Shown here: positions 1 through 64,000 of the stretch, piece by piece
How positions within the stretch are numbered: the first letter of the stretch is position 1
Layout: each line of letters opens with the position of its first letter
Assembly: GCF_038618305.1 (NCBI RefSeq)
Contig: NZ_CP152017.1
Location: 3,261,001 to 3,325,000, forward strand
Length of the DNA: 64,000 nt
Source of the DNA: Sporosarcina sp. FSL K6-2383
GTDB taxonomy: Bacteria > Bacillota > Bacilli > Bacillales_A > Planococcaceae
Direction: 5' to 3'
Translations under genes and position numbers: made by a program
Notes under the pieces: model-generated
What the model was told of the DNA's origin: nothing
Seen by the model: only the letters and a program-made list of their open reading frames with translations
Database searches by the model: none

Positions 1-526
1 TAGAAGCACCATCTATAATTGCCGCCTCTTCTATTTCACGGGGCAAGGTGTAATAGAAACCAAGTAAAATCATCATTGTGATTGGTAAATTATAGGATGT
101 ATAAGTGATAACAATCGAAAAAGGATTATCAATTAAATTTACACTTAGAAACATACTAAAAAGCGGGATTAAAGCAGAGTGGATTGGAATCATGAGCCCA
201 ACCATAAATAACCCCAATACAAAACCACTTAACTTCCATTTCATTCTTGTAAGCGCGAAAGCTGCCATACTTGCAAACAGCACAGTTAAGACAATTGCCA
301 AACCAGTAATCCAAACACTGTTGAAGAAATAGGTCCCAATTCCGCCTTCCCATACTTTTAAATAATTTTCCCATCTGAATTCTGATGGCAAAGCAAATGG
401 GGAGCCTGCAAATATCTCTTTATTACTTTTCAGTGAAAATATAAAGAGCCAAATTAGCGGAAGGATTTGAAATAACGCCACCACTCCTAGACATACATAG
501 AGAATAAAATAACCTATACGTCTCAT
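1..526 (-). CDS. Sugar ABC transporter permease, MalG/MsmG type (partial, C-terminus off the left edge)
   Basis: This is the second inner-membrane permease of a carbohydrate importer. About 175 N-terminal residues are visible; the gene continues beyond position 1. Translation starts at an ATG (526) behind AGGTGG. It gives an N-terminal membrane segment (GYFILYVCLGVVALF), several more hydrophobic stretches, and at the window edge the EAA loop (PREIEEAAIIDGAS), which contacts the ATPase in this family. It follows the first permease by 21 bases, so they are cotranscribed with the binding protein gene. No ATPase gene is visible here; such systems often share an MsmX-type ATPase encoded elsewhere. 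Linkage to a GH43 xylosidase suggests xylo-oligosaccharide import (inference). Confidence 0.9.
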   Translation of the reverse strand, partial: MRRIGYFILYVCLGVVALFQILPLIWLFIFSLKSNKEIFAGSPFALPSEFRWENYLKVWEGGIGTYFFNSVWITGLAIVLTVLFASMAAFALTRMKWKLSGFVLGLFMVGLMIPIHSALIPLFSMFLSVNLIDNPFSIVITYTSYNLPITMMILLGFYYTLPREIEEAAIIDGAS

Positions 527-547
527 TTTTCTAACCACCTTCTACGA

Positions 548-1426
548 TTAGTATTCTATTGGGTCCTTAGAAGTAGAGAGTTTACGAACAATAACCGTTA
601 CGATGATCGTAATAATCAACAATAAGAAACCAATTGCACTTCCATAGCCGAAATCATAACTCGCAAATGCCAATTTATACATATAGGATGCCATAACCTC
701 GCTTGCCCCGTTTGGTCCACCACCGGTCATTACATAAATTAGATCAAAGTATTTCAAGGATCCAACAATTGCCAGTATAACCGTGACACTCACAACCTCT
801 TTGATTAAAGGTAGCTTTATCTTGAGTGCAATTTGGAAAGCAGATGCACCATCAATTTTAGCCGCCTCTATCATAGACTCTGGGATGTTTTTCAACGCTG
901 CATAGTAGATTAATATGTAAAAACCAGCATATTGCCATAAAATCGGAATAAAAATTGCAAATAACACAATAGAAGGCTCTGCCAGCCATGCAGGTGGATT
1001 GGCGATACCGATTTTAACAAGAATTTCATTCAACATTCCATTTGACGGATTATAAACTTTAATCCATAATTGTGCGATCGCAACTGATGATAACAGCATT
1101 GGAATGAGGTAAATCTTTCTTAACAAATCGGAACCTTTTATTTTTGAAGCTAATATTAATGAAACTAGCAAATAAAGCGCTAAGCTAAGTGTTGAAAATA
1201 TTGCTAATAAAAATGAGTGATAGGCACTGCTCCAAAATTTTAAATCCTTAATTCCATTTATATAGTTTTCTAACCCGATGAACTTCATGGCACCAATGCC
1301 ATCCCAGTCCATTAATCCATAATACCCTGTCAAAACCAGGGGGATGAATATCAATACTGTAATTAACAAAAATGCTGGCAAGGTATACAAAGCAATATGT
1401 AGCTTATTAGACATTACTTTATTCAT
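548..1426 (-). CDS. Sugar ABC transporter permease, MalF/UgpA type
   Basis: First membrane permease of the same importer, 292 residues, about six membrane segments. The EAA motif near the C-terminal third is visible (ESMIEAAKIDGASAFQIALKIKLP). I chose the ATG at 1426 (MNKVMSNKLHIALY) because GGGGTG lies just upstream. A longer reading frame to 1492 adds 22 residues without a ribosome site and runs toward the palindromic repeat. It lies between the binding protein gene and the second permease. The 229-base gap to the binding protein gene is filled by repeat copy A, which may lower permease expression relative to the binding protein (inference). Confidence 0.93.
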   Translation of the reverse strand: MNKVMSNKLHIALYTLPAFLLITVLIFIPLVLTGYYGLMDWDGIGAMKFIGLENYINGIKDLKFWSSAYHSFLLAIFSTLSLALYLLVSLILASKIKGSDLLRKIYLIPMLLSSVAIAQLWIKVYNPSNGMLNEILVKIGIANPPAWLAEPSIVLFAIFIPILWQYAGFYILIYYAALKNIPESMIEAAKIDGASAFQIALKIKLPLIKEVVSVTVILAIVGSLKYFDLIYVMTGGGPNGASEVMASYMYKLAFASYDFGYGSAIGFLLLIITIIVTVIVRKLSTSKDPIEY

Positions 1427-1496
1427 TACATTCACCCCATATCTTATGAAGTAGAAGAGGACATTCCGAAGCGATGGATATGTCCTCTTCATTGAT

Positions 1497-1631
1497 CAAT
1501 TGCGCAACGGCGTAATTGTGTTGGGATTTTGAATTGTGCACAGCACAATTCACTCCCCAAAAATCCCTAACATCCGCCGGAGGCTTAACTTGAATCAGCA
1601 GGGAATTTGAACTTCTGCTGAATCAAGTTAA
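1497..1631 (+). repeat. Composite palindromic repeat, copy A
   Basis: Four modules in order: a hairpin CAATTGCGC/GCGTAATTG (1497-1518); a stem GGGATTTT...AAAATCCC enclosing GAATTGTGC-ACA-GCACAATTC (1523-1565); the constant box ATCCGCCGGAGGCTT (1572-1586); and a long hairpin with arms at 1585-1601 and 1615-1631 (TTAACTTGAATCAGCAG against its near-complement). It sits inside the operon between the binding protein gene and the first permease gene. There it could act as a partial terminator or protect upstream mRNA. Copies B, C and D lie at 6131, 35427 and 62139. Confidence 0.85.
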
Positions 1632-1655
1632 GTCAAGCCTCACGTAACTAATTTA

Positions 1656-2945
1656 CTATTTCGATAGTGCGTCTTCATGCAATTTTGCAAATTCTTCTGG
1701 CGTGATACTATTGCCAAAGAGCGCTTGAATTGCGTCTAGATGTGTTTGGGCTACTCCCGGACTCATTTGAACGTCTGCAAACAACGTAATATTAGATGCT
1801 GAATTTAATTCTTCAAAAATGTCGATATACATTTCTGGAAGATCCAAGGATGAAATATCCATTTTAGACGCTGAGATTACACCAGCATCCGTAACAGATT
1901 TCTCTCCCCATTCCTTCACAAAAAATGCTGCGAATTTCTTAGCTTCCTCTTTTACATCTGAATCTTCTGCGACGAATAATCCAACCCCAGTTCCTCCAAC
2001 AAAGCTATCCATATCCCCTTTGCCATCTACAGTCGGGAAGTTAAGGTAGCCGATTGAATCCTTAAATTCTTGAGGAACATCTTCATTTGTTGTGAAGTTA
2101 GGTAGTTCCCAAGTACCCATTAAATACATAGCTGCTTGTTCATTCATAAACATACCTTTAGCTTCATCATTCGTAAGTCCATTAAACCCTTTGATAAACC
2201 CATTTTCATTCACAAGGTTTTGAACTTTTTCTGCTGCTTCTATTAAAGCAGGGTCCTCAAATGTCCCAGATCTATCAATTGCTGCATTCAAAACATTTGC
2301 GCCGCCAATTCTGTCAGCAAGATACATATACCACAACGAACCCGTCCAAGCATCTTTGTTCCCTAAAGCAATTGGCTGAATACCATCTTCGTTAAATACT
2401 TTTATTACATTTTCTAGTTCTTCATACGTTTTCGGTGCTTCAAGATTACGCTCCTCAAACATTGCTTTATTATAATAGATTGTCGCTATGTTCAATTCTA
2501 GTGGAAGACCATAAGTGACCCCGTCCAGTGCATAAGCCTCCGCTGTTCCGGGAATGAATGTATCACTTAATTCTTTCTCAATTAAATCATCTAATGGTGC
2601 AAACATATTTCCACCTACATAAGGCTCTAAATATCCTGCTGCCCATGTCATTCCCACATCCGGAAGCTCTTTTGAAGTTGAAAGAACTTTTATCTTATCT
2701 TTGTACTGCTCATTACTTAACACTTCTACATCAATTTTTACGCCTTCGTTTTCCTTTTCAAAATCGGCAATAATTTCAGTTACAATTTCATGGTGCTGCT
2801 TCGAGCTTCCTTCAGGCCACAAATGCATAAACTTAACTTCTTTATCGCTAGATGAATTACCCGAATCTGAATCTGAACATCCTGCTAATACAACTGATAA
2901 TACTAAAGCTAACATCAATGTCGTCAAAATATTCCTTCTTTTCAT
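1656..2945 (-). CDS. Sugar ABC transporter substrate-binding lipoprotein
   Basis: Extracytoplasmic solute-binding protein of family 1 (MalE-like), 429 residues. The signal peptide ends in a lipobox (VVLAGC), so it should be lipid-anchored outside the membrane. The body has the features of this family: FMHLWPEGSS near the N-terminus, DVGMTWAAGYLEPY, and a C-terminal region with PEEFAKLHEDALSK. ATG start 9 bases after AGGGGG. It is the first gene of the importer operon, expressed from the promoter/operator at 2982-3028 and followed by repeat A. Neighbouring ROK and GH43 genes suggest a xylo-oligosaccharide ligand, which the sequence alone does not prove. Confidence 0.93.
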   Translation of the reverse strand: MKRRNILTTLMLALVLSVVLAGCSDSDSGNSSSDKEVKFMHLWPEGSSKQHHEIVTEIIADFEKENEGVKIDVEVLSNEQYKDKIKVLSTSKELPDVGMTWAAGYLEPYVGGNMFAPLDDLIEKELSDTFIPGTAEAYALDGVTYGLPLELNIATIYYNKAMFEERNLEAPKTYEELENVIKVFNEDGIQPIALGNKDAWTGSLWYMYLADRIGGANVLNAAIDRSGTFEDPALIEAAEKVQNLVNENGFIKGFNGLTNDEAKGMFMNEQAAMYLMGTWELPNFTTNEDVPQEFKDSIGYLNFPTVDGKGDMDSFVGGTGVGLFVAEDSDVKEEAKKFAAFFVKEWGEKSVTDAGVISASKMDISSLDLPEMYIDIFEELNSASNITLFADVQMSPGVAQTHLDAIQALFGNSITPEEFAKLHEDALSK

Positions 2946-2967
2946 TCCTCATTCCCCCTAACAATTT

Positions 2968-2982
2968 TTGGATGCGCTTTCA
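2968..2982 (+). promoter_or_regulatory. cre-like site (CcpA) at the importer transcription start
   Basis: TTGGATGCGCTTTCA matches the catabolite-responsive element consensus WTGNAANCGNWNNCW with one mismatch. It overlaps the predicted start of the minus-strand transcript, just downstream of the -10 at 2982-2987. A CcpA complex there would block transcription when glucose is present. The assignment rests on consensus match and position only. Confidence 0.5.
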
Positions 2983-3010
2983 TCATATCAAAACTTAAGT
3001 TGTTCGTCTA
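2982..3010 (-). promoter_or_regulatory. Sigma-A-type promoter of the sugar importer operon
   Basis: Read on the minus strand: TAGACG (-35, 3005-3010), 17-base spacer, TATGAT (-10, 2982-2987). The spacer lies inside the palindromic operator, so repressor binding would exclude RNA polymerase. Confidence 0.6.
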
Positions 3011-3028
3011 GTGGACAAACTAAGTTTT
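2990..3028. promoter_or_regulatory. XylR/ROK-type operator palindrome
   Basis: A 39-base dyad centred on 3009 with outer arms AAAACTTA/TAAGTTTT and inner TTGT/ACAA. Read on the minus strand it contains TTAGTTTGT and AACAACTTAA, resembling the B. subtilis XylR operator (TTAGTTTGT...ACAAACTAA). It covers the spacer of the importer promoter and the -35 of the divergent regulator gene, so one bound repressor could control both. Confidence 0.65.
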
Positions 3029-3039
3029 TAGTATAAAAT
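3012..3039 (+). promoter_or_regulatory. Predicted promoter of the ROK regulator gene
   Basis: TGGACA (3012-3017), 16-base spacer, TAAAAT (3034-3039). The -35 overlaps the operator, predicting autoregulation. The leader to the GTG start at 3243 is about 200 bases; I see no strong structure in it. Confidence 0.45.
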
Positions 3040-3242
3040 ATAAAGAGATGGTGCTTATCTACTTTTTCTTTAAATATGCTGTACACTAAATAACATCGCT
3101 GATAAAAGGATTACGTGTAACATCCAGCTTTAGTTACGGCAAGATATCCCCTGTTCTATAGCATGACAATCAGATATCTAAGAAATTGTTATTCAATGCC
3201 ATTTTATTTTTCAAAAATTAAAGGGAGAAAGGACTAGATATA

Positions 3243-4445
3243 GTGAAATTAAAATCGAGTGAAACCTGGAATCAGCATGTTGTAAAAAAAGGTAATAAGT
3301 CACTTATTCTTGATAAAATTAAAGATAGTTCCCCTATTTCTAGAGCAACGGTCGCAAGCCAAACCGGGCTTAATAAAGGAACTGTTTCATCATTAGTGAG
3401 CGAATTAATCGAAGATCACTTAATTTATGAATCTGGTCCTGGCAAATCTAGCGGTGGAAGAAGACCAGTCATGCTGTTATTTAATAATGATGCTGGATAC
3501 TCCATAGGATTAGATTTAGGAGTCAATTACTTATTGGGTGTTTTAACTGATTTAGATGGAAATGTTCATCATGAAAAAATGCTCACATTTACAAATCTTA
3601 CGTATAACGATATTGAATCAAAACTATTCAGTGTCATTGATTATCTCATCGCTAATGCGCCCGCAAGCCCTCACGGTATTATTGGAATCGGCATTGGAGT
3701 ACCTGGGATTGTCGCCAAAAATGGCGAAATATTGCTTGCGCCTAACCTTAACTGGGAAAATATAGATTTGAAAACGGTGATTGAAAAAAGGTACGACTTG
3801 CCTGTCATTGTAGAAAACGAAGCAAATGCAGGGGCATACGGCGAGAAAAAGTTTGGCGTAGGAAAAGATTTTAAAAATATCATTTATGTCAGTGCGGGCA
3901 TTGGTATCGGTGTTGGACTTATTTTAAATGGTGAATTATACAAAGGCAATAATGGGTTTTCAGGCGAGCTTGGCCATATGACCATACAAGTAGACGGTGC
4001 CCCATGTCGCTGCGGGAATGAAGGATGTTGGGAATTATATGCTTCGGAAAAAGCTTTACTGAATAACGCCAAAAAATTAACGCTTTCTCCCCCATCTGAA
4101 GAAGATTTTTGTTTAGCCAGCTTAGTAGAGCTTGCTGAAAATGGCGATGAAGAGGTCATTGAATTATTTGCGCAAACTGGAGATTATTTAGGTGTTGGCA
4201 TAAATAATATTATTAACATCTTCAATCCACAGCAAGTTATTATTGGAAATCGATTGGCTACTTCCCAAAAGTGGCTCTCAAAATCACTAAATAAACGAGT
4301 AACCAATCAAGCCTTGTGGTTTCAACAAAGTGATTTGCAAATAAATTTTTCTGAATTATCAACACACTCAACAGCTTTGGGAATGGCTGCCTTCTCAATC
4401 GAAAACTTTTTAAGGTTTAGCATTCAAGATAGGAACTTGGTTTAA
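3243..4445 (+). CDS. ROK-family transcriptional regulator (XylR-like)
   Basis: Repressor of 400 residues. The N-terminal winged helix-turn-helix spans about residues 18-75 (ISRATVASQTGLNKGTVSSL), followed by a sugar-kinase-like ROK domain. That domain has the glycine-rich GIGIGVPGIV segment and the zinc motif CRCGNEGCWE. FNPQQVIIGN near the C-terminus is also typical. The start is GTG behind GGGAGAAAGGA. It is divergent from the importer and upstream of the xylosidase gene, with a XylR-like operator between, so a xylose- or xyloside-responsive repressor is the best reading. The length fits XylR (about 380-400) and the HTH excludes a plain sugar kinase. Confidence 0.9.
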   Translation: MKLKSSETWNQHVVKKGNKSLILDKIKDSSPISRATVASQTGLNKGTVSSLVSELIEDHLIYESGPGKSSGGRRPVMLLFNNDAGYSIGLDLGVNYLLGVLTDLDGNVHHEKMLTFTNLTYNDIESKLFSVIDYLIANAPASPHGIIGIGIGVPGIVAKNGEILLAPNLNWENIDLKTVIEKRYDLPVIVENEANAGAYGEKKFGVGKDFKNIIYVSAGIGIGVGLILNGELYKGNNGFSGELGHMTIQVDGAPCRCGNEGCWELYASEKALLNNAKKLTLSPPSEEDFCLASLVELAENGDEEVIELFAQTGDYLGVGINNIINIFNPQQVIIGNRLATSQKWLSKSLNKRVTNQALWFQQSDLQINFSELSTHSTALGMAAFSIENFLRFSIQDRNLV

Positions 4446-4538
4446 ATACTATTCATACATTGATGTTTCCGTAACTCAATTAATTTTCGCGATGATTTGA
4501 ATAGAAAATTAAAAAACATATGCAAAGGGGTAATTACA

Positions 4539-6161
4539 TTGACAATTATTACGAATCCGATTTTGCCAGGTTTTAATCCAGATCCAAGTATTTGCCGTGT
4601 AGGAGAAGACTATTATATTGCCGTTTCTACTTTCGAATGGTTCCCAGGTGTCGGGATTTATCACTCGAAGGACTTGAAGAATTGGCGTTTACTTTCGCGT
4701 CCTCTTAATCGAATCAGTCAGTTAAATATGATGGGGAATCCAAATTCAGGTGGTGTGTGGGCGCCTCAACTATCCTATAGTGACGATAAGTTTTGGCTAA
4801 TCTACACTGATGTAAAGGTTACGGAAGGTAAATGGAAAGATTGTCATAATTACCTTGTCACTTCCGATACGATTGACGGAGAATGGTCAGAGCCAACTTA
4901 CTTAAACAGCTCAGGCTTCGATCCATCTTTATATCATGACGAAGATGGCAAGAAATACTTAGCAAATATGTTATGGGATCACCGTGATGAAAAACATAGC
5001 TTTTATGGCATTGTGCTACAAGAATTTGATGCTAAACTACAAAAGTTAATTGGCAAAAAAGAAATCATCTTTAAAGGTACGGATCTTAAATTAGTCGAGG
5101 CACCACATATTTATAAAATCGATGACTATTATTACTTGTTAACCGCTGAAGGTGGAACGAAATATGATCATGCAGCTACAATTGCACGCTCAAAAAATCT
5201 CTGGGGCCCCTATGAAGTACATCCAGAGAATCCTTTAATTACATCATGGCCTTATCCTAGAAATCCACTTCAAAAATCCGGCCATGCCTCAATTGTTAAA
5301 ACTCATACGGATGAGTGGTTTTTAGTCCACTTAACAGGAAGACCTTTGCCAAAGGATCAGGAGCCGATATTAGAAGTGCGTGGCTATTGCCCACTTGGTC
5401 GGGAAACGGCTATTCAAAGGTTAGAATGGAAAGACGGTTGGCCTTATGTTGTGGGGGGCAATGGACCTTCTCTTGAAATTTTAGGACCTGCTATAGAAGA
5501 AGTGAAATGGGAAAATGATTATGATGAAAAAGATGATTTTAACGCAGATACATTAAATGCTCATTTTCAATCGTTGCGCATTCCATTAGGTGAGAAAATT
5601 GTTTCGTTAAAGGATAATCCTGGTCACCTACGCCTGTATGGGAAAGAATCACTGACTTCAAAGTTCACTCAAGCTTTTATCGCAAGACGTTGGCAGCATT
5701 TTAATTTTACAGCGGAAACCAAGGTAGCTTTTAATCCCGACACGTTCCAACAATCTGCCGGCTTAGTGAACTACTACAATACAGAAAACTGGACGTCTCT
5801 TCAGATTTCCTGGCATGAAGGGAAAGGAAGAATTCTCGAACTGAGCACTTGCGATAACTTTACATTCGCTGAACCACTTCAAGGTGAAGAAATTGTAATT
5901 CCTGATCATGTCGAATACGTTTACCTACGTGCTGAAGTGAAAACAACGATGTACCAGTATTCTTATTCTTTTGATGGGGAGAATTGGACGAGTATTCCTG
6001 TAAAATTTGAAGCCCGCAAGCTGTCTGATGATTATATCGAAGGTGGTGGATTCTTTACCGGGGCATTCGTCGGGATGCAGTGCCAAGATACATCAGGTCA
6101 AAATCTACACGCTGATTTCGATTATTTTGTTTATCTGAGTTCAGCAGAAACCCTCAGCTGA
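4539..6161 (+). CDS. xynB: Glycoside hydrolase family 43 beta-xylosidase
   Basis: Predicted cytoplasmic beta-xylosidase of 540 residues cleaving imported xylo-oligosaccharides. A five-bladed propeller fills residues 1-320, followed by a beta-sandwich domain typical of the SXA/XynB3 subgroup. The catalytic acids line up with that group: Asp15 (NPDPS), Asp128 (GFDPS) and Glu187 (KLVEAPH). I chose the TTG at 4539 because AAAGGGG lies 8 bases upstream and the protein then begins [17 protein letters not shown]. An upstream TTG at 4497 adds 14 residues without a ribosome site. There is no signal peptide. Odd feature: the last nine codons and the stop lie inside repeat copy B, so the natural C-terminus seems to have been replaced by repeat sequence. 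Confidence 0.93.
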
Positions 6162-6260
6162 ACTCAGATAAAGCCTTCGGCGGATGTCAGGGATTTTGAA
6201 GGGAGTCAATTGAGCAAGCTCAATTCAAAATCCCGACGCAATTACGCTGAGGCGTAATTG
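6131..6260 (-). repeat. Composite palindromic repeat, copy B (inverted)
   Basis: Same modules as copy A in the opposite orientation. Terminal hairpin arms are TTATCTGAGTTCAGC (6131-6145) and its exact complement (6157-6171). The constant box then reads AAGCCTTCGGCGGAT on the plus strand, followed by GGGATTTTGAA...TTCAAAATCCC enclosing AATTGAGC-AA-GCTCAATT, and a hairpin CAATTACGC/GCGTAATTG (6239-6260). Stem sequences differ from copy A but pairing is kept. It overlaps the end of the xylosidase gene. Confidence 0.85.
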
Positions 6261-6272
6261 ATAAAAAAGAAG

Positions 6273-6698
6273 CTAATTAAAGAAGGTAAAGAATCCATTT
6301 TGAGAAATTATCTTCAAAATGGATTCTTTTTTGATTTTAGATAAGTCATCGTATGATAGCCAGTCATTTCTTAGGGGAACAGTACGCCCATTTTTTAAGT
6401 ACAGTATTATTTGCTTTCCGATTACCTCACCTTTGTTTATGTCACTGTATCTGATTCTTTTCTTACCAAGGGATATCTTTCTAAGATGTATCGTTAATGT
6501 TTCGTCTTGTAAAGTTAAGTAAGTCTGGTCTGGCATTCTTGTCAGGAATCTCCAACCAACAATAGCGGCTGTTATTCCTGCAATCAGAGAAAAGAAAGAA
6601 CTGTAATATCCAGCACCCCAAAATTGTAATGCCGCAAAGAGAAACCATATAATCGCACTTCTTTTCCATATTGGACTTTCCGCTAATTTGATTTCCAT
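6273..6698 (-). CDS. Small membrane protein with a predicted PH-like domain
   Basis: Hypothetical protein of 141 residues. Residues 10-50 form two hydrophobic segments separated by a short turn. Residues 55-135 are a soluble beta-rich region (YLTLQDETLTIHLRK, IILYLKNGRTVPL) resembling bacterial PH-like (YcxB/EbsA-type) domains in layout; that comparison is by eye. Start ATG behind AAGGGA. The last 20 codons coincide with the hairpin at 6288-6335, which also serves as terminator for the opposite strand. Function unknown. Confidence 0.7.
   Translation of the reverse strand: MEIKLAESPIWKRSAIIWFLFAALQFWGAGYYSSFFSLIAGITAAIVGWRFLTRMPDQTYLTLQDETLTIHLRKISLGKKRIRYSDINKGEVIGKQIILYLKNGRTVPLRNDWLSYDDLSKIKKESILKIISQNGFFTFFN
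6288..6335 (+). terminator. Rho-independent terminator after the xylosidase gene
   Basis: AAAGAATCCATTTTGA pairs with TCAAAATGGATTCTTT (15-16 bp stem), then TTTTTTG on the plus strand. It ends the xylosidase transcript. On the opposite strand the same bases encode the C-terminus of the small membrane protein. Confidence 0.75.
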
Positions 6699-6758
6699 TT
6701 CTAATCCCTTCTTTCCGGAATCACACTATTTTATTTTCATCAAGAAACACTAATGCAG

Positions 6759-7766
6759 CTATTCATTCAGAATGAAATCAAGTCCTTGTAGCTTCTCCTT
6801 AACCTCAGGATGCATCTGATTATCCTTTTCACTGATCAAATCGCTCGTTACCATTTCTTTGAATACACTGTGAATGGATGTTAACTGGTTCAATTGCTCA
6901 GCTGTTGGTGGCTTATTCACCATTTGGTTAAGCAAATCAATTGCACCATCTAAAGAAACATTCAGCTCTTGATTCAACTCCCCTACGATCCCTAACAATC
7001 CCTGAGCATTTAAAACATCAACTAAAATCGGCTCAATAATGGTCATTCTCTCCTGAGAATCCTGCAGCGTAGTCTCACTTGCCTCTAAAGCCACTAACGT
7101 TTTAGTTGTAAAAGCCATTTCCATTAAGTTGTAGGCATCCTCGAAAAAGCCATAGGATGCAGGATGATTGTAGTGATTCTGCATATTTTCTTTTTTATAT
7201 ACGGTTTCTTTCTGATATCCTTTTTCATTCTTATCGTATGTGAATTTTTGAACAGTTCTATCCGAATGTTGCGTTTTGAGCATCACAATCCCTGGTTTTC
7301 CATCAAATGTTGTCATACTAAAATCGATTGATCCTAACTGAACATAATCGTCAAAAAGTGGATAGGTTTTCTCACCGTCTTTTACTACCAATAACCATTT
7401 TTGTCCATCGTCCCAAGCAAAAAGGCCATTTTCCGACTTTCCTGCATTCACATACAACTCGATTATTTCTTCCTCATCATCTCCGTCAATGTCTAAAGCG
7501 GTTTTCTTATACAGCGTTTGTGGATAGGTTTCAATTTCTTTTGCTATAATCATTGCGTAATCATTATTTACTTGTTGATTCATTAATTGCTCATGCGCTT
7601 CTCTTTCCTCGGCTAGAGTATTTAACAGAGCATCATTTTCTACCTTAATCTGCTCGATTTGATTTTTTAATTCAGTAATTTCTTTGGGCTGATCTGCGTT
7701 TGACTGATCAGTGCACCCGACAAGAATACCTGCTAGGCATGCGATTCCTATTAAGCGTCTCTTCAT
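6759..7766 (-). CDS. Hypothetical lipoprotein with coiled coil
   Basis: Lipoprotein of 335 residues. The signal peptide ends in lipobox ILVGC. Residues 30-70 are a charged heptad-rich coiled coil (ITELKNQIEQIKVENDALLN). The middle region contains an acidic DIDGDDEEEIIEL segment and aromatic beta-strand-like stretches. The C-terminal third is alpha-helical. The start ATG follows GGAGGAGGGTGG. I do not recognise a family with a known role. It is followed by no obvious operon partner; the next minus-strand gene downstream is 60 bases away. It probably acts at the membrane surface. Confidence 0.8.
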   Translation of the reverse strand: MKRRLIGIACLAGILVGCTDQSNADQPKEITELKNQIEQIKVENDALLNTLAEEREAHEQLMNQQVNNDYAMIIAKEIETYPQTLYKKTALDIDGDDEEEIIELYVNAGKSENGLFAWDDGQKWLLVVKDGEKTYPLFDDYVQLGSIDFSMTTFDGKPGIVMLKTQHSDRTVQKFTYDKNEKGYQKETVYKKENMQNHYNHPASYGFFEDAYNLMEMAFTTKTLVALEASETTLQDSQERMTIIEPILVDVLNAQGLLGIVGELNQELNVSLDGAIDLLNQMVNKPPTAEQLNQLTSIHSVFKEMVTSDLISEKDNQMHPEVKEKLQGLDFILNE

Positions 7767-7875
7767 TTTCCACCCTCCTCCACAAATTTTTCACTTGATA
7801 CCAATATGACCTGATTGATGAAGGAAAGGTCTAATTAGACTTTCCGTCAATTGCGCTCGATTCTTTAATGAGTAG

Positions 7876-8451
7876 TTAAAATTCCTTCATTCGTATTTCA
7901 ATTTCTGTCTCATGTTTCTTTACTAATTCGTTCAAGAAGTCATTGGCTGTTTTATTGTATATCTCTAATTCTTCTTCATTGAATCCATTTGGTTTACCAA
8001 ACATTTTTTGCATATAGGCATTCATATATGCAATTTGTTCACTTCTAATTTCTACGTACTCCTTATAATACGCTTCAGGTTTCATGCCGAATTTTTGAGC
8101 CTGTGAATCAACAAACTTACCTATCGAGTTTCCGATTGGATCGTCTTTATCTTTTAGCGGAAGCATTAGCATCGCTTCCCTTTGTGAATGTATGTCGTCA
8201 GATACATCTAGATTCATTCTTTTAGCATCTTGAAGCATTAATTCCAGTTTTATAGTTCCTTCAATATTTTCTAACACATCTTCGTCAGAATATAAAAATC
8301 GTAGTTCACCTACTGTAATTTCCTTGTCTCTTACAATTGCCACAATATCGTTATCATTATAATCTTTTATATGCCGTTGAACACTTGAACTGCACCCTAT
8401 CAGCGTAATAACGAAAGACAAAATAATACTATAAAGGGTAATTTTCTTCAA
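7876..8451 (-). CDS. Hypothetical lipoprotein, SurA/PpiC-N-like
   Basis: Lipoprotein of 191 residues with lipobox TLIGC. After the anchor, VAIVRDKEITVGELRFLY followed by helical segments resembles the N-terminal region of SurA/PrsA-type chaperones, but there is no isomerase domain. Translation starts at TTG behind GGAGGTG with 5-base spacing. It lies just upstream of the previous lipoprotein gene in the same direction (109-base gap), so the two may be cotranscribed. Exact role unknown. Confidence 0.75.
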   Translation of the reverse strand: MKKITLYSIILSFVITLIGCSSSVQRHIKDYNDNDIVAIVRDKEITVGELRFLYSDEDVLENIEGTIKLELMLQDAKRMNLDVSDDIHSQREAMLMLPLKDKDDPIGNSIGKFVDSQAQKFGMKPEAYYKEYVEIRSEQIAYMNAYMQKMFGKPNGFNEEELEIYNKTANDFLNELVKKHETEIEIRMKEF

Positions 8452-8583
8452 GAAAACACCTCCATTCTAAAAGTCTTACTACTTGTAATACGTTTCAAAG
8501 AGGCGGAATGTTTCAATATATTCACTCTTCAATAAGGTCCGTTTGTGGAACAGTAGTGATAAGTCTATCTCTTCATACACAAA

Positions 8584-8623
8584 AGGCTGTCCAGAAAATC
8601 AGTGAATGATTTCCAAAACAGCC
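8584..8623 (-). terminator. Terminator downstream of proC (CTGTCCAG family)
   Basis: GGCTGTCCAGAAAATCAGT pairs imperfectly with a complement ending in AACAGCC. On the minus strand the stem is followed by TTTTGTG. The 19-base arm is identical to part of the terminator at 35537-35580, so both belong to one dispersed terminator family. Confidence 0.7.
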
Positions 8624-8641
8624 CTATCTGTCTATTTACTC

Positions 8642-9433
8642 TTACACCATTGCCTTTTGGCGACATGCTTCAATCGCGTCAATCATTAAGTGGTCCAAAT
8701 GGTTTATATCTAATACTTCTAAACCAGCGGCTGTTGAACCGCCAGGAGTCGCTACCGCATCCACCAATTCAGCAGGGGCTACATTTGTTTTTAGCATTTC
8801 TGCAGAACCGGCAATCATGTTGGCTACTAGCTTTCTTGCTTGCGCTTCACTGACACCTGACTCTATTGTTATTTGTTCAAGTGCTTCTGCTAGCCGATAA
8901 ATAAATGCCGGGGCACTTGCAGTTACGGCGGTTAACTCATGAATTTGCCGCTCTGTCACTTTTTCAAATTCACCAATACCACAAATCAATTTCTCAATCC
9001 ATTCTTGTTGCTCTTGATTCACATGTTGACCGAGTGCATACAAAGTCATGGACTTCCCTAATTTAGCCGCTGTATTCGGCATAACCCAAGCGACAGGCGT
9101 CCCCTTAGGAAGCTTGGACTCAAGATGAGTTGGATCGATTCCAGCCGCTACTGTAATGATGACTTGCTCTCGAATCGTTTCAGATAATTTTGCAAGGATG
9201 TCATCATGAGATGCTGGTGGCATCGCAAGAATAATGATATCCATCTTCCGTATCTCGTTTGACCAGTCATTGGTCGTTTCCACGTCAAAGGCTTCTTTCA
9301 CCTCACGTAGCCGCCCTTCATTTCCACTGTTCCCGACAACAATGTCGAATTCGTTTTTGTCTAATCCTTTAATTAAGGCTTGAGCCATACGCCCTGCCCC
9401 GATAAATAATACTTGTTTTTTATTCATACTCAC
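8642..9433 (-). CDS. proC: Pyrroline-5-carboxylate reductase
   Basis: Last step of proline synthesis: reduces 1-pyrroline-5-carboxylate to L-proline with NAD(P)H. It has 263 residues, the usual length. The N-terminal Rossmann motif is FIGAGRMAQALIKG. VAAGI and MPNTAAKLGKSMT match the family, and the C-terminal signature region TPGGSTAAGLEVL is present. It probably starts at GTG 9433, 7 bases after AAGGTG; an ATG at 9427 is the alternative. It overlaps the end of the upstream transporter gene by 14 bases, so the two are translationally coupled. Confidence 0.95.
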   Translation of the reverse strand: MSMNKKQVLFIGAGRMAQALIKGLDKNEFDIVVGNSGNEGRLREVKEAFDVETTNDWSNEIRKMDIIILAMPPASHDDILAKLSETIREQVIITVAAGIDPTHLESKLPKGTPVAWVMPNTAAKLGKSMTLYALGQHVNQEQQEWIEKLICGIGEFEKVTERQIHELTAVTASAPAFIYRLAEALEQITIESGVSEAQARKLVANMIAGSAEMLKTNVAPAELVDAVATPGGSTAAGLEVLDINHLDHLMIDAIEACRQKAMV

Positions 9434-10313
9434 TGCGGTTCACCTTTTCTGTAGTTCTTCTGAATCTTGTTTCACTAACAATTGTAGAGCCTAATAACAG
9501 TAAACCACCAATCACTTGTAGTAAAGTGAATTGCTCCTGCAAAATCAATCCTGATATTAAAATAGCCACAAGGGGGTCAACATAGCTTAACATGGCTATA
9601 CTTTGCCCTTTTAAATGTTCCATACCCGAGAAAAATAACCAAAATCCAATACCCGTGTTCACAATCCCCAAAAATAAAATGAAAGGAATTGATGATGAGG
9701 ATACACTTAGCATATTTAGTCCTTCTGTCAAAAGAACATAAGGTAAAAGAATTAACGCTGTTACCCCTAATTGAATAATGGTCACTTCTAAACGATTCAT
9801 TTCTTTGATAAATTTATTTAATAACATCAATGCAGCATAAAAGACAGCTGCAGTAATACCAAAAGTAATCCCTAGTAAATCGTCAGTCCCAGTTGCGCTA
9901 AACCCATTCCCTACAATGGAAATCATTCCGATAACTGCCACGACAATGCATATCACTTTTTTTATAGGCAATTTTTCTTTAAGAATGATAGGTGAAAGTA
10001 ACATCACGAAAACAGGGGCAAAATAATACCCTAACGTAGCGTTTGTCAGTGTCGTATAATCGTAGGATTGATAAAGAAAAATCCAGTTGCCAGCCAATGC
10101 TATCCCCGATACAAAAAGGATAATTGCGTACTGCCTAATTTTTTTCCAAGAGAATTTATTTCTTTGACTAATATACACAATTGTTAAAAAGAGACAACCG
10201 ATGGAGCTACTGAAAAGTGCTGTTTCACTTGAGGATAAATCAATGTATCTGACAACTAAACCAATTGTCCCAAAAATAATCATTGATAAAATAAACTGTA
10301 TACTAGCTTTCAT
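9420..10313 (-). CDS. EamA/DMT-family transporter
   Basis: Inner-membrane protein of 297 residues with ten hydrophobic segments arranged as two EamA repeats. Typical pieces include GTIGLVVRYIDLSSSETALF in the first repeat and GIVNTGIGFWLFFSGMEHLK near the second. Members export amino acids or other metabolites. Coupling to proC by a 14-base overlap suggests a link to proline or related amino acids (inference only). It is divergent from the LysR gene, which may regulate it. Confidence 0.88.
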   Translation of the reverse strand: MKASIQFILSMIIFGTIGLVVRYIDLSSSETALFSSSIGCLFLTIVYISQRNKFSWKKIRQYAIILFVSGIALAGNWIFLYQSYDYTTLTNATLGYYFAPVFVMLLSPIILKEKLPIKKVICIVVAVIGMISIVGNGFSATGTDDLLGITFGITAAVFYAALMLLNKFIKEMNRLEVTIIQLGVTALILLPYVLLTEGLNMLSVSSSSIPFILFLGIVNTGIGFWLFFSGMEHLKGQSIAMLSYVDPLVAILISGLILQEQFTLLQVIGGLLLLGSTIVSETRFRRTTEKVNRSEYE

Positions 10314-10503
10314 CTTCTACTCCTTCAAATCTGCGAAACAGCTTTTATTTCGCGGATCTATTTTTTATCTTAATCGCAGCACGATTATTACATGTTCAAA
10401 ATTGATTTTTCTTTAGTAATAGCATAGCATGCAAGTATGTATTCCAGAATTGAATGTTAGTCATGACAAGCATGATAAAACGGAATGTCCAGGAGGTAAA
10501 ATG

Positions 10504-11391
10504 ATGAATATCCAAAAATATCTGGCATTTGTCAAAGCGGTAGAGTATGGAAGCTTTACAGGAGCTGCTGATGCATTAAACTATACGCAGTCTGGCATTA
10601 GCCGTATGATTGGCGATTTAGAAACGGAATGGGGAGTTTCGCTTTTTGAAAGAGGACATGCAGGTATCAGTTTAACATCTGATGGCTTAAAGTTACTGCC
10701 CCAGTTACAGCGAATCTGTAATGAGCATGAAATTTTACTGATGCATGTCGAGGAGTTACATGATTTGCAATCTGGGATGATCCGCATTGGAACATTTTCA
10801 AGTGTGGCAACCCATTGGCTACCTCATATGATTAAATTCTTTAAGAAGGACTATCCCAATATTGATTTTGAACTGCTGTTAGGGGATTATACAGAAATTG
10901 AAAACTGGATTATCGAAGGACGTGTTGATTTTGGATTTTTACGACTACCAACAAAAGCAAAAATGGAAACGATCTTTTTAGAACAGGACCGTTTGCTAGT
11001 CGTCATGCCTCAAGACCATCCACTTGCTAATTGCGATAAGTTTCCAATCAACGAATTAGTAAACAGTCCATTTATGCTATTGGAAAAGGGAGGGAATGCA
11101 GAAATATCCGAGATATTCGAGCAGCACGGAATTTCACCGCAAGTTCATTTTACAACATGGGATGACTATGCGATTATGTCTATGGTGGAAAACGGACTAG
11201 GCATCAGTATATTGCCAGAATTGATTTTACGGCGTATTCCTTATCAGATTATAGCGAAAGAGCTTGAAGTTCCTGCCTTTCGAACGATTGGTATTGCGAT
11301 GAGAGAGCAAAAATCCCTTACAATTGCCGCCAAGAGATTTTTGGAGTATTTATCTTATAAAAAAGATGGGGGCCCGATTACGGAATTATGA
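10504..11391 (+). CDS. LysR-family transcriptional regulator
   Basis: DNA-binding regulator of 295 residues. An N-terminal winged HTH spans about residues 1-60 (FTGAADALNYTQSGISRMI), followed by a periplasmic-binding-protein-like effector domain from about residue 88 (GMIRIGTFSSVATHWLPHM). The start at 10504 is preceded by AGGAGGT with 7-base spacing; an adjacent ATG at 10501 is also possible. A longer frame to 10429 lacks any ribosome site. It is divergent from the EamA-proC pair, the usual arrangement for a LysR regulator and its target. Confidence 0.92.
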   Translation: MNIQKYLAFVKAVEYGSFTGAADALNYTQSGISRMIGDLETEWGVSLFERGHAGISLTSDGLKLLPQLQRICNEHEILLMHVEELHDLQSGMIRIGTFSSVATHWLPHMIKFFKKDYPNIDFELLLGDYTEIENWIIEGRVDFGFLRLPTKAKMETIFLEQDRLLVVMPQDHPLANCDKFPINELVNSPFMLLEKGGNAEISEIFEQHGISPQVHFTTWDDYAIMSMVENGLGISILPELILRRIPYQIIAKELEVPAFRTIGIAMREQKSLTIAAKRFLEYLSYKKDGGPITEL

Positions 11392-11412
11392 TTGATTAGA
11401 TGATTTTGAAGA

Positions 11413-11448
11413 CAAAACAGTGTGCACCCTTTGCTACACACTGTTTTG
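11413..11448. terminator. Bidirectional terminator after the LysR gene
   Basis: CAAAACAGTGTG pairs perfectly with CACACTGTTTTG around a 12-base loop. It lies between the convergent LysR gene and the hypothetical gene at 11517. Confidence 0.75.
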
Positions 11449-11516
11449 TTAGTTAGCTTGCAGCGTAATGACAGAGGACTAATGGATGCTGTTCTTCTGG
11501 TCCATTATATACTTTT

Positions 11517-12092
11517 TCACTCTTCTTCTTTCCAATTGTTCAATTTCTCCATCACGAGGTCATACGTTTTTTGTGAGATGTCTGGAAGTGTCCCACCTAA
11601 CGCTTTCTTCGCCTCACTAAATCCTTCCTCAATCGCATTTTTCAGCAGTTCAAATTTGCTTTTGTCCCCTCCTGAAATAGCTTCGGCAAACTCCACAATG
11701 CGATCACTAACCTTTTCAGGGCTATACTCCCCACCCTCTCCGATTGCCGCCTGCGCATCCAAACGTGTCTGCTCATCTACAACGAGTTTTTTATCTCCAT
11801 TCATCACATCTTTAAAACTCAAACCTTGTTCTTCAAGCATTTGACGAACTAAGTTCCGCAGATTTTCATAAGCAATGTTACTCTCCGCTTTAAGTCGCTC
11901 AATCGTATTCATATCCGCTTTGTACGTCGGCTTTGTGTAGGCAACACTTTGTTCCTTGTCAGACGGTATATACTCGTCCACTGGCTGCTTACCAGTTGAT
12001 TCATTTTTCTTCTCCGCATCTTGTTTCACAGTAGTAGACTCTGGCATTTGAGGTGTTCTAAAAGTAGATTGGTTCGGTGTAATCTTCATCAT
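11517..12092 (-). CDS. Conserved hypothetical soluble protein
   Basis: Protein of 191 residues with no signal peptide. The first 60 residues are polar and probably disordered (rich in S, T, K, P). The remainder is helical, with ENLRNLVRQMLEEQG and a region SDRIVEFAEAISGGDKSKFE followed by GGTLPDISQKTYDLVMEKL. The start ATGATG follows GGAGGAAAA. I recognise no functional domain; the arrangement of a disordered N-terminus plus helical C-terminus resembles small hypothetical proteins widespread in Bacillales. Function unknown. Confidence 0.75.
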   Translation of the reverse strand: MMKITPNQSTFRTPQMPESTTVKQDAEKKNESTGKQPVDEYIPSDKEQSVAYTKPTYKADMNTIERLKAESNIAYENLRNLVRQMLEEQGLSFKDVMNGDKKLVVDEQTRLDAQAAIGEGGEYSPEKVSDRIVEFAEAISGGDKSKFELLKNAIEEGFSEAKKALGGTLPDISQKTYDLVMEKLNNWKEEE

Positions 12093-12326
12093 TTTTCCTC
12101 CTTCATCTGTATTTATTAGATTCCTTACATTCTATATCGGCATGTAAATCCATACTTTCAGACTATTGCGTGAAAATGTGAAGATGACGATTACAAAAAG
12201 TAAAAGTATCTGTACAAATTAGTAGCAGCCAGATGAGTACAAGGACTACTACTAGTGTATGATAGGATGAATAACTATTTCTGAATGTGTTCAGAACTTG
12301 GTGCACTTGTAGATTGGTGGGATTTT

Positions 12327-13166
12327 ATGAAAAAAAGAATCATTGACTTGTTATTTATTATTGCAGGTTCTTTTATTTTTGCATTAGCTGTGAACCTTTT
12401 TGTTATTCCGAATGACCTCGGAGAAGGTGGTGTCACCGGGCTAACCATTATTGCATATTATTTATTTGAATGGTCTCCAGGACTTGTGAACTTAATCCTC
12501 AATAGTCTTTTGTTAGTCGTAGGCTATAAGTTTTTAAGTAAAAACACAACCATCTATACCATTATCGCTGTACTGTTCAATTCTTTGTTTTTACATATAA
12601 CGTCAGATTGGCGTATCGCATCCGATGAAATCATTGTCAATGCAATCTTTGGTGGTGTATTTGCGGGAGTTGGGATTGGCCTGATCATCCGAGTCGGCGG
12701 CACGACAGCAGGTTCTACCATTCTTGCGAGTATGACCCATAAGTATCTTGGTTGGAGCATTAGCTACGGCTTACTATTTTTCGACTTGATTGTCGCTTTC
12801 TCTTCTTATTTTATTATCGGTGCTGAAAAACTGATGCTGACGATTTTGATGCTGTACATCGGTACAAAAGTGATGGAATTCATTATCGAAGGTTTCAACA
12901 CTCGGAAAGCTGTCACAATCATTTCCAAAAATCCAGACAAAATTGCGCAACAAGTGAACGAAATTATGGATCGGGGAGTGACTGTCTATTCTGGTCACGG
13001 CTACTATTCAAAGGAGAAAAAAGATATCCTTTACATTGTAATTAGCAGCCCTGAAGTTGTGCGTTTGAAAAAAATCGTCAAAGTAGCAGATCCGGATGCT
13101 TTTGTTGCCATTCACGATGTACGTGACGTTTTTGGTGAAGGGTTTAGGGAAATTGCAAAGTCTTGA
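12327..13166 (+). CDS. YitT family membrane protein (DUF161 + DUF2179)
   Basis: Integral membrane protein of 279 residues. An N-terminal domain of five to six membrane segments (about residues 8-190) contains the family pattern GGVTGLTIIAYYLF and RVGGTTAGSTILA. A soluble C-terminal DUF2179 domain (about 205-275) contains RGVTVYSGHGYYSKEKKDIL. I chose the ATG at 12327, 6 bases after GGTGGG; an upstream GTG at 12285 is unsupported. Monocistronic. The transport role is not established for most members. Confidence 0.92.
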   Translation: MKKRIIDLLFIIAGSFIFALAVNLFVIPNDLGEGGVTGLTIIAYYLFEWSPGLVNLILNSLLLVVGYKFLSKNTTIYTIIAVLFNSLFLHITSDWRIASDEIIVNAIFGGVFAGVGIGLIIRVGGTTAGSTILASMTHKYLGWSISYGLLFFDLIVAFSSYFIIGAEKLMLTILMLYIGTKVMEFIIEGFNTRKAVTIISKNPDKIAQQVNEIMDRGVTVYSGHGYYSKEKKDILYIVISSPEVVRLKKIVKVADPDAFVAIHDVRDVFGEGFREIAKS

Positions 13167-13357
13167 AGGTGAACAGCTGATATCGGAAATACCTTTATGC
13201 CATTAGACTCTTATATTTCCAGGAATAAATTCAAGTCTACAGCATGTGATTTGGCGTTCTTACAAATTGGGGTATTGCATGCGCCCCAGTTGGTATGGCT
13301 ATAATTAATCGATCCATATTTATATGAGTACATACCCGATTCACTGCTTATTTTGAT

Positions 13358-14068
13358 TTATTTATCATCCACAACAATATAAGTTGCCTCCACTGGTCCA
13401 TGCACACCAACAATGAGATTCATTTCAATATCTGCGCTGTTACTTGGTCCAGAAATAAAACTTACACATGACGTGACTTCCCGCCCTTGTTGACTGGCGT
13501 CGTGAATTTGTTTCACTGCTTGTGTCATTCTTGGAACGATTGTGCTTTTAGGTATAATGACAACGTGAACCCTTGGTAATAGACTAATGGAACGACCATT
13601 GTCTTTATCGTTGAATAAAGTTACCGTACCGGACTCTGCCAGTGTGATATCACTAAATGTGATGCCTACATCAGCTTGTTCAGCAAACATCTGGTTTTCC
13701 TTTCCAATAGTAGCATCCCAAAGTCGTACATCCACACCACTGTTTTGGAGTTCTTCATATATTGTATTTAGTCCAAATTTCATATTCCGATGATCGGTCG
13801 CAGCAATCACTTTTTGCCCCTCATGCGCCTGAATTACTTCTTTCAGCATTTTGGATAAACCATCTTGATTCGTCCGCTTAAAATGCGTATGGATGACTTT
13901 GCATTGTTTTTCCAATACTTCGACCAGTTCGTCTTGAGAATAATCTTTATAAACATCCCATTGGGGAGATAAGCTCCATGTAGGTCGTACGACTCCTTCT
14001 GTCATGCGAGGTCTACCAAGGTTATTTGCTAATTTATCCAAAAAAGTGTCCCTGTTTTGAATACTCAT
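13358..14068 (-). CDS. lutC: Lactate utilisation protein LutC (LUD domain)
   Basis: Third subunit of the LutABC L-lactate oxidation system, 236 residues, a single LUD domain. The family core is visible in [17 protein letters not shown] and the C-terminal [17 protein letters not shown]. The start ATG follows GGAGAGGGG and overlaps the lutB stop by four bases (ATGA), so translation is coupled. Last gene of the lutR-lutA-lutB-lutC operon. Confidence 0.95.
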
Positions 14069-15489
14069 TGCGTCCCCTCTCCTTTTTGACGTTCTTTAAA
14101 CCAAGAACGAAACGTTTGTTTACTTGGAGCCGGAAAATCACGCTGTGCTGTCCAGCCCTTTAGGGGACCTGGACCGTTCGTTATCATTTCATCCTTTGTC
14201 CAAGGTTTAAGTGCATTACGCGCCAATTTTGTGCTCAATTTGTATGCTGCTGGATGGGAAGACCATTTCACAAAACCGTCCATTGCCACTTTTTCTATCA
14301 CTGGGGATTTTTTTTGTTCAACCATAATTTCACGATGGCGAATTAATTGATTATGAAGTGGAATTTTCACAGGACAGACATCTGTACAAGCCGCGCATAG
14401 CGTAGAAGCATGTGGAAGTTCTTTATGTTTTTCATAGCCATCTAGTAAAGGCGTAAGCACTGCACCGATCGGACCCGGATAAATCGAGCCATATGCATGC
14501 CCACCAATATGACGATATACCGGACAAACATTAATGCAAGCGGCACAACGGATACAGTGAAGCGCTGATTGAAATTCGGTACCTAGAATTTTAGAACGAC
14601 CATTGTCGACAATGACTAAATGATACTCTTCAGGTCCATCGACTTCCCCTTCCAAACGCGTCCCTGTAATCGCGGTGACATAGCTCGTTAGTTTTTGTCC
14701 TACAGCCGATCTTGTTAATAAACTAACTAGCACATCTAATTCTTCCCACGTAGGAACAATGCGCTCCATTCCCATTACCGTAATTTGTGTATCCGGTAAT
14801 GATGTCGTCAACCGGGCATTTCCTTCATTCGTCACAAAGGTAACTGCACCAGATTCGGCAACGGCAAAGTTACATCCTGTAATTCCTATATCCGCCGACA
14901 AAAAATCTTTTCGCAATTGCTCGCGAGCAAATAATCCTAACTCCTCTGGGGAATTGGATTTATCATAGCCTCTTTTTTCAACAAAGGACTGCCTGATTTG
15001 ATCTTTATTCAGATGCAAAGCCGGCGTGACAATATGCGAGGGAACATCCCCATCTAATTGCAAAATCCACTCACCCAGATCTGTTTCAACGACTTCTGCG
15101 CCAGCTTCTTGAAGTGCTTTATTGAGACCAATTTCCTCTGTAACCATCGATTTGGATTTCACGATTTTTTTTGCCTGTTTATTTTTCACAACTTCTTTAA
15201 TATAGTTATTCGCATCTTCTGCTGTTTCGGCAAAAAATACATGGCCACCACGTTTGGATAGATTATCACTTAATTGATGTAGATAAAAATCGATATGTTG
15301 CAACGTGTGTGTACGAATCTCTTCGCCCAACGAACGCCACTCTTCCCAGTTTCCTAATTCTTCCGCTGCATCCACCCGCCGGCTTCTAAAACGCCCCTGC
15401 GCGGAGGCGACGGAGTTCAGCATAAAATCATTTTCAATGCCTTCTTGTACACGCTCATTGAATGAACCACTTTTAATTTGAATACTCAT
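14065..15489 (-). CDS. lutB: Lactate utilisation iron-sulfur protein LutB
   Basis: Iron-sulfur subunit of 474 residues for oxidation of L-lactate to pyruvate. An N-terminal LUD-type domain (about 70-300) is followed by two 4Fe-4S cysteine motifs, [12 protein letters not shown] near residue 315 and CAACTDVCP near residue 367, and a C-terminal helical tail. The start is the ATG at 15489 after GGAGGGG. It lies 15 bases after lutA. The cytoplasmic complex formed with LutA and LutC passes electrons onward by an unresolved route. Confidence 0.95.
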
Positions 15490-15504
15490 CAAATTCCCCT
15501 CCTT

Positions 15505-16221
15505 CTAACAATGGTTTAAGATTTCAGCGAGATGGATCACTTTAACATTGCGCCCTTCTCTCGACAAACGTCCACCGATATTCATTAAGCAAGCCATATC
15601 TCCACCGACCAAATACTCTGCCTCTGTTTCCACTACATGGTCTACCTTTTCTTGCACCATTTCCCCTGAAATAACGGAATTCTTAACAGAGAAAGTTCCA
15701 CCAAACCCACAACAATCTTCGCCTTGTGGAAGGTCCACCAGTTCCACACCTTGTATGGATTCTAATAGTTTACGTGGTGCATCTTTTACTCCTAAAAGAC
15801 GCGTCATATGACAAGACGGATGGTATGTCACTTTCCCTTTAAAAGTAGAACCGACATCAACAACACCCATCACGTCAACAAGAAATTGGGTCAGCTCAAA
15901 CGATTTTTCCGCTAATTTCTTAGCTTCCTCCGCCCATTCAGAATCCTCACGAAAAATCGTCTCGTACTCTCGTAACATGGCAACGCAAGATCCTGATGGT
16001 CCGACAACATACTCTGCATCTTTAAATGTTTTCATCATATGTTTCATTGTTTTTTTTGTGTTTTCTAAATAACCACTGTTATAAGCCGGCTGACCACAAC
16101 ATGTTTGTGCTTCTGGAAAATCAACCTCACACCCTACCCGTTCCAAAACTTCGACCGTATCTTTCCCCACATTTGAAGAGAATATGTCGCACATACATGT
16201 AATAAATAAAGAGACCTTCAT
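15505..16221 (-). CDS. lutA: Lactate utilisation protein LutA (CCG-domain, Fe-S)
   Basis: Subunit of the lactate oxidation complex, 238 residues, with two CCG-type cysteine-rich segments. The first contains AQTCCGQPAYNSGY (residues 38-55), the second GEDCCGFGGTFSVKN in the C-terminal half. It is related to the GlpC/HdrB cofactor-binding region. I chose the ATG at 16221, 6 bases after GAGGTG; a GTG at 16230 falls inside the ribosome site. It follows lutR by 14 bases. Confidence 0.95.
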   Translation of the reverse strand: MKVSLFITCMCDIFSSNVGKDTVEVLERVGCEVDFPEAQTCCGQPAYNSGYLENTKKTMKHMMKTFKDAEYVVGPSGSCVAMLREYETIFREDSEWAEEAKKLAEKSFELTQFLVDVMGVVDVGSTFKGKVTYHPSCHMTRLLGVKDAPRKLLESIQGVELVDLPQGEDCCGFGGTFSVKNSVISGEMVQEKVDHVVETEAEYLVGGDMACLMNIGGRLSREGRNVKVIHLAEILNHC

Positions 16222-16235
16222 CTGATTCACCTCTA

Positions 16236-16952
16236 TTATTTTCTAAATTCTATATACTTCTCTAATGACTTTTCAACGTTACGCAAATGATCTAACATAT
16301 ATTGTTCGGCTTGGTCAGGCTGCCTTTCTTTGATGGCATCATATATTAAGTGGTGCTCATTAATGAGTGAAACTGTCTTTTTTTCTGAATGAATTAAGAT
16401 TTCTCTAGTTTCTCGCAATACGGTAAGCATGACCTCTGAAACTGAACGCATTAAATGAATCAAGACTTGATTATGCGTTGCATCAGCAACTGCCATATGG
16501 AAACGCATATCAGCCTCTTCACCTATATCCCCACTTCTTTCAGCATTCTCCATTTCTCCAATCGCTTGTTGTAGCGACAGTAAATCGTTATCTTGATGAT
16601 AAAGTGCTGCGGATCTTGCTGCACCTACTTCAAGAATTTTGCGTACTTCATATAATTCTTTAATGTCTTCTTTTTTCATTAACATTCCAACCGTTACAGG
16701 CAAAGTAAAGTTAGATGGATCGAATTCCGTGACGAATGTGCCTTCACCTTGGCGCATCGAAACCAAACCCATCGCCCGCATACCACTCAGTGCCTCTCTA
16801 ACTGCGGAACGGCTGACATCAAAAGTTTGTGCGAGCTGTTCTACAGATTCAAGTCGATCTCCCGGGTTTAATTCCCCATCTTTTATCATTTGGATAAGTG
16901 AATCTGCCACTTCTTCGTAAATTTTTTTCGCTTGAATCCGTCTCGTTCCCAC
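16236..16952 (-). CDS. lutR: GntR/FadR-family regulator of lut genes (LutR-like)
   Basis: Repressor of 238 residues. The N-terminal winged HTH spans about residues 5-70 (PGDRLESVEQLAQTFDVSRS and VREALSGMRAMGLV). A C-terminal all-helical FCD domain binds the effector. The start is the GTG at 16952, 6 bases after AGGGGAG; the ATG at 16973 lacks a site. It is first in the lut operon with a matching operator upstream at 16991. In B. subtilis LutR responds to lactate; here linkage supports the same role. Confidence 0.85.
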   Translation of the reverse strand: MGTRRIQAKKIYEEVADSLIQMIKDGELNPGDRLESVEQLAQTFDVSRSAVREALSGMRAMGLVSMRQGEGTFVTEFDPSNFTLPVTVGMLMKKEDIKELYEVRKILEVGAARSAALYHQDNDLLSLQQAIGEMENAERSGDIGEEADMRFHMAVADATHNQVLIHLMRSVSEVMLTVLRETREILIHSEKKTVSLINEHHLIYDAIKERQPDQAEQYMLDHLRNVEKSLEKYIEFRK

Positions 16953-16990
16953 TATACACTCCCCTAACAGCATTATGATTTACTCATAAG

Positions 16991-17003
16991 GTCATCTGAT
17001 GAC
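16991..17003. promoter_or_regulatory. Predicted LutR operator
   Basis: GTCATCTGATGAC is a perfect 13-base palindrome containing TCATC-N-GATGA, the motif reported for B. subtilis LutR. It lies 39 bases upstream of the lutR start codon, just downstream of a weak TAATAT -10-like sequence, so the operon is probably autoregulated. Confidence 0.65.
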
Positions 17004-17166
17004 TTCATATTAACACATCTCCTTCCAAACAAACCACCTAACTTTCGAATTTTTCTAAATATACAAGAAACTATTATTTTTTAACAAGATTATTGGATGT
17101 AGAAATGAAGTTTAAGGCTTATAGTAAATTTAGAAGATATTATTTTGAAAGGTGGAGGAATAAGTC

Positions 17167-18660
17167 ATGCAAAGAAAATCTAATTATAAAAAAGCAAGAA
17201 TCGGTTTATATTCAACAGGCTTGAATACTTATTGGGAGCAGTTTCCGGGGTTAGAAGAAAGATTAATTGAATATGGTTCATTTATAGAAAGTAAACTATC
17301 CGAGGATGCTGAAGTCTTTAACTTTGGATTAATTGATAGTGTGGAAAAAGGACGTGCAGCAGGGGACTATTTTAGTAAGCATAATGTCGATATAATATTC
17401 CTTCATGCAGCAACCTATGCAGTTAGTTCCGTTGTTCTACCTATTCACCAGCGCTGCAATGCAAAAGTGATTATGCTAAATTTACAGCCAGCAGAACAGC
17501 TTAACTATGAAGAAACGAACACTAGTGAGTGGCTTGCACAATGTGGGGCATGTCCAGTTCCTGAGTTTGCAAATGCCTTCAACCGAGCCGGTATTGATTA
17601 CCATGTAATTAGTGGGCTGTTGGGGTTGGATTACACGCCTGAAATCTCTCTTGCAAACGAAACGACTGCCGAACGTCCGGAGGCAAAAAGAGCATGGCGT
17701 GAAATTAATGAATGGGTACAAGCCGCAAAAGTAAAGAGAAACTTGGCGAGTGCACAAATCGGATTTTTGGGAAATACGTATAATGGCATGCTTGATCTGT
17801 ATAGTGATTTTACAATGATTCAAGCACAAACGGGCATTCATGTAGAAGTGTTGGAAATGTGTGACCTAGCGGAACTAATCGATGATGTTACAGATAAAGA
17901 CATCCAACAAAAGAGAGCCCAAGTTGAAGATATGTTTATCATTAGTGAAGATTCACCTGCCGAAAAGCTAGCGACAAAGCCGTCCGAAGAACAACTGAAT
18001 TGGGCATGTAAAATTGCATCTGCGCAATATAAACTCGTTGAGGAAAGGCAACTCGATGCCATTACCTATTATTACCACGGTGCACCAGGGAATGACTATG
18101 AAAAACTGCAAAATGGCCTAACTGTTGGACAATCGCTTTTGACTGCTGAAGGCATTCCATGTGCTGGCGAAGGTGATTTAAAAACAGCAATCGCTATGAA
18201 GATTTGCGACACCCTTGGCGTTGGTGGAAGTTATTGTGAAATTGTCACGACGGATTATGTTGAAGGTACCATCTTATTAGGACACGACGGACCTTTCCAC
18301 TTGAAAATTGCGGATGGAAAACCTATCCTTCGTGGGATGGGAATTTATCATGGAAAACAAGGTAGTGGTGTCGCTGTTGAGGCACAAGTGAAAATAGGTC
18401 CAGTTACTATGCTCGGTCTTTCACAAACAATAGACGGCAAACTCAAATTGATTATTAGTGAAGGAATTTCGACGAATGGAAAAACAATGCAAATCGGTAA
18501 TACACAAACACCTGTTAAATTTCCAGTCGCCCCAGACACTTACTATGAACGTTGGTTCCAAGAAGCACCTACTCACCACTGTGCTATGTCCATCGGCAGT
18601 AACATCAACCAATTTGTTAAAACCGCAAAATTATTAAATATTCCTTATGTTGTTATCTAA
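17167..18660 (+). CDS. L-fucose/L-arabinose isomerase-family protein
   Basis: Sugar isomerase-family protein of 497 residues, close in length to AraA and related to the arabinose/fucose isomerase fold. The N-terminal region resembles the family substrate-entry domain (IFLHAATYAVSSVVLPIHQ). The central region contains AGEGDLKTAIAM and DYVEGTILLGHDGPFHL, where AraA has its metal-binding Glu residues and His. A final His occurs in THHCAMSIGSN. The start ATG follows AGGTGGAGGAA. It is divergent from lutR and convergent with the rhamnose operon. It is not RhaA, which is separate at 19663, so the substrate is unknown and could be a second deoxy-sugar or pentose. Confidence 0.8.
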   Translation: MQRKSNYKKARIGLYSTGLNTYWEQFPGLEERLIEYGSFIESKLSEDAEVFNFGLIDSVEKGRAAGDYFSKHNVDIIFLHAATYAVSSVVLPIHQRCNAKVIMLNLQPAEQLNYEETNTSEWLAQCGACPVPEFANAFNRAGIDYHVISGLLGLDYTPEISLANETTAERPEAKRAWREINEWVQAAKVKRNLASAQIGFLGNTYNGMLDLYSDFTMIQAQTGIHVEVLEMCDLAELIDDVTDKDIQQKRAQVEDMFIISEDSPAEKLATKPSEEQLNWACKIASAQYKLVEERQLDAITYYYHGAPGNDYEKLQNGLTVGQSLLTAEGIPCAGEGDLKTAIAMKICDTLGVGGSYCEIVTTDYVEGTILLGHDGPFHLKIADGKPILRGMGIYHGKQGSGVAVEAQVKIGPVTMLGLSQTIDGKLKLIISEGISTNGKTMQIGNTQTPVKFPVAPDTYYERWFQEAPTHHCAMSIGSNINQFVKTAKLLNIPYVVI

Positions 18661-18701
18661 CTAACTTCGAATTGCAGCTTCATATTTCCTAAATAAAAGA
18701 A

Positions 18702-18833
18702 GGGGCTGTCTAATAAGTCCTTTTTACAACAAAATCACTTGAATTTGAAAATGTTGAAACGCTGTTAAATCAACGTTTCAGCATTTTGTATTTTGTACAT
18801 TCCAGGCTCTAATACCCCTTTTGGGACAGCCCC
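18702..18833. terminator. Long hairpin terminator/repeat between convergent genes
   Basis: Outer arms GGGGCTGTC (18702-18710) and GACAGCCCC (18825-18833) enclose an inner hairpin AAAATGTTGAAACG/CGTTTCAGCATTTT. It lies between the isomerase-like gene and rhaR. The CTGTC ends resemble those of the terminators at 8584 and 35537 and of dispersed terminator-like repeats of Bacillales. Confidence 0.7.
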
Positions 18834-18839
18834 TTGCCT

Positions 18840-19622
18840 TTATACGCTCACTTCGTTTCTACATGGCACAATCGTCAACTTAATATTTTTTTCCTCAATT
18901 GTTTGAATCGATTTTGGCGTAATCCCATTATCCGTAATCACTTCATTAATTTCGCCTATTGATGCGATATAAGAAAATGCCTGTGTATCAAACTTCGTTG
19001 AATCAACCATTAAAATAACATAATCACAGTGTTGAATCATGCGCTTTTTTAATAACGCTTGAAGTTCACTGGAGTCGCTAAGCCCTGTTTCTAAATGGAA
19101 TCCCTTACAGGAAATAAATGTTTTATTCACATGATACATATCTAGTGAACGTTCTGCTAAAGGGCCAACATAGGACAATGATTTCGATAGCAATTTCCCT
19201 CCTGTTGAAATCACTTCGATTTTGTCTTTTCGCCCTAGCTCGATAGCAATTTTTATGGAGTTCGTAATGACCGCAATCGAAATATTAGGCAATGCTTTCG
19301 CCATATACCAAGCTGTCGTACTGGCATCTAGAATAATCCGATCTCCTTCTACGACATACTTAACTGCTTCCTCCGCAATCGCTCTTTTCGCTTCAACATT
19401 TTGGATTTCTCTTTCGGAAAAATGGATTTCGGAGTCCGGTTGCTCATTACGCATGGCCCCACCATGACTACGCAAAAGTTTTTTTTCCTTTTCCAACTTT
19501 TCCAAGTCTCTTCTGATTGTTTCTTCTGTCACGCTAAAAATATCACTCAACTCTGTCACACGAACTGTCGAACGCACATCGAGAAGTTCTATGATTTTCT
19601 GATGTCTTGCTGCTGCAAGCAT
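18840..19622 (-). CDS. rhaR: DeoR-family regulator of the rhamnose operon (RhaR-like)
   Basis: Regulator of 260 residues. The N-terminal DeoR helix-turn-helix is at residues 5-57 (RVTELSDIFSVTEETIRRDL). The C-terminal DeoRC effector domain contains GDRIILDASTTAWYMAKAL and SYVGPLAERSLD. AGGAGG lies upstream; the ATG at 19622 or a TTG at 19628 could start it. It is last in the rhaEW-rhaB-rhaM-rhaA-rhaR operon, matching the gene content of the B. subtilis rha (yul) operon. In B. subtilis the orthologue represses the operon and is relieved by a rhamnose metabolite. Confidence 0.85.
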   Translation of the reverse strand: MLAAARHQKIIELLDVRSTVRVTELSDIFSVTEETIRRDLEKLEKEKKLLRSHGGAMRNEQPDSEIHFSEREIQNVEAKRAIAEEAVKYVVEGDRIILDASTTAWYMAKALPNISIAVITNSIKIAIELGRKDKIEVISTGGKLLSKSLSYVGPLAERSLDMYHVNKTFISCKGFHLETGLSDSSELQALLKKRMIQHCDYVILMVDSTKFDTQAFSYIASIGEINEVITDNGITPKSIQTIEEKNIKLTIVPCRNEVSV

Positions 19623-19662
19623 GGCCAATCCACCTCCTAGTTCAGTTTATCGGTATTTTTTA

Positions 19663-20919
19663 TTAGATTCGTTTTGACTGGACTTCAGCTTCATAGGTTT
19701 TCACATTTTCAAGCCATGTCTCTTTTGCAGGTACATTCATTTTGGCACAGTAGTAATCCCAAATCGCACCAAAAGGATATGTTTTAAACTCTTCCATTAA
19801 AGCTAATCGTTCCGTGAAATTCTCCTCTTCTTGCAAGTTCTTTAAATAGTCATTAGGTGTCAACAATGCATATAACAACGATTTTATCATATTACGCGTT
19901 CCAATTGTCCATGCTGCCACACGATTTATACTTGCATCAAAGAAATCCAAACCAATCATCACTTTATCCAACGCATCGTTCCGAACAATTTCCAGCGCAA
20001 TTTCACGTAGTTCATCGTCAAAAGTGACGACATGATCACTATCCCAACGTACAGGTCTTGATACATGCAATGCTAATTTATTTTCAAAAATAAGCATGGT
20101 CGAGATTTTATTTGAAACGGTTTCTGTTGGATGAAAATGTCCCGTATCCAATAGACATAACACATCGCTTTGCAACGCATATCCAAAATAAAATTCGTGT
20201 GATCCAACAACATATGATTCTGACCCAATCCCAAACAATTTACTTTCAACTGCATCAATTTGATATGCCTTGTCAATTTCAACCGCAAAAATTTCATCAA
20301 GCGACTCTTTCAAACGTTTTCTTGGTGTCAGTCTGTCACTCGGAGTATCTTTATAGCCATCAGGAATCCATATATTCGTTAAGCAAGGTGTCCCAAGCTC
20401 TCGCCCAAAATATTCCCCGATTTTTCGGCTTGCGATGCAATGGTCTATCCAAAATTTCCGAATTTCTGGATTAGGATGTGATAGCGTCAAACCATCTTCC
20501 GCTTTTTCATGGGAAAACAATGTTGGATTGAAATCTAAACCAATGCCTCTCTTTTTTGCCCATTCCACCCAGTTCGCAAAATGTTTTGGCTCTAGTTTGT
20601 CCCTATCCACTACTTCGCCATTTGTTTCCGCATAGATTGCATGAAGATTCACTCTGTGCTTACCAGGAATCAGTGAAAGTGCCTTATCCAGATCCAACCG
20701 TAATTCCTCCGGCGTACGTGCTTTTCCAGGATAATTTCCAGTTACATCAATCCCACCGGACAACTCACTTTTATTCACTTCAAACCCACTAATATCATCA
20801 CCTTGCCAGCAGTGAACAGATATCGGTATATTTTCTAGTTTTTTAAGTACCTCTTCCACGTTAATTCCCCATCGCTCATATTCCTTCTTTGCAAATGCGT
20901 AATTTTCATTGATTGTCAT
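19663..20919 (-). CDS. rhaA: L-rhamnose isomerase
   Basis: Converts L-rhamnose to L-rhamnulose in the cytoplasm. It has 418 residues, the family length (E. coli RhaA 419). Clear motifs are [15 protein letters not shown] near residue 33, [33 protein letters not shown], and the metal-binding region [16 protein letters not shown]. The start ATG follows GGGGGTATTGGA. It lies 19 bases after rhaM and 40 bases before rhaR in one operon. Confidence 0.96.
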
Positions 20920-20938
20920 TCCAATACCCCCTTTAATT

Positions 20939-21253
20939 TTAACCTAAATGAAATACCTCTTTTAATTCGACGGCAACTGGACTGTTATCAAGATTCGTTT
21001 CCATAAGTGGATCCATATAAGCCCACCACTCTTTACACACATCCGTATTCGCAATGTTCCCCCATCGCTTCTCATTTTCAATTTCTACATAAGCAAATAA
21101 TGTACCCGATTCTTCATCGAGAAAAATGGAATAATTATGCGCACCATGCTCTTTAATCTCTTTTTCCATTCGAGGCCATAGTTGATCATGCCGCTCTTTA
21201 TATTCGCTGTAGCACTCTTTATAAACTTTCATAATCGAAGCTTTTCGAATCAT
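20939..21253 (-). CDS. rhaM: L-rhamnose mutarotase
   Basis: Interconverts alpha and beta anomers of L-rhamnose. It has 104 residues when started at the ATG at 21253 ([11 protein letters not shown]), the canonical RhaM length; the longer frame adds six residues from a GTG. Family residues are visible: [20 protein letters not shown] with the conserved His, and [20 protein letters not shown]. Its start overlaps the end of rhaB by 35 bases, showing tight translational coupling. Confidence 0.95.
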
Positions 21254-22709
21254 CCATGCGTCCCCCTTCACTTATGATTTTCTTAAATTCTTTGATGATG
21301 AAACTCGAATCCGTACTTTTCGGAATAAATTCTTCTAGGGGGAAAGAACTTCGAACGATATTCCGACCTTCTTCTAAATCTTTTATTTTACCTGTCGTAA
21401 TCATTTGCATCATTACATTTCCAATTGCTGTGGATTCAGCAGATCCTGCGAAAACAGTTGTTTTGCTTAAATTAGCGGTTAATTGATTGAGATGCCTATT
21501 TTGTGCTCCACCACCGACGACATACAAATGACGAATCTGCTTTTCAGTCATCTTCTCTAATTCTTCGATGGCAATTGTATAAATAATCGCCAAGTTATTG
21601 TATACACAAGCCGCTAATTCTCCTGCCGATATCGGAGTTGGTTGATTGGTCTCTCGACAATACGTTTGAATTTCTTCGATCATATTTTCTGGATTTAAAA
21701 ATCGTTCGTCATTAAAATCAATATACTGCTGGAACGAAGCAACTTTTGAAGCTTCCACAACGAGTTCCTCATACGATAACTTTTCAGGCAAATGACGACG
21801 AACCTCTTGAATCATCCACATCCCCATTATATTTTTCAACAGGCGATAAGTCTTAAACACGCCCCACTCATTTGTATAGTTTTCTTGTAAAGCTTCCCTA
21901 GTCACGACAGGGCTATCCGTTTCGACACCGAGTAGCGACCACGTACCACTACTCAAATAAGCCCAGTTATCTCCAGTTCCTGGTGTTCCGACAACCGCCG
22001 AAGCTGTATCGTGGGATGCGACGACATAGACCTCGCAATCCGGTAAATCGAATGCGGGAAACCATTCTTTCTTGAGCGGACCTAGCTGTTGACCTGGTTC
22101 AATAAGTTCGCCAAATTGATTTTCACGAAGACCAATAGTTTCTAGTAGATCTTGATCAAATTGTCTCGTGCCTATGTTCAATAACTGTGTCGTAGAAGCG
22201 TTCGTTACTTCCATTACTGCTTTTCCTGTAAGTAGATAATTGAGATAATCAGGGACCATCAAAAGTTGATCGAGTTCCATTATGACTTTTTCATCTTCTT
22301 CATATAACTGATAGATTGTATTGAACGGTAGGAACTGAATACCTGTTTTTTCATAAATTCGTTCTCTAGCAAGCTGTCCCGTTACTTTGTCTATCGTTTC
22401 AGCAGTTCGATGATCTCGGTAGGAGACGACTTCTTTCATTCGCTCCCCTTTTTTATTCAAAAGGACATAATCGACCGCCCATGTATCGATTCCCACAGAC
22501 TCTACCCGATAGCCCGCTTGTTTCGCAAGTTGTAATCCGTAGAGGATTTCATTAAGTAAGTAGTCAATGTCCCAATACAATGTTCCATCTTTTGCTGAGA
22601 ACCCATTTTCAAATCGATGAATTTCTGTAATTCCAATTTTTTTTTGCTTCAGTTTGCCAATAACAAGCCGACCACTTGAAGCACCGATATCTACTGCGAT
22701 ATGCACCAT
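21219..22709 (-). CDS. rhaB: Rhamnulokinase
   Basis: Phosphorylates L-rhamnulose to L-rhamnulose 1-phosphate. FGGY-family kinase of 496 residues: VDIGASSGRLVIGKL at the N-terminus (phosphate 1 motif), SVGIDTWAVDYVLL, ASHDTASAVVGTPG and LYVVGGGAQNRHLNQL (adenosine motif). I chose the ATG at 22709 (MVHIAVDIG), 9 bases after AGGAGG and 25 bases after the rhaEW stop. The frame extends upstream into rhaEW but without support. Confidence 0.95.
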   Translation of the reverse strand: MVHIAVDIGASSGRLVIGKLKQKKIGITEIHRFENGFSAKDGTLYWDIDYLLNEILYGLQLAKQAGYRVESVGIDTWAVDYVLLNKKGERMKEVVSYRDHRTAETIDKVTGQLARERIYEKTGIQFLPFNTIYQLYEEDEKVIMELDQLLMVPDYLNYLLTGKAVMEVTNASTTQLLNIGTRQFDQDLLETIGLRENQFGELIEPGQQLGPLKKEWFPAFDLPDCEVYVVASHDTASAVVGTPGTGDNWAYLSSGTWSLLGVETDSPVVTREALQENYTNEWGVFKTYRLLKNIMGMWMIQEVRRHLPEKLSYEELVVEASKVASFQQYIDFNDERFLNPENMIEEIQTYCRETNQPTPISAGELAACVYNNLAIIYTIAIEELEKMTEKQIRHLYVVGGGAQNRHLNQLTANLSKTTVFAGSAESTAIGNVMMQMITTGKIKDLEEGRNIVRSSFPLEEFIPKSTDSSFIIKEFKKIISEGGRMDDSKSFDYESL

Positions 22710-22734
22710 CCCTCGCTGCCTCCTTTGCATGTAC

Positions 22735-24804
22735 TTACCTTGTAAATGCGGCTGGTACTCCACCATCCACTGTAATCATACAACCTGTGGTCTTATCTGA
22801 TTTTGATGAAGCAAAGAAAGCAATAGACTCAGCAATATCACTCGGATAAATATTGACCAATAATGTCGTTCTGTTTTTATAATGTTCCTCTAACTCACTC
22901 GGTTCAATTCCATAAGCCGCAGCTCGCTCTTCACGCCAGCTCGATCCCCAAATGGCAGAGCCTTGTAACACAGCATCTGGTAATATAGAGTTCACCCGAA
23001 TCCCATATTCCCCGCCTTCTGCAGCAATACAACGGGCCAGATGTACTTCAAGCGCTTTTACTGAACTGTATGCGGCTGCATTTCGTCCAGCATAAACAGA
23101 GTTTTTCGACCCTACAAAAACCATATTTCCACCGATAGCTTGTGTCTTCATTTGACGGAATGCCTCACGAGCAACTAAAAAATAGCCCGTCCCAAGTACA
23201 TCCATATTTAGGTTCCATTCGTGTAACGTCGTTTCTTCAAACGGGCTAGATGTTGCCAATCCAGCATTGTTTACAACTGAGTCGACTCCTCCATAGGTTA
23301 AAGCAGAAAAGTCGAATGCGGATTTCACTTGGCTTTCACTCGTTACATCCATTTTTATTGCAACTGCTCGACCTTCTCCGTAATGCGAGTTAATTTCATC
23401 GGCAACTTTTTGCACGCCCTCTTCATTTAAATCTGCTAAAACAACATGAGCCCCTTCCGAAACAAATCGTCGAGCTGATTCACTCCCGATTCCACCTGCC
23501 CCGCCTGTAATGAAAATAACTTTTCTTGAAAACTCCACTTCAGGTGGTGCAAGCGACAACTTATACAATTCCAATGGCCAATACTCAATATTGTAAGACT
23601 CATTTTCACTAAGGGATACAAACTCCCCTAATGATGTAGCCCCCTTCATGACAGCGATTGCTCGATGATAAAGCCCCCCGCTTCCATTAGCCATCGCTAA
23701 ACTTCTGCCCGTATTCACCATTCCAATTCCAGGAATTAAAATCACACGCGGAGCAGATTCAAAAATTCGGTCTCCTTCATGCTTATTTCTTTCGAAGTAG
23801 GCTTTATATTCATTCTTAAATTCTTCAACACCACTTTTCACTTGTTCGATTAATCCCTCTATATTATCTTTTGCCACATTCCAATCAATATAAAGCGGCG
23901 TACGTTTTGTATGGACTAAATGATCGGGGCATGCAGCACCAACTTGAGATAATTCGGATGCATCATGACTATTTACAAATTGCAAGATGTCAGCAGAATC
24001 ATCAAAAGTAAGAATCATTTTCTTTTCATCGCTAACAGCACCTCGAATAACTGGCATGATTCTTGCTAATAATTTACGTCGTTCCTCCTTGGAGAACGCT
24101 AAGTATTTCCGACCACCAAACACCTGTTCATCGTTGCTACAATCATTAATATATTTCTCTGCTTCATTAATTACAGAAAGTGTTTTTTCATAGCACTCTT
24201 CTGAAGTATCTCCCCAAGTAACTAAACCGTGTTTCTCCATTAACACGAGTTCGGCATTTGGATTTTCTTTTACACCTTCAGCAATCATCTTTGATAAGCT
24301 GAACCCTGGGCGGACATAAGGAACCCACACAAAGCGATTTCCAAAAATCTCTTTAGCTATTTCTTTCCCATTATGTGCGCAGCAAAGACTTATAATCGAG
24401 TCTGGGTGCGTATGGTCGACATGCTTATACGGTAAAAAAGCATGAAGTAGCGTTTCAATAGAAGGTCGAGGGTGTTTGCTATTGATCATACTGTGTCCCA
24501 AATATTCCACCATATCTTCATCATTCATTTCACTGCGTTCTATTAATGGAGCTATATCTTCCATTCTCACCCCTGTAAAGTTTTCAGCACCCATTGTTGC
24601 TAAATCAGAGCCACTTCCTTTCACCCACATAACTTCTACATCTCTTCCACGAAAATCTTTTTCAATCGCTTTCATAGATGTATTACCACCACCCCAATTA
24701 CAAACAGTGCGATCCGTTCCTAATAAATTTGAACGATACACTAATTCCGGTAATCCTTTTTCAAGTTTCCTTGCTTGATTTTCGTTCCATAAATTATTCG
24801 CCAT
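22735..24804 (-). CDS. rhaEW: Bifunctional rhamnulose-1-phosphate aldolase / lactaldehyde dehydrogenase
   Basis: Fusion enzyme of 689 residues, the size of B. subtilis YuxG/RhaEW. The N-terminal half (about 1-400) is a class II aldolase domain with the zinc-binding HVDHTHPDSI. It splits rhamnulose 1-phosphate into dihydroxyacetone phosphate and L-lactaldehyde. The C-terminal half (about 425-685) is a short-chain dehydrogenase with GGAGGIGSESARRF and the Tyr-Lys motif YSSVKA, expected to oxidise lactaldehyde to lactate. The start ATG at 24804 lies 6 bases after GGAGGT. First gene of the rha catabolic operon. The lactate produced can be used by LutABC encoded nearby. Confidence 0.95.
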   Translation of the reverse strand: MANNLWNENQARKLEKGLPELVYRSNLLGTDRTVCNWGGGNTSMKAIEKDFRGRDVEVMWVKGSGSDLATMGAENFTGVRMEDIAPLIERSEMNDEDMVEYLGHSMINSKHPRPSIETLLHAFLPYKHVDHTHPDSIISLCCAHNGKEIAKEIFGNRFVWVPYVRPGFSLSKMIAEGVKENPNAELVLMEKHGLVTWGDTSEECYEKTLSVINEAEKYINDCSNDEQVFGGRKYLAFSKEERRKLLARIMPVIRGAVSDEKKMILTFDDSADILQFVNSHDASELSQVGAACPDHLVHTKRTPLYIDWNVAKDNIEGLIEQVKSGVEEFKNEYKAYFERNKHEGDRIFESAPRVILIPGIGMVNTGRSLAMANGSGGLYHRAIAVMKGATSLGEFVSLSENESYNIEYWPLELYKLSLAPPEVEFSRKVIFITGGAGGIGSESARRFVSEGAHVVLADLNEEGVQKVADEINSHYGEGRAVAIKMDVTSESQVKSAFDFSALTYGGVDSVVNNAGLATSSPFEETTLHEWNLNMDVLGTGYFLVAREAFRQMKTQAIGGNMVFVGSKNSVYAGRNAAAYSSVKALEVHLARCIAAEGGEYGIRVNSILPDAVLQGSAIWGSSWREERAAAYGIEPSELEEHYKNRTTLLVNIYPSDIAESIAFFASSKSDKTTGCMITVDGGVPAAFTR

Positions 24805-24842
24805 CTCCATACCTCCGCTTTTCTTTGTTTATGTCTGTTTTT

Positions 24843-24848
24843 ATTATA
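24843..24848 (-). promoter_or_regulatory. Predicted -10 of the rha catabolic operon
   Basis: Read on the minus strand the sequence is GTGTATAAT, a consensus TATAAT 38 bases upstream of the rhaEW start. The -35 region (AGTCAC) is poor, suggesting activator dependence. Position and match are the only support. Confidence 0.4.
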
Positions 24849-25061
24849 CACAACTTCAGACTATTGTGACTAGTTTTTTAAAAATTTATTTTTAAAAGTC
24901 TTTTTTTCTTGATTTCACGCTTTTAAATACATAAATACCAATTTATCGTATTACTAAAAATAAAAATTCTCGAAATTGATGTTCCCAAACAGAAATTAAT
25001 ATGCTAAGATGTGAATAACAAAAATCTTCTGTTAACTTTATAGTAAATAAACAAAGATTTT

Positions 25062-25088
25062 CAATCATTTATACATATGGAATGATTG
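25062..25088. promoter_or_regulatory. Inverted repeat between the rha operon and the importer genes
   Basis: CAATCATT (25062-25069) and AATGATTG (25081-25088) form a perfect 8-bp dyad in the roughly 510-base divergent region. This region is otherwise A+T-rich and gene-free. A possible binding site for RhaR or the AraC regulator. Confidence 0.35.
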
Positions 25089-25132
25089 TCGTCTCATATG
25101 TATACGTCATTAATATTTCTATCAACCAAACT

Positions 25133-25146
25133 TGTAAACGCTTTCT
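25133..25146 (+). promoter_or_regulatory. cre site upstream of the rhamnose importer
   Basis: TGTAAACGCTTTCT fits the strict CcpA consensus TGWAAACGNTWNCW at every position. It lies about 170 bases upstream of the ATPase gene in the intergenic region shared with the rha catabolic operon, consistent with carbon catabolite repression. Confidence 0.7.
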
Positions 25147-25213
25147 CGGAAAATTATCAGGGTTATAAAGTAAAGTTACTAACTATACCAGTGAAAGCAA
25201 AGATAGGTTTCGT

Positions 25214-25245
25214 GTTTATAAGAATGGTCCACTATTCCTATAAAC
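25214..25245. promoter_or_regulatory. Dyad upstream of the importer ATPase gene
   Basis: GTTTATA-A-GAAT pairs with ATTC-C-TATAAAC across a short loop, giving a 32-base interrupted palindrome about 75 bases before the ATG. There is no T-run, so it is not a terminator; an operator is more likely. Confidence 0.35.
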
Positions 25246-25317
25246 ATTACCAAATGAACTGATTAAAGTTTAATGCATGTCTCATGGTAAAGCATATCTG
25301 AAGGAAGGAAGGGTATC

Positions 25318-26844
25318 ATGTCTGAATCTGAATATATCCTTGAGTTAAATGGAATCACAAAAGAATTCCCAGGCGTAAGGGCATTAGATAATGTTCACTT
25401 CAAATTAAAACCGGGAGAAATACATGCACTTATGGGAGAGAACGGCGCCGGTAAATCTACTTTCATTAAAATTATTACAGGTGTGCATCCGCCAAACGCC
25501 GGGGAAATGTATTTAAACGGAGAAAAAATATCTTTTAGCAATCCTAAAGAAGCCCAAAACATGGGGATTGCAGCTATTTATCAAAATGTAACGAACTATC
25601 CAGATTTAAGTGTTACTGAAAACATCTTTATGAGTCATCAAAAAGTACATGCAAAAACGAAAAGATTAAATTGGGGTACCATGCATGCCGAAGCAAAAAG
25701 AATCTTGCAACAACTTGGATCAACGATTGATCCAAAAATGGAAATGCAAGCGCTAAGTGTTGCCCAACAACAAATTATTGAAATTGCAAAGGCTATATCG
25801 ACAAATGCCAAAATCATCATCATGGATGAACCGACTGCCGCACTGACAGCAAGGGAAAGCGAAGAACTCTATAAAATCACAGAAAAACTAAGAGATAGTG
25901 GAACTTCTATTATCTTCATTTCCCACAGATTCGAAGATATTTACCGGTTAGCGAGTCAAGTAACTGTTTTACGAGATTCAAAATATATTGGATCCTGGCA
26001 AATCGATGAAATTTCAAATGACCAACTCATTGTTGCAATGGTTGGGAGGGAAATTACACAAGTATTTCCCGATAAAAAAGGAAGTATTGGGGATAAGTTA
26101 TTTGAAGTAAAAAACCTATCCAAAATGGGGTTGTTTGCAGACATCTCCTTTACACTTCACAAAGGAGAAATCCTTGGTATGACTGGTCTAATAGGGGCTG
26201 GACGGACAGAAGTATGTCAAGCACTCTTCGGCATAGCCCCTTATGATCAAGGTGAAGTTTTTTTAAATAATAAAAAAATTGAAATTAAGCAACCCAAACA
26301 GGCAATGAAATTGGGTATCGGTTATTTGCCTGAAGATCGCCAATTACAAGGATTAGTTTTTGATTGGGATATTGGGAAAAACATTTCATTGCCAGCATTA
26401 ACGAAGCTATCCAAAATGGGCTGGTTAAGTAATAAGAATGAGGCAGCCATCGCAAAAAGACTTGCCGAAAAAGTAGATGTTAAAGCACAATCCATTTTCG
26501 ATTTGGTCAGTTCTTTATCAGGTGGAAACCAACAAAAAGTGGCTGTTGCGAAATTGTTGACGGCTGATTTAGATGTCATTATTTTGGACGAACCAACAAA
26601 AGGTGTAGATATTGGAGCAAAGTCTGCGATTTATGAAATCATAAATGATTTGGCAGCACAGGGGTATGGAATCATTATGATTTCTTCAGAGATGCCGGAA
26701 ATATTAGGAATGAGCGACCGAATTATCGTCATGCGTGATGGACGAATCGCAAACACTTTCAATAAGGTAGAAGCAACCCAAGAACGTATCCTTGAGGCAG
26801 CACTCAGTGAAACGACTCCTTCTAAGGAAATATTAAAAGTATAG
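25318..26844 (+). CDS. rhaT: Rhamnose-type ABC importer ATPase (two ATP-binding domains)
   Basis: Tandem ATPase of 508 residues of the RbsA/XylG type. Domain 1 has Walker A GENGAGKS (about residues 42-49), signature LSVAQQQ and Walker B IIIMDEPTAAL. Domain 2 has GLIGAGRTE, signature LSGGNQQK and Walker B VIILDEPTKG. The degenerate Walker A in domain 2 is normal for this family. The start ATG follows AAGGAAGGAAGG. It leads a four-gene importer operon. The assignment to rhamnose rests on linkage with the rha operon; the R. leguminosarum RhaSTPQ system is the model. Confidence 0.88.
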   Translation: MSESEYILELNGITKEFPGVRALDNVHFKLKPGEIHALMGENGAGKSTFIKIITGVHPPNAGEMYLNGEKISFSNPKEAQNMGIAAIYQNVTNYPDLSVTENIFMSHQKVHAKTKRLNWGTMHAEAKRILQQLGSTIDPKMEMQALSVAQQQIIEIAKAISTNAKIIIMDEPTAALTARESEELYKITEKLRDSGTSIIFISHRFEDIYRLASQVTVLRDSKYIGSWQIDEISNDQLIVAMVGREITQVFPDKKGSIGDKLFEVKNLSKMGLFADISFTLHKGEILGMTGLIGAGRTEVCQALFGIAPYDQGEVFLNNKKIEIKQPKQAMKLGIGYLPEDRQLQGLVFDWDIGKNISLPALTKLSKMGWLSNKNEAAIAKRLAEKVDVKAQSIFDLVSSLSGGNQQKVAVAKLLTADLDVIILDEPTKGVDIGAKSAIYEIINDLAAQGYGIIMISSEMPEILGMSDRIIVMRDGRIANTFNKVEATQERILEAALSETTPSKEILKV

Positions 26845-26876
26845 CACCATGTGATAAACCGAAAGGAGTGTAATGA

Positions 26877-27914
26877 ATGCGTGAAAACACGTTAAATGCA
26901 GCAGCCCAGCCCGAGATTCCGCCTGAGAAAACCTCAATGCTTGCGAACATTTCTAAATTTAGAGAGCTTGGACTTCTCGGGTTTATCGTTATTATTAGCC
27001 TTGTTGTCCAGCTGCGTAATCCAAGCTTTTTAAGCGGAGAAAATATTAACGATATGTTCACAAACACAGCCATTTTGAGTATTTTGGCTCTAGGCATGAT
27101 GCTTGTTTTAATCACGCGAGGAATTGACCTGTCCATTGGGGCAATTATTGCCTTATCTGGCATGATTTCTGCCCAAGTAGTTAGTACCTATCAGGGGTTA
27201 AATCCATTTCTCGCCATCTTACTAGGTATCACCGTGGGTATTATTTGCGGGGTTGTCAATGGATTCCTTGTAGCTAAAATAGGCATTCTTCCAATTATCG
27301 CTACACTTGCACTAATGAATATCTTTAGAGGAATGGCTTTCACAATAAGTGGCGGTGAATGGATTAGTGCCTATCAAATGCCCGAAAGCTTTGTTGCAAT
27401 AGCAACTGGAAAAACATTAGGATTAAACAATTTGATTGTCATCGCGATTATCATCTATCTTGCTTTCTTCTACTTTGTAAACCATACACGAACAGGTAGA
27501 CAAATCTATGCTGTCGGAAGCAATCCTGACTCAGCTACTATAAGTGGTATTAATGAAACGAAAATTTTAATGCTTGTATATACAATTATGGGTGGACTCG
27601 CGGGTCTATCCGGCGTCCTTTGGGTTTCTAAGTTTGCTTCAGCACAAGGGGATACCGCTGCTGGTTACGAGTTAACCGTTATTGCAGCATGTATTTTAGG
27701 TGGAGTCAGTATCGCGGGTGGTTCCGGGAAAATTTCCGGAGTCATTCTTGGCGCTATGTTATTCGGATTATTGAACAATGCGCTTCCTTTGTTAAACGTT
27801 TCTCCTTTCTGGCAATCGAGTATCCAGGGAGCAATCATCCTCATAGCTGTCATCTTTAACACACTTGTTAAAAGAGGCGTTGATTTAAATAATTTAATGA
27901 GAAGGAGGATTTAA
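26877..27914 (+). CDS. rhaP: Rhamnose-type ABC importer permease 1
   Basis: Branched-chain/ribose-type inner-membrane permease (BPD_transp_2), 345 residues, with about eight to ten hydrophobic segments. Family motifs are TRGIDLSIGAIIALSG near residue 80 and GSNPDSATISGIN, the cytoplasmic ATPase contact loop. The start ATG follows GGAG with 8-base spacing. It lies 32 bases after the ATPase gene and four bases before the next permease. Confidence 0.9.
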   Translation: MRENTLNAAAQPEIPPEKTSMLANISKFRELGLLGFIVIISLVVQLRNPSFLSGENINDMFTNTAILSILALGMMLVLITRGIDLSIGAIIALSGMISAQVVSTYQGLNPFLAILLGITVGIICGVVNGFLVAKIGILPIIATLALMNIFRGMAFTISGGEWISAYQMPESFVAIATGKTLGLNNLIVIAIIIYLAFFYFVNHTRTGRQIYAVGSNPDSATISGINETKILMLVYTIMGGLAGLSGVLWVSKFASAQGDTAAGYELTVIAACILGGVSIAGGSGKISGVILGAMLFGLLNNALPLLNVSPFWQSSIQGAIILIAVIFNTLVKRGVDLNNLMRRRI

Positions 27915-27917
27915 CTT

Positions 27918-28946
27918 ATGAGCCCTAAAACAACAACTTCTCAGCAGGAGTATATCCCACGGACTTTATTGGATAAAAAAAGATTTTCTCTTAAAAGTTT
28001 CTTCTTCCAATGGGAATGGATGCTTATACTCATTCTTTTGGCTGTGTTTTTAGTCAACTCCAACATCTCGCCGTACTTCTTTAACTACGGCAGTTTGCGT
28101 GACGGAACAATGATTTTCTTGGATAAAGCCTTTATTGTCTTCCCGATGGCACTCGTCATGATTTTGCGGGACATTGATATTTCGGTAGGGTCAACGGTCG
28201 CTTTATCATCCGTTGTCATGGCAACCTCTTATAACTTATTAGGTCTTCCTATGGAGGTTTCCATTGTCATTTGTCTCGCAGTCGGTGCCCTTTGTGGGTT
28301 AATCAATGGATTCTTAATTGTAAAGTTCAAAGAGTTGTCCGCTGTTATTGTGACATTAAGTACAATGATTTTGTATAGAGGAATTGCTTATGTCATTCTG
28401 GAAGATCAAGCTTCAGGAAAATTCCCTGAATGGTTCGGTTTTTTCGGATGGGGATATGTGTTCGGAGTTCCCTTTATACTAGTGCTCTTTGTTATCGTTG
28501 CCATCACATTCGGCTTGCTTCTTCATAAAACAACATTTGGTCGTGAAGTGTATGCGATGGGGAAAAATCCAACTGCAAGTCATTTCTCAGGTGTCAAAGT
28601 AGATAAAATCAAAATTATTGTCTTTACACTAACTGGGCTAATGGCTGGACTGACTGCTATCTTTTTAACTTCCCGAATGGGGAGTGCTCGACCAAATATC
28701 GCAACAATGTATGAACTCGATGTGATTGCTATGGCCGCACTTGGCGGAATCAGCACGGCAGGTGGAAAAGGAAGAATACTTGGCACAGTAATTGCTATAT
28801 TCATCATCGGGTATCTTCAATATGGGCTTGGATTGATTAATATTCCGGCTCAAACACTTCTTATCGTAATTGGAATCCTGCTTATCCTAGCGGTTTCCGT
28901 TCCAAAAATTAAGGTTCCCGCATTTTTAGCAAGAAAAAAAGAATAA
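27918..28946 (+). CDS. rhaQ: Rhamnose-type ABC importer permease 2
   Basis: Second permease of 342 residues, the same family as its neighbour. Matching motifs are LRDIDISVGSTVALSS and GKNPTASHFSGVKVDK. The start ATG follows AGGAGGATTTAACTT. Two different permease subunits with one double ATPase and one binding protein is the RhaSTPQ composition. Confidence 0.9.
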   Translation: MSPKTTTSQQEYIPRTLLDKKRFSLKSFFFQWEWMLILILLAVFLVNSNISPYFFNYGSLRDGTMIFLDKAFIVFPMALVMILRDIDISVGSTVALSSVVMATSYNLLGLPMEVSIVICLAVGALCGLINGFLIVKFKELSAVIVTLSTMILYRGIAYVILEDQASGKFPEWFGFFGWGYVFGVPFILVLFVIVAITFGLLLHKTTFGREVYAMGKNPTASHFSGVKVDKIKIIVFTLTGLMAGLTAIFLTSRMGSARPNIATMYELDVIAMAALGGISTAGGKGRILGTVIAIFIIGYLQYGLGLINIPAQTLLIVIGILLILAVSVPKIKVPAFLARKKE

Positions 28947-29009
28947 CTTCTGTTACGTTACAGTTGTATTGACTGTTTTGTATATAACACCCATTAAAAG
29001 GAGGAGAAA

Positions 29010-30101
29010 GTGTTGAGTAATCTAAAAAAAATGTCTATGTTCTTTTTTACAATGGTACTAGCGCTAATTATGTTAGCCGCTTGTAGTCAAGAACCGCCAA
29101 GCAGTGGAAGTAACAAAGATACAGATGAGGCTAAGGGTACGGAGAAGCCCGAAGAAAAAGACAACGGCGAAAAAGACAAGTATGCCTTCATTTTCAAAAA
29201 TACTGGAAATCCTTATGGTGAGAAAATGATGGATGGATTTAAAGATGCAATTGAAGAACTTGGTGGGGAAGTTATTTTACGCTCACCCGATCAACCAACA
29301 GCAGAGGGGCAAATTCAAATTATTGAACAACTCATCCAACAAAAAGTAACTGCTATCGCCATTGCTGGAAATGACAACGATGCTTTGGAGCCAGTATTGA
29401 AAAAAGCAATGAATCAGGGGATTAAAGTTCTTTCTGTAGACTCTGCTGTTAACGCGGATAGCCGTATTCTACACGTCAACCAGGCTAACCCAGAAAGAAT
29501 AGGACGTATTCAAATTGAAGCAGTTGCTGAAATGATTGGTGGCGCAGGAGAAATTGCAGTGTTAAGTGCAACTTCCCAAGCAACAAACCAAAATCTTTGG
29601 ATTGAGTGGATGCAAAAAGAGTTAGAGGAACCCGCATATAAAGATATTACTCTTGTAAAAGTTGCATACGGTGATGACTTACGAGATAAAAGTGTTTCTG
29701 AAACAGAGGCGTTGTTAAAATCTTATCCAGATTTGAAGGCTATCATTGCTCCAACAACTGTTGGGATTGCAGCAGCTGGAAAAGTGCTAACGGATAAGAA
29801 TTTACAAGACAAAGTAAAATTAACAGGGCTTGGTCTTCCAAGCGAAATGGCAACGTATCTTGAAAATGGAGTTTCTCCGTGGATGTACCTGTGGAATCCA
29901 ATCGATGTTGGCTCTGCCGCAGGATACATTGCTCATGCTTTAGTAGCTGGTGATATTACAGGTGCGTTAGGTGAAAGTGTGGCAACGGGTGTGTTTGGAG
30001 AATTGGACATCGTAGAAGATGGTGATGGCACACAGGTTATGCTCGGAGATCCATATAAATTTGACGCAGACAATATCGGGGAATGGAAAGACGTTTATTA
30101 A
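29010..30101 (+). CDS. rhaS: Rhamnose-type ABC importer substrate-binding lipoprotein
   Basis: Solute-binding lipoprotein of 363 residues, periplasmic-binding-protein type 1 fold. The signal peptide ends in a lipobox (IMLAAC), followed by an acidic Lys/Glu-rich linker (residues 25-55). The binding domain begins YAFIFKNTGNPYGEKMMDGF. GTG at 29010 or TTG at 29013 behind AGGAGG. It ends with a terminator at 30141. Sugar specificity is inferred from neighbours. Confidence 0.9.
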   Translation: MLSNLKKMSMFFFTMVLALIMLAACSQEPPSSGSNKDTDEAKGTEKPEEKDNGEKDKYAFIFKNTGNPYGEKMMDGFKDAIEELGGEVILRSPDQPTAEGQIQIIEQLIQQKVTAIAIAGNDNDALEPVLKKAMNQGIKVLSVDSAVNADSRILHVNQANPERIGRIQIEAVAEMIGGAGEIAVLSATSQATNQNLWIEWMQKELEEPAYKDITLVKVAYGDDLRDKSVSETEALLKSYPDLKAIIAPTTVGIAAAGKVLTDKNLQDKVKLTGLGLPSEMATYLENGVSPWMYLWNPIDVGSAAGYIAHALVAGDITGALGESVATGVFGELDIVEDGDGTQVMLGDPYKFDADNIGEWKDVY

Positions 30102-30140
30102 ACCGATAATCAATTCAACATACGAATAATCAATGAATCG

Positions 30141-30191
30141 GGAATATTGTTCTTCTTATCGGAATAGATAAGTTGCTATATTCCTTTTTTT
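30141..30191 (+). terminator. Terminator between rhaS and the AraC regulator gene
   Basis: GGAATAT (30141-30147) pairs with ATATTCC (30178-30184), with an inner CTTATC/GATAAG hairpin, then TTTTTTT. The T-run ends only a few bases before the AGGAGG of the next gene, so the regulator is translated only from read-through transcripts. Confidence 0.8.
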
Positions 30192-30206
30192 ACGAGGAGG
30201 ATTCCT

Positions 30207-31109
30207 ATGAATTATTATTGGGAAAAAGCTGAATGCCACTGGTCAGAGGATTCGGTACGACTTATTTCTACTCCTTCAGCAGAAGCACGCTCTGCATTTT
30301 TTTATATTCAAGAGATTGGTCATTTCAAAACTTTTTATCCATTTTTTACAGAAAGGCAACATTTGGATTCGTATTTAATTGTACATACGTTAAGCGGGAA
30401 TGGACAATTGACCTACAATAATACAACCTATTCTCTCGGCCCTGGTGAATTATTTTTTATCGATTGTAATAACTATCAATTGTATCAGACCTCAAATGAA
30501 GACTCCTGGGAAATACTGTGGATCCATATTAAAGGAAGTACGACTGCTGAATATTACAAACACTACTCAAAAAGCAATTCGCCAGTAAGTATTTCCCATC
30601 AAGAATCTCAAGTTCCTTATTTAATCCAACAGCTTATTCAACTTCATCAATTGGATAAAGCGAGTCTGAAAACTGAAATAATAAGTTCTAAACTCATCCT
30701 TAATCTACTAACGGAGGTTTTATTGAACAGTAACGAATTGAATAAGAATAAAGCAATTACACCTGATTATATTGAACAAATGAAAACGGAGTTGGAAGTT
30801 AATTTTGATAAAAAAATAACCCTCACGCAACTTTCTAGACTTTTCGCTGTGAACAAGTACCAATTAGCTAAGGAATTTAAGCATTATATCGGGATTACCC
30901 CAAATGAATATTTAATAAATAGACGAATAACGAAAGCTAAAGACTTGCTGAAAAATACTAATTTAACAATTTCCTCGATTTCTTTTCAAGTGGGCATTGA
31001 TAATGTTAGTCATTTTATTAACTTATTTAAAGACCGGGTGGATAGTACACCGCTTTCTTTTCGAAAACATTGGCAAAACGGATGGAATGATTCGAAAAAA
31101 GCAAAATAG
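30207..31109 (+). CDS. AraC-family transcriptional regulator
   Basis: Regulator of 300 residues. An N-terminal AraC-type cupin domain (about residues 30-160; HTLSGNGQLTYNNTTYSL, GPGELFFIDCNNYQLYQ) should bind sugar. The C-terminal double HTH (about 200-290) has LTQLSRLFAVNKYQLAKEF and ISSISFQVGIDNVSHFINLF. The start ATG follows GAGGAGGATTCCT. As the last gene after the rhamnose importer it probably activates the importer and perhaps the rha operon. Its expression passes through the terminator at 30141. Confidence 0.9.
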   Translation: MNYYWEKAECHWSEDSVRLISTPSAEARSAFFYIQEIGHFKTFYPFFTERQHLDSYLIVHTLSGNGQLTYNNTTYSLGPGELFFIDCNNYQLYQTSNEDSWEILWIHIKGSTTAEYYKHYSKSNSPVSISHQESQVPYLIQQLIQLHQLDKASLKTEIISSKLILNLLTEVLLNSNELNKNKAITPDYIEQMKTELEVNFDKKITLTQLSRLFAVNKYQLAKEFKHYIGITPNEYLINRRITKAKDLLKNTNLTISSISFQVGIDNVSHFINLFKDRVDSTPLSFRKHWQNGWNDSKKAK

Positions 31110-31277
31110 GAATAAAGGCGTCCTTTGGAACTTAACTTTCCAAGAGTATAGTAAATCTTCGAGTGAGAGTTCTTTCATTGCTCATTCCCGTCATCCAGCT
31201 AAAGTTTGTTACTATACAGTATTTACATGACTTTTAAGCAGACATTAAAATTGATAGCCTATCTCTCCTTATACAAA

Positions 31278-31310
31278 CATCCCAAGAATCAAGCATCGAT
31301 TCTTGGGATG
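31278..31310. terminator. Bidirectional terminator between convergent genes
   Basis: CATCCCAAGAATC and GATTCTTGGGATG form a perfect 13-bp stem with a 7-base loop, with T-rich sequence on both sides. It serves the AraC gene and the methyltransferase gene. Confidence 0.85.
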
Positions 31311-31318
31311 TTCTTCCT

Positions 31319-32713
31319 TTATTTCTCCAACACCAACAAAGCCACTAACTCAACATGCACCGTATGTGGAAATAGATCAACAGGTTGCACAGTTTGTAAC
31401 TTGTAGCCAAATGGCAACAATTCAGCTATGTCCGTTACGAATGTATCGGGATTACATGATACATAGACGATCCGTTTTGGTTGGGAGCGCCCAATGCGGC
31501 GCATCACTTTTCCACCAGCTCCGGAACGTGGTGGGTCAACTAACAGAATATCAGCGAATCCGAATTGTTCACGCATCTCGTCTAGTCCTCTGCGCGCATC
31601 ACGAGCAAGGAATGTTGTGTTAGGTAGATCATTATCAACGGCGTTGCGTTTTGCCGATGCAATCGATGTCTCGACAATCTCAATTCCCGCTAATTCTTTC
31701 ACACGAGCAGCGAACGGTAATGAAAACGTGCCAACACCACAAAACAGGTCAATCATTTTCTCGTCTTCCTGTGGTTTCCCCATCTCAAGCGCGAGGTCCA
31801 CAAGCTTTTGGGCTTGTTTTGGATTCGTCTGGAAGAACGTATCGAACCAGAGACGATAGCGATAGCCGACCATTTCATCATAAATGAAATCACGCCCCGC
31901 TAACAGATGCGTATCCTCTGATTGTGTGATATCTGCCCAGTCTGTGTTCACAAGCCAAAGAAGGCTTTTCACATTCGGAAACTTCTGCGTGATGCGCTCG
32001 ACAAGATTTTCAACAGCAGATGCCAATTCACCGTCAGGGGTTTTTGTAGCGAACAATGCCAGCATCATTTCGCCGGTCGCAAACGATTCCCTCACCATCA
32101 AATGACGAAGAAGCCCCTCATGTGTATCTTTGTCATAGCCTTTAAGGCCGAACTCTTTTACCCATGCACTGACTTCTAACATACCATCGACCATATTCTG
32201 GCCTGCAATCAGACATGTTTCCAAAGGAATAATCTTGCGGAAATTCCCTTGTTCATGCATCCCGATATCCCCTTCTCGCGAAAACGTGAACTCCATCTTA
32301 TTACGGTAATGCCATGGGTCTTCCATGCCGATTGTATCCAGGACCAGTTCAGAATCATGTCCTTCAGCTCCCATTGCCTTCTTCACTTGCTCAGTTTTGT
32401 GCTTTAATTGACCTTCATACGTCCAGTGCTGCCATACACACCCTCCGCAAAGCTCGAAATGGGGACAAGGCGCCTCCGTCCTCTCTGGACTTGCAGATAG
32501 AATCTCTGCTGGCATTACTTTTCTAGTGCGCTTATCAGGCCGATCGACGACAACCTGCACAGACTCCCCTGGGAGTGTTTGTGGAATCGTCAGCTTCAGC
32601 TTTCTAGGATTAAAACCTTTATCACTCTCAATCCAAACCGCAGATCGTCCATTGCCTTTCCCATCTAAATGGTCAATTTCCGCGACGAATGTTTCTTCTT
32701 TTATACTAGTCAA
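31319..32713 (-). CDS. rlmD: 23S rRNA (uracil-C5)-methyltransferase, RlmD/RlmCD type
   Basis: RNA methyltransferase of 464 residues. An N-terminal TRAM domain (about 5-62) is followed by an iron-sulfur cysteine set (CPHFELCGGCVWQH plus a later Cys). The SAM-binding domain has DLFCGVGTFSLPFA and the catalytic LLVDPPRSGAGG and VYVSCNPDTF, where the second Cys is the nucleophile. It probably modifies U1939 and/or U747; Firmicutes often use one enzyme for both. Starts at TTG behind AAGGGG with a long spacing. Confidence 0.93.
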   Translation of the reverse strand: MTSIKEETFVAEIDHLDGKGNGRSAVWIESDKGFNPRKLKLTIPQTLPGESVQVVVDRPDKRTRKVMPAEILSASPERTEAPCPHFELCGGCVWQHWTYEGQLKHKTEQVKKAMGAEGHDSELVLDTIGMEDPWHYRNKMEFTFSREGDIGMHEQGNFRKIIPLETCLIAGQNMVDGMLEVSAWVKEFGLKGYDKDTHEGLLRHLMVRESFATGEMMLALFATKTPDGELASAVENLVERITQKFPNVKSLLWLVNTDWADITQSEDTHLLAGRDFIYDEMVGYRYRLWFDTFFQTNPKQAQKLVDLALEMGKPQEDEKMIDLFCGVGTFSLPFAARVKELAGIEIVETSIASAKRNAVDNDLPNTTFLARDARRGLDEMREQFGFADILLVDPPRSGAGGKVMRRIGRSQPKRIVYVSCNPDTFVTDIAELLPFGYKLQTVQPVDLFPHTVHVELVALLVLEK

Positions 32714-32853
32714 GGAATGATTCCCCTTTCAACAGTCCATTCATAATATTGAAGGTTTATTTCCACAATGCTTGTGTACCTCTTCAAAACAGACATACCT
32801 TGTCATTATAACAAAATAGGGCTGAATGAACATACAAACGATGCATTATTGAC

Positions 32854-32901
32854 ATCAGACACCCAACGTCACACCCTGAAAAAGCACAAACGGTGTCTGA
32901 T
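32854..32901. repeat. Inverted repeat upstream of the methyltransferase gene
   Basis: ATCAGACACC (32854-32863) and GGTGTCTGAT (32892-32901) form a perfect 10-bp stem around a 28-base loop. No T-run follows. Possibly an intergenic mobile repeat remnant. Confidence 0.5.
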
Positions 32902-32974
32902 ATCGACATCATTCGTGCTCTAAGGAAAGTATTCTAAGTTCGCCGTATCAGAAGATGCTAGGTTGAAGTCTTAA

Positions 32975-33961
32975 TCAATGCTTCAATTCATCTCGCAATG
33001 CTTCTACTTCTTCAAGCTGAAGTTTTGTTATTCTCACAATTGACTCGACAGGCATGCTATCCGCGAGAAGAGCACGAGCAATTTCTTTTATCCCTTCTCT
33101 ACCTTCTTCTCTACCTTCTTCTCTGCCTTCTTCTCTGCCTTCCTCCCGCTCAAGCTCGAAAATCCCTGCGAGTGTCGGCGACAGATCTTCATTGTTAAAT
33201 TGAACCATCCCTTTAGCCTCCTTTGTTAAAATCGGTTGAATTATTGCAGTCATTTGTTTGGACAATTCCTCTGGCAATCTCATCATATAGTCAATGAAGT
33301 AAAATACAGCACGAAGTGTAGTGAATGAATGACCTAAGTCTTTGATAACAGAGCGCAGTAGCTTTTCTTTGAATGCATAGCGTTTGTCCGCATCATCTTT
33401 CGTCGCGTTCATGTATTTTACCGCTAAGATTATTTTACTAAAGATTTTGTCAGATTGCTCTAATTGTTCATTATCGTAATCCTCAGTCTTGCAATTCGTA
33501 TACGCATAATATAGCTCTGTACCATAAAAACTGTAATCAAATTGCTCGGCATATTCACTTTTAGATGGTGAAGTCATGATTGCCAGTGCCATGATTTCTT
33601 GCTCAAATCGATCATAAATACGATAGAAATACTGGAACATACGCTTGGCGAAGTCTTCCTGGTTTTCGCTTTGCACTTCTACATGGACCAATACCCATTT
33701 TTCTTTGCCACCGTTCAGGTGCACCTTGACGATTTGGTCCGCTATGCGAAGTCCTTTCTTTTCCTCAATAACTTCCTTATAAAGCTCCTTATCTAGAAAG
33801 TCTACTTCCTTTCTAAAATCTACTTGCGCATGAAATTTAGGTGCAAAAAACAATAAAAAGTCCTCGAATAGCTCCCCAATCACCTTCTTCCACAACCCAT
33901 CTTGATCCACTGGCGCCTTTTCGTATCCCGCTGGTTTTTCAAATACTTTTGCAACAACCAT
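32975..33961 (-). CDS. Rpn/PD-(D/E)XK nuclease family protein
   Basis: Rpn/YhgA-like recombination-promoting nuclease family, also annotated as putative transposase, 328 residues. The N-terminal nuclease core contains VDFRKEVDFLDKELY and KWVLVHVEVQSENQEDF, where D/E residues and the ExQ motif form the PD-(D/E)XK site. The central region is helical. A tandem EEGR repeat at about residues 274-291 is encoded by 12-base DNA repeats. The C-terminal IVRITKLQLEEVEALRDELKH is typical. It is a single gene and may itself be mobile. Confidence 0.85.
   Translation of the reverse strand: MVVAKVFEKPAGYEKAPVDQDGLWKKVIGELFEDFLLFFAPKFHAQVDFRKEVDFLDKELYKEVIEEKKGLRIADQIVKVHLNGGKEKWVLVHVEVQSENQEDFAKRMFQYFYRIYDRFEQEIMALAIMTSPSKSEYAEQFDYSFYGTELYYAYTNCKTEDYDNEQLEQSDKIFSKIILAVKYMNATKDDADKRYAFKEKLLRSVIKDLGHSFTTLRAVFYFIDYMMRLPEELSKQMTAIIQPILTKEAKGMVQFNNEDLSPTLAGIFELEREEGREEGREEGREEGREGIKEIARALLADSMPVESIVRITKLQLEEVEALRDELKH
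33093..33150. repeat. Tandem 12-bp repeat inside the Rpn gene
   Basis: About four to five copies of a 12-base unit (CTACCTTCTTCT, with CTGCCTTCTTCT variants) encode EEGREEGREEGREEGR. The in-frame unit means slippage would change length without shifting frame. Confidence 0.85.
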
Positions 33962-34414
33962 ACCCTCTTAACACCTCCGCTACAGTTTTCTTATTACTCC
34001 GTCTAATCTACAATGAAAGGGATTTTAAGTAAATTGTGTAGAATGTTGAATAACTCCATTTTGGCCTAATATTTGGAGTTGAATTTCAAATTGGACCAAC
34101 GGAAAATAAGAGTATTTGATTAAAAATACCAAGAATCCCTCAGCAAGTAGGTACCTAAAAACCCGTTGTTATACCGCTTAATCCTACCGCCCCCTATTAT
34201 TTTCTATCGGTTCTCAAGACACTTCAAATTAGAATTTTGACCTTTTTGAAATACGTGTAACACACCAGTTGAAAACATGAACCCTGTCTGTCGCTACACT
34301 CTATGGATTATTCATAGATGACAGTCGCTCCCACAATTAATTCTGTGCATCAAGCGACAAGAAATGATACTATATTATGATGGGCAAAGGACGTTTCAAA
34401 AGGAGAAGATAAAT
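33962..34414. other. Gene-free divergent region upstream of dus
   Basis: About 450 bases with no credible gene. It contains an imperfect hairpin at 34284-34324 (CTGTC...GACAG enclosing CTATG...CATAG). A possible dus promoter, GCGACA-N16-TATGAT, ends near 34382. Nothing else recognisable. Confidence 0.5.
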
Positions 34415-35392
34415 ATGAGTAACGAAGACAATTTTTGGCTTGACTTACCAAAGCCGTTTTTTATATTAGCACCAATGGAAGATGTCACAGATGTGGTATT
34501 TCGCCACGTCATTGGTGAGGCTGGAAAACCCGACGTTTTCTTCACAGAATTCACAAATACAGAAAGTTATTGCCACCCTAAAGGAAGAGACAGTGTGCGG
34601 GGGCGATTGATGTTCACGGAAGATGAGCAACCGATCGTCGCGCATATTTGGGGCAACAAACCCGCATTCTTTGAAGAGATGAGTATCGATATGAAAAAAC
34701 TTGGTTTTCGTGGGATTGATTTAAACATGGGATGCCCCGTACAAAACGTCGCTGCTAATGGAAAAGGTGCAGGATTAATCCAGCATCCCGAAGTGGCTGC
34801 AGAAATCATTCAAGCAGCAAAAGCAGGTGGCTTACCCGTTAGTGTTAAAACAAGATTGGGTTACACGAATATTGACGAGTGGCGTGATTGGTTAGCACAC
34901 ATCTTGAAACAAGATATTGCGAACCTGTCCATTCATCTTCGTACAAAAAAAGAGATGAGTAAAGTCGATGCACACTGGGAACTCATCCCAGAAATCAAAA
35001 AATTGCGCGATGAAATTGCGCCAAATACGTTGCTAACCATTAATGGAGATATCCCTGACCGTGCAACAGGCCTAAAATTAGTCGAACAATATGGCGTGGA
35101 TGGTGTCATGATTGGTCGCGGTGTTTTCACCAATCCATTCGCTTTTGAAAAAGAACCGAAAGAACATAGCGTGAAGGAGTTTCTCAATTTACTGCTTTTA
35201 CAATTGGATCTTCACGATAAATACTCAACAGAAGACGAACCACGCCCATTTAAACCACTTCTTCGCTTTTTCAAAATCTATGTTCGTGGATTTAAAGGTG
35301 CTGGGGAACTTAGAAACCAGTTAATGGATACGAAGACAACGGATGAGGTACGTCGTTTAATACAACCTGTTTTGGATAGTGAATTGGATTGA
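34415..35392 (+). CDS. dus: tRNA-dihydrouridine synthase
   Basis: Flavoenzyme reducing uridines in the D-loop of tRNA, 325 residues. A TIM-barrel FMN domain has [15 protein letters not shown] at the N-terminus, [13 protein letters not shown] with the catalytic Cys, [12 protein letters not shown] and [17 protein letters not shown]-terminal helical tRNA-binding domain follows from about residue 235. I chose the ATG at 34415 with AGGAG 8 bases upstream; the longer frame from 34364 lacks a site. Monocistronic. Confidence 0.94.
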
Positions 35393-35426
35393 GGGATAGC
35401 TAGCTGTTACTTGCTAAATCTGTGAT

Positions 35427-35536
35427 ATCCGCCGGAGGCTTTATCTTCATTCAGTGGGATTTTGGACACCCGCTGAACAGGGGCAGCATTCATCTCTCCA
35501 CCTGTGGAGAGATGAATGCTGCTGAATGAAGATAAA
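35427..35536 (+). repeat. Composite palindromic repeat, copy C (short form)
   Basis: The constant box ATCCGCCGGAGGCTT (35427-35441) is followed by a nested hairpin. Outer arms TTTATCTTCATTCAG (35440-35454) and its exact complement (35522-35536) enclose an 18-bp perfect stem, CAGCATTCATCTCTCCAC (35484-35501) with its complement (35504-35521). The leading hairpins of copies A and D are absent. It lies directly after dus. Confidence 0.8.
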
Positions 35537-35580
35537 GGGCTGTTCAGAATGTCAGTACAAACTGATTTTCTGGACAGCCC
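35537..35580. terminator. Terminator between dus and the DinB gene
   Basis: GGGCTGTTCAGAA...TTCTGGACAGCCC with T-rich sequence on both sides. The inner 19-base arm GGCTGTCCAGAAAATCAGT (minus strand) is identical to the terminator at 8584. It abuts repeat C. Confidence 0.7.
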
Positions 35581-35588
35581 TTTCAATA

Positions 35589-36062
35589 TTATTTTTGCAT
35601 TTCTTTTGTCGGTCCCATAATTGGAGGAACCGTTAATCCTGCTTGACGAAGAAGAACAGTCATTTGTCCACGGTGATGTGTTTGATGGTCAATGAGTGCA
35701 CCGAGTAGTTTCCCTCGTACAGTTGGTCCTGTAAAACTAGTAACCTCACCAAGTAGGTCTTCATCGGTTAGTTTTGCTGCCTCTTCCTTAATTGCTTGAG
35801 CGAGCGTTTCATACGTTTTCGCAATTTCATCTGCACTCTTTGGTTGTGACACGTCTCGTCCAGGTCCCTGAACTTGGAATCCCGCAAATTGACCGAAAGC
35901 CCCCGCCGCTCCAACTAAATGCCATGCCAACCAGCCTAGTGTACTATGCCCCTCAGTAATTGCTTGGTCGAGCTTATCATCTGTCAATGCTTTAAACACC
36001 TTGGTAGTTCCTTCAGATGAAACAGTCCATTCCTCCAAAAAGTCTTCTACTTTACGATACAT
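35589..36062 (-). CDS. DinB-family protein
   Basis: Four-helix-bundle DinB/YfiT-type protein of 157 residues. The metal-binding histidines are visible: one in STLGWLAWHLVGA and two in LIDHQTHHRGQM. Members include thiol-dependent transferases and damage-induced proteins; the substrate cannot be told from sequence. I chose the ATG at 36062, with AAGGAG 9 bases upstream. Single gene. Confidence 0.85.
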   Translation of the reverse strand: MYRKVEDFLEEWTVSSEGTTKVFKALTDDKLDQAITEGHSTLGWLAWHLVGAAGAFGQFAGFQVQGPGRDVSQPKSADEIAKTYETLAQAIKEEAAKLTDEDLLGEVTSFTGPTVRGKLLGALIDHQTHHRGQMTVLLRQAGLTVPPIMGPTKEMQK

Positions 36063-36144
36063 ATTCAACCACTCCTTAATAGTTTGTCCATCTCAATTGT
36101 AGTTAGTGATGTTTCCATTGTCCAACTTCGTGCACACTACACTT

Positions 36145-37113
36145 TCACGATCGACTTCTTTTCGAAAAAAGTTTTTTCTTTATGTTTAAGTAGTTTTCCA
36201 TTTCAAAAATCAAATAAAATAGATTCGCCCGTACTTCAAATTCTTCTCTTGTTTTTGGCAACTCCATCTCACGGATCAAATCATTTAATTCCTCTAACTT
36301 ATGTAATGAAATATCCGTTGTATCTCCCGAATGAACGTTTCTACTTAAATTCTCCAGGAACTCTGCAAACATTTCTTTCTGTTTGACGTCTGGGCTGGAT
36401 GAAGAGAAAATAGCAATGATTTTCACCATATGTTTTAGGAGTTCCAGCTGATCCTCTCGCATCTCCAGATAATAATAATCTTTATTTTGTTTTCGCAATA
36501 GATTATTTTCTAAATCTTGAATGGCAATACTTTTGGATTGATTAATCAAATCTTCGACTTCAAGTATTTCTTTTCCTCCCCAGTTTCGCATACTGTCCCT
36601 TAAATGAGCAGAGAATTCAAAGAGAATAACTTCGAACTTTTGTTCAATTTCCTTCTTAAAAATTTCAATATCTCGCTTGTAATTTGGCATGAAACTATTG
36701 ACGAGAAGAGCAATTCCCATACCGATGAAAATAATATAAAGTTCGTTCAGAAACATCGTCCAGTTAGCTTCCTTTACCGTATAAACATGTAATACGACAA
36801 CCATACTTGTGACAAAACCAGCCTGGATGCAGACTCTTACAAGGAGTGGAACAAATAATAAAATAAATAAGGCAAAGACAATGGGATTATAACCTACTAC
36901 TTCAAATAACAAAGCACCTAGAATCAATGCTAAAAGAGAGGCAAAGAATTTATCCTTCATTGTAATTAATGTTTTTTTCTTCGTTTTCTCGATACACATA
37001 ATCACAATAATTGCTGCAAATGTTGCAAATTCCAAATCCAATAAACTTGCAATCCAAATGGCCAACCCTGCTCCTACAGCAGTTTTTATCGTCCGATAGC
37101 CCATACCAACCAT
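36145..37113 (-). CDS. Aromatic acid exporter family membrane protein (YqjA-like)
   Basis: Protein of 322 residues. The N-terminal half has about six hydrophobic segments (residues 10-145). The C-terminal half is cytoplasmic and helical (DUF939-type C-terminal domain; DLENNLLRKQNKDYYYLEM). The length equals that of B. subtilis YqjA. Family members are annotated as aromatic acid exporters by similarity to fusaric-acid resistance proteins. No linked genes hint at a substrate. Confidence 0.82.
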   Translation of the reverse strand: MVGMGYRTIKTAVGAGLAIWIASLLDLEFATFAAIIVIMCIEKTKKKTLITMKDKFFASLLALILGALLFEVVGYNPIVFALFILLFVPLLVRVCIQAGFVTSMVVVLHVYTVKEANWTMFLNELYIIFIGMGIALLVNSFMPNYKRDIEIFKKEIEQKFEVILFEFSAHLRDSMRNWGGKEILEVEDLINQSKSIAIQDLENNLLRKQNKDYYYLEMREDQLELLKHMVKIIAIFSSSSPDVKQKEMFAEFLENLSRNVHSGDTTDISLHKLEELNDLIREMELPKTREEFEVRANLFYLIFEMENYLNIKKKLFSKRSRS

Positions 37114-37277
37114 GGAAGCACCATCCTACTATTTTCTATGTAACCGATTGTATACCTCTAGTCTAACACGTAGATAGTGAATCATGATATCTACGTGTTA
37201 GATTCGGGTATTCCCCTCCGCCTTCCCTATGGGCTTTTCTACAGTACACCAGCCTAGAGTGGGCATTATTTGTTTCA

Positions 37278-37862
37278 TTAGCCTTGTTTTTGGGCAATAA
37301 TCATATACAAATCCTCATTTGCTACTTTGATAGCAGGGAATATTTTTTCTATAATGTCGAATCCCGCATTGCGTAGCTCTTGTTCCATGACAGATGAATG
37401 TACCCTTGGACCTGAAGATGCTTCTTTTTTCTCAAATTCTACACATAAAAAGGTTCCATTTTTCGTCATGACTCTATTTATTTCTTTCAATGCATCAGAC
37501 AAAGGATTTACTTCATGTAATGAGATGGACGCTAATGCTATTTCAGTTGTGTTGTCCTCCAGTGGAATATGAGCAAAACTGGCTTCTAACGTTTTAACAT
37601 TCGTTAGTTTTTCGAGCTGAGCTTTTGAATCCAAATAGTTCAGTATATCTCCATCTAAATCCAGTGCATACACAACACCATCAGTTTGTTTAGCTGCCGG
37701 GAGTGTCAAATAACCTGTTCCTGCACCTAAGTCTAAGATATTGTCAGCCCTCTTTATTGAAATCAATTTCAATACATCTTCTGCTGGAAAGTTATTTTTT
37801 CTTTCGGCATTTTCAAGTCTATTGATTTTTCTTGTTAAGTTATCTTGATTATTTTTTGTCAT
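37278..37862 (-). CDS. Class I SAM-dependent methyltransferase
   Basis: UbiE-like methyltransferase of 194 residues. The SAM-binding motif I is ILDLGAGTGYLTLPAA; an acidic loop, YALDLDGDIL, follows, then SLHEVNPLSDALKEINRVM. I chose the ATG at 37862 (MTKNNQDN), 9 bases after GGAAG; the upstream extension of 16 residues has no site. It lies downstream of the TrxB-like oxidoreductase and Rrf2 genes in the same direction, so it may belong to that regulon. Substrate unknown. Confidence 0.85.
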   Translation of the reverse strand: MTKNNQDNLTRKINRLENAERKNNFPAEDVLKLISIKRADNILDLGAGTGYLTLPAAKQTDGVVYALDLDGDILNYLDSKAQLEKLTNVKTLEASFAHIPLEDNTTEIALASISLHEVNPLSDALKEINRVMTKNGTFLCVEFEKKEASSGPRVHSSVMEQELRNAGFDIIEKIFPAIKVANEDLYMIIAQKQG

Positions 37863-37959
37863 CTTCGCATACTTCCTTTTTTGATTTATTTTGGTCTTTT
37901 CTATAATCAATTATGGCCTATCCTGATTGCGTCTGAATTTTCAATTGCGATTGAGTAAG

Positions 37960-38871
37960 TTAAAATCTCTCCTCTATTAAATCTGTATTTACCGCTACCG
38001 CTGCTTTATTTCCTTCTGCAGCTGTCAGCAGCAATGAGGAGGGTGCTGTTTGGGTATTCTCTCCGGCAACATAAATGCTTTTCTGTGTGGTACGGGTAAA
38101 ACCATCTGTGACGATTTCACCATTTTTCTGTATATCACAGCCAAGGCTTTCTGCAAATTGATTGGGACGATAATGTGATGATACGATAAATCCACCTTTT
38201 CTATTGATTTCAAGCCCTGAAGCAAATACTACTTTTTCTAGGTATCCTTCCTCGCCAACTAATCTCTCTATCGATTCAGTAATGACGGTAATTCCTTTTT
38301 CCTTCAAATCACTTTCAATATGTGGAGCTATTTGATAGCCATTAGTTGCTACGACTAAATCTCTAGACCAATGTTGAATTTTTTTCCCCATATGATAGGC
38401 TGCCTCTTCATTTTCCGCAATAACAATTAGTGGTTGATCTCTTAATTCCCATCCATCACAATACGGGCAGCTAAACAAGCTTTTGCCATAATACTGGCCG
38501 ATTTCTGGAATCTGTGGGTGGTTCTCTTGTATCCCTGTAGCTAAAATGATTTTCTCCGCAAAGTATTCATGCCCTTCAGATGTCACAATCTTAAATCGTT
38601 CGTCAGTTGTTTGTCGTGTAACCTGTAAAACAGTTTCTTTAAAAAAATGAACAGAAGGATATTTTTCCAAATCCGCCAATGCCAGATTTCTAAATTCTTC
38701 GGGCCTCACACCATCCCGTGTTAGAAAACCATGTGTTTCCTGTGTAACTCTATTTCTATTTGTCCCATTATCAAATAAGGCGACACTTCTTCGTGATCTT
38801 CCCAGTATTAAGCTCGCACTTAACCCTGAAGGTCCAGCACCTAAAATCGCACAATCAAATACCTTTTCCAC
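37960..38871 (-). CDS. Thioredoxin-reductase-like NAD(P)/FAD-dependent oxidoreductase
   Basis: Flavoprotein of about 303 residues. The FAD-binding motif is CAILGAGPSGLSASLILGR. A redox-active CPYC occurs in FSCPYCDGWELRD, an NAD-binding segment around residue 150, and GENTQTAPSSLLLTAAEGNK at the C-terminus, as in TrxB. The sequence AEGNKAAVAV is typical. The start is probably GTG at 38871, 9 bases after GGGAGG; an ATG at 38880 is too close to it. It follows an Rrf2 regulator, suggesting a redox-stress function. Confidence 0.85.
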   Translation of the reverse strand: MEKVFDCAILGAGPSGLSASLILGRSRRSVALFDNGTNRNRVTQETHGFLTRDGVRPEEFRNLALADLEKYPSVHFFKETVLQVTRQTTDERFKIVTSEGHEYFAEKIILATGIQENHPQIPEIGQYYGKSLFSCPYCDGWELRDQPLIVIAENEEAAYHMGKKIQHWSRDLVVATNGYQIAPHIESDLKEKGITVITESIERLVGEEGYLEKVVFASGLEINRKGGFIVSSHYRPNQFAESLGCDIQKNGEIVTDGFTRTTQKSIYVAGENTQTAPSSLLLTAAEGNKAAVAVNTDLIEERF

Positions 38872-38969
38872 TACTATCATCCTCCCATCTCGAATTCGCC
38901 AAAAATATCTCTTCGTTTCATCACACCTATAACAGACCCCTAATATCTGCAATTAAATGAAATAAAAGC

Positions 38970-38997
38970 GATGGAGGTCATAAGCCTCCATCTTTTA
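38970..38997 (-). terminator. Terminator at the end of the Rrf2 gene
   Basis: GATGGAGG pairs with CCTCCATC, overlapping the Rrf2 stop codon, with T-rich sequence following on the minus strand. Attenuates transcription into the oxidoreductase gene. Confidence 0.55.
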
Positions 38998-39400
38998 ATT
39001 TATAAAACTGCGCTGATTCCTTAACAAGATCAGAAATCTTTTGTTGTCGCAATTCCTCTTCCATTTTTTCTTCCGCCGACATCATTACTTTTTGAATGAG
39101 ACAATCGGGATTACCGTTCAAACAACCGTCGAATAAAGACGCCGACCCTTCAATCGCATGAATGACGTCAAGAAATGAAATGTTTTCCCAGTCCGGCGTT
39201 AGCTTATACCCACCATTGGCTCCTGGGGAAGATTCAATCATTCTTGCCTTGACCAACCTCGTTAGAATTTTAGACAAATAGGATGGTGAGATCCTTTGTT
39301 GTTCTGCCAGCTGCTGCACACTAATCCGTTGATTTGGAGAAGTAACTGCAAGATAACCCATGATGTGAAGAGCATAGTTTGTCGCTTTAGAATATTTCAT
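38978..39400 (-). CDS. Rrf2-family transcriptional regulator
   Basis: Regulator of 140 residues. The winged HTH covers residues 1-80 (ISVQQLAEQQRISPSYLSKI). A short dimerisation helix follows, with two Cys (FDGCLNGNPDCLIQKV) where Rrf2 iron-sulfur proteins carry three. The reduced set suggests a thiol or cluster-free sensor. Start ATG. A TTGACA-N18-TATTAT promoter lies upstream at 39435-39464. Same-strand downstream genes (oxidoreductase, methyltransferase) are likely targets. Confidence 0.9.
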   Translation of the reverse strand: MKYSKATNYALHIMGYLAVTSPNQRISVQQLAEQQRISPSYLSKILTRLVKARMIESSPGANGGYKLTPDWENISFLDVIHAIEGSASLFDGCLNGNPDCLIQKVMMSAEEKMEEELRQQKISDLVKESAQFYKLKDGGL

Positions 39401-39434
39401 ACGCCTTAACCTCCATTAGGGACCTTCAATATCT

Positions 39435-39464
39435 ATAATAAGTCCGGTAATGTCATTTTGTCAA
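39435..39464 (-). promoter_or_regulatory. Promoter of the Rrf2 gene
   Basis: Minus strand: TTGACA (39459-39464), 18-base spacer, TATTAT (39435-39440). Confidence 0.6.
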
Positions 39465-39571
39465 ACTTTTATGTTTGGTCGTTTGAATGGTTAATCACAA
39501 TAAGGTGATTTTATTCTCAACTCGTATTCTGTTAAGCTTCGCGCACGGACTCCCTACAATGCTACAAATGG

Positions 39572-40351
39572 CTAATTTCCGATTTTCATTTTCCGATTTA
39601 CTCTTTCTAATGTCCCTACAATACTCATCGCTGCTAAATAGCTCGTCTTTGGGTTTTCCGGAAGTGAATGATTGGTAATCGTAAATGTAGCCTCTCCAAA
39701 ATCGCCGAGGACTTCCACCTGATGTATATTCTTATCACTATGTGGATCAGCTACGAGGCACACGCTCGTCTTTTCAATCCCGATTCCAGCCAATGAAAGG
39801 ACAATGGCGACATTCATGTTTTTCGGGAATTGCTTAATTGCATCGACTGCTTTACCTTCAAATACAATCTCCGCTTCATCGATTTCCTTATCAATCAGTG
39901 AGCTGGCAGGTTTTCGGGTTGTCAACGAAACACTTGTCACCGTACCAAGAGCGTGTGCATTTTGCAATAAATCCAAACCGCCGATTGCACCAGAAGGCAA
40001 ATGCACGGAGGACTTGTACTCATTAGCAAGAGCGCTTACTTCCATCAACAATGCTTCATCCGCAAGCGCCCCAACACTGATGATCACGACATCCTTTGCC
40101 TTTATCACAGATGGCAGCAAGCTTTTCACCGCCTGGATATTTGCTGCTTCCACAACCATATCAATTTCCGAATCAAGAAATTCTTTGAGATCCGTATACA
40201 ATGACACACCAAACTCTGACTCCAACAGCTGATATTTTTCTCTGCTCCGTACCAAAACACTTTTAATTCGTAAAGTTTCATGCTGATTATGATTTAATTC
40301 TTCCAGTAAAAAATGAGCAATTGCCCCCGCACCAATTAAACCAATATTCAT
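39572..40351 (-). CDS. nadX: L-aspartate dehydrogenase (NadX-like)
   Basis: NAD(P)-dependent aspartate dehydrogenase of 259 residues. It has a Rossmann motif MNIGLIGAGAIAHFLLEEL, the family segment SVHLPSGAIGGLDLL (residues about 111-125), and MNVAIVLSLAGIG. The enzyme converts L-aspartate to oxaloacetate or iminoaspartate (NAD synthesis). I chose the ATG at 40351 behind GAGGAGG; twelve extra residues in the longer frame lack a site. No nadA or nadC is linked. It lies downstream of an operon whose enzymes could yield aspartate. Confidence 0.88.
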   Translation of the reverse strand: MNIGLIGAGAIAHFLLEELNHNQHETLRIKSVLVRSREKYQLLESEFGVSLYTDLKEFLDSEIDMVVEAANIQAVKSLLPSVIKAKDVVIISVGALADEALLMEVSALANEYKSSVHLPSGAIGGLDLLQNAHALGTVTSVSLTTRKPASSLIDKEIDEAEIVFEGKAVDAIKQFPKNMNVAIVLSLAGIGIEKTSVCLVADPHSDKNIHQVEVLGDFGEATFTITNHSLPENPKTSYLAAMSIVGTLERVNRKMKIGN

Positions 40352-40492
40352 CGTTATCCTCCTCAAAATAGTAGGTAGTGCTTTCATTATACAGGATTTT
40401 GTGAGGTGATTTTTTTGTCATTTTACACGTAGGAAAGTAAGGGCTTTAAAAAGAACACACGTTACCCGGCACCACACACTAAATAGACAACC

Positions 40493-40535
40493 ATCGGAAC
40501 GCTAACATTCCAATGGCTGTCTATATATTTTTTAT
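40493..40535 (+). terminator. Orphan terminator-like hairpin
   Basis: ATAGACA...TGTCTAT with inner CCAT/ATGG and GGAA/TTCC pairs, followed by a T-rich run on the plus strand. No plus-strand gene ends here. Flanking sequence contains GGCACC and GTGCCTGGCACC palindromes, so this may be a degenerate mobile repeat. Confidence 0.4.
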
Positions 40536-40626
40536 TTTATTGACCAAAAATAGGCGGGAGTTAGGCATTGACACCATTCATGCCCTTAGAATTGTGGCAG
40601 TGCCTGGCACCGCTCCCCCTGGAGAC

Positions 40627-41805
40627 TCAACAAATTAACTCATCTATTTCTCGCGGGTAGGTCGTTAAAACTTCACTACCGTTTTCAGTCACCACTAGGG
40701 TTTCTGAGTGTCTAAATCCGCCCAAACCTTCAACATAAATACCTGGTTCAATTGAAAAAATCATATTTTCTTCAATGATCGTGTGATCGCCTAAATCCAA
40801 AAATGGACCTTCATGATTAAGTAAACCAAGGGAATGTCCAGTATGATGTCTTGTTAAATGCGTCACATTCTGTTCACGGAAATAGGCTTGTACTTGTTCC
40901 TCGACAGAAGAGCAGGTTACACCCGGCTTAATGGCTTTAAAAGCAATTTCTTGAGCTTCATACATGATTTGAAAATACTGTTGTTGCTCTTTTGTATATT
41001 CATTCACAAACATCGTTCGTTCCAACTCGCTATGATACCCCCAAATCGCTGCATCCGCGCCTGTCACTAACGTATCACCGTTTCTTAACGTCAAATTTGA
41101 CGTGACGGCATGTGGGAATGCGGACATAGGTCCAATTTGGCCTCTAAATACAATATAAGCTGTTGGCCCATGAGGAAGAAATTCAGGTCCTAATGCCTGA
41201 AGCATCGCCTCTGTCGCCTCGATGGAAGCCCTATTGGTGATTTCAATTTCATTTGCTCCATCTTTAGAGTATTTTTGCAATAACTCATGGGTTAATGTGG
41301 TCCACTTAATAGACTCTTTAATTAAAGCAATTTCATTATCCGATTTCACATATCTCATTTCTTCAAGAACCCTGCTGACCGATTGCCAGGAGTAATCTGC
41401 AAGTAAATCTGTCAAGCTTGGTCCGTGATAACCACTTGGCGATCCGTAGCCATTGCTATCAAATCCAAAAGTTTTTATCCCCTTATTTTGCTCAAGAAAT
41501 AGCTCTTTCAAATAAAGCATCGGGTGCTTTAAACCAGGATATTCCGGATAAGATTTTACATGGTCAACGAGTGCAAAGGCCTCGGCATGTTCCAATTCCA
41601 AACGCGGGACAAGCAAAGTAAAACGAGCATCTTCATTTACAATAAGCGCAATCGGCCGTTCGGAAGTCCAAAAGTGAAAACCCGTCAAATAAAAAATATT
41701 GACATTTGAAAACAACACAGCTCCTTCAACATTTTGAGACTTAATTTTCTCAATAAACCGCTTCTGCCTTTGATGCAATTCACTTTTCGGTATCGATAAA
41801 ATCAC
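40627..41805 (-). CDS. M24-family (pita-bread) hydrolase, metal site altered
   Basis: Protein of 392 residues with a creatinase-type N-terminal domain (about 10-150) and a C-terminal M24 pita-bread domain. The canonical metal ligands (Asp, Asp, His, Glu, Glu) are mostly changed: the first Asp position reads VTGAD, the second is Glu in GYHSELERTM, the His remains in HHTGHSLG, IEPGIY keeps one Glu, and the last is GFRHSE instead of RIED. This resembles creatinase and ectoine hydrolase more than a true aminopeptidase. GTG start behind AAGGAGG, with a 4-base overlap with the ATPase gene. Last gene of the operon. Confidence 0.85.
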   Translation of the reverse strand: MILSIPKSELHQRQKRFIEKIKSQNVEGAVLFSNVNIFYLTGFHFWTSERPIALIVNEDARFTLLVPRLELEHAEAFALVDHVKSYPEYPGLKHPMLYLKELFLEQNKGIKTFGFDSNGYGSPSGYHGPSLTDLLADYSWQSVSRVLEEMRYVKSDNEIALIKESIKWTTLTHELLQKYSKDGANEIEITNRASIEATEAMLQALGPEFLPHGPTAYIVFRGQIGPMSAFPHAVTSNLTLRNGDTLVTGADAAIWGYHSELERTMFVNEYTKEQQQYFQIMYEAQEIAFKAIKPGVTCSSVEEQVQAYFREQNVTHLTRHHTGHSLGLLNHEGPFLDLGDHTIIEENMIFSIEPGIYVEGLGGFRHSETLVVTENGSEVLTTYPREIDELIC

Positions 41806-42806
41806 TGGAGTTCCTCCTTATCTGTTGTGTATAAATGACACGCCACATACTGATCCGGTTCCGATTCAAGTAGTTCAGGAATGTCTACTTTGCAACGATC
41901 CATGGCAAATGGGCATCGCGTATGAAACGAGCAACCTGAAGGAGGATTCGCGGGATTTGGTACATCACCTTTTAAAATAATCCGTTCTTTTTTAGCTTTT
42001 GGGTCAACCTCGGGAACTGCTGAAATGAGTGCCTGCGTATAGGGATGCAATGCATTTTTAAATAGGTTTTCAGTTGTCGATATTTCCACAACTTTCCCCA
42101 AATACATCACAAGAACCCGGTCTGAAATATGCTGAACGACGGACAAATCATGGGTAATAAACAAATAAGTCAAGCCAAATTCATCTTGTAAATCTTTTAA
42201 TAAGTTAATGACTTGTGCCTGGACAGAAATATCTAATGCCGAAACAGGCTCATCTGCAACAATCACCCTCGGATTTAGAACAAGCGCCCGAGCAATTCCA
42301 ATCCGCTGGCGCTGTCCCCCGCTAAATTCATGTGGATATCGCTCGGCATACGTTTCATTTAAGCCAACCGCATTTAACAAGTCAGTGATTTTTTCTTTTC
42401 GTTCTTTTTTACTTCCAATTTTATGAACTTTTAACGGTTCCAGCAAAGTTCTCCCGATCGTCCATTTCGGATTCAAACTTGCATAAGGATCTTGAAATAC
42501 CATTTGAATGTCTCTTCTAACCTTTTTGAGCTCTTTACCAGTTAGAGAATCAATTCTTCTTCCATCCATTTCAATAGTACCTTCTGTTTTCTGTAAAAGT
42601 TGAATGATCACCCGAGCCATTGTCGATTTCCCACAACCGCTCTCTCCAACAATGCCTAAAGTTTCTCCTTTAAACACTTCAAAACTTACACCGTCCACTG
42701 CCCTTACCGCTGTGCTTCCCTTCGATAAGACCTTATTTTTGATTGGAAAATGCTTCTTTAAATCGGTTACCTGCAGTATGACTTCTTTGGTTCCTCCTTT
42801 TGTCAT
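41802..42806 (-). CDS. Oligopeptide ABC importer ATPase, DppF/OppF type
   Basis: ATPase of 334 residues: Walker [10 protein letters not shown], signature FSGGQRQRIGIARAL, Walker B VIVADEPVSALD, and the C-terminal oligopeptide/dipeptide domain with Cys-rich GCSFHTRCPFAMDRC. The ATG at 42806 lies one base after the stop of the preceding ATPase; GGAG is 9 bases upstream. Part of a full Dpp-like importer with DppA, B, C and D types in this operon. Confidence 0.93.
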   Translation of the reverse strand: MTKGGTKEVILQVTDLKKHFPIKNKVLSKGSTAVRAVDGVSFEVFKGETLGIVGESGCGKSTMARVIIQLLQKTEGTIEMDGRRIDSLTGKELKKVRRDIQMVFQDPYASLNPKWTIGRTLLEPLKVHKIGSKKERKEKITDLLNAVGLNETYAERYPHEFSGGQRQRIGIARALVLNPRVIVADEPVSALDISVQAQVINLLKDLQDEFGLTYLFITHDLSVVQHISDRVLVMYLGKVVEISTTENLFKNALHPYTQALISAVPEVDPKAKKERIILKGDVPNPANPPSGCSFHTRCPFAMDRCKVDIPELLESEPDQYVACHLYTTDKEELQ

Positions 42807-42807
42807 C

Positions 42808-43788
42808 TTAAACGACTCCTTCTTTTTCAAACAACCAGCACGCCACTTCACTTTCAGTATTCCTCACGAAAGTCGGAGGCTGTTGCTCCCTGCATTTATC
42901 CATTGCAAAAGGGCATCTATCTGCAAATCGGCAACCCTTTCCCCAAAGTTTAGGGGGTGGAACTTGACCGGATATATAGGGAAGTCTTGACTGCGGGGTT
43001 GCATTTTTAGGCAACGAGGCTAGCAATCCTTTTGTGTAGGGATGCTGTGGGTTCTCCAAGACATTTTCCACATTTCCACTTTCCACAATTCGCCCCGCAT
43101 ACATGACCAAAACTCTTTCACAAGCTTCAGATACCACACCCAAATCATGTGTAATTAAGATCATTGCCATATTACTTTTTTGTTGCAATTCTTTTAGTAA
43201 TTCTAGGATTTGAGCTTGAATTGTAACATCCAAAGCCGTCGTTGGCTCATCCGCAATCAATACTTTTGGTCGACAAGCAATCGCTATTGCGATCATGACT
43301 CTTTGCCTCATACCCCCAGACAATTGGTGTGGATAACTGTTCGCAATTTCTTCGGCTCTTCCGATTCCCACCTGCTCAAGCAGATTAATAATCACCGAAT
43401 ATCTCTGTGCTTTACTCAGTGTTCCATGAATTTTAAGCGATTCCCCAATTTGATCTCCTACCTTATAAACAGGATTTAAAGAGGTCATCGGCTCTTGGAA
43501 AATCATTGATATATCCTTGCCCCTGATTTTCCGAAACTCTTTATTGCTTAACTTACCAAGATCCATATCATCGAACAGAATCGAATCCGCCGTTACTTCG
43601 CCAGGCGGCTTGACCAGTCCCATAATCGAGAGGGATGTTAGGCTTTTCCCACATCCCGATTCTCCAACAATTCCAAGCGTTTCCCCCTCATAAACTTCAA
43701 AGGAAATATTATCTACGGTTACAGTCAATTCTTTTTTATTTCTAAAACTTGTAGATAAATTCTTAACGTCTAATATTTTTCGTTTCAA
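42808..43788 (-). CDS. Oligopeptide ABC importer ATPase, DppD/OppD type
   Basis: ATPase of 326 residues: Walker [10 protein letters not shown], signature [15 protein letters not shown], Walker [14 protein letters not shown], and a C-terminal Cys-rich segment [16 protein letters not shown] chose the TTG at 43788 ([11 protein letters not shown]), 8 bases after AGGAG; the GTG at 43797 is too close to the ribosome site. It pairs with the next ATPase as a heterodimer. Confidence 0.92.
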
Positions 43789-43818
43789 ATTTATCACTCC
43801 TTGAACGCAAGATTGTTT

Positions 43819-45120
43819 TTATAGTAGGGCATCCAAACTGCTGTCCATCAACTTCACAAGAACATTTATTTCCTGATCACCATGCGCTAAGGAAATAGCA
43901 TGATGCAGTAAATAATTTCCTGAACAAAATACACCTTTTTCTCCAAGTGCTGCTGTAAATTTTTGATAAGCATCCTTATTCGCAACCGCGGCTTCTCTAT
44001 AGTTTCTTGGTGCTTTTTCAGAGAAGTACCAATGGAAATGGCCACCTTTACCAACCATATTCGCTGCTATATTTTTATTTTTTGCACTCTCATTAAATTT
44101 ACTAATGAGTGTTTCAGTCCGTGCATCCAACACTTGCAGTACATTCTTCTTCTCATATACCTCCATGAAAGCCAGTGAGGCTGCCATGGAAACTTGGTGT
44201 CCATTATACGTTCCTACGAATGAACAAGAACCCGGTCCAGGGGCAGATTTACCCATAACTTCTGCTTTCCCTGCCACCGCTGCTAAAGGATAGCCATTAC
44301 TGATTGCCTTACCGAAAGTGGACAAGTCGGGTGTTACTCCGTAACGAAGTTGTGCTCCGCCTTTCGATTCTCTAAAGCCCGTTAATAATTCATCGAAAAC
44401 TAAAGCGATATTATACGTTGTGCATAAATCCCTGAGTGCCTGTAAATATGCTTTATCCGCGGGAATATAGCCAATGTCAATCATTGTAGGCTCGATAATT
44501 AAAGCCGCTATCCGATGATGGTTTTCTGCAAGTAATTTTTCCGTCACTTCAATATTGTTGAATGGAAGGACAAGCGTACTTTCTACGGAAGCTTGATCTA
44601 AGCCAAGTGAACCCGGTAGAGATTTGGGATTTGTTTCATCTCCCGCAATATCCAACGGTGGCCAAGTGCTTACGTTAACAGCGTCATGCCAACCATTATA
44701 TGCACCTTCAATTACTGCAATGTTTGTCTTTCCTGTATACGTGCGTGCAATCCTTATAGCATGCATGACAGCTTCCGTGCCTGTATTTGTATATTTAACT
44801 TGATCGGCCGTTGTCACTAGGTCCAAAAATTTCTTAGCTGTTTTCACGCTGATTTCCGTTTCCACTCCTGTAACAATACCCGACTTCAAGTAATCTCCTA
44901 GTAAATCATTAAAATCTTTATTCGCATGGCCCAAAATGACAGCACCATTTCCCATAATAATGTCCAAATACTTATTATCATCAACGTCAGTCATATAAGC
45001 GCCGTTTGCAGTTTTAAAGTAAATTGGATGCGGTTGGCGAAATCTACTATTTGAATGAACTCCTCCTGGTACAAACGTCTTAATATCGTTATATATCTTT
45101 TCTGAGTTTATTAGTTTCAT
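43819..45120 (-). CDS. Class III aminotransferase, glutamate-1-semialdehyde aminotransferase-like
   Basis: PLP enzyme of 433 residues. Family features: PGGVHSNSRFRQPHP near the N-terminus, TNTGTEAVMHAIRIARTYTG (phosphate-binding), LVFDELLTGFRESKGG and the PLP lysine in STFGKAISNGYPLAAVAG. It is not linked to haem synthesis genes, so it is more likely a catabolic omega-aminotransferase or aminomutase. The ATG at 45120 follows GAGGAGAATTGTA. It lies between the DUF885 peptidase and ATPase genes of the importer operon. Confidence 0.88.
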   Translation of the reverse strand: MKLINSEKIYNDIKTFVPGGVHSNSRFRQPHPIYFKTANGAYMTDVDDNKYLDIIMGNGAVILGHANKDFNDLLGDYLKSGIVTGVETEISVKTAKKFLDLVTTADQVKYTNTGTEAVMHAIRIARTYTGKTNIAVIEGAYNGWHDAVNVSTWPPLDIAGDETNPKSLPGSLGLDQASVESTLVLPFNNIEVTEKLLAENHHRIAALIIEPTMIDIGYIPADKAYLQALRDLCTTYNIALVFDELLTGFRESKGGAQLRYGVTPDLSTFGKAISNGYPLAAVAGKAEVMGKSAPGPGSCSFVGTYNGHQVSMAASLAFMEVYEKKNVLQVLDARTETLISKFNESAKNKNIAANMVGKGGHFHWYFSEKAPRNYREAAVANKDAYQKFTAALGEKGVFCSGNYLLHHAISLAHGDQEINVLVKLMDSSLDALL

Positions 45121-45131
45121 TACAATTCTCC

Positions 45132-46331
45132 TCATCTAAACAATTTTAATTCATCTGTCGTCAGCATATTATGATACAAAAATTCAAAGTATCTTTGTTT
45201 TTGCTCATTACTAATTTGCTTAAAAGATTCACGCACACCCTCATATCCTCGGAAATAAGAATAGATAAAAGGTCCACGAAGTGGATGTTTGATAAACCTC
45301 ATTCTTGATTCAATCCACTCTTCTTGTCCAAAAGCAAAGTTACGTAGAAAACTAGCAACTTCAGTTGGGTCCTTCTGTAATTCATTCAATTGATACGAAG
45401 AGTTCATGCCTGCAACAGACTTAATCGTCTGTACAATCTCCCCGATTTCATCATTGATTGTATGGTTCCAGTCAATAAAATCCATACCATTATCACCGAT
45501 GCCTTCAAAAATTGGACTGGATGCCGTATTTGTTATGACTAACGCAGCGTCTGCAGGAACATTTCCTTTTAAATACTGGGATTCTCTTATATGCATATGT
45601 GTTGTATGACCTGGAAACACCTCATGTGTAGCTAAGTGCTTTAAAGATTCATATGTGTATTCCAAATCGCCGTTAATAATCATTGTTTCATTGACATAAT
45701 CGCAATAGGCACTGTAGGGGACATCGTGAACAATTTTCACCTTCACTTGAACACTTTCCACTTCGGGAAACATCTTCTCCATTACATCTACCTTCGCCAT
45801 TTCCAATAATGTATTTAAAGTCGATTCGATTTCTTCTGTAGGAATGAGTCGATCTTGTTTCCACTTCATATAATTCGAGTGGACATCTTCCGTAAGACCA
45901 ATCTTTTTAAATTTTTCCTGTAGGGTAAAATGCAATAACCCGGCTTGCGTGGTTGTCCAAGGATTTTCATTGACGTATAGAAACTCCCTGACCTGCCTAC
46001 GAAAATCAAATTTTTCATTACTTGACCATTTGACTAAGCTAATTAGGCTATTGATCTGCTTCATCATATAGAAGCTTCTTATTTCACTGTTTAGTTTTTT
46101 ATATTCATTTTTTAATTCTTCCAAGTCAAAAATAATTTCCGCTGTATTAGAATAGACCTTCGGTGTGATTGTCGTTAAATTAATGGGAACTAGACCTTCA
46201 TCATTCAATACCGCGTCTGTTCCACTTGTATTGTTCGCTTTAAAATAATCATCCAATCCCTGAACAATACGGACATACCTTTCACTGGCAATGAAATCCG
46301 ATGATTCATATTTAATAAGCGGCATACTCAT
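45132..46331 (-). CDS. DUF885-type putative zinc metallopeptidase
   Basis: Protein of 399 residues without signal peptide, mostly helical. The motif HEVFPGHTTHMH near residue 235 matches the HExxPGH zinc-site signature of DUF885 proteins, which resemble M32-like carboxypeptidases. Later Glu-containing helices (FEGIGDNGMDF) could supply the third ligand. It is shorter than the usual roughly 550 residues. It overlaps the deacylase gene stop by four bases (ATGA). Cytoplasmic hydrolase acting on the imported compound is an inference from context. Confidence 0.75.
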   Translation of the reverse strand: MSMPLIKYESSDFIASERYVRIVQGLDDYFKANNTSGTDAVLNDEGLVPINLTTITPKVYSNTAEIIFDLEELKNEYKKLNSEIRSFYMMKQINSLISLVKWSSNEKFDFRRQVREFLYVNENPWTTTQAGLLHFTLQEKFKKIGLTEDVHSNYMKWKQDRLIPTEEIESTLNTLLEMAKVDVMEKMFPEVESVQVKVKIVHDVPYSAYCDYVNETMIINGDLEYTYESLKHLATHEVFPGHTTHMHIRESQYLKGNVPADAALVITNTASSPIFEGIGDNGMDFIDWNHTINDEIGEIVQTIKSVAGMNSSYQLNELQKDPTEVASFLRNFAFGQEEWIESRMRFIKHPLRGPFIYSYFRGYEGVRESFKQISNEQKQRYFEFLYHNMLTTDELKLFR

Positions 46332-47257
46332 GCTTTTGGCTCCGCTGTTTCCAAATTACCGATCATATAGCCATAATCTCCAGGATTTACTTTGCCAATC
46401 AGCCCTCTCATTAGAACAACGATATTTCTTTCATATGGGGTTTTTATGGTTTCAATTAAGTCAAATGTTTTCGGATTATATATATTACAAAGAACTTGCT
46501 GTCCTTTAATTTCCTGACCAACTGCTTCAAAATCAAATTCAGGCACCAGCATTCCTCCATTTTTCGGGCGAATAATTGTAATTTCTGAAAGGACAACCTG
46601 ATCCTCTCTCTTCTCAGCTGTGCCTGGAATCATCTGAAGATGTTTGAGGCAATTCACAATTCCTTGCACGCCTCTTTCAACATGCTCGTTATAATTCGGT
46701 CCACCACCAATTTCAACGGTTACGCTCGGAACACCTTTAGCCACTGTGTATGTTGCCGTTGTCCCCTCATAAATATCTGTCGGACGATAAAGAAGAGGAA
46801 AGTTAAACGCTCTCGATAACGCTTCATCGTTTTGAATATATACGTAATCGACAATCGGAACGGCTCCACCTGCATGTAGATCAATGTAGTGATCTACTTT
46901 GTCCAAAAAGTTCTTCGTAATACTATGTGCTAGGATTTCACTTGACCACCCATCTTCTTTACCTGGGAATAGTCGATTTAAATTATTCATATCTAGTGGC
47001 GTATTTCTTGTTAACGATTCAAAAGCTAATGAATTGGCTACGGGTAATAACATAATTGTGCCGCTTAACTCGGACTCATCTATTTGATTATAAATTCGTC
47101 TAATAATCTCAGCGCCAATGATTTCATCCCCATGTATAACTGCTGAAATTCCTAAAACCGGACCTGGCTTCTCTCCAACGATTGTATGGATCGGCAATGT
47201 CACTTTCTCGCCATTCGATAAATGTGTTACGAAAATTTCCTCGTATGTTCTTCCCAT
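46328..47257 (-). CDS. Succinylglutamate desuccinylase/aspartoacylase-family (M14) deacylase
   Basis: Zinc hydrolase of 309 residues. The metal-binding HGDE occurs in ISAVIHGDEIIGAEII, and the second His in DHYIDLHAGG. VTVEIGGGPNYNEHVERG holds the catalytic Glu region. A beta-rich C-terminal domain follows. Family members remove acyl groups from amino acids; the ectoine-pathway deacetylase DoeB belongs here. I chose the ATG at 47257 after GAGGAAG. Cotranscribed with the importer. Confidence 0.88.
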   Translation of the reverse strand: MGRTYEEIFVTHLSNGEKVTLPIHTIVGEKPGPVLGISAVIHGDEIIGAEIIRRIYNQIDESELSGTIMLLPVANSLAFESLTRNTPLDMNNLNRLFPGKEDGWSSEILAHSITKNFLDKVDHYIDLHAGGAVPIVDYVYIQNDEALSRAFNFPLLYRPTDIYEGTTATYTVAKGVPSVTVEIGGGPNYNEHVERGVQGIVNCLKHLQMIPGTAEKREDQVVLSEITIIRPKNGGMLVPEFDFEAVGQEIKGQQVLCNIYNPKTFDLIETIKTPYERNIVVLMRGLIGKVNPGDYGYMIGNLETAEPKA

Positions 47258-47272
47258 GTTCAACTTCCTCTC

Positions 47273-48172
47273 TTATCTTCTTTTTAATTTCGTATCAGTT
47301 AGATCTCTAATTCCATCACCTAATAAATTAAACCCAAGAACCGTAATCATAATAGCTATTCCAGGGTATAAGGACAGGTGAAAAGACTCTCGAATATATT
47401 TCATTCCAAAAGCTAAGGTCCATCCCCAACTGGCTTCCGGAGGTTGAATTCCCAACCCTAGAAAGCTCAGGGTTGCTTCTGCGACAATTGCTACCCCTAG
47501 ACCGAGTGTGGCAATTACAATAATTGGGGCAATGCTATTTGGTAATATATTAAAAAATATGATTCTAAAATCGGATGAACCGATTGTTTTGGCAGCTTGA
47601 ATGTACTCTTCTTCCTTTATGGACAACACATTGGCTCGGACCACTCGTGCATAATTCGTCCAATAAACCAAACCAAGTGCAATAATCACATTTCCGATTC
47701 CCGGACCCAACGATGCGACTAAAGCAATTGCCAATAAAACAACTGGAAAAGACAAGAAAATATCAACAATTCTCATAATTATAGTGTCAATAAGCCCACC
47801 ATAATACCCGGCAATCAAACCAAGTGTGACGCCGATCACCATTGAAATAAGAACGGAAGTAATCCCCACTTCCAAAGAAACCCTCGCTCCGTAGATCAAT
47901 CTTGTGAATAGGTCTCTGCCATACTGATCAGTCCCTAAAAAGTGACCACCTTCACCCGGCTTCAATAAGCCATTTCTCATATTCATTTCGTATGGATCAT
48001 GCGTAGATAGAAACGGGGCAAATACCGCACAAATCACTACCAATACAACAATGATGCCGCCAAAAAAAGCAGACTTACTTTGCCATAAAAGACCCATTTT
48101 CATAAAAAGAAAACGTCCATTCATTTTTTGAGGTTTCGTATCCTCTAATTCTATTTTGTTGTTTGCTTCCAT
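47273..48172 (-). CDS. Oligopeptide ABC importer permease, DppC/OppC type
   Basis: Inner-membrane permease of 299 residues with an N-terminal OppC_N segment and about six membrane helices. Family motif: EYIQAAKTIGSSDFRIIFFNILPN (EAA-type loop). LLKPGEGGHFLGTDQYGRDL is a strong DppC signature. The ATG at 48172 follows AGGTGAG with 6-base spacing. It lies 14 bases after the DppB-type gene. Confidence 0.93.
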   Translation of the reverse strand: MEANNKIELEDTKPQKMNGRFLFMKMGLLWQSKSAFFGGIIVVLVVICAVFAPFLSTHDPYEMNMRNGLLKPGEGGHFLGTDQYGRDLFTRLIYGARVSLEVGITSVLISMVIGVTLGLIAGYYGGLIDTIIMRIVDIFLSFPVVLLAIALVASLGPGIGNVIIALGLVYWTNYARVVRANVLSIKEEEYIQAAKTIGSSDFRIIFFNILPNSIAPIIVIATLGLGVAIVAEATLSFLGLGIQPPEASWGWTLAFGMKYIRESFHLSLYPGIAIMITVLGFNLLGDGIRDLTDTKLKRR

Positions 48173-48186
48173 CTCCATCTCACCTA

Positions 48187-49167
48187 CTATTGCTGGATTT
48201 TCGGATTTATTAGAGAGTAAAGAATATCAACTAGCAAGTTTATCAATGCAAACACCAATGCGATTGCTAATACGGTTCCTTGTACTAACGGAAAATCCCT
48301 TTGACTGATCGCCGTAATAACGAGCCTTCCAATACCCGGCCATGCAAATACGGTTTCAGTAACAATTGCCCCGCCCAACAAGTTTCCAAATTGAAGGCCA
48401 ACAATCGTTACAATCGGGATCAATGCATTTCTAAAAGCATGTTTGACAATAATAAAGAAGTTTTTTACGCCTTTTGCCTCTGCAGTTCGAATATAATCTT
48501 CCTTTAAAACTTCAAGCATGGATGATCGTACCATCCTTGTAATAAAGGCCGCACTCATTAATCCTAAGGCTAAGGCAGGCATCAAAATATGCTTTAGACT
48601 TTCGACCAAATAATATAAATTGCCTGTTTTGATGGTCTGTATCATGGAAGACCATAATGGTTCCCCGCGTCCAAATGATGGTAAAACATTTAGTTCAACA
48701 GAGAAAAATAAAATCATCAATAAACCTAGCCAAAACACTGGGATAGATACGCCCAATTGAGCAAAAAACATACTAATGTAATCTACCCATGAAAATTGTT
48801 TAACCGCCGATATGATCCCTATTGGAATCGCAATGATTAGGGCAATGACCAAGGCAACAACTGCAAGTTCCAATGTAGCTGGCAAATGACCTAATACGAT
48901 ATCAATGACTGGCATATGTTGAAAAATTGATACTCCTAAATCACCTTTCAGAAGATTGAGTAAAAAAACACCTAATTGAACTAAAAAGGGTTTGTTCAGC
49001 CCCATTTGTTCTCTGAATCTGTCCACTTCATCTGCAGAAGCATCCTGACCTAATAGGGTCATTGCCGGATCACCGGGAATTAAATACAAGAGTAAAAAAA
49101 CAAGTACGGAAATCCCCAGCAACACTGGGATAAGCTGCAATATTCTTTTCAAGATAAAGGTAGCCAT
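48187..49167 (-). CDS. Oligopeptide ABC importer permease, DppB/OppB type
   Basis: Permease of 326 residues: ILKRILQLIPVLLGISVLVF at the N-terminus, GDPAMTLLG, and the EAA loop DYIRTAEAKGVKNFFIIVKH. GGAIVTETVFAWPGIGRL is typical of DppB. Start ATG behind GGAG. It forms the transmembrane pore with the DppC-type partner. Confidence 0.94.
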   Translation of the reverse strand: MATFILKRILQLIPVLLGISVLVFLLLYLIPGDPAMTLLGQDASADEVDRFREQMGLNKPFLVQLGVFLLNLLKGDLGVSIFQHMPVIDIVLGHLPATLELAVVALVIALIIAIPIGIISAVKQFSWVDYISMFFAQLGVSIPVFWLGLLMILFFSVELNVLPSFGRGEPLWSSMIQTIKTGNLYYLVESLKHILMPALALGLMSAAFITRMVRSSMLEVLKEDYIRTAEAKGVKNFFIIVKHAFRNALIPIVTIVGLQFGNLLGGAIVTETVFAWPGIGRLVITAISQRDFPLVQGTVLAIALVFALINLLVDILYSLINPKIQQ

Positions 49168-49222
49168 TGTATCACTCCTAATGCGGGGAAAGGAAGACCC
49201 TTCCCCCGATTAACTATCATGA

Positions 49223-50818
49223 TTATTTTGTTAGTACTGCATCTTTCAATCCGTAAAAACTACCATTGGAATACGTTTCAAAACCTTCTAAGTTTTTGTT
49301 ATACATCGCGACATATCCTTGGTATAAAAGGACGTTATATCCCACTTCTTCGGTAACAATTTGTGCAATCTCTTTATAAATTTCTTTACGCTCATCTTGT
49401 TCCAATGAAGCACGTCCAGCTGCAAGAAGCTCGTCCACTTTCGGGTTATTATATTTACCGTAGTTACTACCACTACCAGAGTAAAATTGGTTATAAGTTG
49501 CTCGGTCCGGGTCAAACAGATTCAACCAACCGAGTAAGGCAATATCAAAATTGCCTTCCATCATATTTGCGCTAAAAGTCGGCCACTCATTTGTTAGAAC
49601 TTCTACCTTAACGCCATTTTTTTCAAATTCATTTTGTAAATATTCAACGGTTTGAATTCTGTTCGGATCTTCACTATGTGTAGAGAGCGTAATCTCAAAT
49701 CGTTTACCATCTTTATCGTAAAAACCATCACCGTCCGTATCTTCCCATCCCGCTTCGTTAAACAATTCTTTTGATTTTTCAGAATTATATTCAAAGACAG
49801 GTACATCTTCTGTATACGCCCAAGAAGCTGGGAGTAATGGAGATAGTGCCGGAGTATCCATCGAACGATAAATATCTTTCGAAATGACTTCTTTATTTAT
49901 GATATGTGAAATGGCTTGTCTTACTTTCACATCTGAAGTCCACTCGCCTTGCATATTGAAGTTCAAATACGTATAGCCAAGTCCTTCCATTTCTACTACT
50001 TCAAACTTGTCATTCCCTTTCACTCTTTCAATATCTTGAGGGGATAGCGGAGAGTGAACAAGATCAATATCTCCCGACTCTAATGAGGCTACCCGTGTTG
50101 TATTATCAGGAATAATAAAGTAAGTAATTTTTTCTGTTTTACTTTTTCCTCCCCAATATGATTCATTTGCTTCAAAAGCAATTTTACTGTTTTTATCCCA
50201 CTTCACCATCTTATACGGGCCCGTTCCTACTGGGGTTCCAGCTAAACTATTGTCATCTTTTTCACCGATATGTTTTGGAACAATTCCTAAATCCAAGTAA
50301 CTTAGTAAAGGTGCATAGGGTTGTTTTAAGTTAAATTGCACTGTATGCTCATCAACTACTTCGATAGATTCAATCGGTTCATATAGTACGAGAAAAGGCG
50401 CCTGAAATTCTGGGTCTAACACTTTATCGAATGTGTACTTTACATCTTCTGCAGTGAATGGTTCACCATCGTGGAATGTGACATCTTTTCTTAAGTTGAA
50501 AATCCATGTCGTTGCATCTGGATTGCTCCATTCCTCCGCTAATGATGGTTGAGGCTCTAGGCTGTTCGACAACCTAACCAATCCATCATATACAAGCTCA
50601 TTCACTCTTTTCCCACTTGAATCATTTGCAAGTCTAGGATCCATCGTCCCCGCATCTACATCCAATCCTATTTTAATTTCATTTTTATATTCCGAATTCG
50701 CACTACCACCTTTACCTTGATCGCCCGGCTCCTCTGAACTGTAACTGCAACCTGAAAGTACTAGGATTGAAATAAATGTCGCAACGAGCAACAAACTAAT
50801 TTTCTTTTTCTTCAGCAT
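49223..50818 (-). CDS. Oligopeptide-type ABC importer substrate-binding lipoprotein
   Basis: Family 5 extracellular solute-binding protein (DppA/OppA-like), 531 residues, with lipobox VLSGC. Clear family segments: MDPRLANDSSGKRVNELVYDG, DVTFHDGEPFTAEDVKYTF, and GTGPYKMVKW. It determines what the operon imports. Such proteins bind peptides, nickel, opines or other amino-acid conjugates, so the ligand is unknown. ATG start behind AGGAGG. Confidence 0.92.
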   Translation of the reverse strand: MLKKKKISLLLVATFISILVLSGCSYSSEEPGDQGKGGSANSEYKNEIKIGLDVDAGTMDPRLANDSSGKRVNELVYDGLVRLSNSLEPQPSLAEEWSNPDATTWIFNLRKDVTFHDGEPFTAEDVKYTFDKVLDPEFQAPFLVLYEPIESIEVVDEHTVQFNLKQPYAPLLSYLDLGIVPKHIGEKDDNSLAGTPVGTGPYKMVKWDKNSKIAFEANESYWGGKSKTEKITYFIIPDNTTRVASLESGDIDLVHSPLSPQDIERVKGNDKFEVVEMEGLGYTYLNFNMQGEWTSDVKVRQAISHIINKEVISKDIYRSMDTPALSPLLPASWAYTEDVPVFEYNSEKSKELFNEAGWEDTDGDGFYDKDGKRFEITLSTHSEDPNRIQTVEYLQNEFEKNGVKVEVLTNEWPTFSANMMEGNFDIALLGWLNLFDPDRATYNQFYSGSGSNYGKYNNPKVDELLAAGRASLEQDERKEIYKEIAQIVTEEVGYNVLLYQGYVAMYNKNLEGFETYSNGSFYGLKDAVLTK

Positions 50819-50839
50819 GTTTTCTCCTCCTATTTTCCC

Positions 50840-51931
50840 TTATTGAAACTCTAGTGTTACAAGCTCTTTTGGTGATTTGTTTAAATTTTCACAGCCTGTT
50901 TCAGTGACACAAACTACATCTTCAAGCCGAATGCCAAACTCCCCTTCGAAATACAGTCCAGGCCCTATCGTAACAACCATCCCCTCCTTTAATGTTTCTT
51001 TGTTCTCTTTGTTGATAAATGGATATTCATACGCCTCGAGACCAATCCCGTGACCCGTCGCATGTATGAAGTACTGCGCGAGCCCTCTTTTCTCTAGACG
51101 ATTCCTAATGAACAAGTCAATTTCCCTCAACTCAATACCAGGCTTCATTATTTCCAAGACATCATTTTGAACTTCTTTCAAACTATCGTAGTGAGATAGG
51201 AACTTGCCATGCAACTTTGAAAAGGAGAACATTCTTGTCATATCTGAACAGTAATTGTTGTACTTCCCTCCCATATCGATTAAAAGAGGCTGATGCTCCT
51301 CAATGAATTTATCACCTGCTCGATGATGTGGATTCGCTGTATTGTTACCGCTCGCAATGATGGGTAAAAAAGTTAAATCATGTACACCCGAACTCTCATA
51401 AAAACTTCGGATTGTCTTGACAACCTCCCTTTCGGTTGTCGGGAAATGTTGCAACTGCCCAATTTGATGCATGACGGAATCTGTAATTCTAGAAGATTGA
51501 CGTAAAATATTTATTTCTTCAATTCCCTTTATTTCTCGTTGCCTTTCAATACAATCCGATAGCCTAATTTTTAAATCATCTCTTTTAGAAGTGATTTGCA
51601 AGAAGGTCGCTATATTTAGGTGCTTGTCAATACCTACACGACTACTCATAGGGATTAAAGCAAGTACTCTTTCAAGTGGATTTTCTCCATCTTTGTAGTA
51701 GTGAACTTTTTCATTACTGATCTGTCCAATCTGATCTGAAAATATCTCGTTGAGTACAATATGCCTATCGCCGCTTGCTGTTACGACAGCAACTCCCAAT
51801 CGATCCCCAGTAATTAAGGTATGTCCAAACAGATATTGAATATTTGCATTTGAACTTACGATGAGTACATCAAAACCGGAGTCATTCATCCTTTGAAATG
51901 TTCCTTTTAGTCTACTTTGTAAATTCTCCAT
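50840..51931 (-). CDS. M24-family (pita-bread) peptidase or hydrolase
   Basis: Protein of 363 residues with a creatinase-like N-terminal domain and a C-terminal M24 domain. Metal ligands present: two Asp in LIDMGGKYNNYCSDMTRMF, His in ATGHGIGLE, and Glu in GIRLEDVV. The expected Glu in the EPG motif is Gly (TIGPGLYFEG), so one of five ligands is missing. I chose the ATG at 51931 with GGGAGG upstream. It is the first gene of the importer operon, immediately after the leader terminator at 51947-51992. The role may be cleavage of an imported amide rather than general peptide turnover. Confidence 0.85.
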   Translation of the reverse strand: MENLQSRLKGTFQRMNDSGFDVLIVSSNANIQYLFGHTLITGDRLGVAVVTASGDRHIVLNEIFSDQIGQISNEKVHYYKDGENPLERVLALIPMSSRVGIDKHLNIATFLQITSKRDDLKIRLSDCIERQREIKGIEEINILRQSSRITDSVMHQIGQLQHFPTTEREVVKTIRSFYESSGVHDLTFLPIIASGNNTANPHHRAGDKFIEEHQPLLIDMGGKYNNYCSDMTRMFSFSKLHGKFLSHYDSLKEVQNDVLEIMKPGIELREIDLFIRNRLEKRGLAQYFIHATGHGIGLEAYEYPFINKENKETLKEGMVVTIGPGLYFEGEFGIRLEDVVCVTETGCENLNKSPKELVTLEFQ

Positions 51932-52072
51932 CGAATTCCTCCCAATAAAAAAGCAGAACCAAAAAATGCCTTTTCGCATTTTTTAGTTCCGCTAGGATTT
52001 AAAATTTGTATGTTGTTAAGAAGGGACTCTCCTCAACAAAACTTCAAGCTCGCGCAACAGAATATTCTATTA
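51932..52072 (-). promoter_or_regulatory. Candidate riboswitch or attenuator leader of the importer operon
   Basis: About 140 nt of transcribed leader between a sigma-A promoter and the first M24 gene. It contains a stem TTGTTGAGGA/TTCTTAACAA around GAGTCCC (near 52015-52042), a palindrome GAATATTC, and a strong terminator whose T-run is 3 bases before the ribosome site. The layout (promoter, structured region, terminator, RBS) is that of a transcriptional riboswitch or protein-controlled attenuator. I cannot match it to a known riboswitch consensus. Confidence 0.55.
51947..51992 (-). terminator. Intrinsic terminator inside the operon leader
   Basis: Minus strand: GCGGAACTAAAAAATGC pairs with GCATTTTTTGGTTCTGC (17 positions, a few G-T pairs), six-base loop GAAAAG, then TTTTTT. 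It is followed within 3 bases by GGGAGG. Confidence 0.85.
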
Positions 52073-52078
52073 ATTTAG

Positions 52079-52107
52079 ACTATACTTCAATGTTTTACAT
52101 CCGTCAA
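52079..52107 (-). promoter_or_regulatory. Sigma-A promoter of the M24/importer operon
   Basis: Minus strand: TTGACG (52102-52107), exactly 17-base spacer, TATAGT (52079-52084). The -35 begins directly after the DUF3870 stop codon (TAG). Confidence 0.75.
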
Positions 52108-52434
52108 CTACTTTTTCATGCTTGTATAAATTAAATATTGATTGTAAGCATCTTTTATTGCCATAACAATCGCCTTTTTCCCTAAACCAAAGTATCTACT
52201 TTCAAATATTTCTACCTGTTCTTCAATTCCTTGAGCAAGGCTATGGCCCTCAAAAATAGAATTTAGAAAGTCTGTGCACATATTTGTTATAAACGTACTT
52301 GACGTCTTTATTATTTCATCTGTACTTGGATCCACCTCAAAGCCAACACCCATAACACCATACAAATTTTTCGCTGCCATACCATCTGGTAACCGGGAAT
52401 ATCCCGTGCAAATAATTGTATCGCTTTTCCCCAT
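52108..52434 (-). CDS. DUF3870 domain protein
   Basis: Small protein of 108 residues. The DUF3870 pattern is clear: IICTGYSRLPDGMAAKNLYG, GVGFEVDPSTDEII and GLGKKAIVMAIKDAYNQYLI. No enzymatic role is known for the family. I chose the ATG at 52434 after AGGAGGG; a promoter lies at 52491-52519. It lies immediately upstream of the M24/importer operon in the same direction and probably serves the same substrate. Confidence 0.88.
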   Translation of the reverse strand: MGKSDTIICTGYSRLPDGMAAKNLYGVMGVGFEVDPSTDEIIKTSSTFITNMCTDFLNSIFEGHSLAQGIEEQVEIFESRYFGLGKKAIVMAIKDAYNQYLIYTSMKK

Positions 52435-52490
52435 AAGATTTTCCCTCCTATCCATTAATCGAGCGATATGAACAGATTAACCTTGAGCAC

Positions 52491-52519
52491 ATTATAACAT
52501 TTTCAAATAACCCTTTAAA
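52491..52519 (-). promoter_or_regulatory. Promoter of the DUF3870 gene
   Basis: Minus strand: TTTAAA (52514-52519), 17-base spacer, TATAAT (52491-52496). Predicted leader about 50 nt. Upstream, a direct repeat TAGGCCA occurs twice near 52712-52738. Confidence 0.5.
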
Positions 52520-52845
52520 AGTATTTAATTATAGATGCCACTATACCACTTAATAATTATTCCTTCTAGTCTCGAACGAAAAAAACAATCATGAAATGGA
52601 CAGATTTCAAAATCCATATAAACCATTATTCACTATATCTTTTTGATATTTTCCTGTCTTCATATTCATGCCTAATTATCTCAACTTTCGCCCCAATAAA
52701 ATAGCATAATTAGTGGCCTATAATGGATTTATGGCCTATTTAGTAAATCGTTTGACAAGGCGCCGAAACGTCGCATTCTTCGCACAGAGTGTTGCTTTCT
52801 TTCGTAAAAACATTACTTTTTCCGCGCATTGAAGAACAACACCAA
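52520..52845. other. Gene-free region between the nuclease gene and the DUF3870 promoter
   Basis: A+T-rich, no credible reading frame. It contains two TAGGCCA direct repeats (minus strand, separated by 11 bases), which could be an operator for the DUF3870 promoter. Nothing else stands out. Confidence 0.4.
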
Positions 52846-52886
52846 AAACCCCGTTTTCATCCAAACCTCGGATGAAAACGGGTTTC
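52846..52886 (-). terminator. Terminator of the large secreted nuclease gene
   Basis: AAACCCGTTTTCATCC (minus strand) pairs with GGATGAAAACGGGGTTT around GAGGTTT, followed by T residues. Confidence 0.85.
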
Positions 52887-52896
52887 TAGTTAACTA

Positions 52897-55800
52897 TCAA
52901 GAAGCTTCTCTCATATCCCCCACTGTCTCCCAAATCAGTTCCACCCATTCTGGATGGTCGATGAATGGGTTGCGGTTGCCTTGCCATTCTTCGATGACGT
53001 TGTTGCGGTTACGTTCGAAATCATCGACTGGATCTTCGGCATGCCATTCAAGCAGGACTGACAGTTTTCCATGGTATGGGGCGCTGCCGTTGTTGAGTTT
53101 TTCATTCAACTCAAGGTCGACACGGTCACCGGTTTCATAACGAGTCGCCATGTAAAATAACATTCTGGCTACGTCACCTTTTACGCGATCAGGTGGTTCC
53201 CATGAGTTGGCGGTTTTGAAACAGCCGTCACAGCCTCTCACTGTACTGCCACCGTTGTCAAAATCGAGGTTGCCTCTGGCGCTGTTCACTTGGACGTCGG
53301 TCGGACGGAGGTGATGGATGTCCGTTCCGGGTCCTTTCGATGTGCCGAAGTTGCCATGTGATTTCGCCCAAGTGTGTTCGCGGTTCCAGTCGCCTACGTT
53401 GCCGCCATTCCGGGCTTTGGAGCGTGATTCGGCGGAGTAGAGCAGGATGACATTGTCCGGATTGTTCGGATCTTCGTCCGTTTTCCTTAGCGCATCCCAT
53501 ACTTCAGCGTAGGACAGTTGTTTGTGATCGGAAATGATGTCGTGAAGAGCGGCTTTCAAAGCCAACCCTTCTTTGCCGATTGCGTTTTTGTAGTAGCCAT
53601 CAGCGGGAATTTCTTCAGCTGTAACTATTACAGAGAAGCTCATTGTGACCGTTTTTCCGCCGTCATTCGCTGTGATACCGACGATATGGTTTCCATTCCC
53701 AAGTTTCAACGTCAGCACGCCTGTTGTCGGATTGACTGTACCTTTTGTCGACGTAAACGTCAGTTTATCACCATCCGGATCGGAGAAATGTTCCGTTAGT
53801 GCAACGGAAATAATTTCTCCTTCCTTAACGATTTGATTGCCAATCGCTTTCGTGATGACAGGCGCTTTGTTTTCCTCTACTGTCGGAACGCCGATACGTT
53901 TGCCTTTTGAATTGTAAAACTCGATAGCTTCTGGTTTTGCACCATTGATGAACTCGATGCTTTGAATGTTTTCAGCACCGCGAATTTGAAGTGGATGCTT
54001 GCCATCGACGAGGATATCACCCATGACAGTTCCTTTCATATCCACGATTAACCCTTTTTTCTTCGGCTGAAGGATGACTCTATTCGTTTTAAAGCCTTCA
54101 CCGCTTAATTCCGCATAGTCGCCTTTCAATAGGACGCCTTCCGTCAATTTCGATTTGGCATCCATCTTCACGGCAACGCTCGGCTCAGCGATATTCAATT
54201 TCTTCTTTTTAAAATTAACTAAATCATAAACCTTTTTCACTTTGATTGGTTCCCAAACGACAGGCACTTCAAATCCGATTTGAACGAGAACCGGGTCATG
54301 GTCACTCGCACGACCGGCCATATCTGTAAAGTCAGCATTGACATGAAGGATGTCAATTTCTGTTTGATCGACTAAGTGATTGGATACAAGAATATGGTCC
54401 AATACTTGTGAATTCCCTTGATAGACATATGTGTAACGATCGATTTCGTCCACTTGGTTAATTAGATTCGTCATCAAGTTACCTTCGTGGATTTTCAAGC
54501 TGTCGGCAAACTGGAAGTCGTTGAAATCCCCAACTGAGACGATATGTGCTTCTGGATTTTTCGTGTTGATGTCATTAACGAAATCATAAACAATCGACGC
54601 AATTTGTTTGCGCTGCACCTCGCTACCATACAAAGGCGGCTGCGTGGAGCCGAACAATGGCGTATCACCCGATTTGGAATTCCAATGGTTAGCAATGACG
54701 ATGACGCTTTCTCCTTGGAAATCGAATTGTGCCGCCAACGGTTTTCGGCTACTGTTGAATGCCGGATGATTCGGATCAATACGACCTGGATTATGGGTCA
54801 ACTTCCCATTTTCATAGCCGACAGCTGTTGTTGCATCCCCTTGCGGAATCCCTTCTGTCAACGTCACACGGTCCGGATTGTACAAGAAACCGACACGAAT
54901 ATTGGCATTCGGCGCACCGCCGTCTTGATTGTTCGCCGGATCGATATTGACATATTCATACTGCACGCCGCCCGCTTTGACGATTTCAGCAATCAAACGC
55001 TCATAGCTTTCATTAGCCTTAGAATCGCCCGCATCCTCGCCGTTATTATCCTGGACTTCCGTCACTCCTACGATATCGGGGCTTTGCATATCCTGGGCGA
55101 AAGCTCTCGCCAATTTACGCGCTTTATCCGCGGACGTTGACTTCGTGTTGTTCGAGAAATTTTCCAAGTTATACGAAGCGATTGTTAACTTGTCTGCCTC
55201 TTTCACGATCGTCGTTTGTTCAGGTGTCGCGTTCCCCTTTGAATGAGCAGTTTGCATGTCATCCAGTGACACATAGATTTTATAATTTTGGAATGAGTAC
55301 CCGACGACTCCCGTAATCGAACCTTCGAAGGTATCACCCGTTGCCACCTCGAAATCCCGTGCTGGACCATTCGGCTCTAAACGAAACTGGACACGATTAG
55401 CATTCTGATTGTCTTTTTCTAACAATAAACCACCGTGCAATGTATTCGTCGATGCGCTTTCCAGCACGGTGACCAAGTCTCCATGTTCTTGCGGCGCTAC
55501 CGCTTTCACATTGCCAACTTGTACACGCATACCCTCCAAGCTCTCCCAGAAATCAATGGCGTCAACTTCAGGATTGAATACGCTCAATTGGTCGCTATCG
55601 ATATGGGTTGTTGGTATCATTTTTTCATCAAGAAGTATGGGCTCTGGCAATGCCACGCCTCTTTCAAGGACTGTCACTTTGCCGCCTTGATCATCCCGGA
55701 CATTGATTTGCGTCACTTTCATATCGGTCTGTTGACGATCCGCAAATCCGTCGATGGCATACTCGCTCACTTTCCCCGTAACAGACACGAGATCGCCGAT

Positions 55801-57399
55801 TTGGATTGGCCAAGCATTGCGACCGCTATACAGAATAATTCCTTCCGACGTATGTGGATTGCCATCTGTTAGTGCATCCGGTGTTTGGATATGGTAATAC
55901 GTCGCTCCATTTAACGTGAATGTATAGGTGACAATTCCCTCAATCCCTTCAACGGTTTGATTGTCAAAAGGTGAGGCATGGCCTTCTCCTTGGATATCAT
56001 GGATTTGAAGGCTTTCGGCAATCACATACTGATTCGTGGATACTTCACTCGCTTGTCCATCTACCGTTAGGACGACCGCTTTCAACGTCGTATCTTTCGC
56101 AATATAGATTGGTGTTTCGTAAAGGATTCCATTTTCAATTGGATCCGTTCCATCCAATGTGTAGCGAATTTCCGCGTCAGCAGTCGTTGTGGATAGCGTC
56201 ACCGTCGTGCTGCCGACAAACGTGCCGCCCGCGGGATTCGCGGAAACAGGTTGTAATATGGATGAATCCACAACAATATCTTGCGATGAACGCGGAATAA
56301 TTTGATAATCCGCATCGAATTGCTGCACAATTCCAGTGATGGATTCATACATCGTGCCGACCGCTAAGTCGAGCCCATTTGTTTCATCACGGACGATAAA
56401 GTCCGTCGCTGTGTAGTTGGCCCAGCCTGTACCTGATTGCATGTCAGTCAGTTCAACGTTTTGTACTGTGACAAGCTGCGATTCGTTCTCTTCCGCAACT
56501 TCTGCGGCTGCGATTACTTTTGGAGAAGGTTCTCCAACGTTTTCAGTTTTCGCCTGGATCGTTGCACCGTCTAATTGAAGTAACCCGCGATAATCGGCGA
56601 GCGTTCCGGTTAACGTCACTTCATCCCCAATCGCCGCATCTAAACTCGTCGGACGTACCGCAATGCCGCCTGTCTCATCCTGCACGGAAATCGTATTTTT
56701 CAACGTCGCGGCGACCCGTCCTTGAATCGTCACCGTTTCCCCAACATTCATGGAACGTGCCTCTGCGATGGAAATGACATCCGCCGGTTCACCAGGTTCC
56801 TCAGGCAAATCGCCCACATCATGGGACCCTAAATAATCGAACGTGTCTTTTGGATAAACGACCCATTCCGCATCACGATTGTACACATCAAATGGATTCA
56901 AATCGCCCGTAGAAATGGCGCCATTGCGGACCAACGTCACATCCGTCCCCCAGTTACTCCGCACCCCAACTTGTCCAAAAGAATCGATTACCTCACCCGA
57001 CTTCTTCAGCACAAGCGCGTCATCACCGTTGAAATTAATAACACTCGAATTCTCCAGATTTCCCTTTTCTTTAATTGTCTCACTCGCATCTCGGTGATGA
57101 ATCACATACGTCTCTCCACTCGCCAAAGTGCCCGATAAAGCAAACGTCGAAGTCGCCGCCGTCGCTCCATTCGCATATAACTCCAACGTATAGTCACTTA
57201 AATCAACCGCAGCCTCCGAACCATTAAAAAGCTCAAGCGCCTTATTAAAACTACTTCCCTCTACATACTCCGAAATCAACAAATCCCGTGAAGCTGTCTC
57301 CGCATATGACGTCGCTGGTAAAGCCGGAACGAGCAAACTCGCTACCAAACCAACTGACAAAAAACCATTCAAACGCTTCTTCCATTTTCCTTTACGCAT
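52897..57399 (-). CDS. Large secreted multidomain nuclease (EEP-type plus endonuclease I)
   Basis: Exported protein of 1500 residues. The signal peptide is residues 1-35 (cleavage after TSYA). Domains in order: lamin-tail-like (about 40-195), OB-fold nucleic-acid-binding region (about 205-370), chitobiase-type C-terminal domain (about 381-455, ANPAGGTFVGSTTVTLS), further OB-like regions, an exonuclease/endonuclease/phosphatase domain (about 740-1041, LTIASYNLENF and RASDHDPVLVQIGF), an Ig/cadherin-like domain (about 1179-1265, FSDPDGDKLTF), and a C-terminal endonuclease I domain (NREHTWAKSHGNFGTS, DIHHLRPTDVQVNSARGNLD). No LPXTG anchor. The ATG at 57399 has a ribosome site AGGGG. Probably degrades extracellular DNA or RNA for phosphate and nucleosides. 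Confidence 0.92.
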   Translation of the reverse strand: MRKGKWKKRLNGFLSVGLVASLLVPALPATSYAETASRDLLISEYVEGSSFNKALELFNGSEAAVDLSDYTLELYANGATAATSTFALSGTLASGETYVIHHRDASETIKEKGNLENSSVINFNGDDALVLKKSGEVIDSFGQVGVRSNWGTDVTLVRNGAISTGDLNPFDVYNRDAEWVVYPKDTFDYLGSHDVGDLPEEPGEPADVISIAEARSMNVGETVTIQGRVAATLKNTISVQDETGGIAVRPTSLDAAIGDEVTLTGTLADYRGLLQLDGATIQAKTENVGEPSPKVIAAAEVAEENESQLVTVQNVELTDMQSGTGWANYTATDFIVRDETNGLDLAVGTMYESITGIVQQFDADYQIIPRSSQDIVVDSSILQPVSANPAGGTFVGSTTVTLSTTTADAEIRYTLDGTDPIENGILYETPIYIAKDTTLKAVVLTVDGQASEVSTNQYVIAESLQIHDIQGEGHASPFDNQTVEGIEGIVTYTFTLNGATYYHIQTPDALTDGNPHTSEGIILYSGRNAWPIQIGDLVSVTGKVSEYAIDGFADRQQTDMKVTQINVRDDQGGKVTVLERGVALPEPILLDEKMIPTTHIDSDQLSVFNPEVDAIDFWESLEGMRVQVGNVKAVAPQEHGDLVTVLESASTNTLHGGLLLEKDNQNANRVQFRLEPNGPARDFEVATGDTFEGSITGVVGYSFQNYKIYVSLDDMQTAHSKGNATPEQTTIVKEADKLTIASYNLENFSNNTKSTSADKARKLARAFAQDMQSPDIVGVTEVQDNNGEDAGDSKANESYERLIAEIVKAGGVQYEYVNIDPANNQDGGAPNANIRVGFLYNPDRVTLTEGIPQGDATTAVGYENGKLTHNPGRIDPNHPAFNSSRKPLAAQFDFQGESVIVIANHWNSKSGDTPLFGSTQPPLYGSEVQRKQIASIVYDFVNDINTKNPEAHIVSVGDFNDFQFADSLKIHEGNLMTNLINQVDEIDRYTYVYQGNSQVLDHILVSNHLVDQTEIDILHVNADFTDMAGRASDHDPVLVQIGFEVPVVWEPIKVKKVYDLVNFKKKKLNIAEPSVAVKMDAKSKLTEGVLLKGDYAELSGEGFKTNRVILQPKKKGLIVDMKGTVMGDILVDGKHPLQIRGAENIQSIEFINGAKPEAIEFYNSKGKRIGVPTVEENKAPVITKAIGNQIVKEGEIISVALTEHFSDPDGDKLTFTSTKGTVNPTTGVLTLKLGNGNHIVGITANDGGKTVTMSFSVIVTAEEIPADGYYKNAIGKEGLALKAALHDIISDHKQLSYAEVWDALRKTDEDPNNPDNVILLYSAESRSKARNGGNVGDWNREHTWAKSHGNFGTSKGPGTDIHHLRPTDVQVNSARGNLDFDNGGSTVRGCDGCFKTANSWEPPDRVKGDVARMLFYMATRYETGDRVDLELNEKLNNGSAPYHGKLSVLLEWHAEDPVDDFERNRNNVIEEWQGNRNPFIDHPEWVELIWETVGDMREAS

Positions 57400-57867
57400 T
57401 GCATGAATTCCCCTCTCCAATTATAGATTGTCTTGAATCCACTCCATTATTCGTAAAGAAAATCGCTTCCCTTCTCGTGATAGTTTGATAGTAATTGTTT
57501 CCATTCCATCGTATCACCGTCACTAGTCGAAAACTATGCGACTTTTTGTAGTATTCCGTAAATTATTCGTAAAGCTTTTCACATGTTTTTTTAGTGAGAG
57601 GGGTATGTAATAAGTTCGAGGGGATTTACGTAGTTTTGTAAAAATGAAGTACGTAGGTACTGTGGGAAAATAGTAGTAGCCGCCTATAATTCTATAAAAT
57701 TTAGAATGAAAAAAGGATATTGCCCAGGAGTTAACCCGTTCAATATCCCTATCCCTTAATAGGCGTGTGGGAATAAAAAGAAGCGCCCACTGTTTATCGA
57801 ATGATAAGACTTGAAATACCCCTTGGAAAAAGAACATACAGTGCCTGCGAACAACTCACTTAGATCA
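57400..57867. other. Gene-free region between the nuclease and pdxK genes
   Basis: No credible gene; a 104-residue frame at 57523-57837 has no ribosome site and covers a terminator. A possible -10 TATAAT for the nuclease gene lies near 57421. A tandem ACTATCA direct repeat occurs near 57485-57500. Confidence 0.5.
57709..57748 (-). terminator. Terminator of pdxK
   Basis: GGATATTG (57715-57722) and CAATATCC (57741-57748) form a perfect 8-bp stem; TTTTTT follows on the minus strand. Confidence 0.75.
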
Positions 57868-58716
57868 CTAAAGCAGCATTCGCAAAAACTGTTCGAAATT
57901 CACGCCCGCCTCGCTCGGAATTTGCTCTTTCGATGTCGCTTCAATCGCAGCAGCTAAAAACGTCTCCGCAAGCTTCATCGATTCTACTAAATCCTGCCCG
58001 CGCATCATCCCACCCATGATGACAGAGGCAAACAAATCACCCGTTCCCGAATAACTCTCACCATTATAGTCACGGATACTCGTAAATGAACGATTTGCAT
58101 CGACAAACATATTGCCTACATAGCGCTTGTTCGGAACAGCTGGTGGCGGATTCAAACCAGTAATAATGACGTTTGCACCAGTTGCCTGCTGTAATTGGTG
58201 ACCGGCCGCCTCTAGTGTCTGCATATAATCTAATTCGTCATGATAGCTCTGTAATTTCTCAAACGACAAACCTGTAAGCAAGCAGCACTCTGTCACATTT
58301 GGCGTAATAATATCTGCACTCTTCACGAGTTCCTTCATCCGATCCAGTAAATTGCCCGTAAACATTTTATACACTTCACCCATATCCCCCATCACAGGAT
58401 CCACAAGCAGTGTCGTTTCTTTTGAATAAAACACATTCAAAAACTGAAATATATTATCAATTTGCTCTTGTCCTGTCACAAAGCCTGTATGAATACCATC
58501 AAAGGTTGCACCCAGCTTGCTCCACTCATCCACAAAGAAATCCATTTTTGACGTTAAATCCTCACAATAAAAGCTCGAATACCCTGTTTGCGCCGTAAAA
58601 ATCGCAGTTGGCAACGGCACTGCCTGAACACCCATCACTGACAGCACAGGTATTGCAGCTGTTAACGAGCATTTTCCAAAGGATGACATATCTTGGATTA
58701 CAGCAACTTTCTTCAT
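57868..58716 (-). CDS. pdxK: Pyridoxine/pyridoxamine kinase
   Basis: Ribokinase-fold kinase phosphorylating vitamin B6 vitamers, 282 residues. Family features: VAVIQDMSSFGKCSLTAAIP, VLSVMGVQAVPLPTAI, TLLVDPVMGD, ITPNVTECCLLTG and the ATP/anion-hole segment YSGTGDLFASVIMGG. The ATG at 58716 follows TAGGTGGAG; a GTG at 58728 would add four residues. It is divergent from an ECF transporter S component, suggesting vitamin B6 salvage. Confidence 0.9.
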   Translation of the reverse strand: MKKVAVIQDMSSFGKCSLTAAIPVLSVMGVQAVPLPTAIFTAQTGYSSFYCEDLTSKMDFFVDEWSKLGATFDGIHTGFVTGQEQIDNIFQFLNVFYSKETTLLVDPVMGDMGEVYKMFTGNLLDRMKELVKSADIITPNVTECCLLTGLSFEKLQSYHDELDYMQTLEAAGHQLQQATGANVIITGLNPPPAVPNKRYVGNMFVDANRSFTSIRDYNGESYSGTGDLFASVIMGGMMRGQDLVESMKLAETFLAAAIEATSKEQIPSEAGVNFEQFLRMLL

Positions 58717-58848
58717 CGTACTCTCCACCTACCTAATCCTCACTTGTATTCTCTTCATCGTATCATAAGTACGCAACCGCAGAAATACACTCACTTGTAG
58801 TAGAGCTATTAAAATTACCATATATTGAACGAATGATTCTATACAATC

Positions 58849-58955
58849 TCCAGCGAAGGCGCCTAACTGGGGTCGCCGAAGCAAAAAGACTGACAGCGGT
58901 TTTCTGTCAGGCTTATTGCGGGAGGCATCCCCAAGCGCCAAGCGTTATTGGCAGG
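58849..58955. repeat. GC-rich structured element in the pdxK/ECF divergent region
   Basis: About 107 bases, more GC-rich than the surroundings, with nested pairings: GGCGC (58858-58862) with GCGCC (58935-58939), GGGG (58869-58872) with CCCC, GAAGC with GCTT, and a hairpin CTGACAG-N7-CTGTCAG (58890-58910). It is either a leader RNA or a dispersed repeat. No match to a riboswitch I know. Confidence 0.6.
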
Positions 58956-59085
58956 ATTCTCTATTCCAATAAATTATAAAACAATCTGACCTCTAACAAT
59001 TTTACTAAATTGACACTTTTACAATGGTCAGCCTTTTGCTAAAGTTAAAACTATCAAAGAATTCTTTATAGTGAGGATGATCAAC

Positions 59086-59634
59086 ATGCAAAATATACAA
59101 AATCAGCCCTATACAAAAACACGCACGAAAACTTTTGATTTAGTCATAACCGCATTTTTAGCAGCACTTATTTTCGTAGCAACACTGATCAATATTAAGC
59201 TACCAATCGGGCAAGGCGGACTCATTCACTTAGGAACATCTATGCTTTTCATGGCAGCGATTTTATTCGGACCTAAAAAAGGGGCACTTGCTGGAGCAAT
59301 TGGAATGGGCTTATTCGATATCTTAGGTGGCTGGGCTATTTGGGCACCAACGACAATCATCGCTCGAGCTTTACAAGGCTTCATCGTCGGAAAAATCGCC
59401 TGGTCGAATGGGCGACGAGGCGACAACATTAGATTTAATATTTTAGCGGCCATTCTCTCAATGCCTTTGATGATGGCGGTATACTATATCGGGCAAGGAA
59501 TCATGTACAATAACTGGGTCGCACCATTGGCGTCCATTCCAGGTGACATGATCCAAAACGTTGTCGGTTTGCTGATCGCAATTCCAGTATGTATCGTGCT
59601 GAAAAAAACACCTTATTTCAAAAGGAAGTTTTGA
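59086..59634 (+). CDS. ECF transporter S component (putative vitamin B6-related)
   Basis: Integral membrane substrate-capture subunit of an energy-coupling-factor importer, 182 residues, about six membrane helices. Typical ECF S features: LVITAFLAALIFVATLI, LPIGQGGLIHLGTSMLFMAA, FGPKKGALAGAIGMGLFDIL. The ATG at 59086 has GAGG 9 bases upstream; ECF ATPases and T protein must be encoded elsewhere. Divergent pairing with pdxK suggests a pyridoxine-type substrate (PdxU2/HmpT class); this is an inference. Confidence 0.85.
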   Translation: MQNIQNQPYTKTRTKTFDLVITAFLAALIFVATLINIKLPIGQGGLIHLGTSMLFMAAILFGPKKGALAGAIGMGLFDILGGWAIWAPTTIIARALQGFIVGKIAWSNGRRGDNIRFNILAAILSMPLMMAVYYIGQGIMYNNWVAPLASIPGDMIQNVVGLLIAIPVCIVLKKTPYFKRKF

Positions 59635-59717
59635 TAGGTATAAAACCACTGAATGATAACAGGTTCTATGACACAAGGAGGAATGGCAAGGAGCCATCCC
59701 TAGTGTCCCTTGTATTC

Positions 59718-59745
59718 TTGAAATCAAGCTGTCTAGGCATATAGT
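59718..59745 (+). promoter_or_regulatory. Promoter of the candidate small RNA
   Basis: TTGAAA (59718-59723), 16-base spacer, TATAGT (59740-59745). Predicted start near 59752. Confidence 0.6.
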
Positions 59746-59751
59746 GAATAG

Positions 59752-59886
59752 AATGAAAAAAGGTCGCCCGATGTTAGCGCATCGAACGACCAGCTGTAAT
59801 AGCGGTTCCCTACAAAGGGATTAGCGTCTATAAGGTGAGATAACCCATCCGTAATGAGGCCTTAACTCAAGGATGGGTTGTTTTTT
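59752..59886 (+). ncRNA. Free-standing candidate small RNA
   Basis: About 135 nt between its own promoter and a strong terminator, without a reading frame. It begins with a hairpin GGTCG...CGACC enclosing GATG...CATC, then a TTCCCT-ACA-AAGGGA hairpin, and three TTAGCG/ATAGCG motifs. It ends with AACCCATCC/GGATGGGTT and TTTTTT (59842-59886). I cannot assign an Rfam family by eye. Confidence 0.6.
59842..59886 (+). terminator. Terminator of the candidate small RNA
   Basis: AACCCATCC (59842-59850) pairs with GGATGGGTT (59871-59879), then TTTTTT. Confidence 0.85.
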
Positions 59887-60067
59887 ATGGTCAATATAGT
59901 TGGTACTATAAAAGCAAATTCTTCTTTCCTTGGAGAAAGCCGTCAATCAAATAAACAGATTTAGTTTTAAATAAAGTCCGTCAGTTCAGTGTTTACGAAA
60001 TTTAAAATGATTTCCCATAACCAATTTAAGCAATTTCAAAACTTAATTCACGAGATATATCTTCCTT

Positions 60068-60217
60068 TTATTTATCTGTTTGTTTTTGCTTCTTTTTCAA
60101 ATACTCCGTACGTATTTTTTCTAGTTGCTGTTTTTCATCAAATTTGGCAGGCTTGAGTTTTTCATGATACTTTGTCACAGCCATCTTACCTTTGCTATCC
60201 AATTGATATTTTCCCAC
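60068..60217 (-). CDS. Small basic protein, 49 residues
   Basis: A short gene. GTG start with AGGTG 6 bases upstream, then GKYQLDSKGKMAVTKYHEKL and a Lys/Glu-rich helical tail ending YLKKKQKQTDK, TAA stop. Coding character is good: charged amphipathic composition and a proper ribosome site. Similar short highly charged proteins occur in many Bacillales; function unknown. Monocistronic. Confidence 0.7.
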   Translation of the reverse strand: MGKYQLDSKGKMAVTKYHEKLKPAKFDEKQQLEKIRTEYLKKKQKQTDK

Positions 60218-60380
60218 TTTGTTCACCTACTTTTCTTGTCTTAAAGAGAATCTATTCACCAAATATAATATACCCTATTTTACTGTAGTAAATCTCTTTA
60301 CTTTATTAGCGTACTGCCTAACCTTGCATATATCAGTAAAAACTTAGTAACTTCACGATTGGAATGAGCGATTCCAATCA

Positions 60381-60860
60381 TTATTTCCCTTCATGCAACT
60401 GCCGATGTAACTGCCGTACTTGTTCTGCAAGCCTTGGAACCGGGCCATCTACCTCTATATCTCGAATAACTTCTTGAATCGGTAAATTACGAACGCGGGA
60501 TGCAGGGACTCCCATTTCTTGTAGCCACTCAGCGAGTTGGGTAGAAGAACTCGCATACACAATACGGCCTAATCCCACCCAACCATGGGCTGCCGCACAC
60601 ATCGGACAATGTTCGCCAGATGTATAGACCGTTGCTTGGCTCCTTTCCAAAGGTGTCATATTTTCAGCAGCCCAACGTGCGATAGCAAATTCAGGATGTT
60701 GGGTATAATCTCCGCCTGAAACACGATTATGATCTTCTTTGAGCACATCCCCGCTAGCTGAAACAAGAATTGAACCAAATGGCTCGTCTCCTATATCTAA
60801 TGCGTGCTTTGCAAGTTCTATACAGCGCTCTAAATGCTTGAGATCTGTCTCATTAATCAT
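60381..60860 (-). CDS. Nucleoside deaminase family protein (CMP/dCMP deaminase fold)
   Basis: Zinc deaminase of 159 residues. The catalytic HPEFA (His-x-Glu) occurs near residue 55 and the second zinc motif GEHCPMCAAAHGW near residue 82, together the H(x)E...PCxxC arrangement with His in place of Pro before the first Cys. It resembles guanine deaminase and tRNA adenosine deaminase relatives. ATG behind AAAGGAG. Substrate cannot be set by eye. Confidence 0.85.
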   Translation of the reverse strand: MINETDLKHLERCIELAKHALDIGDEPFGSILVSASGDVLKEDHNRVSGGDYTQHPEFAIARWAAENMTPLERSQATVYTSGEHCPMCAAAHGWVGLGRIVYASSSTQLAEWLQEMGVPASRVRNLPIQEVIRDIEVDGPVPRLAEQVRQLHRQLHEGK

Positions 60861-60964
60861 TGAGAATTCGCTCCTTTGGATTTATATCAACACTAAATTG
60901 AACAACATTTATAAGATTTTCACTTTATATTCAACCGCTTTTTCATAAACAAGCGTATTGAAGT

Positions 60965-62092
60965 TTATGTAAATCGATCGATCGAAAAAAGAGTAATATT
61001 TTTTTCAGTCTTCCCTAAAATAATCAATTCACTTAAGATTTGTCCGATTACACTGCTAAATTTAAAGCCATGTCCTGAGAAGCCTGATGCAATGGCAACA
61101 TTTGAATAGGTAGGATGCAAATCAATAATAAAATCCTCATCAGGAGTAAGTGTATACATGCAGGCTTTACCGTACTTCAATTGCTGTGTAGATGGCATAT
61201 AGCTATGTAAAAATTGTCTTAAATCTGTCGCGTCTTCCTCTAGTTCACTAAATTCGCGCATGGCTTCATCTGGATTGATTGTCTCTCCTCCATCATGCCT
61301 GCCTACTTTTAGACCAGCACCATCAATGCTTGGAAAACCATAATATTGTCCTTGAGATGTCTCAAACGCAAAGGCTGGAAATTGCTTATAATTATACAAA
61401 TCTTCACTGGCATTAAACCAAGCAAATGTTTTTCTTACTGGGTTTAAAGGAAGATTTAAATTTAATGTAGAAAGGAGATTTCTCGACCATGCTCCTGCTG
61501 AAACTACCAATGCACCAGCGGTAAAAGTTTGATCCTCGGTTTTGACGGTTACTCTATCATTATCCACTACTAATTCTTTCACTTTGCTATTTGTTAAAAT
61601 GGTAGCTCCGTGTTGCTCTGCAAGTTCTCGATAAGCTCCAATGCACTCCCCACATTTCAGCATGCCTGATGTTGGTTCAAAGCACCCAATGTAATTGTCC
61701 GGTAAATTAATGCCCGGCCATCGCTTATTCACTTCACTTGAATCCAAAATCTCAAGTGGCAGTGAATGAGTTTTTGCACTTGAGATGATGTTCTCGATAA
61801 AATCTGTCTTTTCATAGCCTACGTTTAGAACGCCTGTTCGGATAAACAATTGTTTTCCCGTCAGCTTCTCTAAGTCGTTCCACAATTCTTGAGCCTTGAG
61901 CGCCAACGGAACGTATTCCCCACCTTCACCATACGCATGCCGAATAATTCTCGTATCTCCGTGATGACTCCCTTTGTCATGAGGCGGGTTAAAGGAATCC
62001 AATAATAATATTCTTTTGCCGCTCTTTGCTAAAAAATATCCTGCCGCCATCCCCATCGAACCAGCGCCAATTACAATTACATCATAATGCAT
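60965..62092 (-). CDS. Sarcosine oxidase / N-methyltryptophan oxidase-like flavoprotein
   Basis: FAD-dependent amine oxidase (MSOX/SolA type), 375 residues. The dinucleotide-binding motif is VIVIGAGSMGMAAGYFLAKS; the active-site region HGDTRIIRHAYGEGGEY is characteristic. A Cys in YGKACMYTLTPDEDF is where MSOX binds FAD covalently. SGFSGHGFKFSSVIGQIL closes the fold. It oxidises N-methyl amino acids, giving formaldehyde and peroxide. The ATG at 62092 has GGGAGG upstream. Repeat copy D lies 46 bases upstream. Confidence 0.9.
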   Translation of the reverse strand: MHYDVIVIGAGSMGMAAGYFLAKSGKRILLLDSFNPPHDKGSHHGDTRIIRHAYGEGGEYVPLALKAQELWNDLEKLTGKQLFIRTGVLNVGYEKTDFIENIISSAKTHSLPLEILDSSEVNKRWPGINLPDNYIGCFEPTSGMLKCGECIGAYRELAEQHGATILTNSKVKELVVDNDRVTVKTEDQTFTAGALVVSAGAWSRNLLSTLNLNLPLNPVRKTFAWFNASEDLYNYKQFPAFAFETSQGQYYGFPSIDGAGLKVGRHDGGETINPDEAMREFSELEEDATDLRQFLHSYMPSTQQLKYGKACMYTLTPDEDFIIDLHPTYSNVAIASGFSGHGFKFSSVIGQILSELIILGKTEKNITLFSIDRFT

Positions 62093-62138
62093 AGTACGTT
62101 TCCTCCCTCGCAAATAAATATCCTACAACTAAATTTAT

Positions 62139-62276
62139 CAATTACGCCTCGGCGTAATTGCGTTGGGATTTTGAATTGTGCACAGCACAAGTAGCTCCCT
62201 TCAAAATCCCTAACATCCGCCGGAGGCTTAACTTGAATCAGCAGAGAGTTTAAAACTCCCTGCTGATTCAAGTTAA
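62139..62276 (+). repeat. Composite palindromic repeat, copy D
   Basis: Full-length copy: CAATTACGC/GCGTAATTG hairpin (62139-62160), GGGATTTTGAA...TTCAAAATCCC (62165-62210) enclosing TTGTGC-ACA-GCACAA, the constant box ATCCGCCGGAGGCTT (62215-62229), and TTAACTTGAATCAGCAG (62228-62244) with its exact complement (62260-62276). It lies upstream of the sarcosine oxidase-like gene. Confidence 0.88.
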
Positions 62277-62351
62277 ATATTGGCTACTATTTTCTTATTT
62301 TACCACTTAACCACTCTCGCTTATGTACAAATATGAATACCTAGAATCTGC

Positions 62352-62552
62352 TTAATATAGAAGGTTCGACGAATTACGGTCATTCAACGTTTCACGTATT
62401 TTTTTGATCAAAGTAAGATTCCAAGTTTTATCGGACGTATTGCCGTCCTCAAACTTAGCTAGTACAAGGATTCACTCAGGTGTCACACTCATTCCTAGCA
62501 CAATCTGAATATAACGCTAATCGAATTGAATTTTCGCTATATGTGGCCATAG
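62352..62552 (-). pseudogene. Decayed IS1634-type transposase fragment
   Basis: Minus-strand translation reads IQIVLGMSVTPE, a stop, then LAKFEDGNTSDKTWN and LIKKIRETL. GNTSDKTWN and the preceding segment resemble DDE transposases of the IS1634 group. At least two in-frame stops and an apparent frameshift upstream show it is dead. Only about 65 codons remain. Confidence 0.6.
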
Positions 62553-62560
62553 AAAAACAC

Positions 62561-62593
62561 CCCAAAAGTTAGATTTTGACTCTAACTTTTGGG
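62561..62593. repeat. Inverted repeat, possible IS end
   Basis: CCCAAAAGTTAGA (62561-62573) and TCTAACTTTTGGG (62581-62593) form a perfect 13-bp stem with a 7-base loop, followed by ATGCACTTCA. This resembles the end region of IS3-group elements and may be a relic. Confidence 0.5.
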
Positions 62594-62618
62594 ATGCACT
62601 TCACACCAAGGTTTTCAA

Positions 62619-62740
62619 TGGGAGGTTACTCTTTCTGAGTAAACATCTTCACTTGTAATGACTTTGGTTAACCGCCCTTAAAGCGGAATGTAACTGAGAC
62701 CAGCTGGACGCTTCCTAGACGTTCAGCTTTTCTTATTATA
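62619..62740 (+). other. Structured stretch ending in a terminator
   Basis: Three successive plus-strand hairpins: GTTACTC/GAGTAAAC, CCGC-N7-GCGG, and AGCTGGACG/CGTTCAGCT (62702-62728) followed by TTTTCTT. No promoter or gene was found; a small RNA or transposon relic is possible. Confidence 0.35.
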
Positions 62741-62870
62741 TATTAATTTTACTACATTCATACCGAATCAACACATTTAGTGAAGAATACCAGGTTATAA
62801 AAACAAATCAGGATTGTTTCAGAACCCGGTACCCTACTTGATACGACTGCATTTGCACCATATCTTAATA

Positions 62871-62999
62871 TGGAAGTGGCGGGAGTCGAACCTGCCGCCC
62901 AGAGGCTCTAACACTTAAGCGTCTACACGTGTAGATTGTCTATTAGGTTTTGCACATCAGTAGCCGGCAATCAGGGTGTCCTGTGTTTGTGGCGCTTCC
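62871..62999 (-). ncRNA. tmRNA 3'-domain-like sequence (ssrA fragment or reduced tmRNA)
   Basis: The minus strand from about 62955 to 62871 closely follows the 3' domain of Firmicute tmRNAs: AAAACCTA, CTACACGTGTAGACGCTTAA, CTCTGGGCGGCAGG, a T-loop TTCGACT, and an acceptor strand CACTTCC plus discriminator A. No 5' half with the resume codon and tag frame is present within the next 370 bases. Upstream, GGAAGCG (62993-62999) could pair with CACTTCC (6 of 7), closing a 129-nt molecule. Two readings: a displaced ssrA 3' end left by an integrated element, or a reduced tmRNA-like RNA. CCA is not encoded. Confidence 0.6.
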
Positions 63000-63104
63000 A
63001 TACCTATTTACTTTGCGATGTTATTCACAAGGGAGTATTACATATTAACGAACTTGGTTCAATTACCTTCTAAGGACGATTATATCATATGATTATAATT
63101 AAAA

Positions 63105-63129
63105 GAGAATCCTCAAAATAAGGACTCTC
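63105..63129 (-). terminator. Terminator-like hairpin downstream of the HEPN gene
   Basis: GAGAGTCCT (minus strand) pairs with AGGATTCTC, with one mismatch, followed by TTTTAATT. Confidence 0.6.
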
Positions 63130-63324
63130 ATTAAGTATATATTCATAGTTATGACTATAACAAACTTCTGTTGTGAGAAACATTGCTACAACGGATGCTG
63201 CGTTTTACAATGCAGAACGAGTTATAGAGCCGTTCACTCATATTTTTTTATAGATATACCACTTATCTTCACTTCTTAATAAGAACCACTATAAACCAAT
63301 TCAAACTTCTTGTGAAACCACACC

Positions 63325-63993
63325 TTAAGTGGTGCTTACTGTCTGCTTATAAGCCTCATATTGTTCTCCTAAGCCACGTAGTTTTTCTTCGAGGTACAAA
63401 CACAATTTTTTAGAAAACCTATTAAAATAAACAACATATCCCTCTATCTGCTTGTGAGTCATATTAGGAGTTTTATCTTGATGACTTATTTGATTTCTCA
63501 AATTTACGATGTTATTATAAATAACTTCAAAATTAATTACTTGGGAATTCTCTAGTAATGAATGTTCATTATCTGAATACAGAACAATTGTCTCAAACAC
63601 ATTACTTATTTCTATATTGCTAAACAATTTCCTCAATTCCCTCGCGCCGTGTTTCCCATAATTAAACTTATTAGATATATTCAATCCAACAAAAGTTGCT
63701 TCTTGCTCCTGCCATAATTCTGCTAATTCTTTTAAAACTTGAATACTCTTTTCCTCATTGTGAACATGTTCGATAGTCAAAGATAGTTCCTTTATCCTGG
63801 TAATAGAATGCCTTATTTTCAACTGTTCGGATATCAAAAGATTGGCTACATTCATAGAATTTATATTTTCAACATATTCTTCTACAATATCTTCCACAAA
63901 GACCTCAAATTTAGCCGTGAGAAGCAGCAATGCACTTTTATTTAAAGCTGCATATTCACTCTGCATATCTTCGCATATGCTTGCTAGTCCCAT
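63325..63993 (-). CDS. HEPN-domain protein (MAE_28990/MAE_18760-like), possibly continuing past the right edge
   Basis: Helical protein of at least 222 residues. The HEPN ribonuclease motif R-x4-H is visible as LRNQISHQ near residue 170. YNYGKHGARELRKLF-type central sequence (residues 112-125) and the N-terminal LLLLTAKFEVFVEDIVEEY resemble the MAE_28990/MAE_18760 HEPN family, often found beside DUF262 or other defence genes. The frame reads openly to the window edge from the ATG at 63993, and no clear ribosome site is visible, so the N-terminus may extend beyond 64000. Probable toxin or defence RNase in an integrated element. Confidence 0.7.
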   Translation of the reverse strand: MGLASICEDMQSEYAALNKSALLLLTAKFEVFVEDIVEEYVENINSMNVANLLISEQLKIRHSITRIKELSLTIEHVHNEEKSIQVLKELAELWQEQEATFVGLNISNKFNYGKHGARELRKLFSNIEISNVFETIVLYSDNEHSLLENSQVINFEVIYNNIVNLRNQISHQDKTPNMTHKQIEGYVVYFNRFSKKLCLYLEEKLRGLGEQYEAYKQTVSTT

Positions 63994-64000
63994 TAGTCTT

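Follow-up and report, generated by a model that had tools for sequence, protein, structure and literature searches.

The window (the whole 64,000-nucleotide stretch of the Sporosarcina sp. FSL K6-2383 genome that was analysed) carries eleven minus-strand ORFs between positions 40,627 and 52,434. In the direction of transcription these encode a DUF3870 protein, an M24 protein (M24a), a substrate-binding lipoprotein (SBP), the permeases DppB and DppC, a putative M14 deacylase, a DUF885-like protein, a class III aminotransferase, the ATPases DppD and DppF, and a second M24 protein (M24b). The initial annotation had described this order as one same-strand set joined by overlaps or short gaps, and the ORF list and gap table reproduced it, while a Pfam scan matched both M24 proteins, SBP_bac_5, AstE_AspA, Aminotran_3 and DUF3870. 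From M24a onwards, the genes follow one another with gaps of 21 nucleotides (M24a to SBP), 55 (SBP to DppB), 8 (DppB to DppC) and 9 (DppC to M14), then overlap by 4 at both ends of the DUF885-like gene, are spaced by 21 between aminotransferase and DppD, and overlap by 4 (GTGA) between DppF and M24b, which lies 239 nucleotides from nadX. DppD and DppF overlap by 44, or lie about 1 apart if DppF starts at the ATG at 42,806, as its translation suggests. DUF3870 is separated from M24a by 128 nucleotides when the ORF caller's M24a start (51,979) is used; since this start falls within the leader hairpin described below, M24a probably begins at 51,931. Since a promoter-like site and, after it, an intrinsic terminator lie ahead of M24a, DUF3870 is probably a transcription unit of its own. 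Upstream of DUF3870 lie a promoter-like site known from its consensus match (TTTAAA-17-TATAAT with an extended -10; 52,491–52,519, minus strand) and, in the intergenic region beyond it, a bidirectional terminator-like hairpin (52,850–52,882; stem of 15 pairs on the minus and 13 on the plus strand).

The importer is of the Dpp/Opp type, with an SBP_bac_5 protein, two permeases and two ATPases. Its family 5 (Dpp/Opp/Nik type) lipoprotein (49,223–50,818; PF00496, 347.2 bits) falls under every listed NCBIfam cut-off, so that no substrate can be named for the importer, and staphylopine- or nickel-type import was rejected. The DppB-type permease (48,187–49,167) scored 343.1 bits against Opp2B (cut-off 350) and the DppF-type ATPase (41,802–42,806, with the likely start read from its translation) 442.4 bits against NF008453 (cut-off 408); the DppC-type permease (47,273–48,178) and the DppD-type ATPase (42,808–43,797) are named from ORF and conserved position only.

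Each of the 11 Bacilli loci examined has ten gene types (DUF3870, M24a, SBP, DppBCDF, M14, DUF885-like and aminotransferase); M24b occurs in seven of them, and an eight-gene core was also seen in a Eubacteriales MAG. The coupling of a complete Dpp-type importer to hydrolases and an aminotransferase, suggested initially from the window, is therefore kept across genera, and the recurrence of the same set goes beyond chance. Arrangements vary: in G236 the DUF3870 gene lies at the far end of the locus on the opposite strand, and L073 has the gene core without M24 genes and without the leader RNA, so that the RNA is not universal to the core. A search of the phylum added four genomes with distant DUF885-like proteins (the best in G810, at 245.8 bits), with the neighbourhood read for G096 alone. 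Of 68 genomes in the genus 2 have the operon, a sporadic distribution from which we infer that it is mobile; it appears to be a rare transferable gene set that imports and dismantles a peptide-like nutrient.

Enzymes of the operon and the DUF3870 protein

M24B metallopeptidases have five metal ligands, which we take to be D, D, H, E and E. Both M24 proteins of the operon fall in PF00557, as do prolidase and creatinase, but differ from these at the metal site. In the prolidase-like M24a (50,840–51,931 with the probable start; 186.4 bits), one ligand Glu is replaced by Gly and one conserved His by Tyr; the M24a of G446 has likewise lost the ligand Glu and the His, so that both copies, judged from aligned residues, may be inactive. 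In M24b (40,627–41,805) three of the five positions are changed, with G or A at D1, E at D2 (Asp to Glu) and S or A at E4 in all seven rows, and its profile matches prolidases (176 bits) and, with a lower score, creatinase 1chm (140 bits). In the M24 tree, in which creatinase is not among the rows, the branch leading to DoeA is very long; an M24 row from L071 was rejected as an M24a orthologue because the tree places it among housekeeping-type rows.

By profile, the class III aminotransferase (43,819–45,135) has HemL (glutamate-1-semialdehyde aminomutase) and GntE as its nearest relatives, with which its PLP-lysine and N-terminal Arg regions align. It differs from them in scoring below both cut-offs (336.5 of 527.3 bits for TIGR00713, the HemL model; 311.6 of 525 bits for GntE), in forming with the other operon copies a clade of its own beside HemL (support 100/100, in a tree that carries a long-branch warning), and in lacking the Glu of the FEAxF motif, presumably the HemL active-site residue; this region reads NYLLHHA in the window, and the Glu is absent from all nine operon copies aligned. 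Two other loci in the genome exceed the HemL cut-off (647.8 and 550 bits), and identity as HemL was rejected. Because the genome holds these two loci and three further M24 genes elsewhere, housekeeping HemL and M24 roles are covered.

The M14 protein (46,328–47,263; PF24827, 90.3 bits, cut-off 25) has the motifs HGDE, N[LM]NR and D[LIV]HxGG and a later Glu, which we take to have zinc-binding or catalytic roles, intact in all 12 operon rows, and its sequence places it in the AstE/AspA/DoeB-type deacylase family. Solved DoeB chains are matched at 4.9e-17, two other AstE/AspA-type chains better still; in the M14 tree the outgroup branches are too long to use and the operon rows do not fall on one side of a branch.

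The label DUF885 for the next protein (45,132–46,331) found no backing in Pfam, where no DUF885 model matched and a search up to E 10 gave a single, unrelated match under its cut-off (E 0.0087). It is supported by the predicted structure, for which five PDB chains matched at E ≤ 0.001, all from 3iuk (which bears the title DUF885) or from 3o0y and 3u24 (both entitled putative lipoproteins), and by an HExxPGH motif with a distal Glu that it has in common with these; all 13 rows aligned keep H236, E237, P240, G241, H242 and E276. The fold match is weakened by its TM-scores of 0.50–0.56 and rmsd of 12–14. It is shorter than they are (399 versus 546–585 residues) and is best described as a DUF885-fold putative zinc peptidase.

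For the DUF3870 protein (52,108–52,434; PF12986, 91.8 bits) Foldseek and VIA-align suggest a possible IscU-like fold in a predicted model (pLDDT 83), without the cluster-binding cysteines of IscU/SufU (NifU_N): across 43 distinct rows a single Cys position exceeds 70% (at 79%). Sequence comparison with hhalign gave probabilities of 15% (trimmed) and 3.4% (untrimmed profiles) against IscU and 0.2–0.6% against E. coli IscU alone, with five unrelated controls at most 0.2%. Because these probabilities are low, the predicted relation is at most one of fold similarity. A search by sequence for a solved DUF3870 structure returned none. In PMC4387736, PF12986 is attributed to a Bacteroides domain rich in beta structure (3kog), at odds with our DUF3870 profile, which did not match 3kog. 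DUF3870 is also found in other catabolic gene clusters.

The initial annotation had drawn a parallel with ectoine catabolism, from which the operon departs at each enzyme. Against the DoeA models TIGR02993 (cut-off 613) and NF038259 (575), M24b scored 61 and 85.6 bits and M24a 56.1 and 89, and against the DoeB model TIGR02994 (402.7) M14 scored 85.6 bits. At the former metal site DoeA (R. johnstonii row) reads EIAG/NRTGY/MTGLW/ETTE, whereas M24b reads GADA-type/HHTGH/EPGIY/RH[SA][ED]. DoeD is described in PMC5924519 as a member of the acetylornithine aminotransferase family; the operon enzyme reaches 150.5 of the 410.05 bits of the argD model and joins HemL in the tree. NadX, previously suggested as an aspartate-consuming partner, was dropped, having no match in the DNA searched around the relatives' loci.

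A covarying leader RNA and its terminator

The gap between DUF3870 and M24a holds a conserved RNA (51,989–52,055, minus strand), unnoticed in the initial annotation, which is predicted to fold into helices P1, P2 and P3 over 65 model positions and is a candidate riboswitch-type sensor domain. Across 11 genomes we found 14 copies, all of them immediately 5′ of M24a or M24b, with a second copy separating M24b from M24a in B. reuszeri and G383. By our estimate the 14 represent perhaps six or seven lineages; two B. reuszeri strains and G383 carry near copies. The window copy, itself part of the covariance model, scored 61.2 bits in cmsearch, and three copies outside the model were recovered at 1.0e-16 to 2.0e-16. 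RNAalifold on the 14 copies gave 19 pairs, 11 of them with changes on both sides; 96.2% of alignment cells pair, against 35–48% when slid, and none of 500 shuffles reached the covariation score. The window copy has a mismatch at one P1 pair. A conserved, covarying structure thus occupies the 5′ leader, as in riboswitch-type attenuators.

Under stricter filters, 296 genomes of the class yielded two strong matches, both in operon genomes. Weaker matches in G076 (23 bits, E 0.039; antisense inside another ORF) and L073 (11.5 bits, E 0.31; chance) were rejected. Searches of viral contigs with a single exact 24-base pattern, of plasmids by blastn with the C. firmus leader and, with the RNA model, of 38 loci of other DUF3870 genes (among them some places represented twice) gave no match. 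Rfam at gathering score (T-box, bglG and others) gave nothing in the window between 36,000 and 58,000 and two matches at six loci, neither at the leader; at relaxed settings the best E values for three leaders were 0.22, 0.76 and 0.52, the level of chance. Novelty in print is judged from a limited literature check, including PMC8632094, PMC11109978, PMC9788692 and PMC7266159.

An intrinsic terminator (51,952–51,993, minus strand), identified by scanning and folding, follows, and its 5′ arm contains the 3′ strand of P1, so that P1 and terminator are mutually exclusive. The same arrangement was seen in all 14 copies; the 14-copy scan began near the RNA end, making the overlap partly one of design, whereas the window terminator came from an unguided scan. 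By prediction, P1 forms when the RNA is folded by itself, and the minimum-energy fold of the full leader lacks it; both hold for 14 of 14 copies, as expected of an expression platform that excludes its sensor fold. Upstream, a promoter-like site known from its consensus match (TTGACG-17-TATAGT; 52,079–52,107, minus strand) could serve the leader and the rest of the operon. Of the 14 copies, only 7 have a site 5′ of the leader that scores better than 95% of shuffles, and in the region as a whole such sites are not over-represented (30 found, 39.8 expected by chance).

Proposed mechanism and alternative explanations

Taken together, the computed gene set, RNA structure, P1-excluding terminator and enzyme families make it likely that the locus is a mobile uptake-and-catabolism operon, induced by its substrate and controlled by a leader RNA. 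The importer would take up a peptide-like or N-acylated amino compound, whose amide or imide bonds may be opened by the M24 proteins and the putative zinc peptidase of DUF885 fold; deacylation would fall to the M14 enzyme, and the HemL-related aminotransferase would remove an amino group, possibly not in the alpha position. Transcription would begin after DUF3870 and the three-helix leader would fold first; unless something stabilises P1, in the simplest case a small-molecule ligand, the terminator would capture the 3′ strand of P1 just before the first M24 gene. We propose that the leader is an inducer-gated antiterminator, the simplest form of which would be a riboswitch responding to the imported compound or its product, and we infer both the ON polarity and the small-molecule ligand. 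On the fuller claim, that a new and rare riboswitch class senses the compound or a breakdown product and by antitermination induces an operon for an undescribed route, including an M24 protein active despite lacking the canonical metal site, our judgement is evenly balanced.

Possible, but with the odds against it, is that the leader is bound by a protein or responds to some other signal that is not a metabolite, such as a BglG-type antiterminator, a leader peptide or DUF3870 itself. Known protein targets include short antiterminator hairpins overlapping terminators, and DUF3870 directly precedes the leader at 10 of 11 loci; however, no Rfam leader class reached threshold, the RNA model matched none of the 38 other DUF3870 loci searched, and the DUF3870 gene of G236 is distant and on the other strand. 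Rather improbable is a generic, broad-specificity operon scavenging prolyl or acylated peptides, without a special compound. The Dpp/Opp-type importer, prolidase-like M24a, peptidase folds and occurrence of DUF3870 in other catabolic clusters would fit it, but the sporadic spread, dedicated RNA, dedicated aminotransferase clade and altered M24b site suggest one substrate.

That the leader is a mere conserved DUF3870 terminator, without a regulatory role, would account for its position after that gene and its strong terminator. We consider this very unlikely, as in B. reuszeri and G383 the second copy does not follow DUF3870, G236 carries the RNA without DUF3870 upstream, and a terminator has no need of three covarying helices 5′ of its hairpin; the upstream promoter-like sites add a weak argument, given that only half of the copies exceed the shuffles. 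Least probable is an ectoine-type pathway (M24 ring opening, M14 deacetylation and class III transamination to aspartate semialdehyde), which has the same three enzyme superfamilies and the DoeB chain matches in its favour and against it cut-offs missed by hundreds of bits, the missing DoeA residue pattern, a different aminotransferase subfamily, a Dpp-type importer and no nadX next to the relatives.

If the riboswitch reading is true, an RNA class and a pathway would be gained, and DUF885-like proteins, DUF3870 and altered-site M24 proteins would receive functions. An orphan RNA tied to a single catabolic operon means that the inducer could be found by testing compounds on a small RNA or with a reporter, and the inducer would point to the nutrient.

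With the ectoine clusters (doeABDC or eutDE-atf-ssd) the operon has in common an importer combined with an M24 protein, an AstE/AspA-type deacylase and a class III aminotransferase. Besides the differences in enzymes and importer given above, it has no EnuR- or DoeC-type gene among its own genes and has an additional DUF885-like peptidase and an RNA leader. This leader resembles ON-type transcriptional riboswitches in being a 5′ domain whose outer helix competes with the intrinsic terminator of a metabolic operon, and differs from them in having no Rfam family at threshold and, in the data searched, strong matches at this operon only.

The operon and its relatives

Eleven minus-strand open reading frames at 40627–52434 encode, from 5' to 3', a DUF3870 protein, the M24 protein M24a, a substrate-binding lipoprotein (SBP), DppB, DppC, M14 (an AstE/AspA/DoeB-type deacylase), a DUF885-like protein, an aminotransferase, DppD, DppF and a second M24 protein, M24b. 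This bears out the same-strand run in the initial annotation, and the overlapping coupling described there was found as −4 overlaps at M14/DUF885, DUF885/aminotransferase and DppF/M24b. The enzyme families are firm, Pfam matches comprising two M24 proteins, SBP_bac_5, AstE_AspA_cat, Aminotran_3 and DUF3870.

A GTDB-based collection was scanned with an M14 alignment, and among the best 80 of 490 matches close copies (63–71%) were found in two strains of Brevibacillus reuszeri, a Brevibacillus MAG, Cytobacillus firmus DS1, C. eiseniae, Terrihalobacillus insolitus and 'Paenibacillus sp. FSL R5-0490'. When these seven loci were compared with the window and three other operon-bearing genomes (G446, G383 and G236), DUF3870, M24a, SBP, DppB, DppC, M14, DUF885-like, aminotransferase, DppD and DppF genes were present at all eleven Bacilli loci; the suggested check on conserved co-occurrence thus holds for ten gene types, establishing their linkage. 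The exception in layout is G236, with DUF3870 on the opposite strand at the far end of the locus. M24b is present at seven of the eleven, at the 3' end or directly after DUF3870, and an eight-gene core without M24 and DUF3870 was found in a Eubacteriales MAG. The proposed partnership with nadX, the gene after M24b, was not sustained, there being no nadX match around the relatives' loci.

A close DUF885-like protein (>370 bits) was found in 3 of 398 class genomes, counting the window's own, with distant proteins (22–25% identity) in five further genomes; the counts were 2/68 within the genus and 5/398 in the phylum, including the window's genome, most of these being distant. Cousin clusters with an 18–30% identical DUF885-like protein keep the importer alongside other amide hydrolases (M14, amidase, M20, creatininase family and M28, from a Pfam scan of locus L053). 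Neorhizobium galegae has M14 with two M24b-like genes, and in Deinococcus M24b adjoins the DUF885-like gene. Loci L052–L055, from two other genera, combine a Dpp importer and DUF885-like gene with genes of the amidase, creatininase and M28 types, and L052 and the Pfam-scanned L053 also have M14. On plasmids of Lichenicola and Deinococcus (L147, L149), the DUF885-like gene lies next to a second DUF885 protein and a Dpp importer, together with 2-dehydropantoate-reductase-like and Gfo/Idh/MocA proteins; L146 has a similar gene set. M24 genes are annotated as split pieces in L146 (13117–14339) and L148 (2002–4363), through sequencing error or real breakage.

Enzymes of the operon

The "DUF885" label lacked Pfam or NCBIfam support and stands instead on predicted structure (seven input sequences; five models with mean pLDDT from 86, the best, to 66). 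All five PDB matches at E<=0.001 were chains of three entries: 3o0y and 3u24, which are putative lipoproteins, and 3iuk, which carries DUF885 in its title; TM-scores were 0.50–0.56 and rmsd 12–14. H236, E237, P240, G241, H242 and E276 are invariant in 13/13 aligned homologues, which, judged from sequence, would be the pattern expected of a zinc peptidase.

M14 is the sole PF24827 member of the window's genome, and the motifs HGDE, N[LM]NR and D[LIV]HxGG are present in all 12 operon rows. The aminotransferases form their own 100/100 clade beside three HemL rows, not inside them, in a tree for which the tool warned of long branches. The active-site Glu of the FEAxF motif is absent from 9/9 aligned operon copies; two loci elsewhere in the window's genome exceed the HemL cut-off.

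For M24b (40627–41805), residues were compared against an own-genome M24 protein in seven rows, two of them from Deinococcus (41–47% identity). In every row G/A occupies ligand position D1, with E at D2 and S/A at E4, while H320, E353 and H366 are invariant. We infer that the metal centre has been lost, and put it no more strongly because the Glu at D2 could still bind metal. Creatinase is not known to contain a metal. In one study, creatinase treated with EDTA kept over 80% of its activity, though Mn and Mg raised it (PMC7568399). The five copies of M24a (50840–51931 in the window) that make up its clade, all from other genera, retain the complete set of five ligands. The two genus members, the window and G446, carry Gly in place of one Glu and Tyr in place of a conserved His, so activity there appears doubtful.

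A conserved leader RNA

An unguided scan of the DUF3870–M24a gap gave an 18-pair intrinsic terminator (51993–51952, minus strand) and a promoter-like site (52107–52079, minus strand), such sites being no more frequent than in shuffles. Comparing these gaps between loci revealed a conserved segment 5' of the terminator (51989–52055, minus strand). For eleven sequences RNAalifold gave helices P1 (the outer helix, 4 pairs), P2 (6) and P3 (9, with a loop of five or six bases), both sides having changed in 11/19 pairs. Pairing cells reached 96.2%, against 39–46% when slid, and none of 500 shuffles attained the covariation score. When the 12 genomes from which the loci came were searched with a covariance model, 11 matched, always at the operon. 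The search also added three copies outside the model: both B. reuszeri strains and G383 have a second copy between M24b and M24a. Across all 14 copies both-side changes again affected 11/19 pairs, with 31 double-change cells (8.2 in shuffles) and covariation of 0.420 (0.190 in shuffles), demonstrating the RNA structure; an M24 gene directly follows every copy.

In 296 class genomes under stricter filters, both strong matches came from operon genomes; a third, at 23 bits, was taken as spurious. Among 59 sources, 38 of them loci of other DUF3870 genes, matches occurred only in the window and at G236's locus.

Predicted switch and comparison with known systems

The 3' strand of P1 lies within the terminator 5' arm in 14/14 leaders, an overlap that shows existence rather than location, since the terminator scan was begun near the RNA's end. 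In the script's tests P1 was present in 14/14 sensor segments folded alone and absent from 14/14 full-leader minimum-energy folds, which beat the P1-forced folds by 5.5 to 18.7 kcal/mol; with the P1-less fold favoured, termination is the predicted default. Anything holding P1 would then allow read-through, giving the kind of inducible ON control that a catabolic operon requires. Of the 14 copies, 7 have promoter-like sites upstream of the leader that score better than 95% of shuffles.

The simplest inducer would be a small molecule. The main rival is a protein, for which DUF3870 is an obvious candidate because its gene lies directly upstream of the leader at 10/11 loci, although loci of other DUF3870 genes lack the RNA. 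DUF3870 (PF12986; 52108–52434) has a predicted IscU/SufU-like fold without the cluster cysteines, and recurs next to diverse catabolic genes. A 2015 paper assigns PF12986 to the beta-rich Bacteroides domain 3kog (PMC4387736), in conflict with the alpha/beta family matched here; PDB sequence searches with DUF3870 did not return 3kog.

On the best reading, the leader RNA would gate a pathway in which the Dpp importer brings in the substrate, the DUF885-like and M24 proteins hydrolyse it, M14 deacylates and the HemL-related enzyme transaminates, in an order that we infer. Ectoine, the parallel drawn initially, is an unlikely substrate.

Rfam 15 at threshold gave no match in window positions 36000–58000, nor for any leader among six loci, and only chance-level matches for three leaders at relaxed settings; an azaaromatic (yjdF) riboswitch match lies downstream of the operon in G383 (L050, 17787–17904). 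A limited literature search met neither the leader RNA nor the combination. Every enzyme of the operon is of an already known kind; there is a real chance that the leader RNA is a new riboswitch class.
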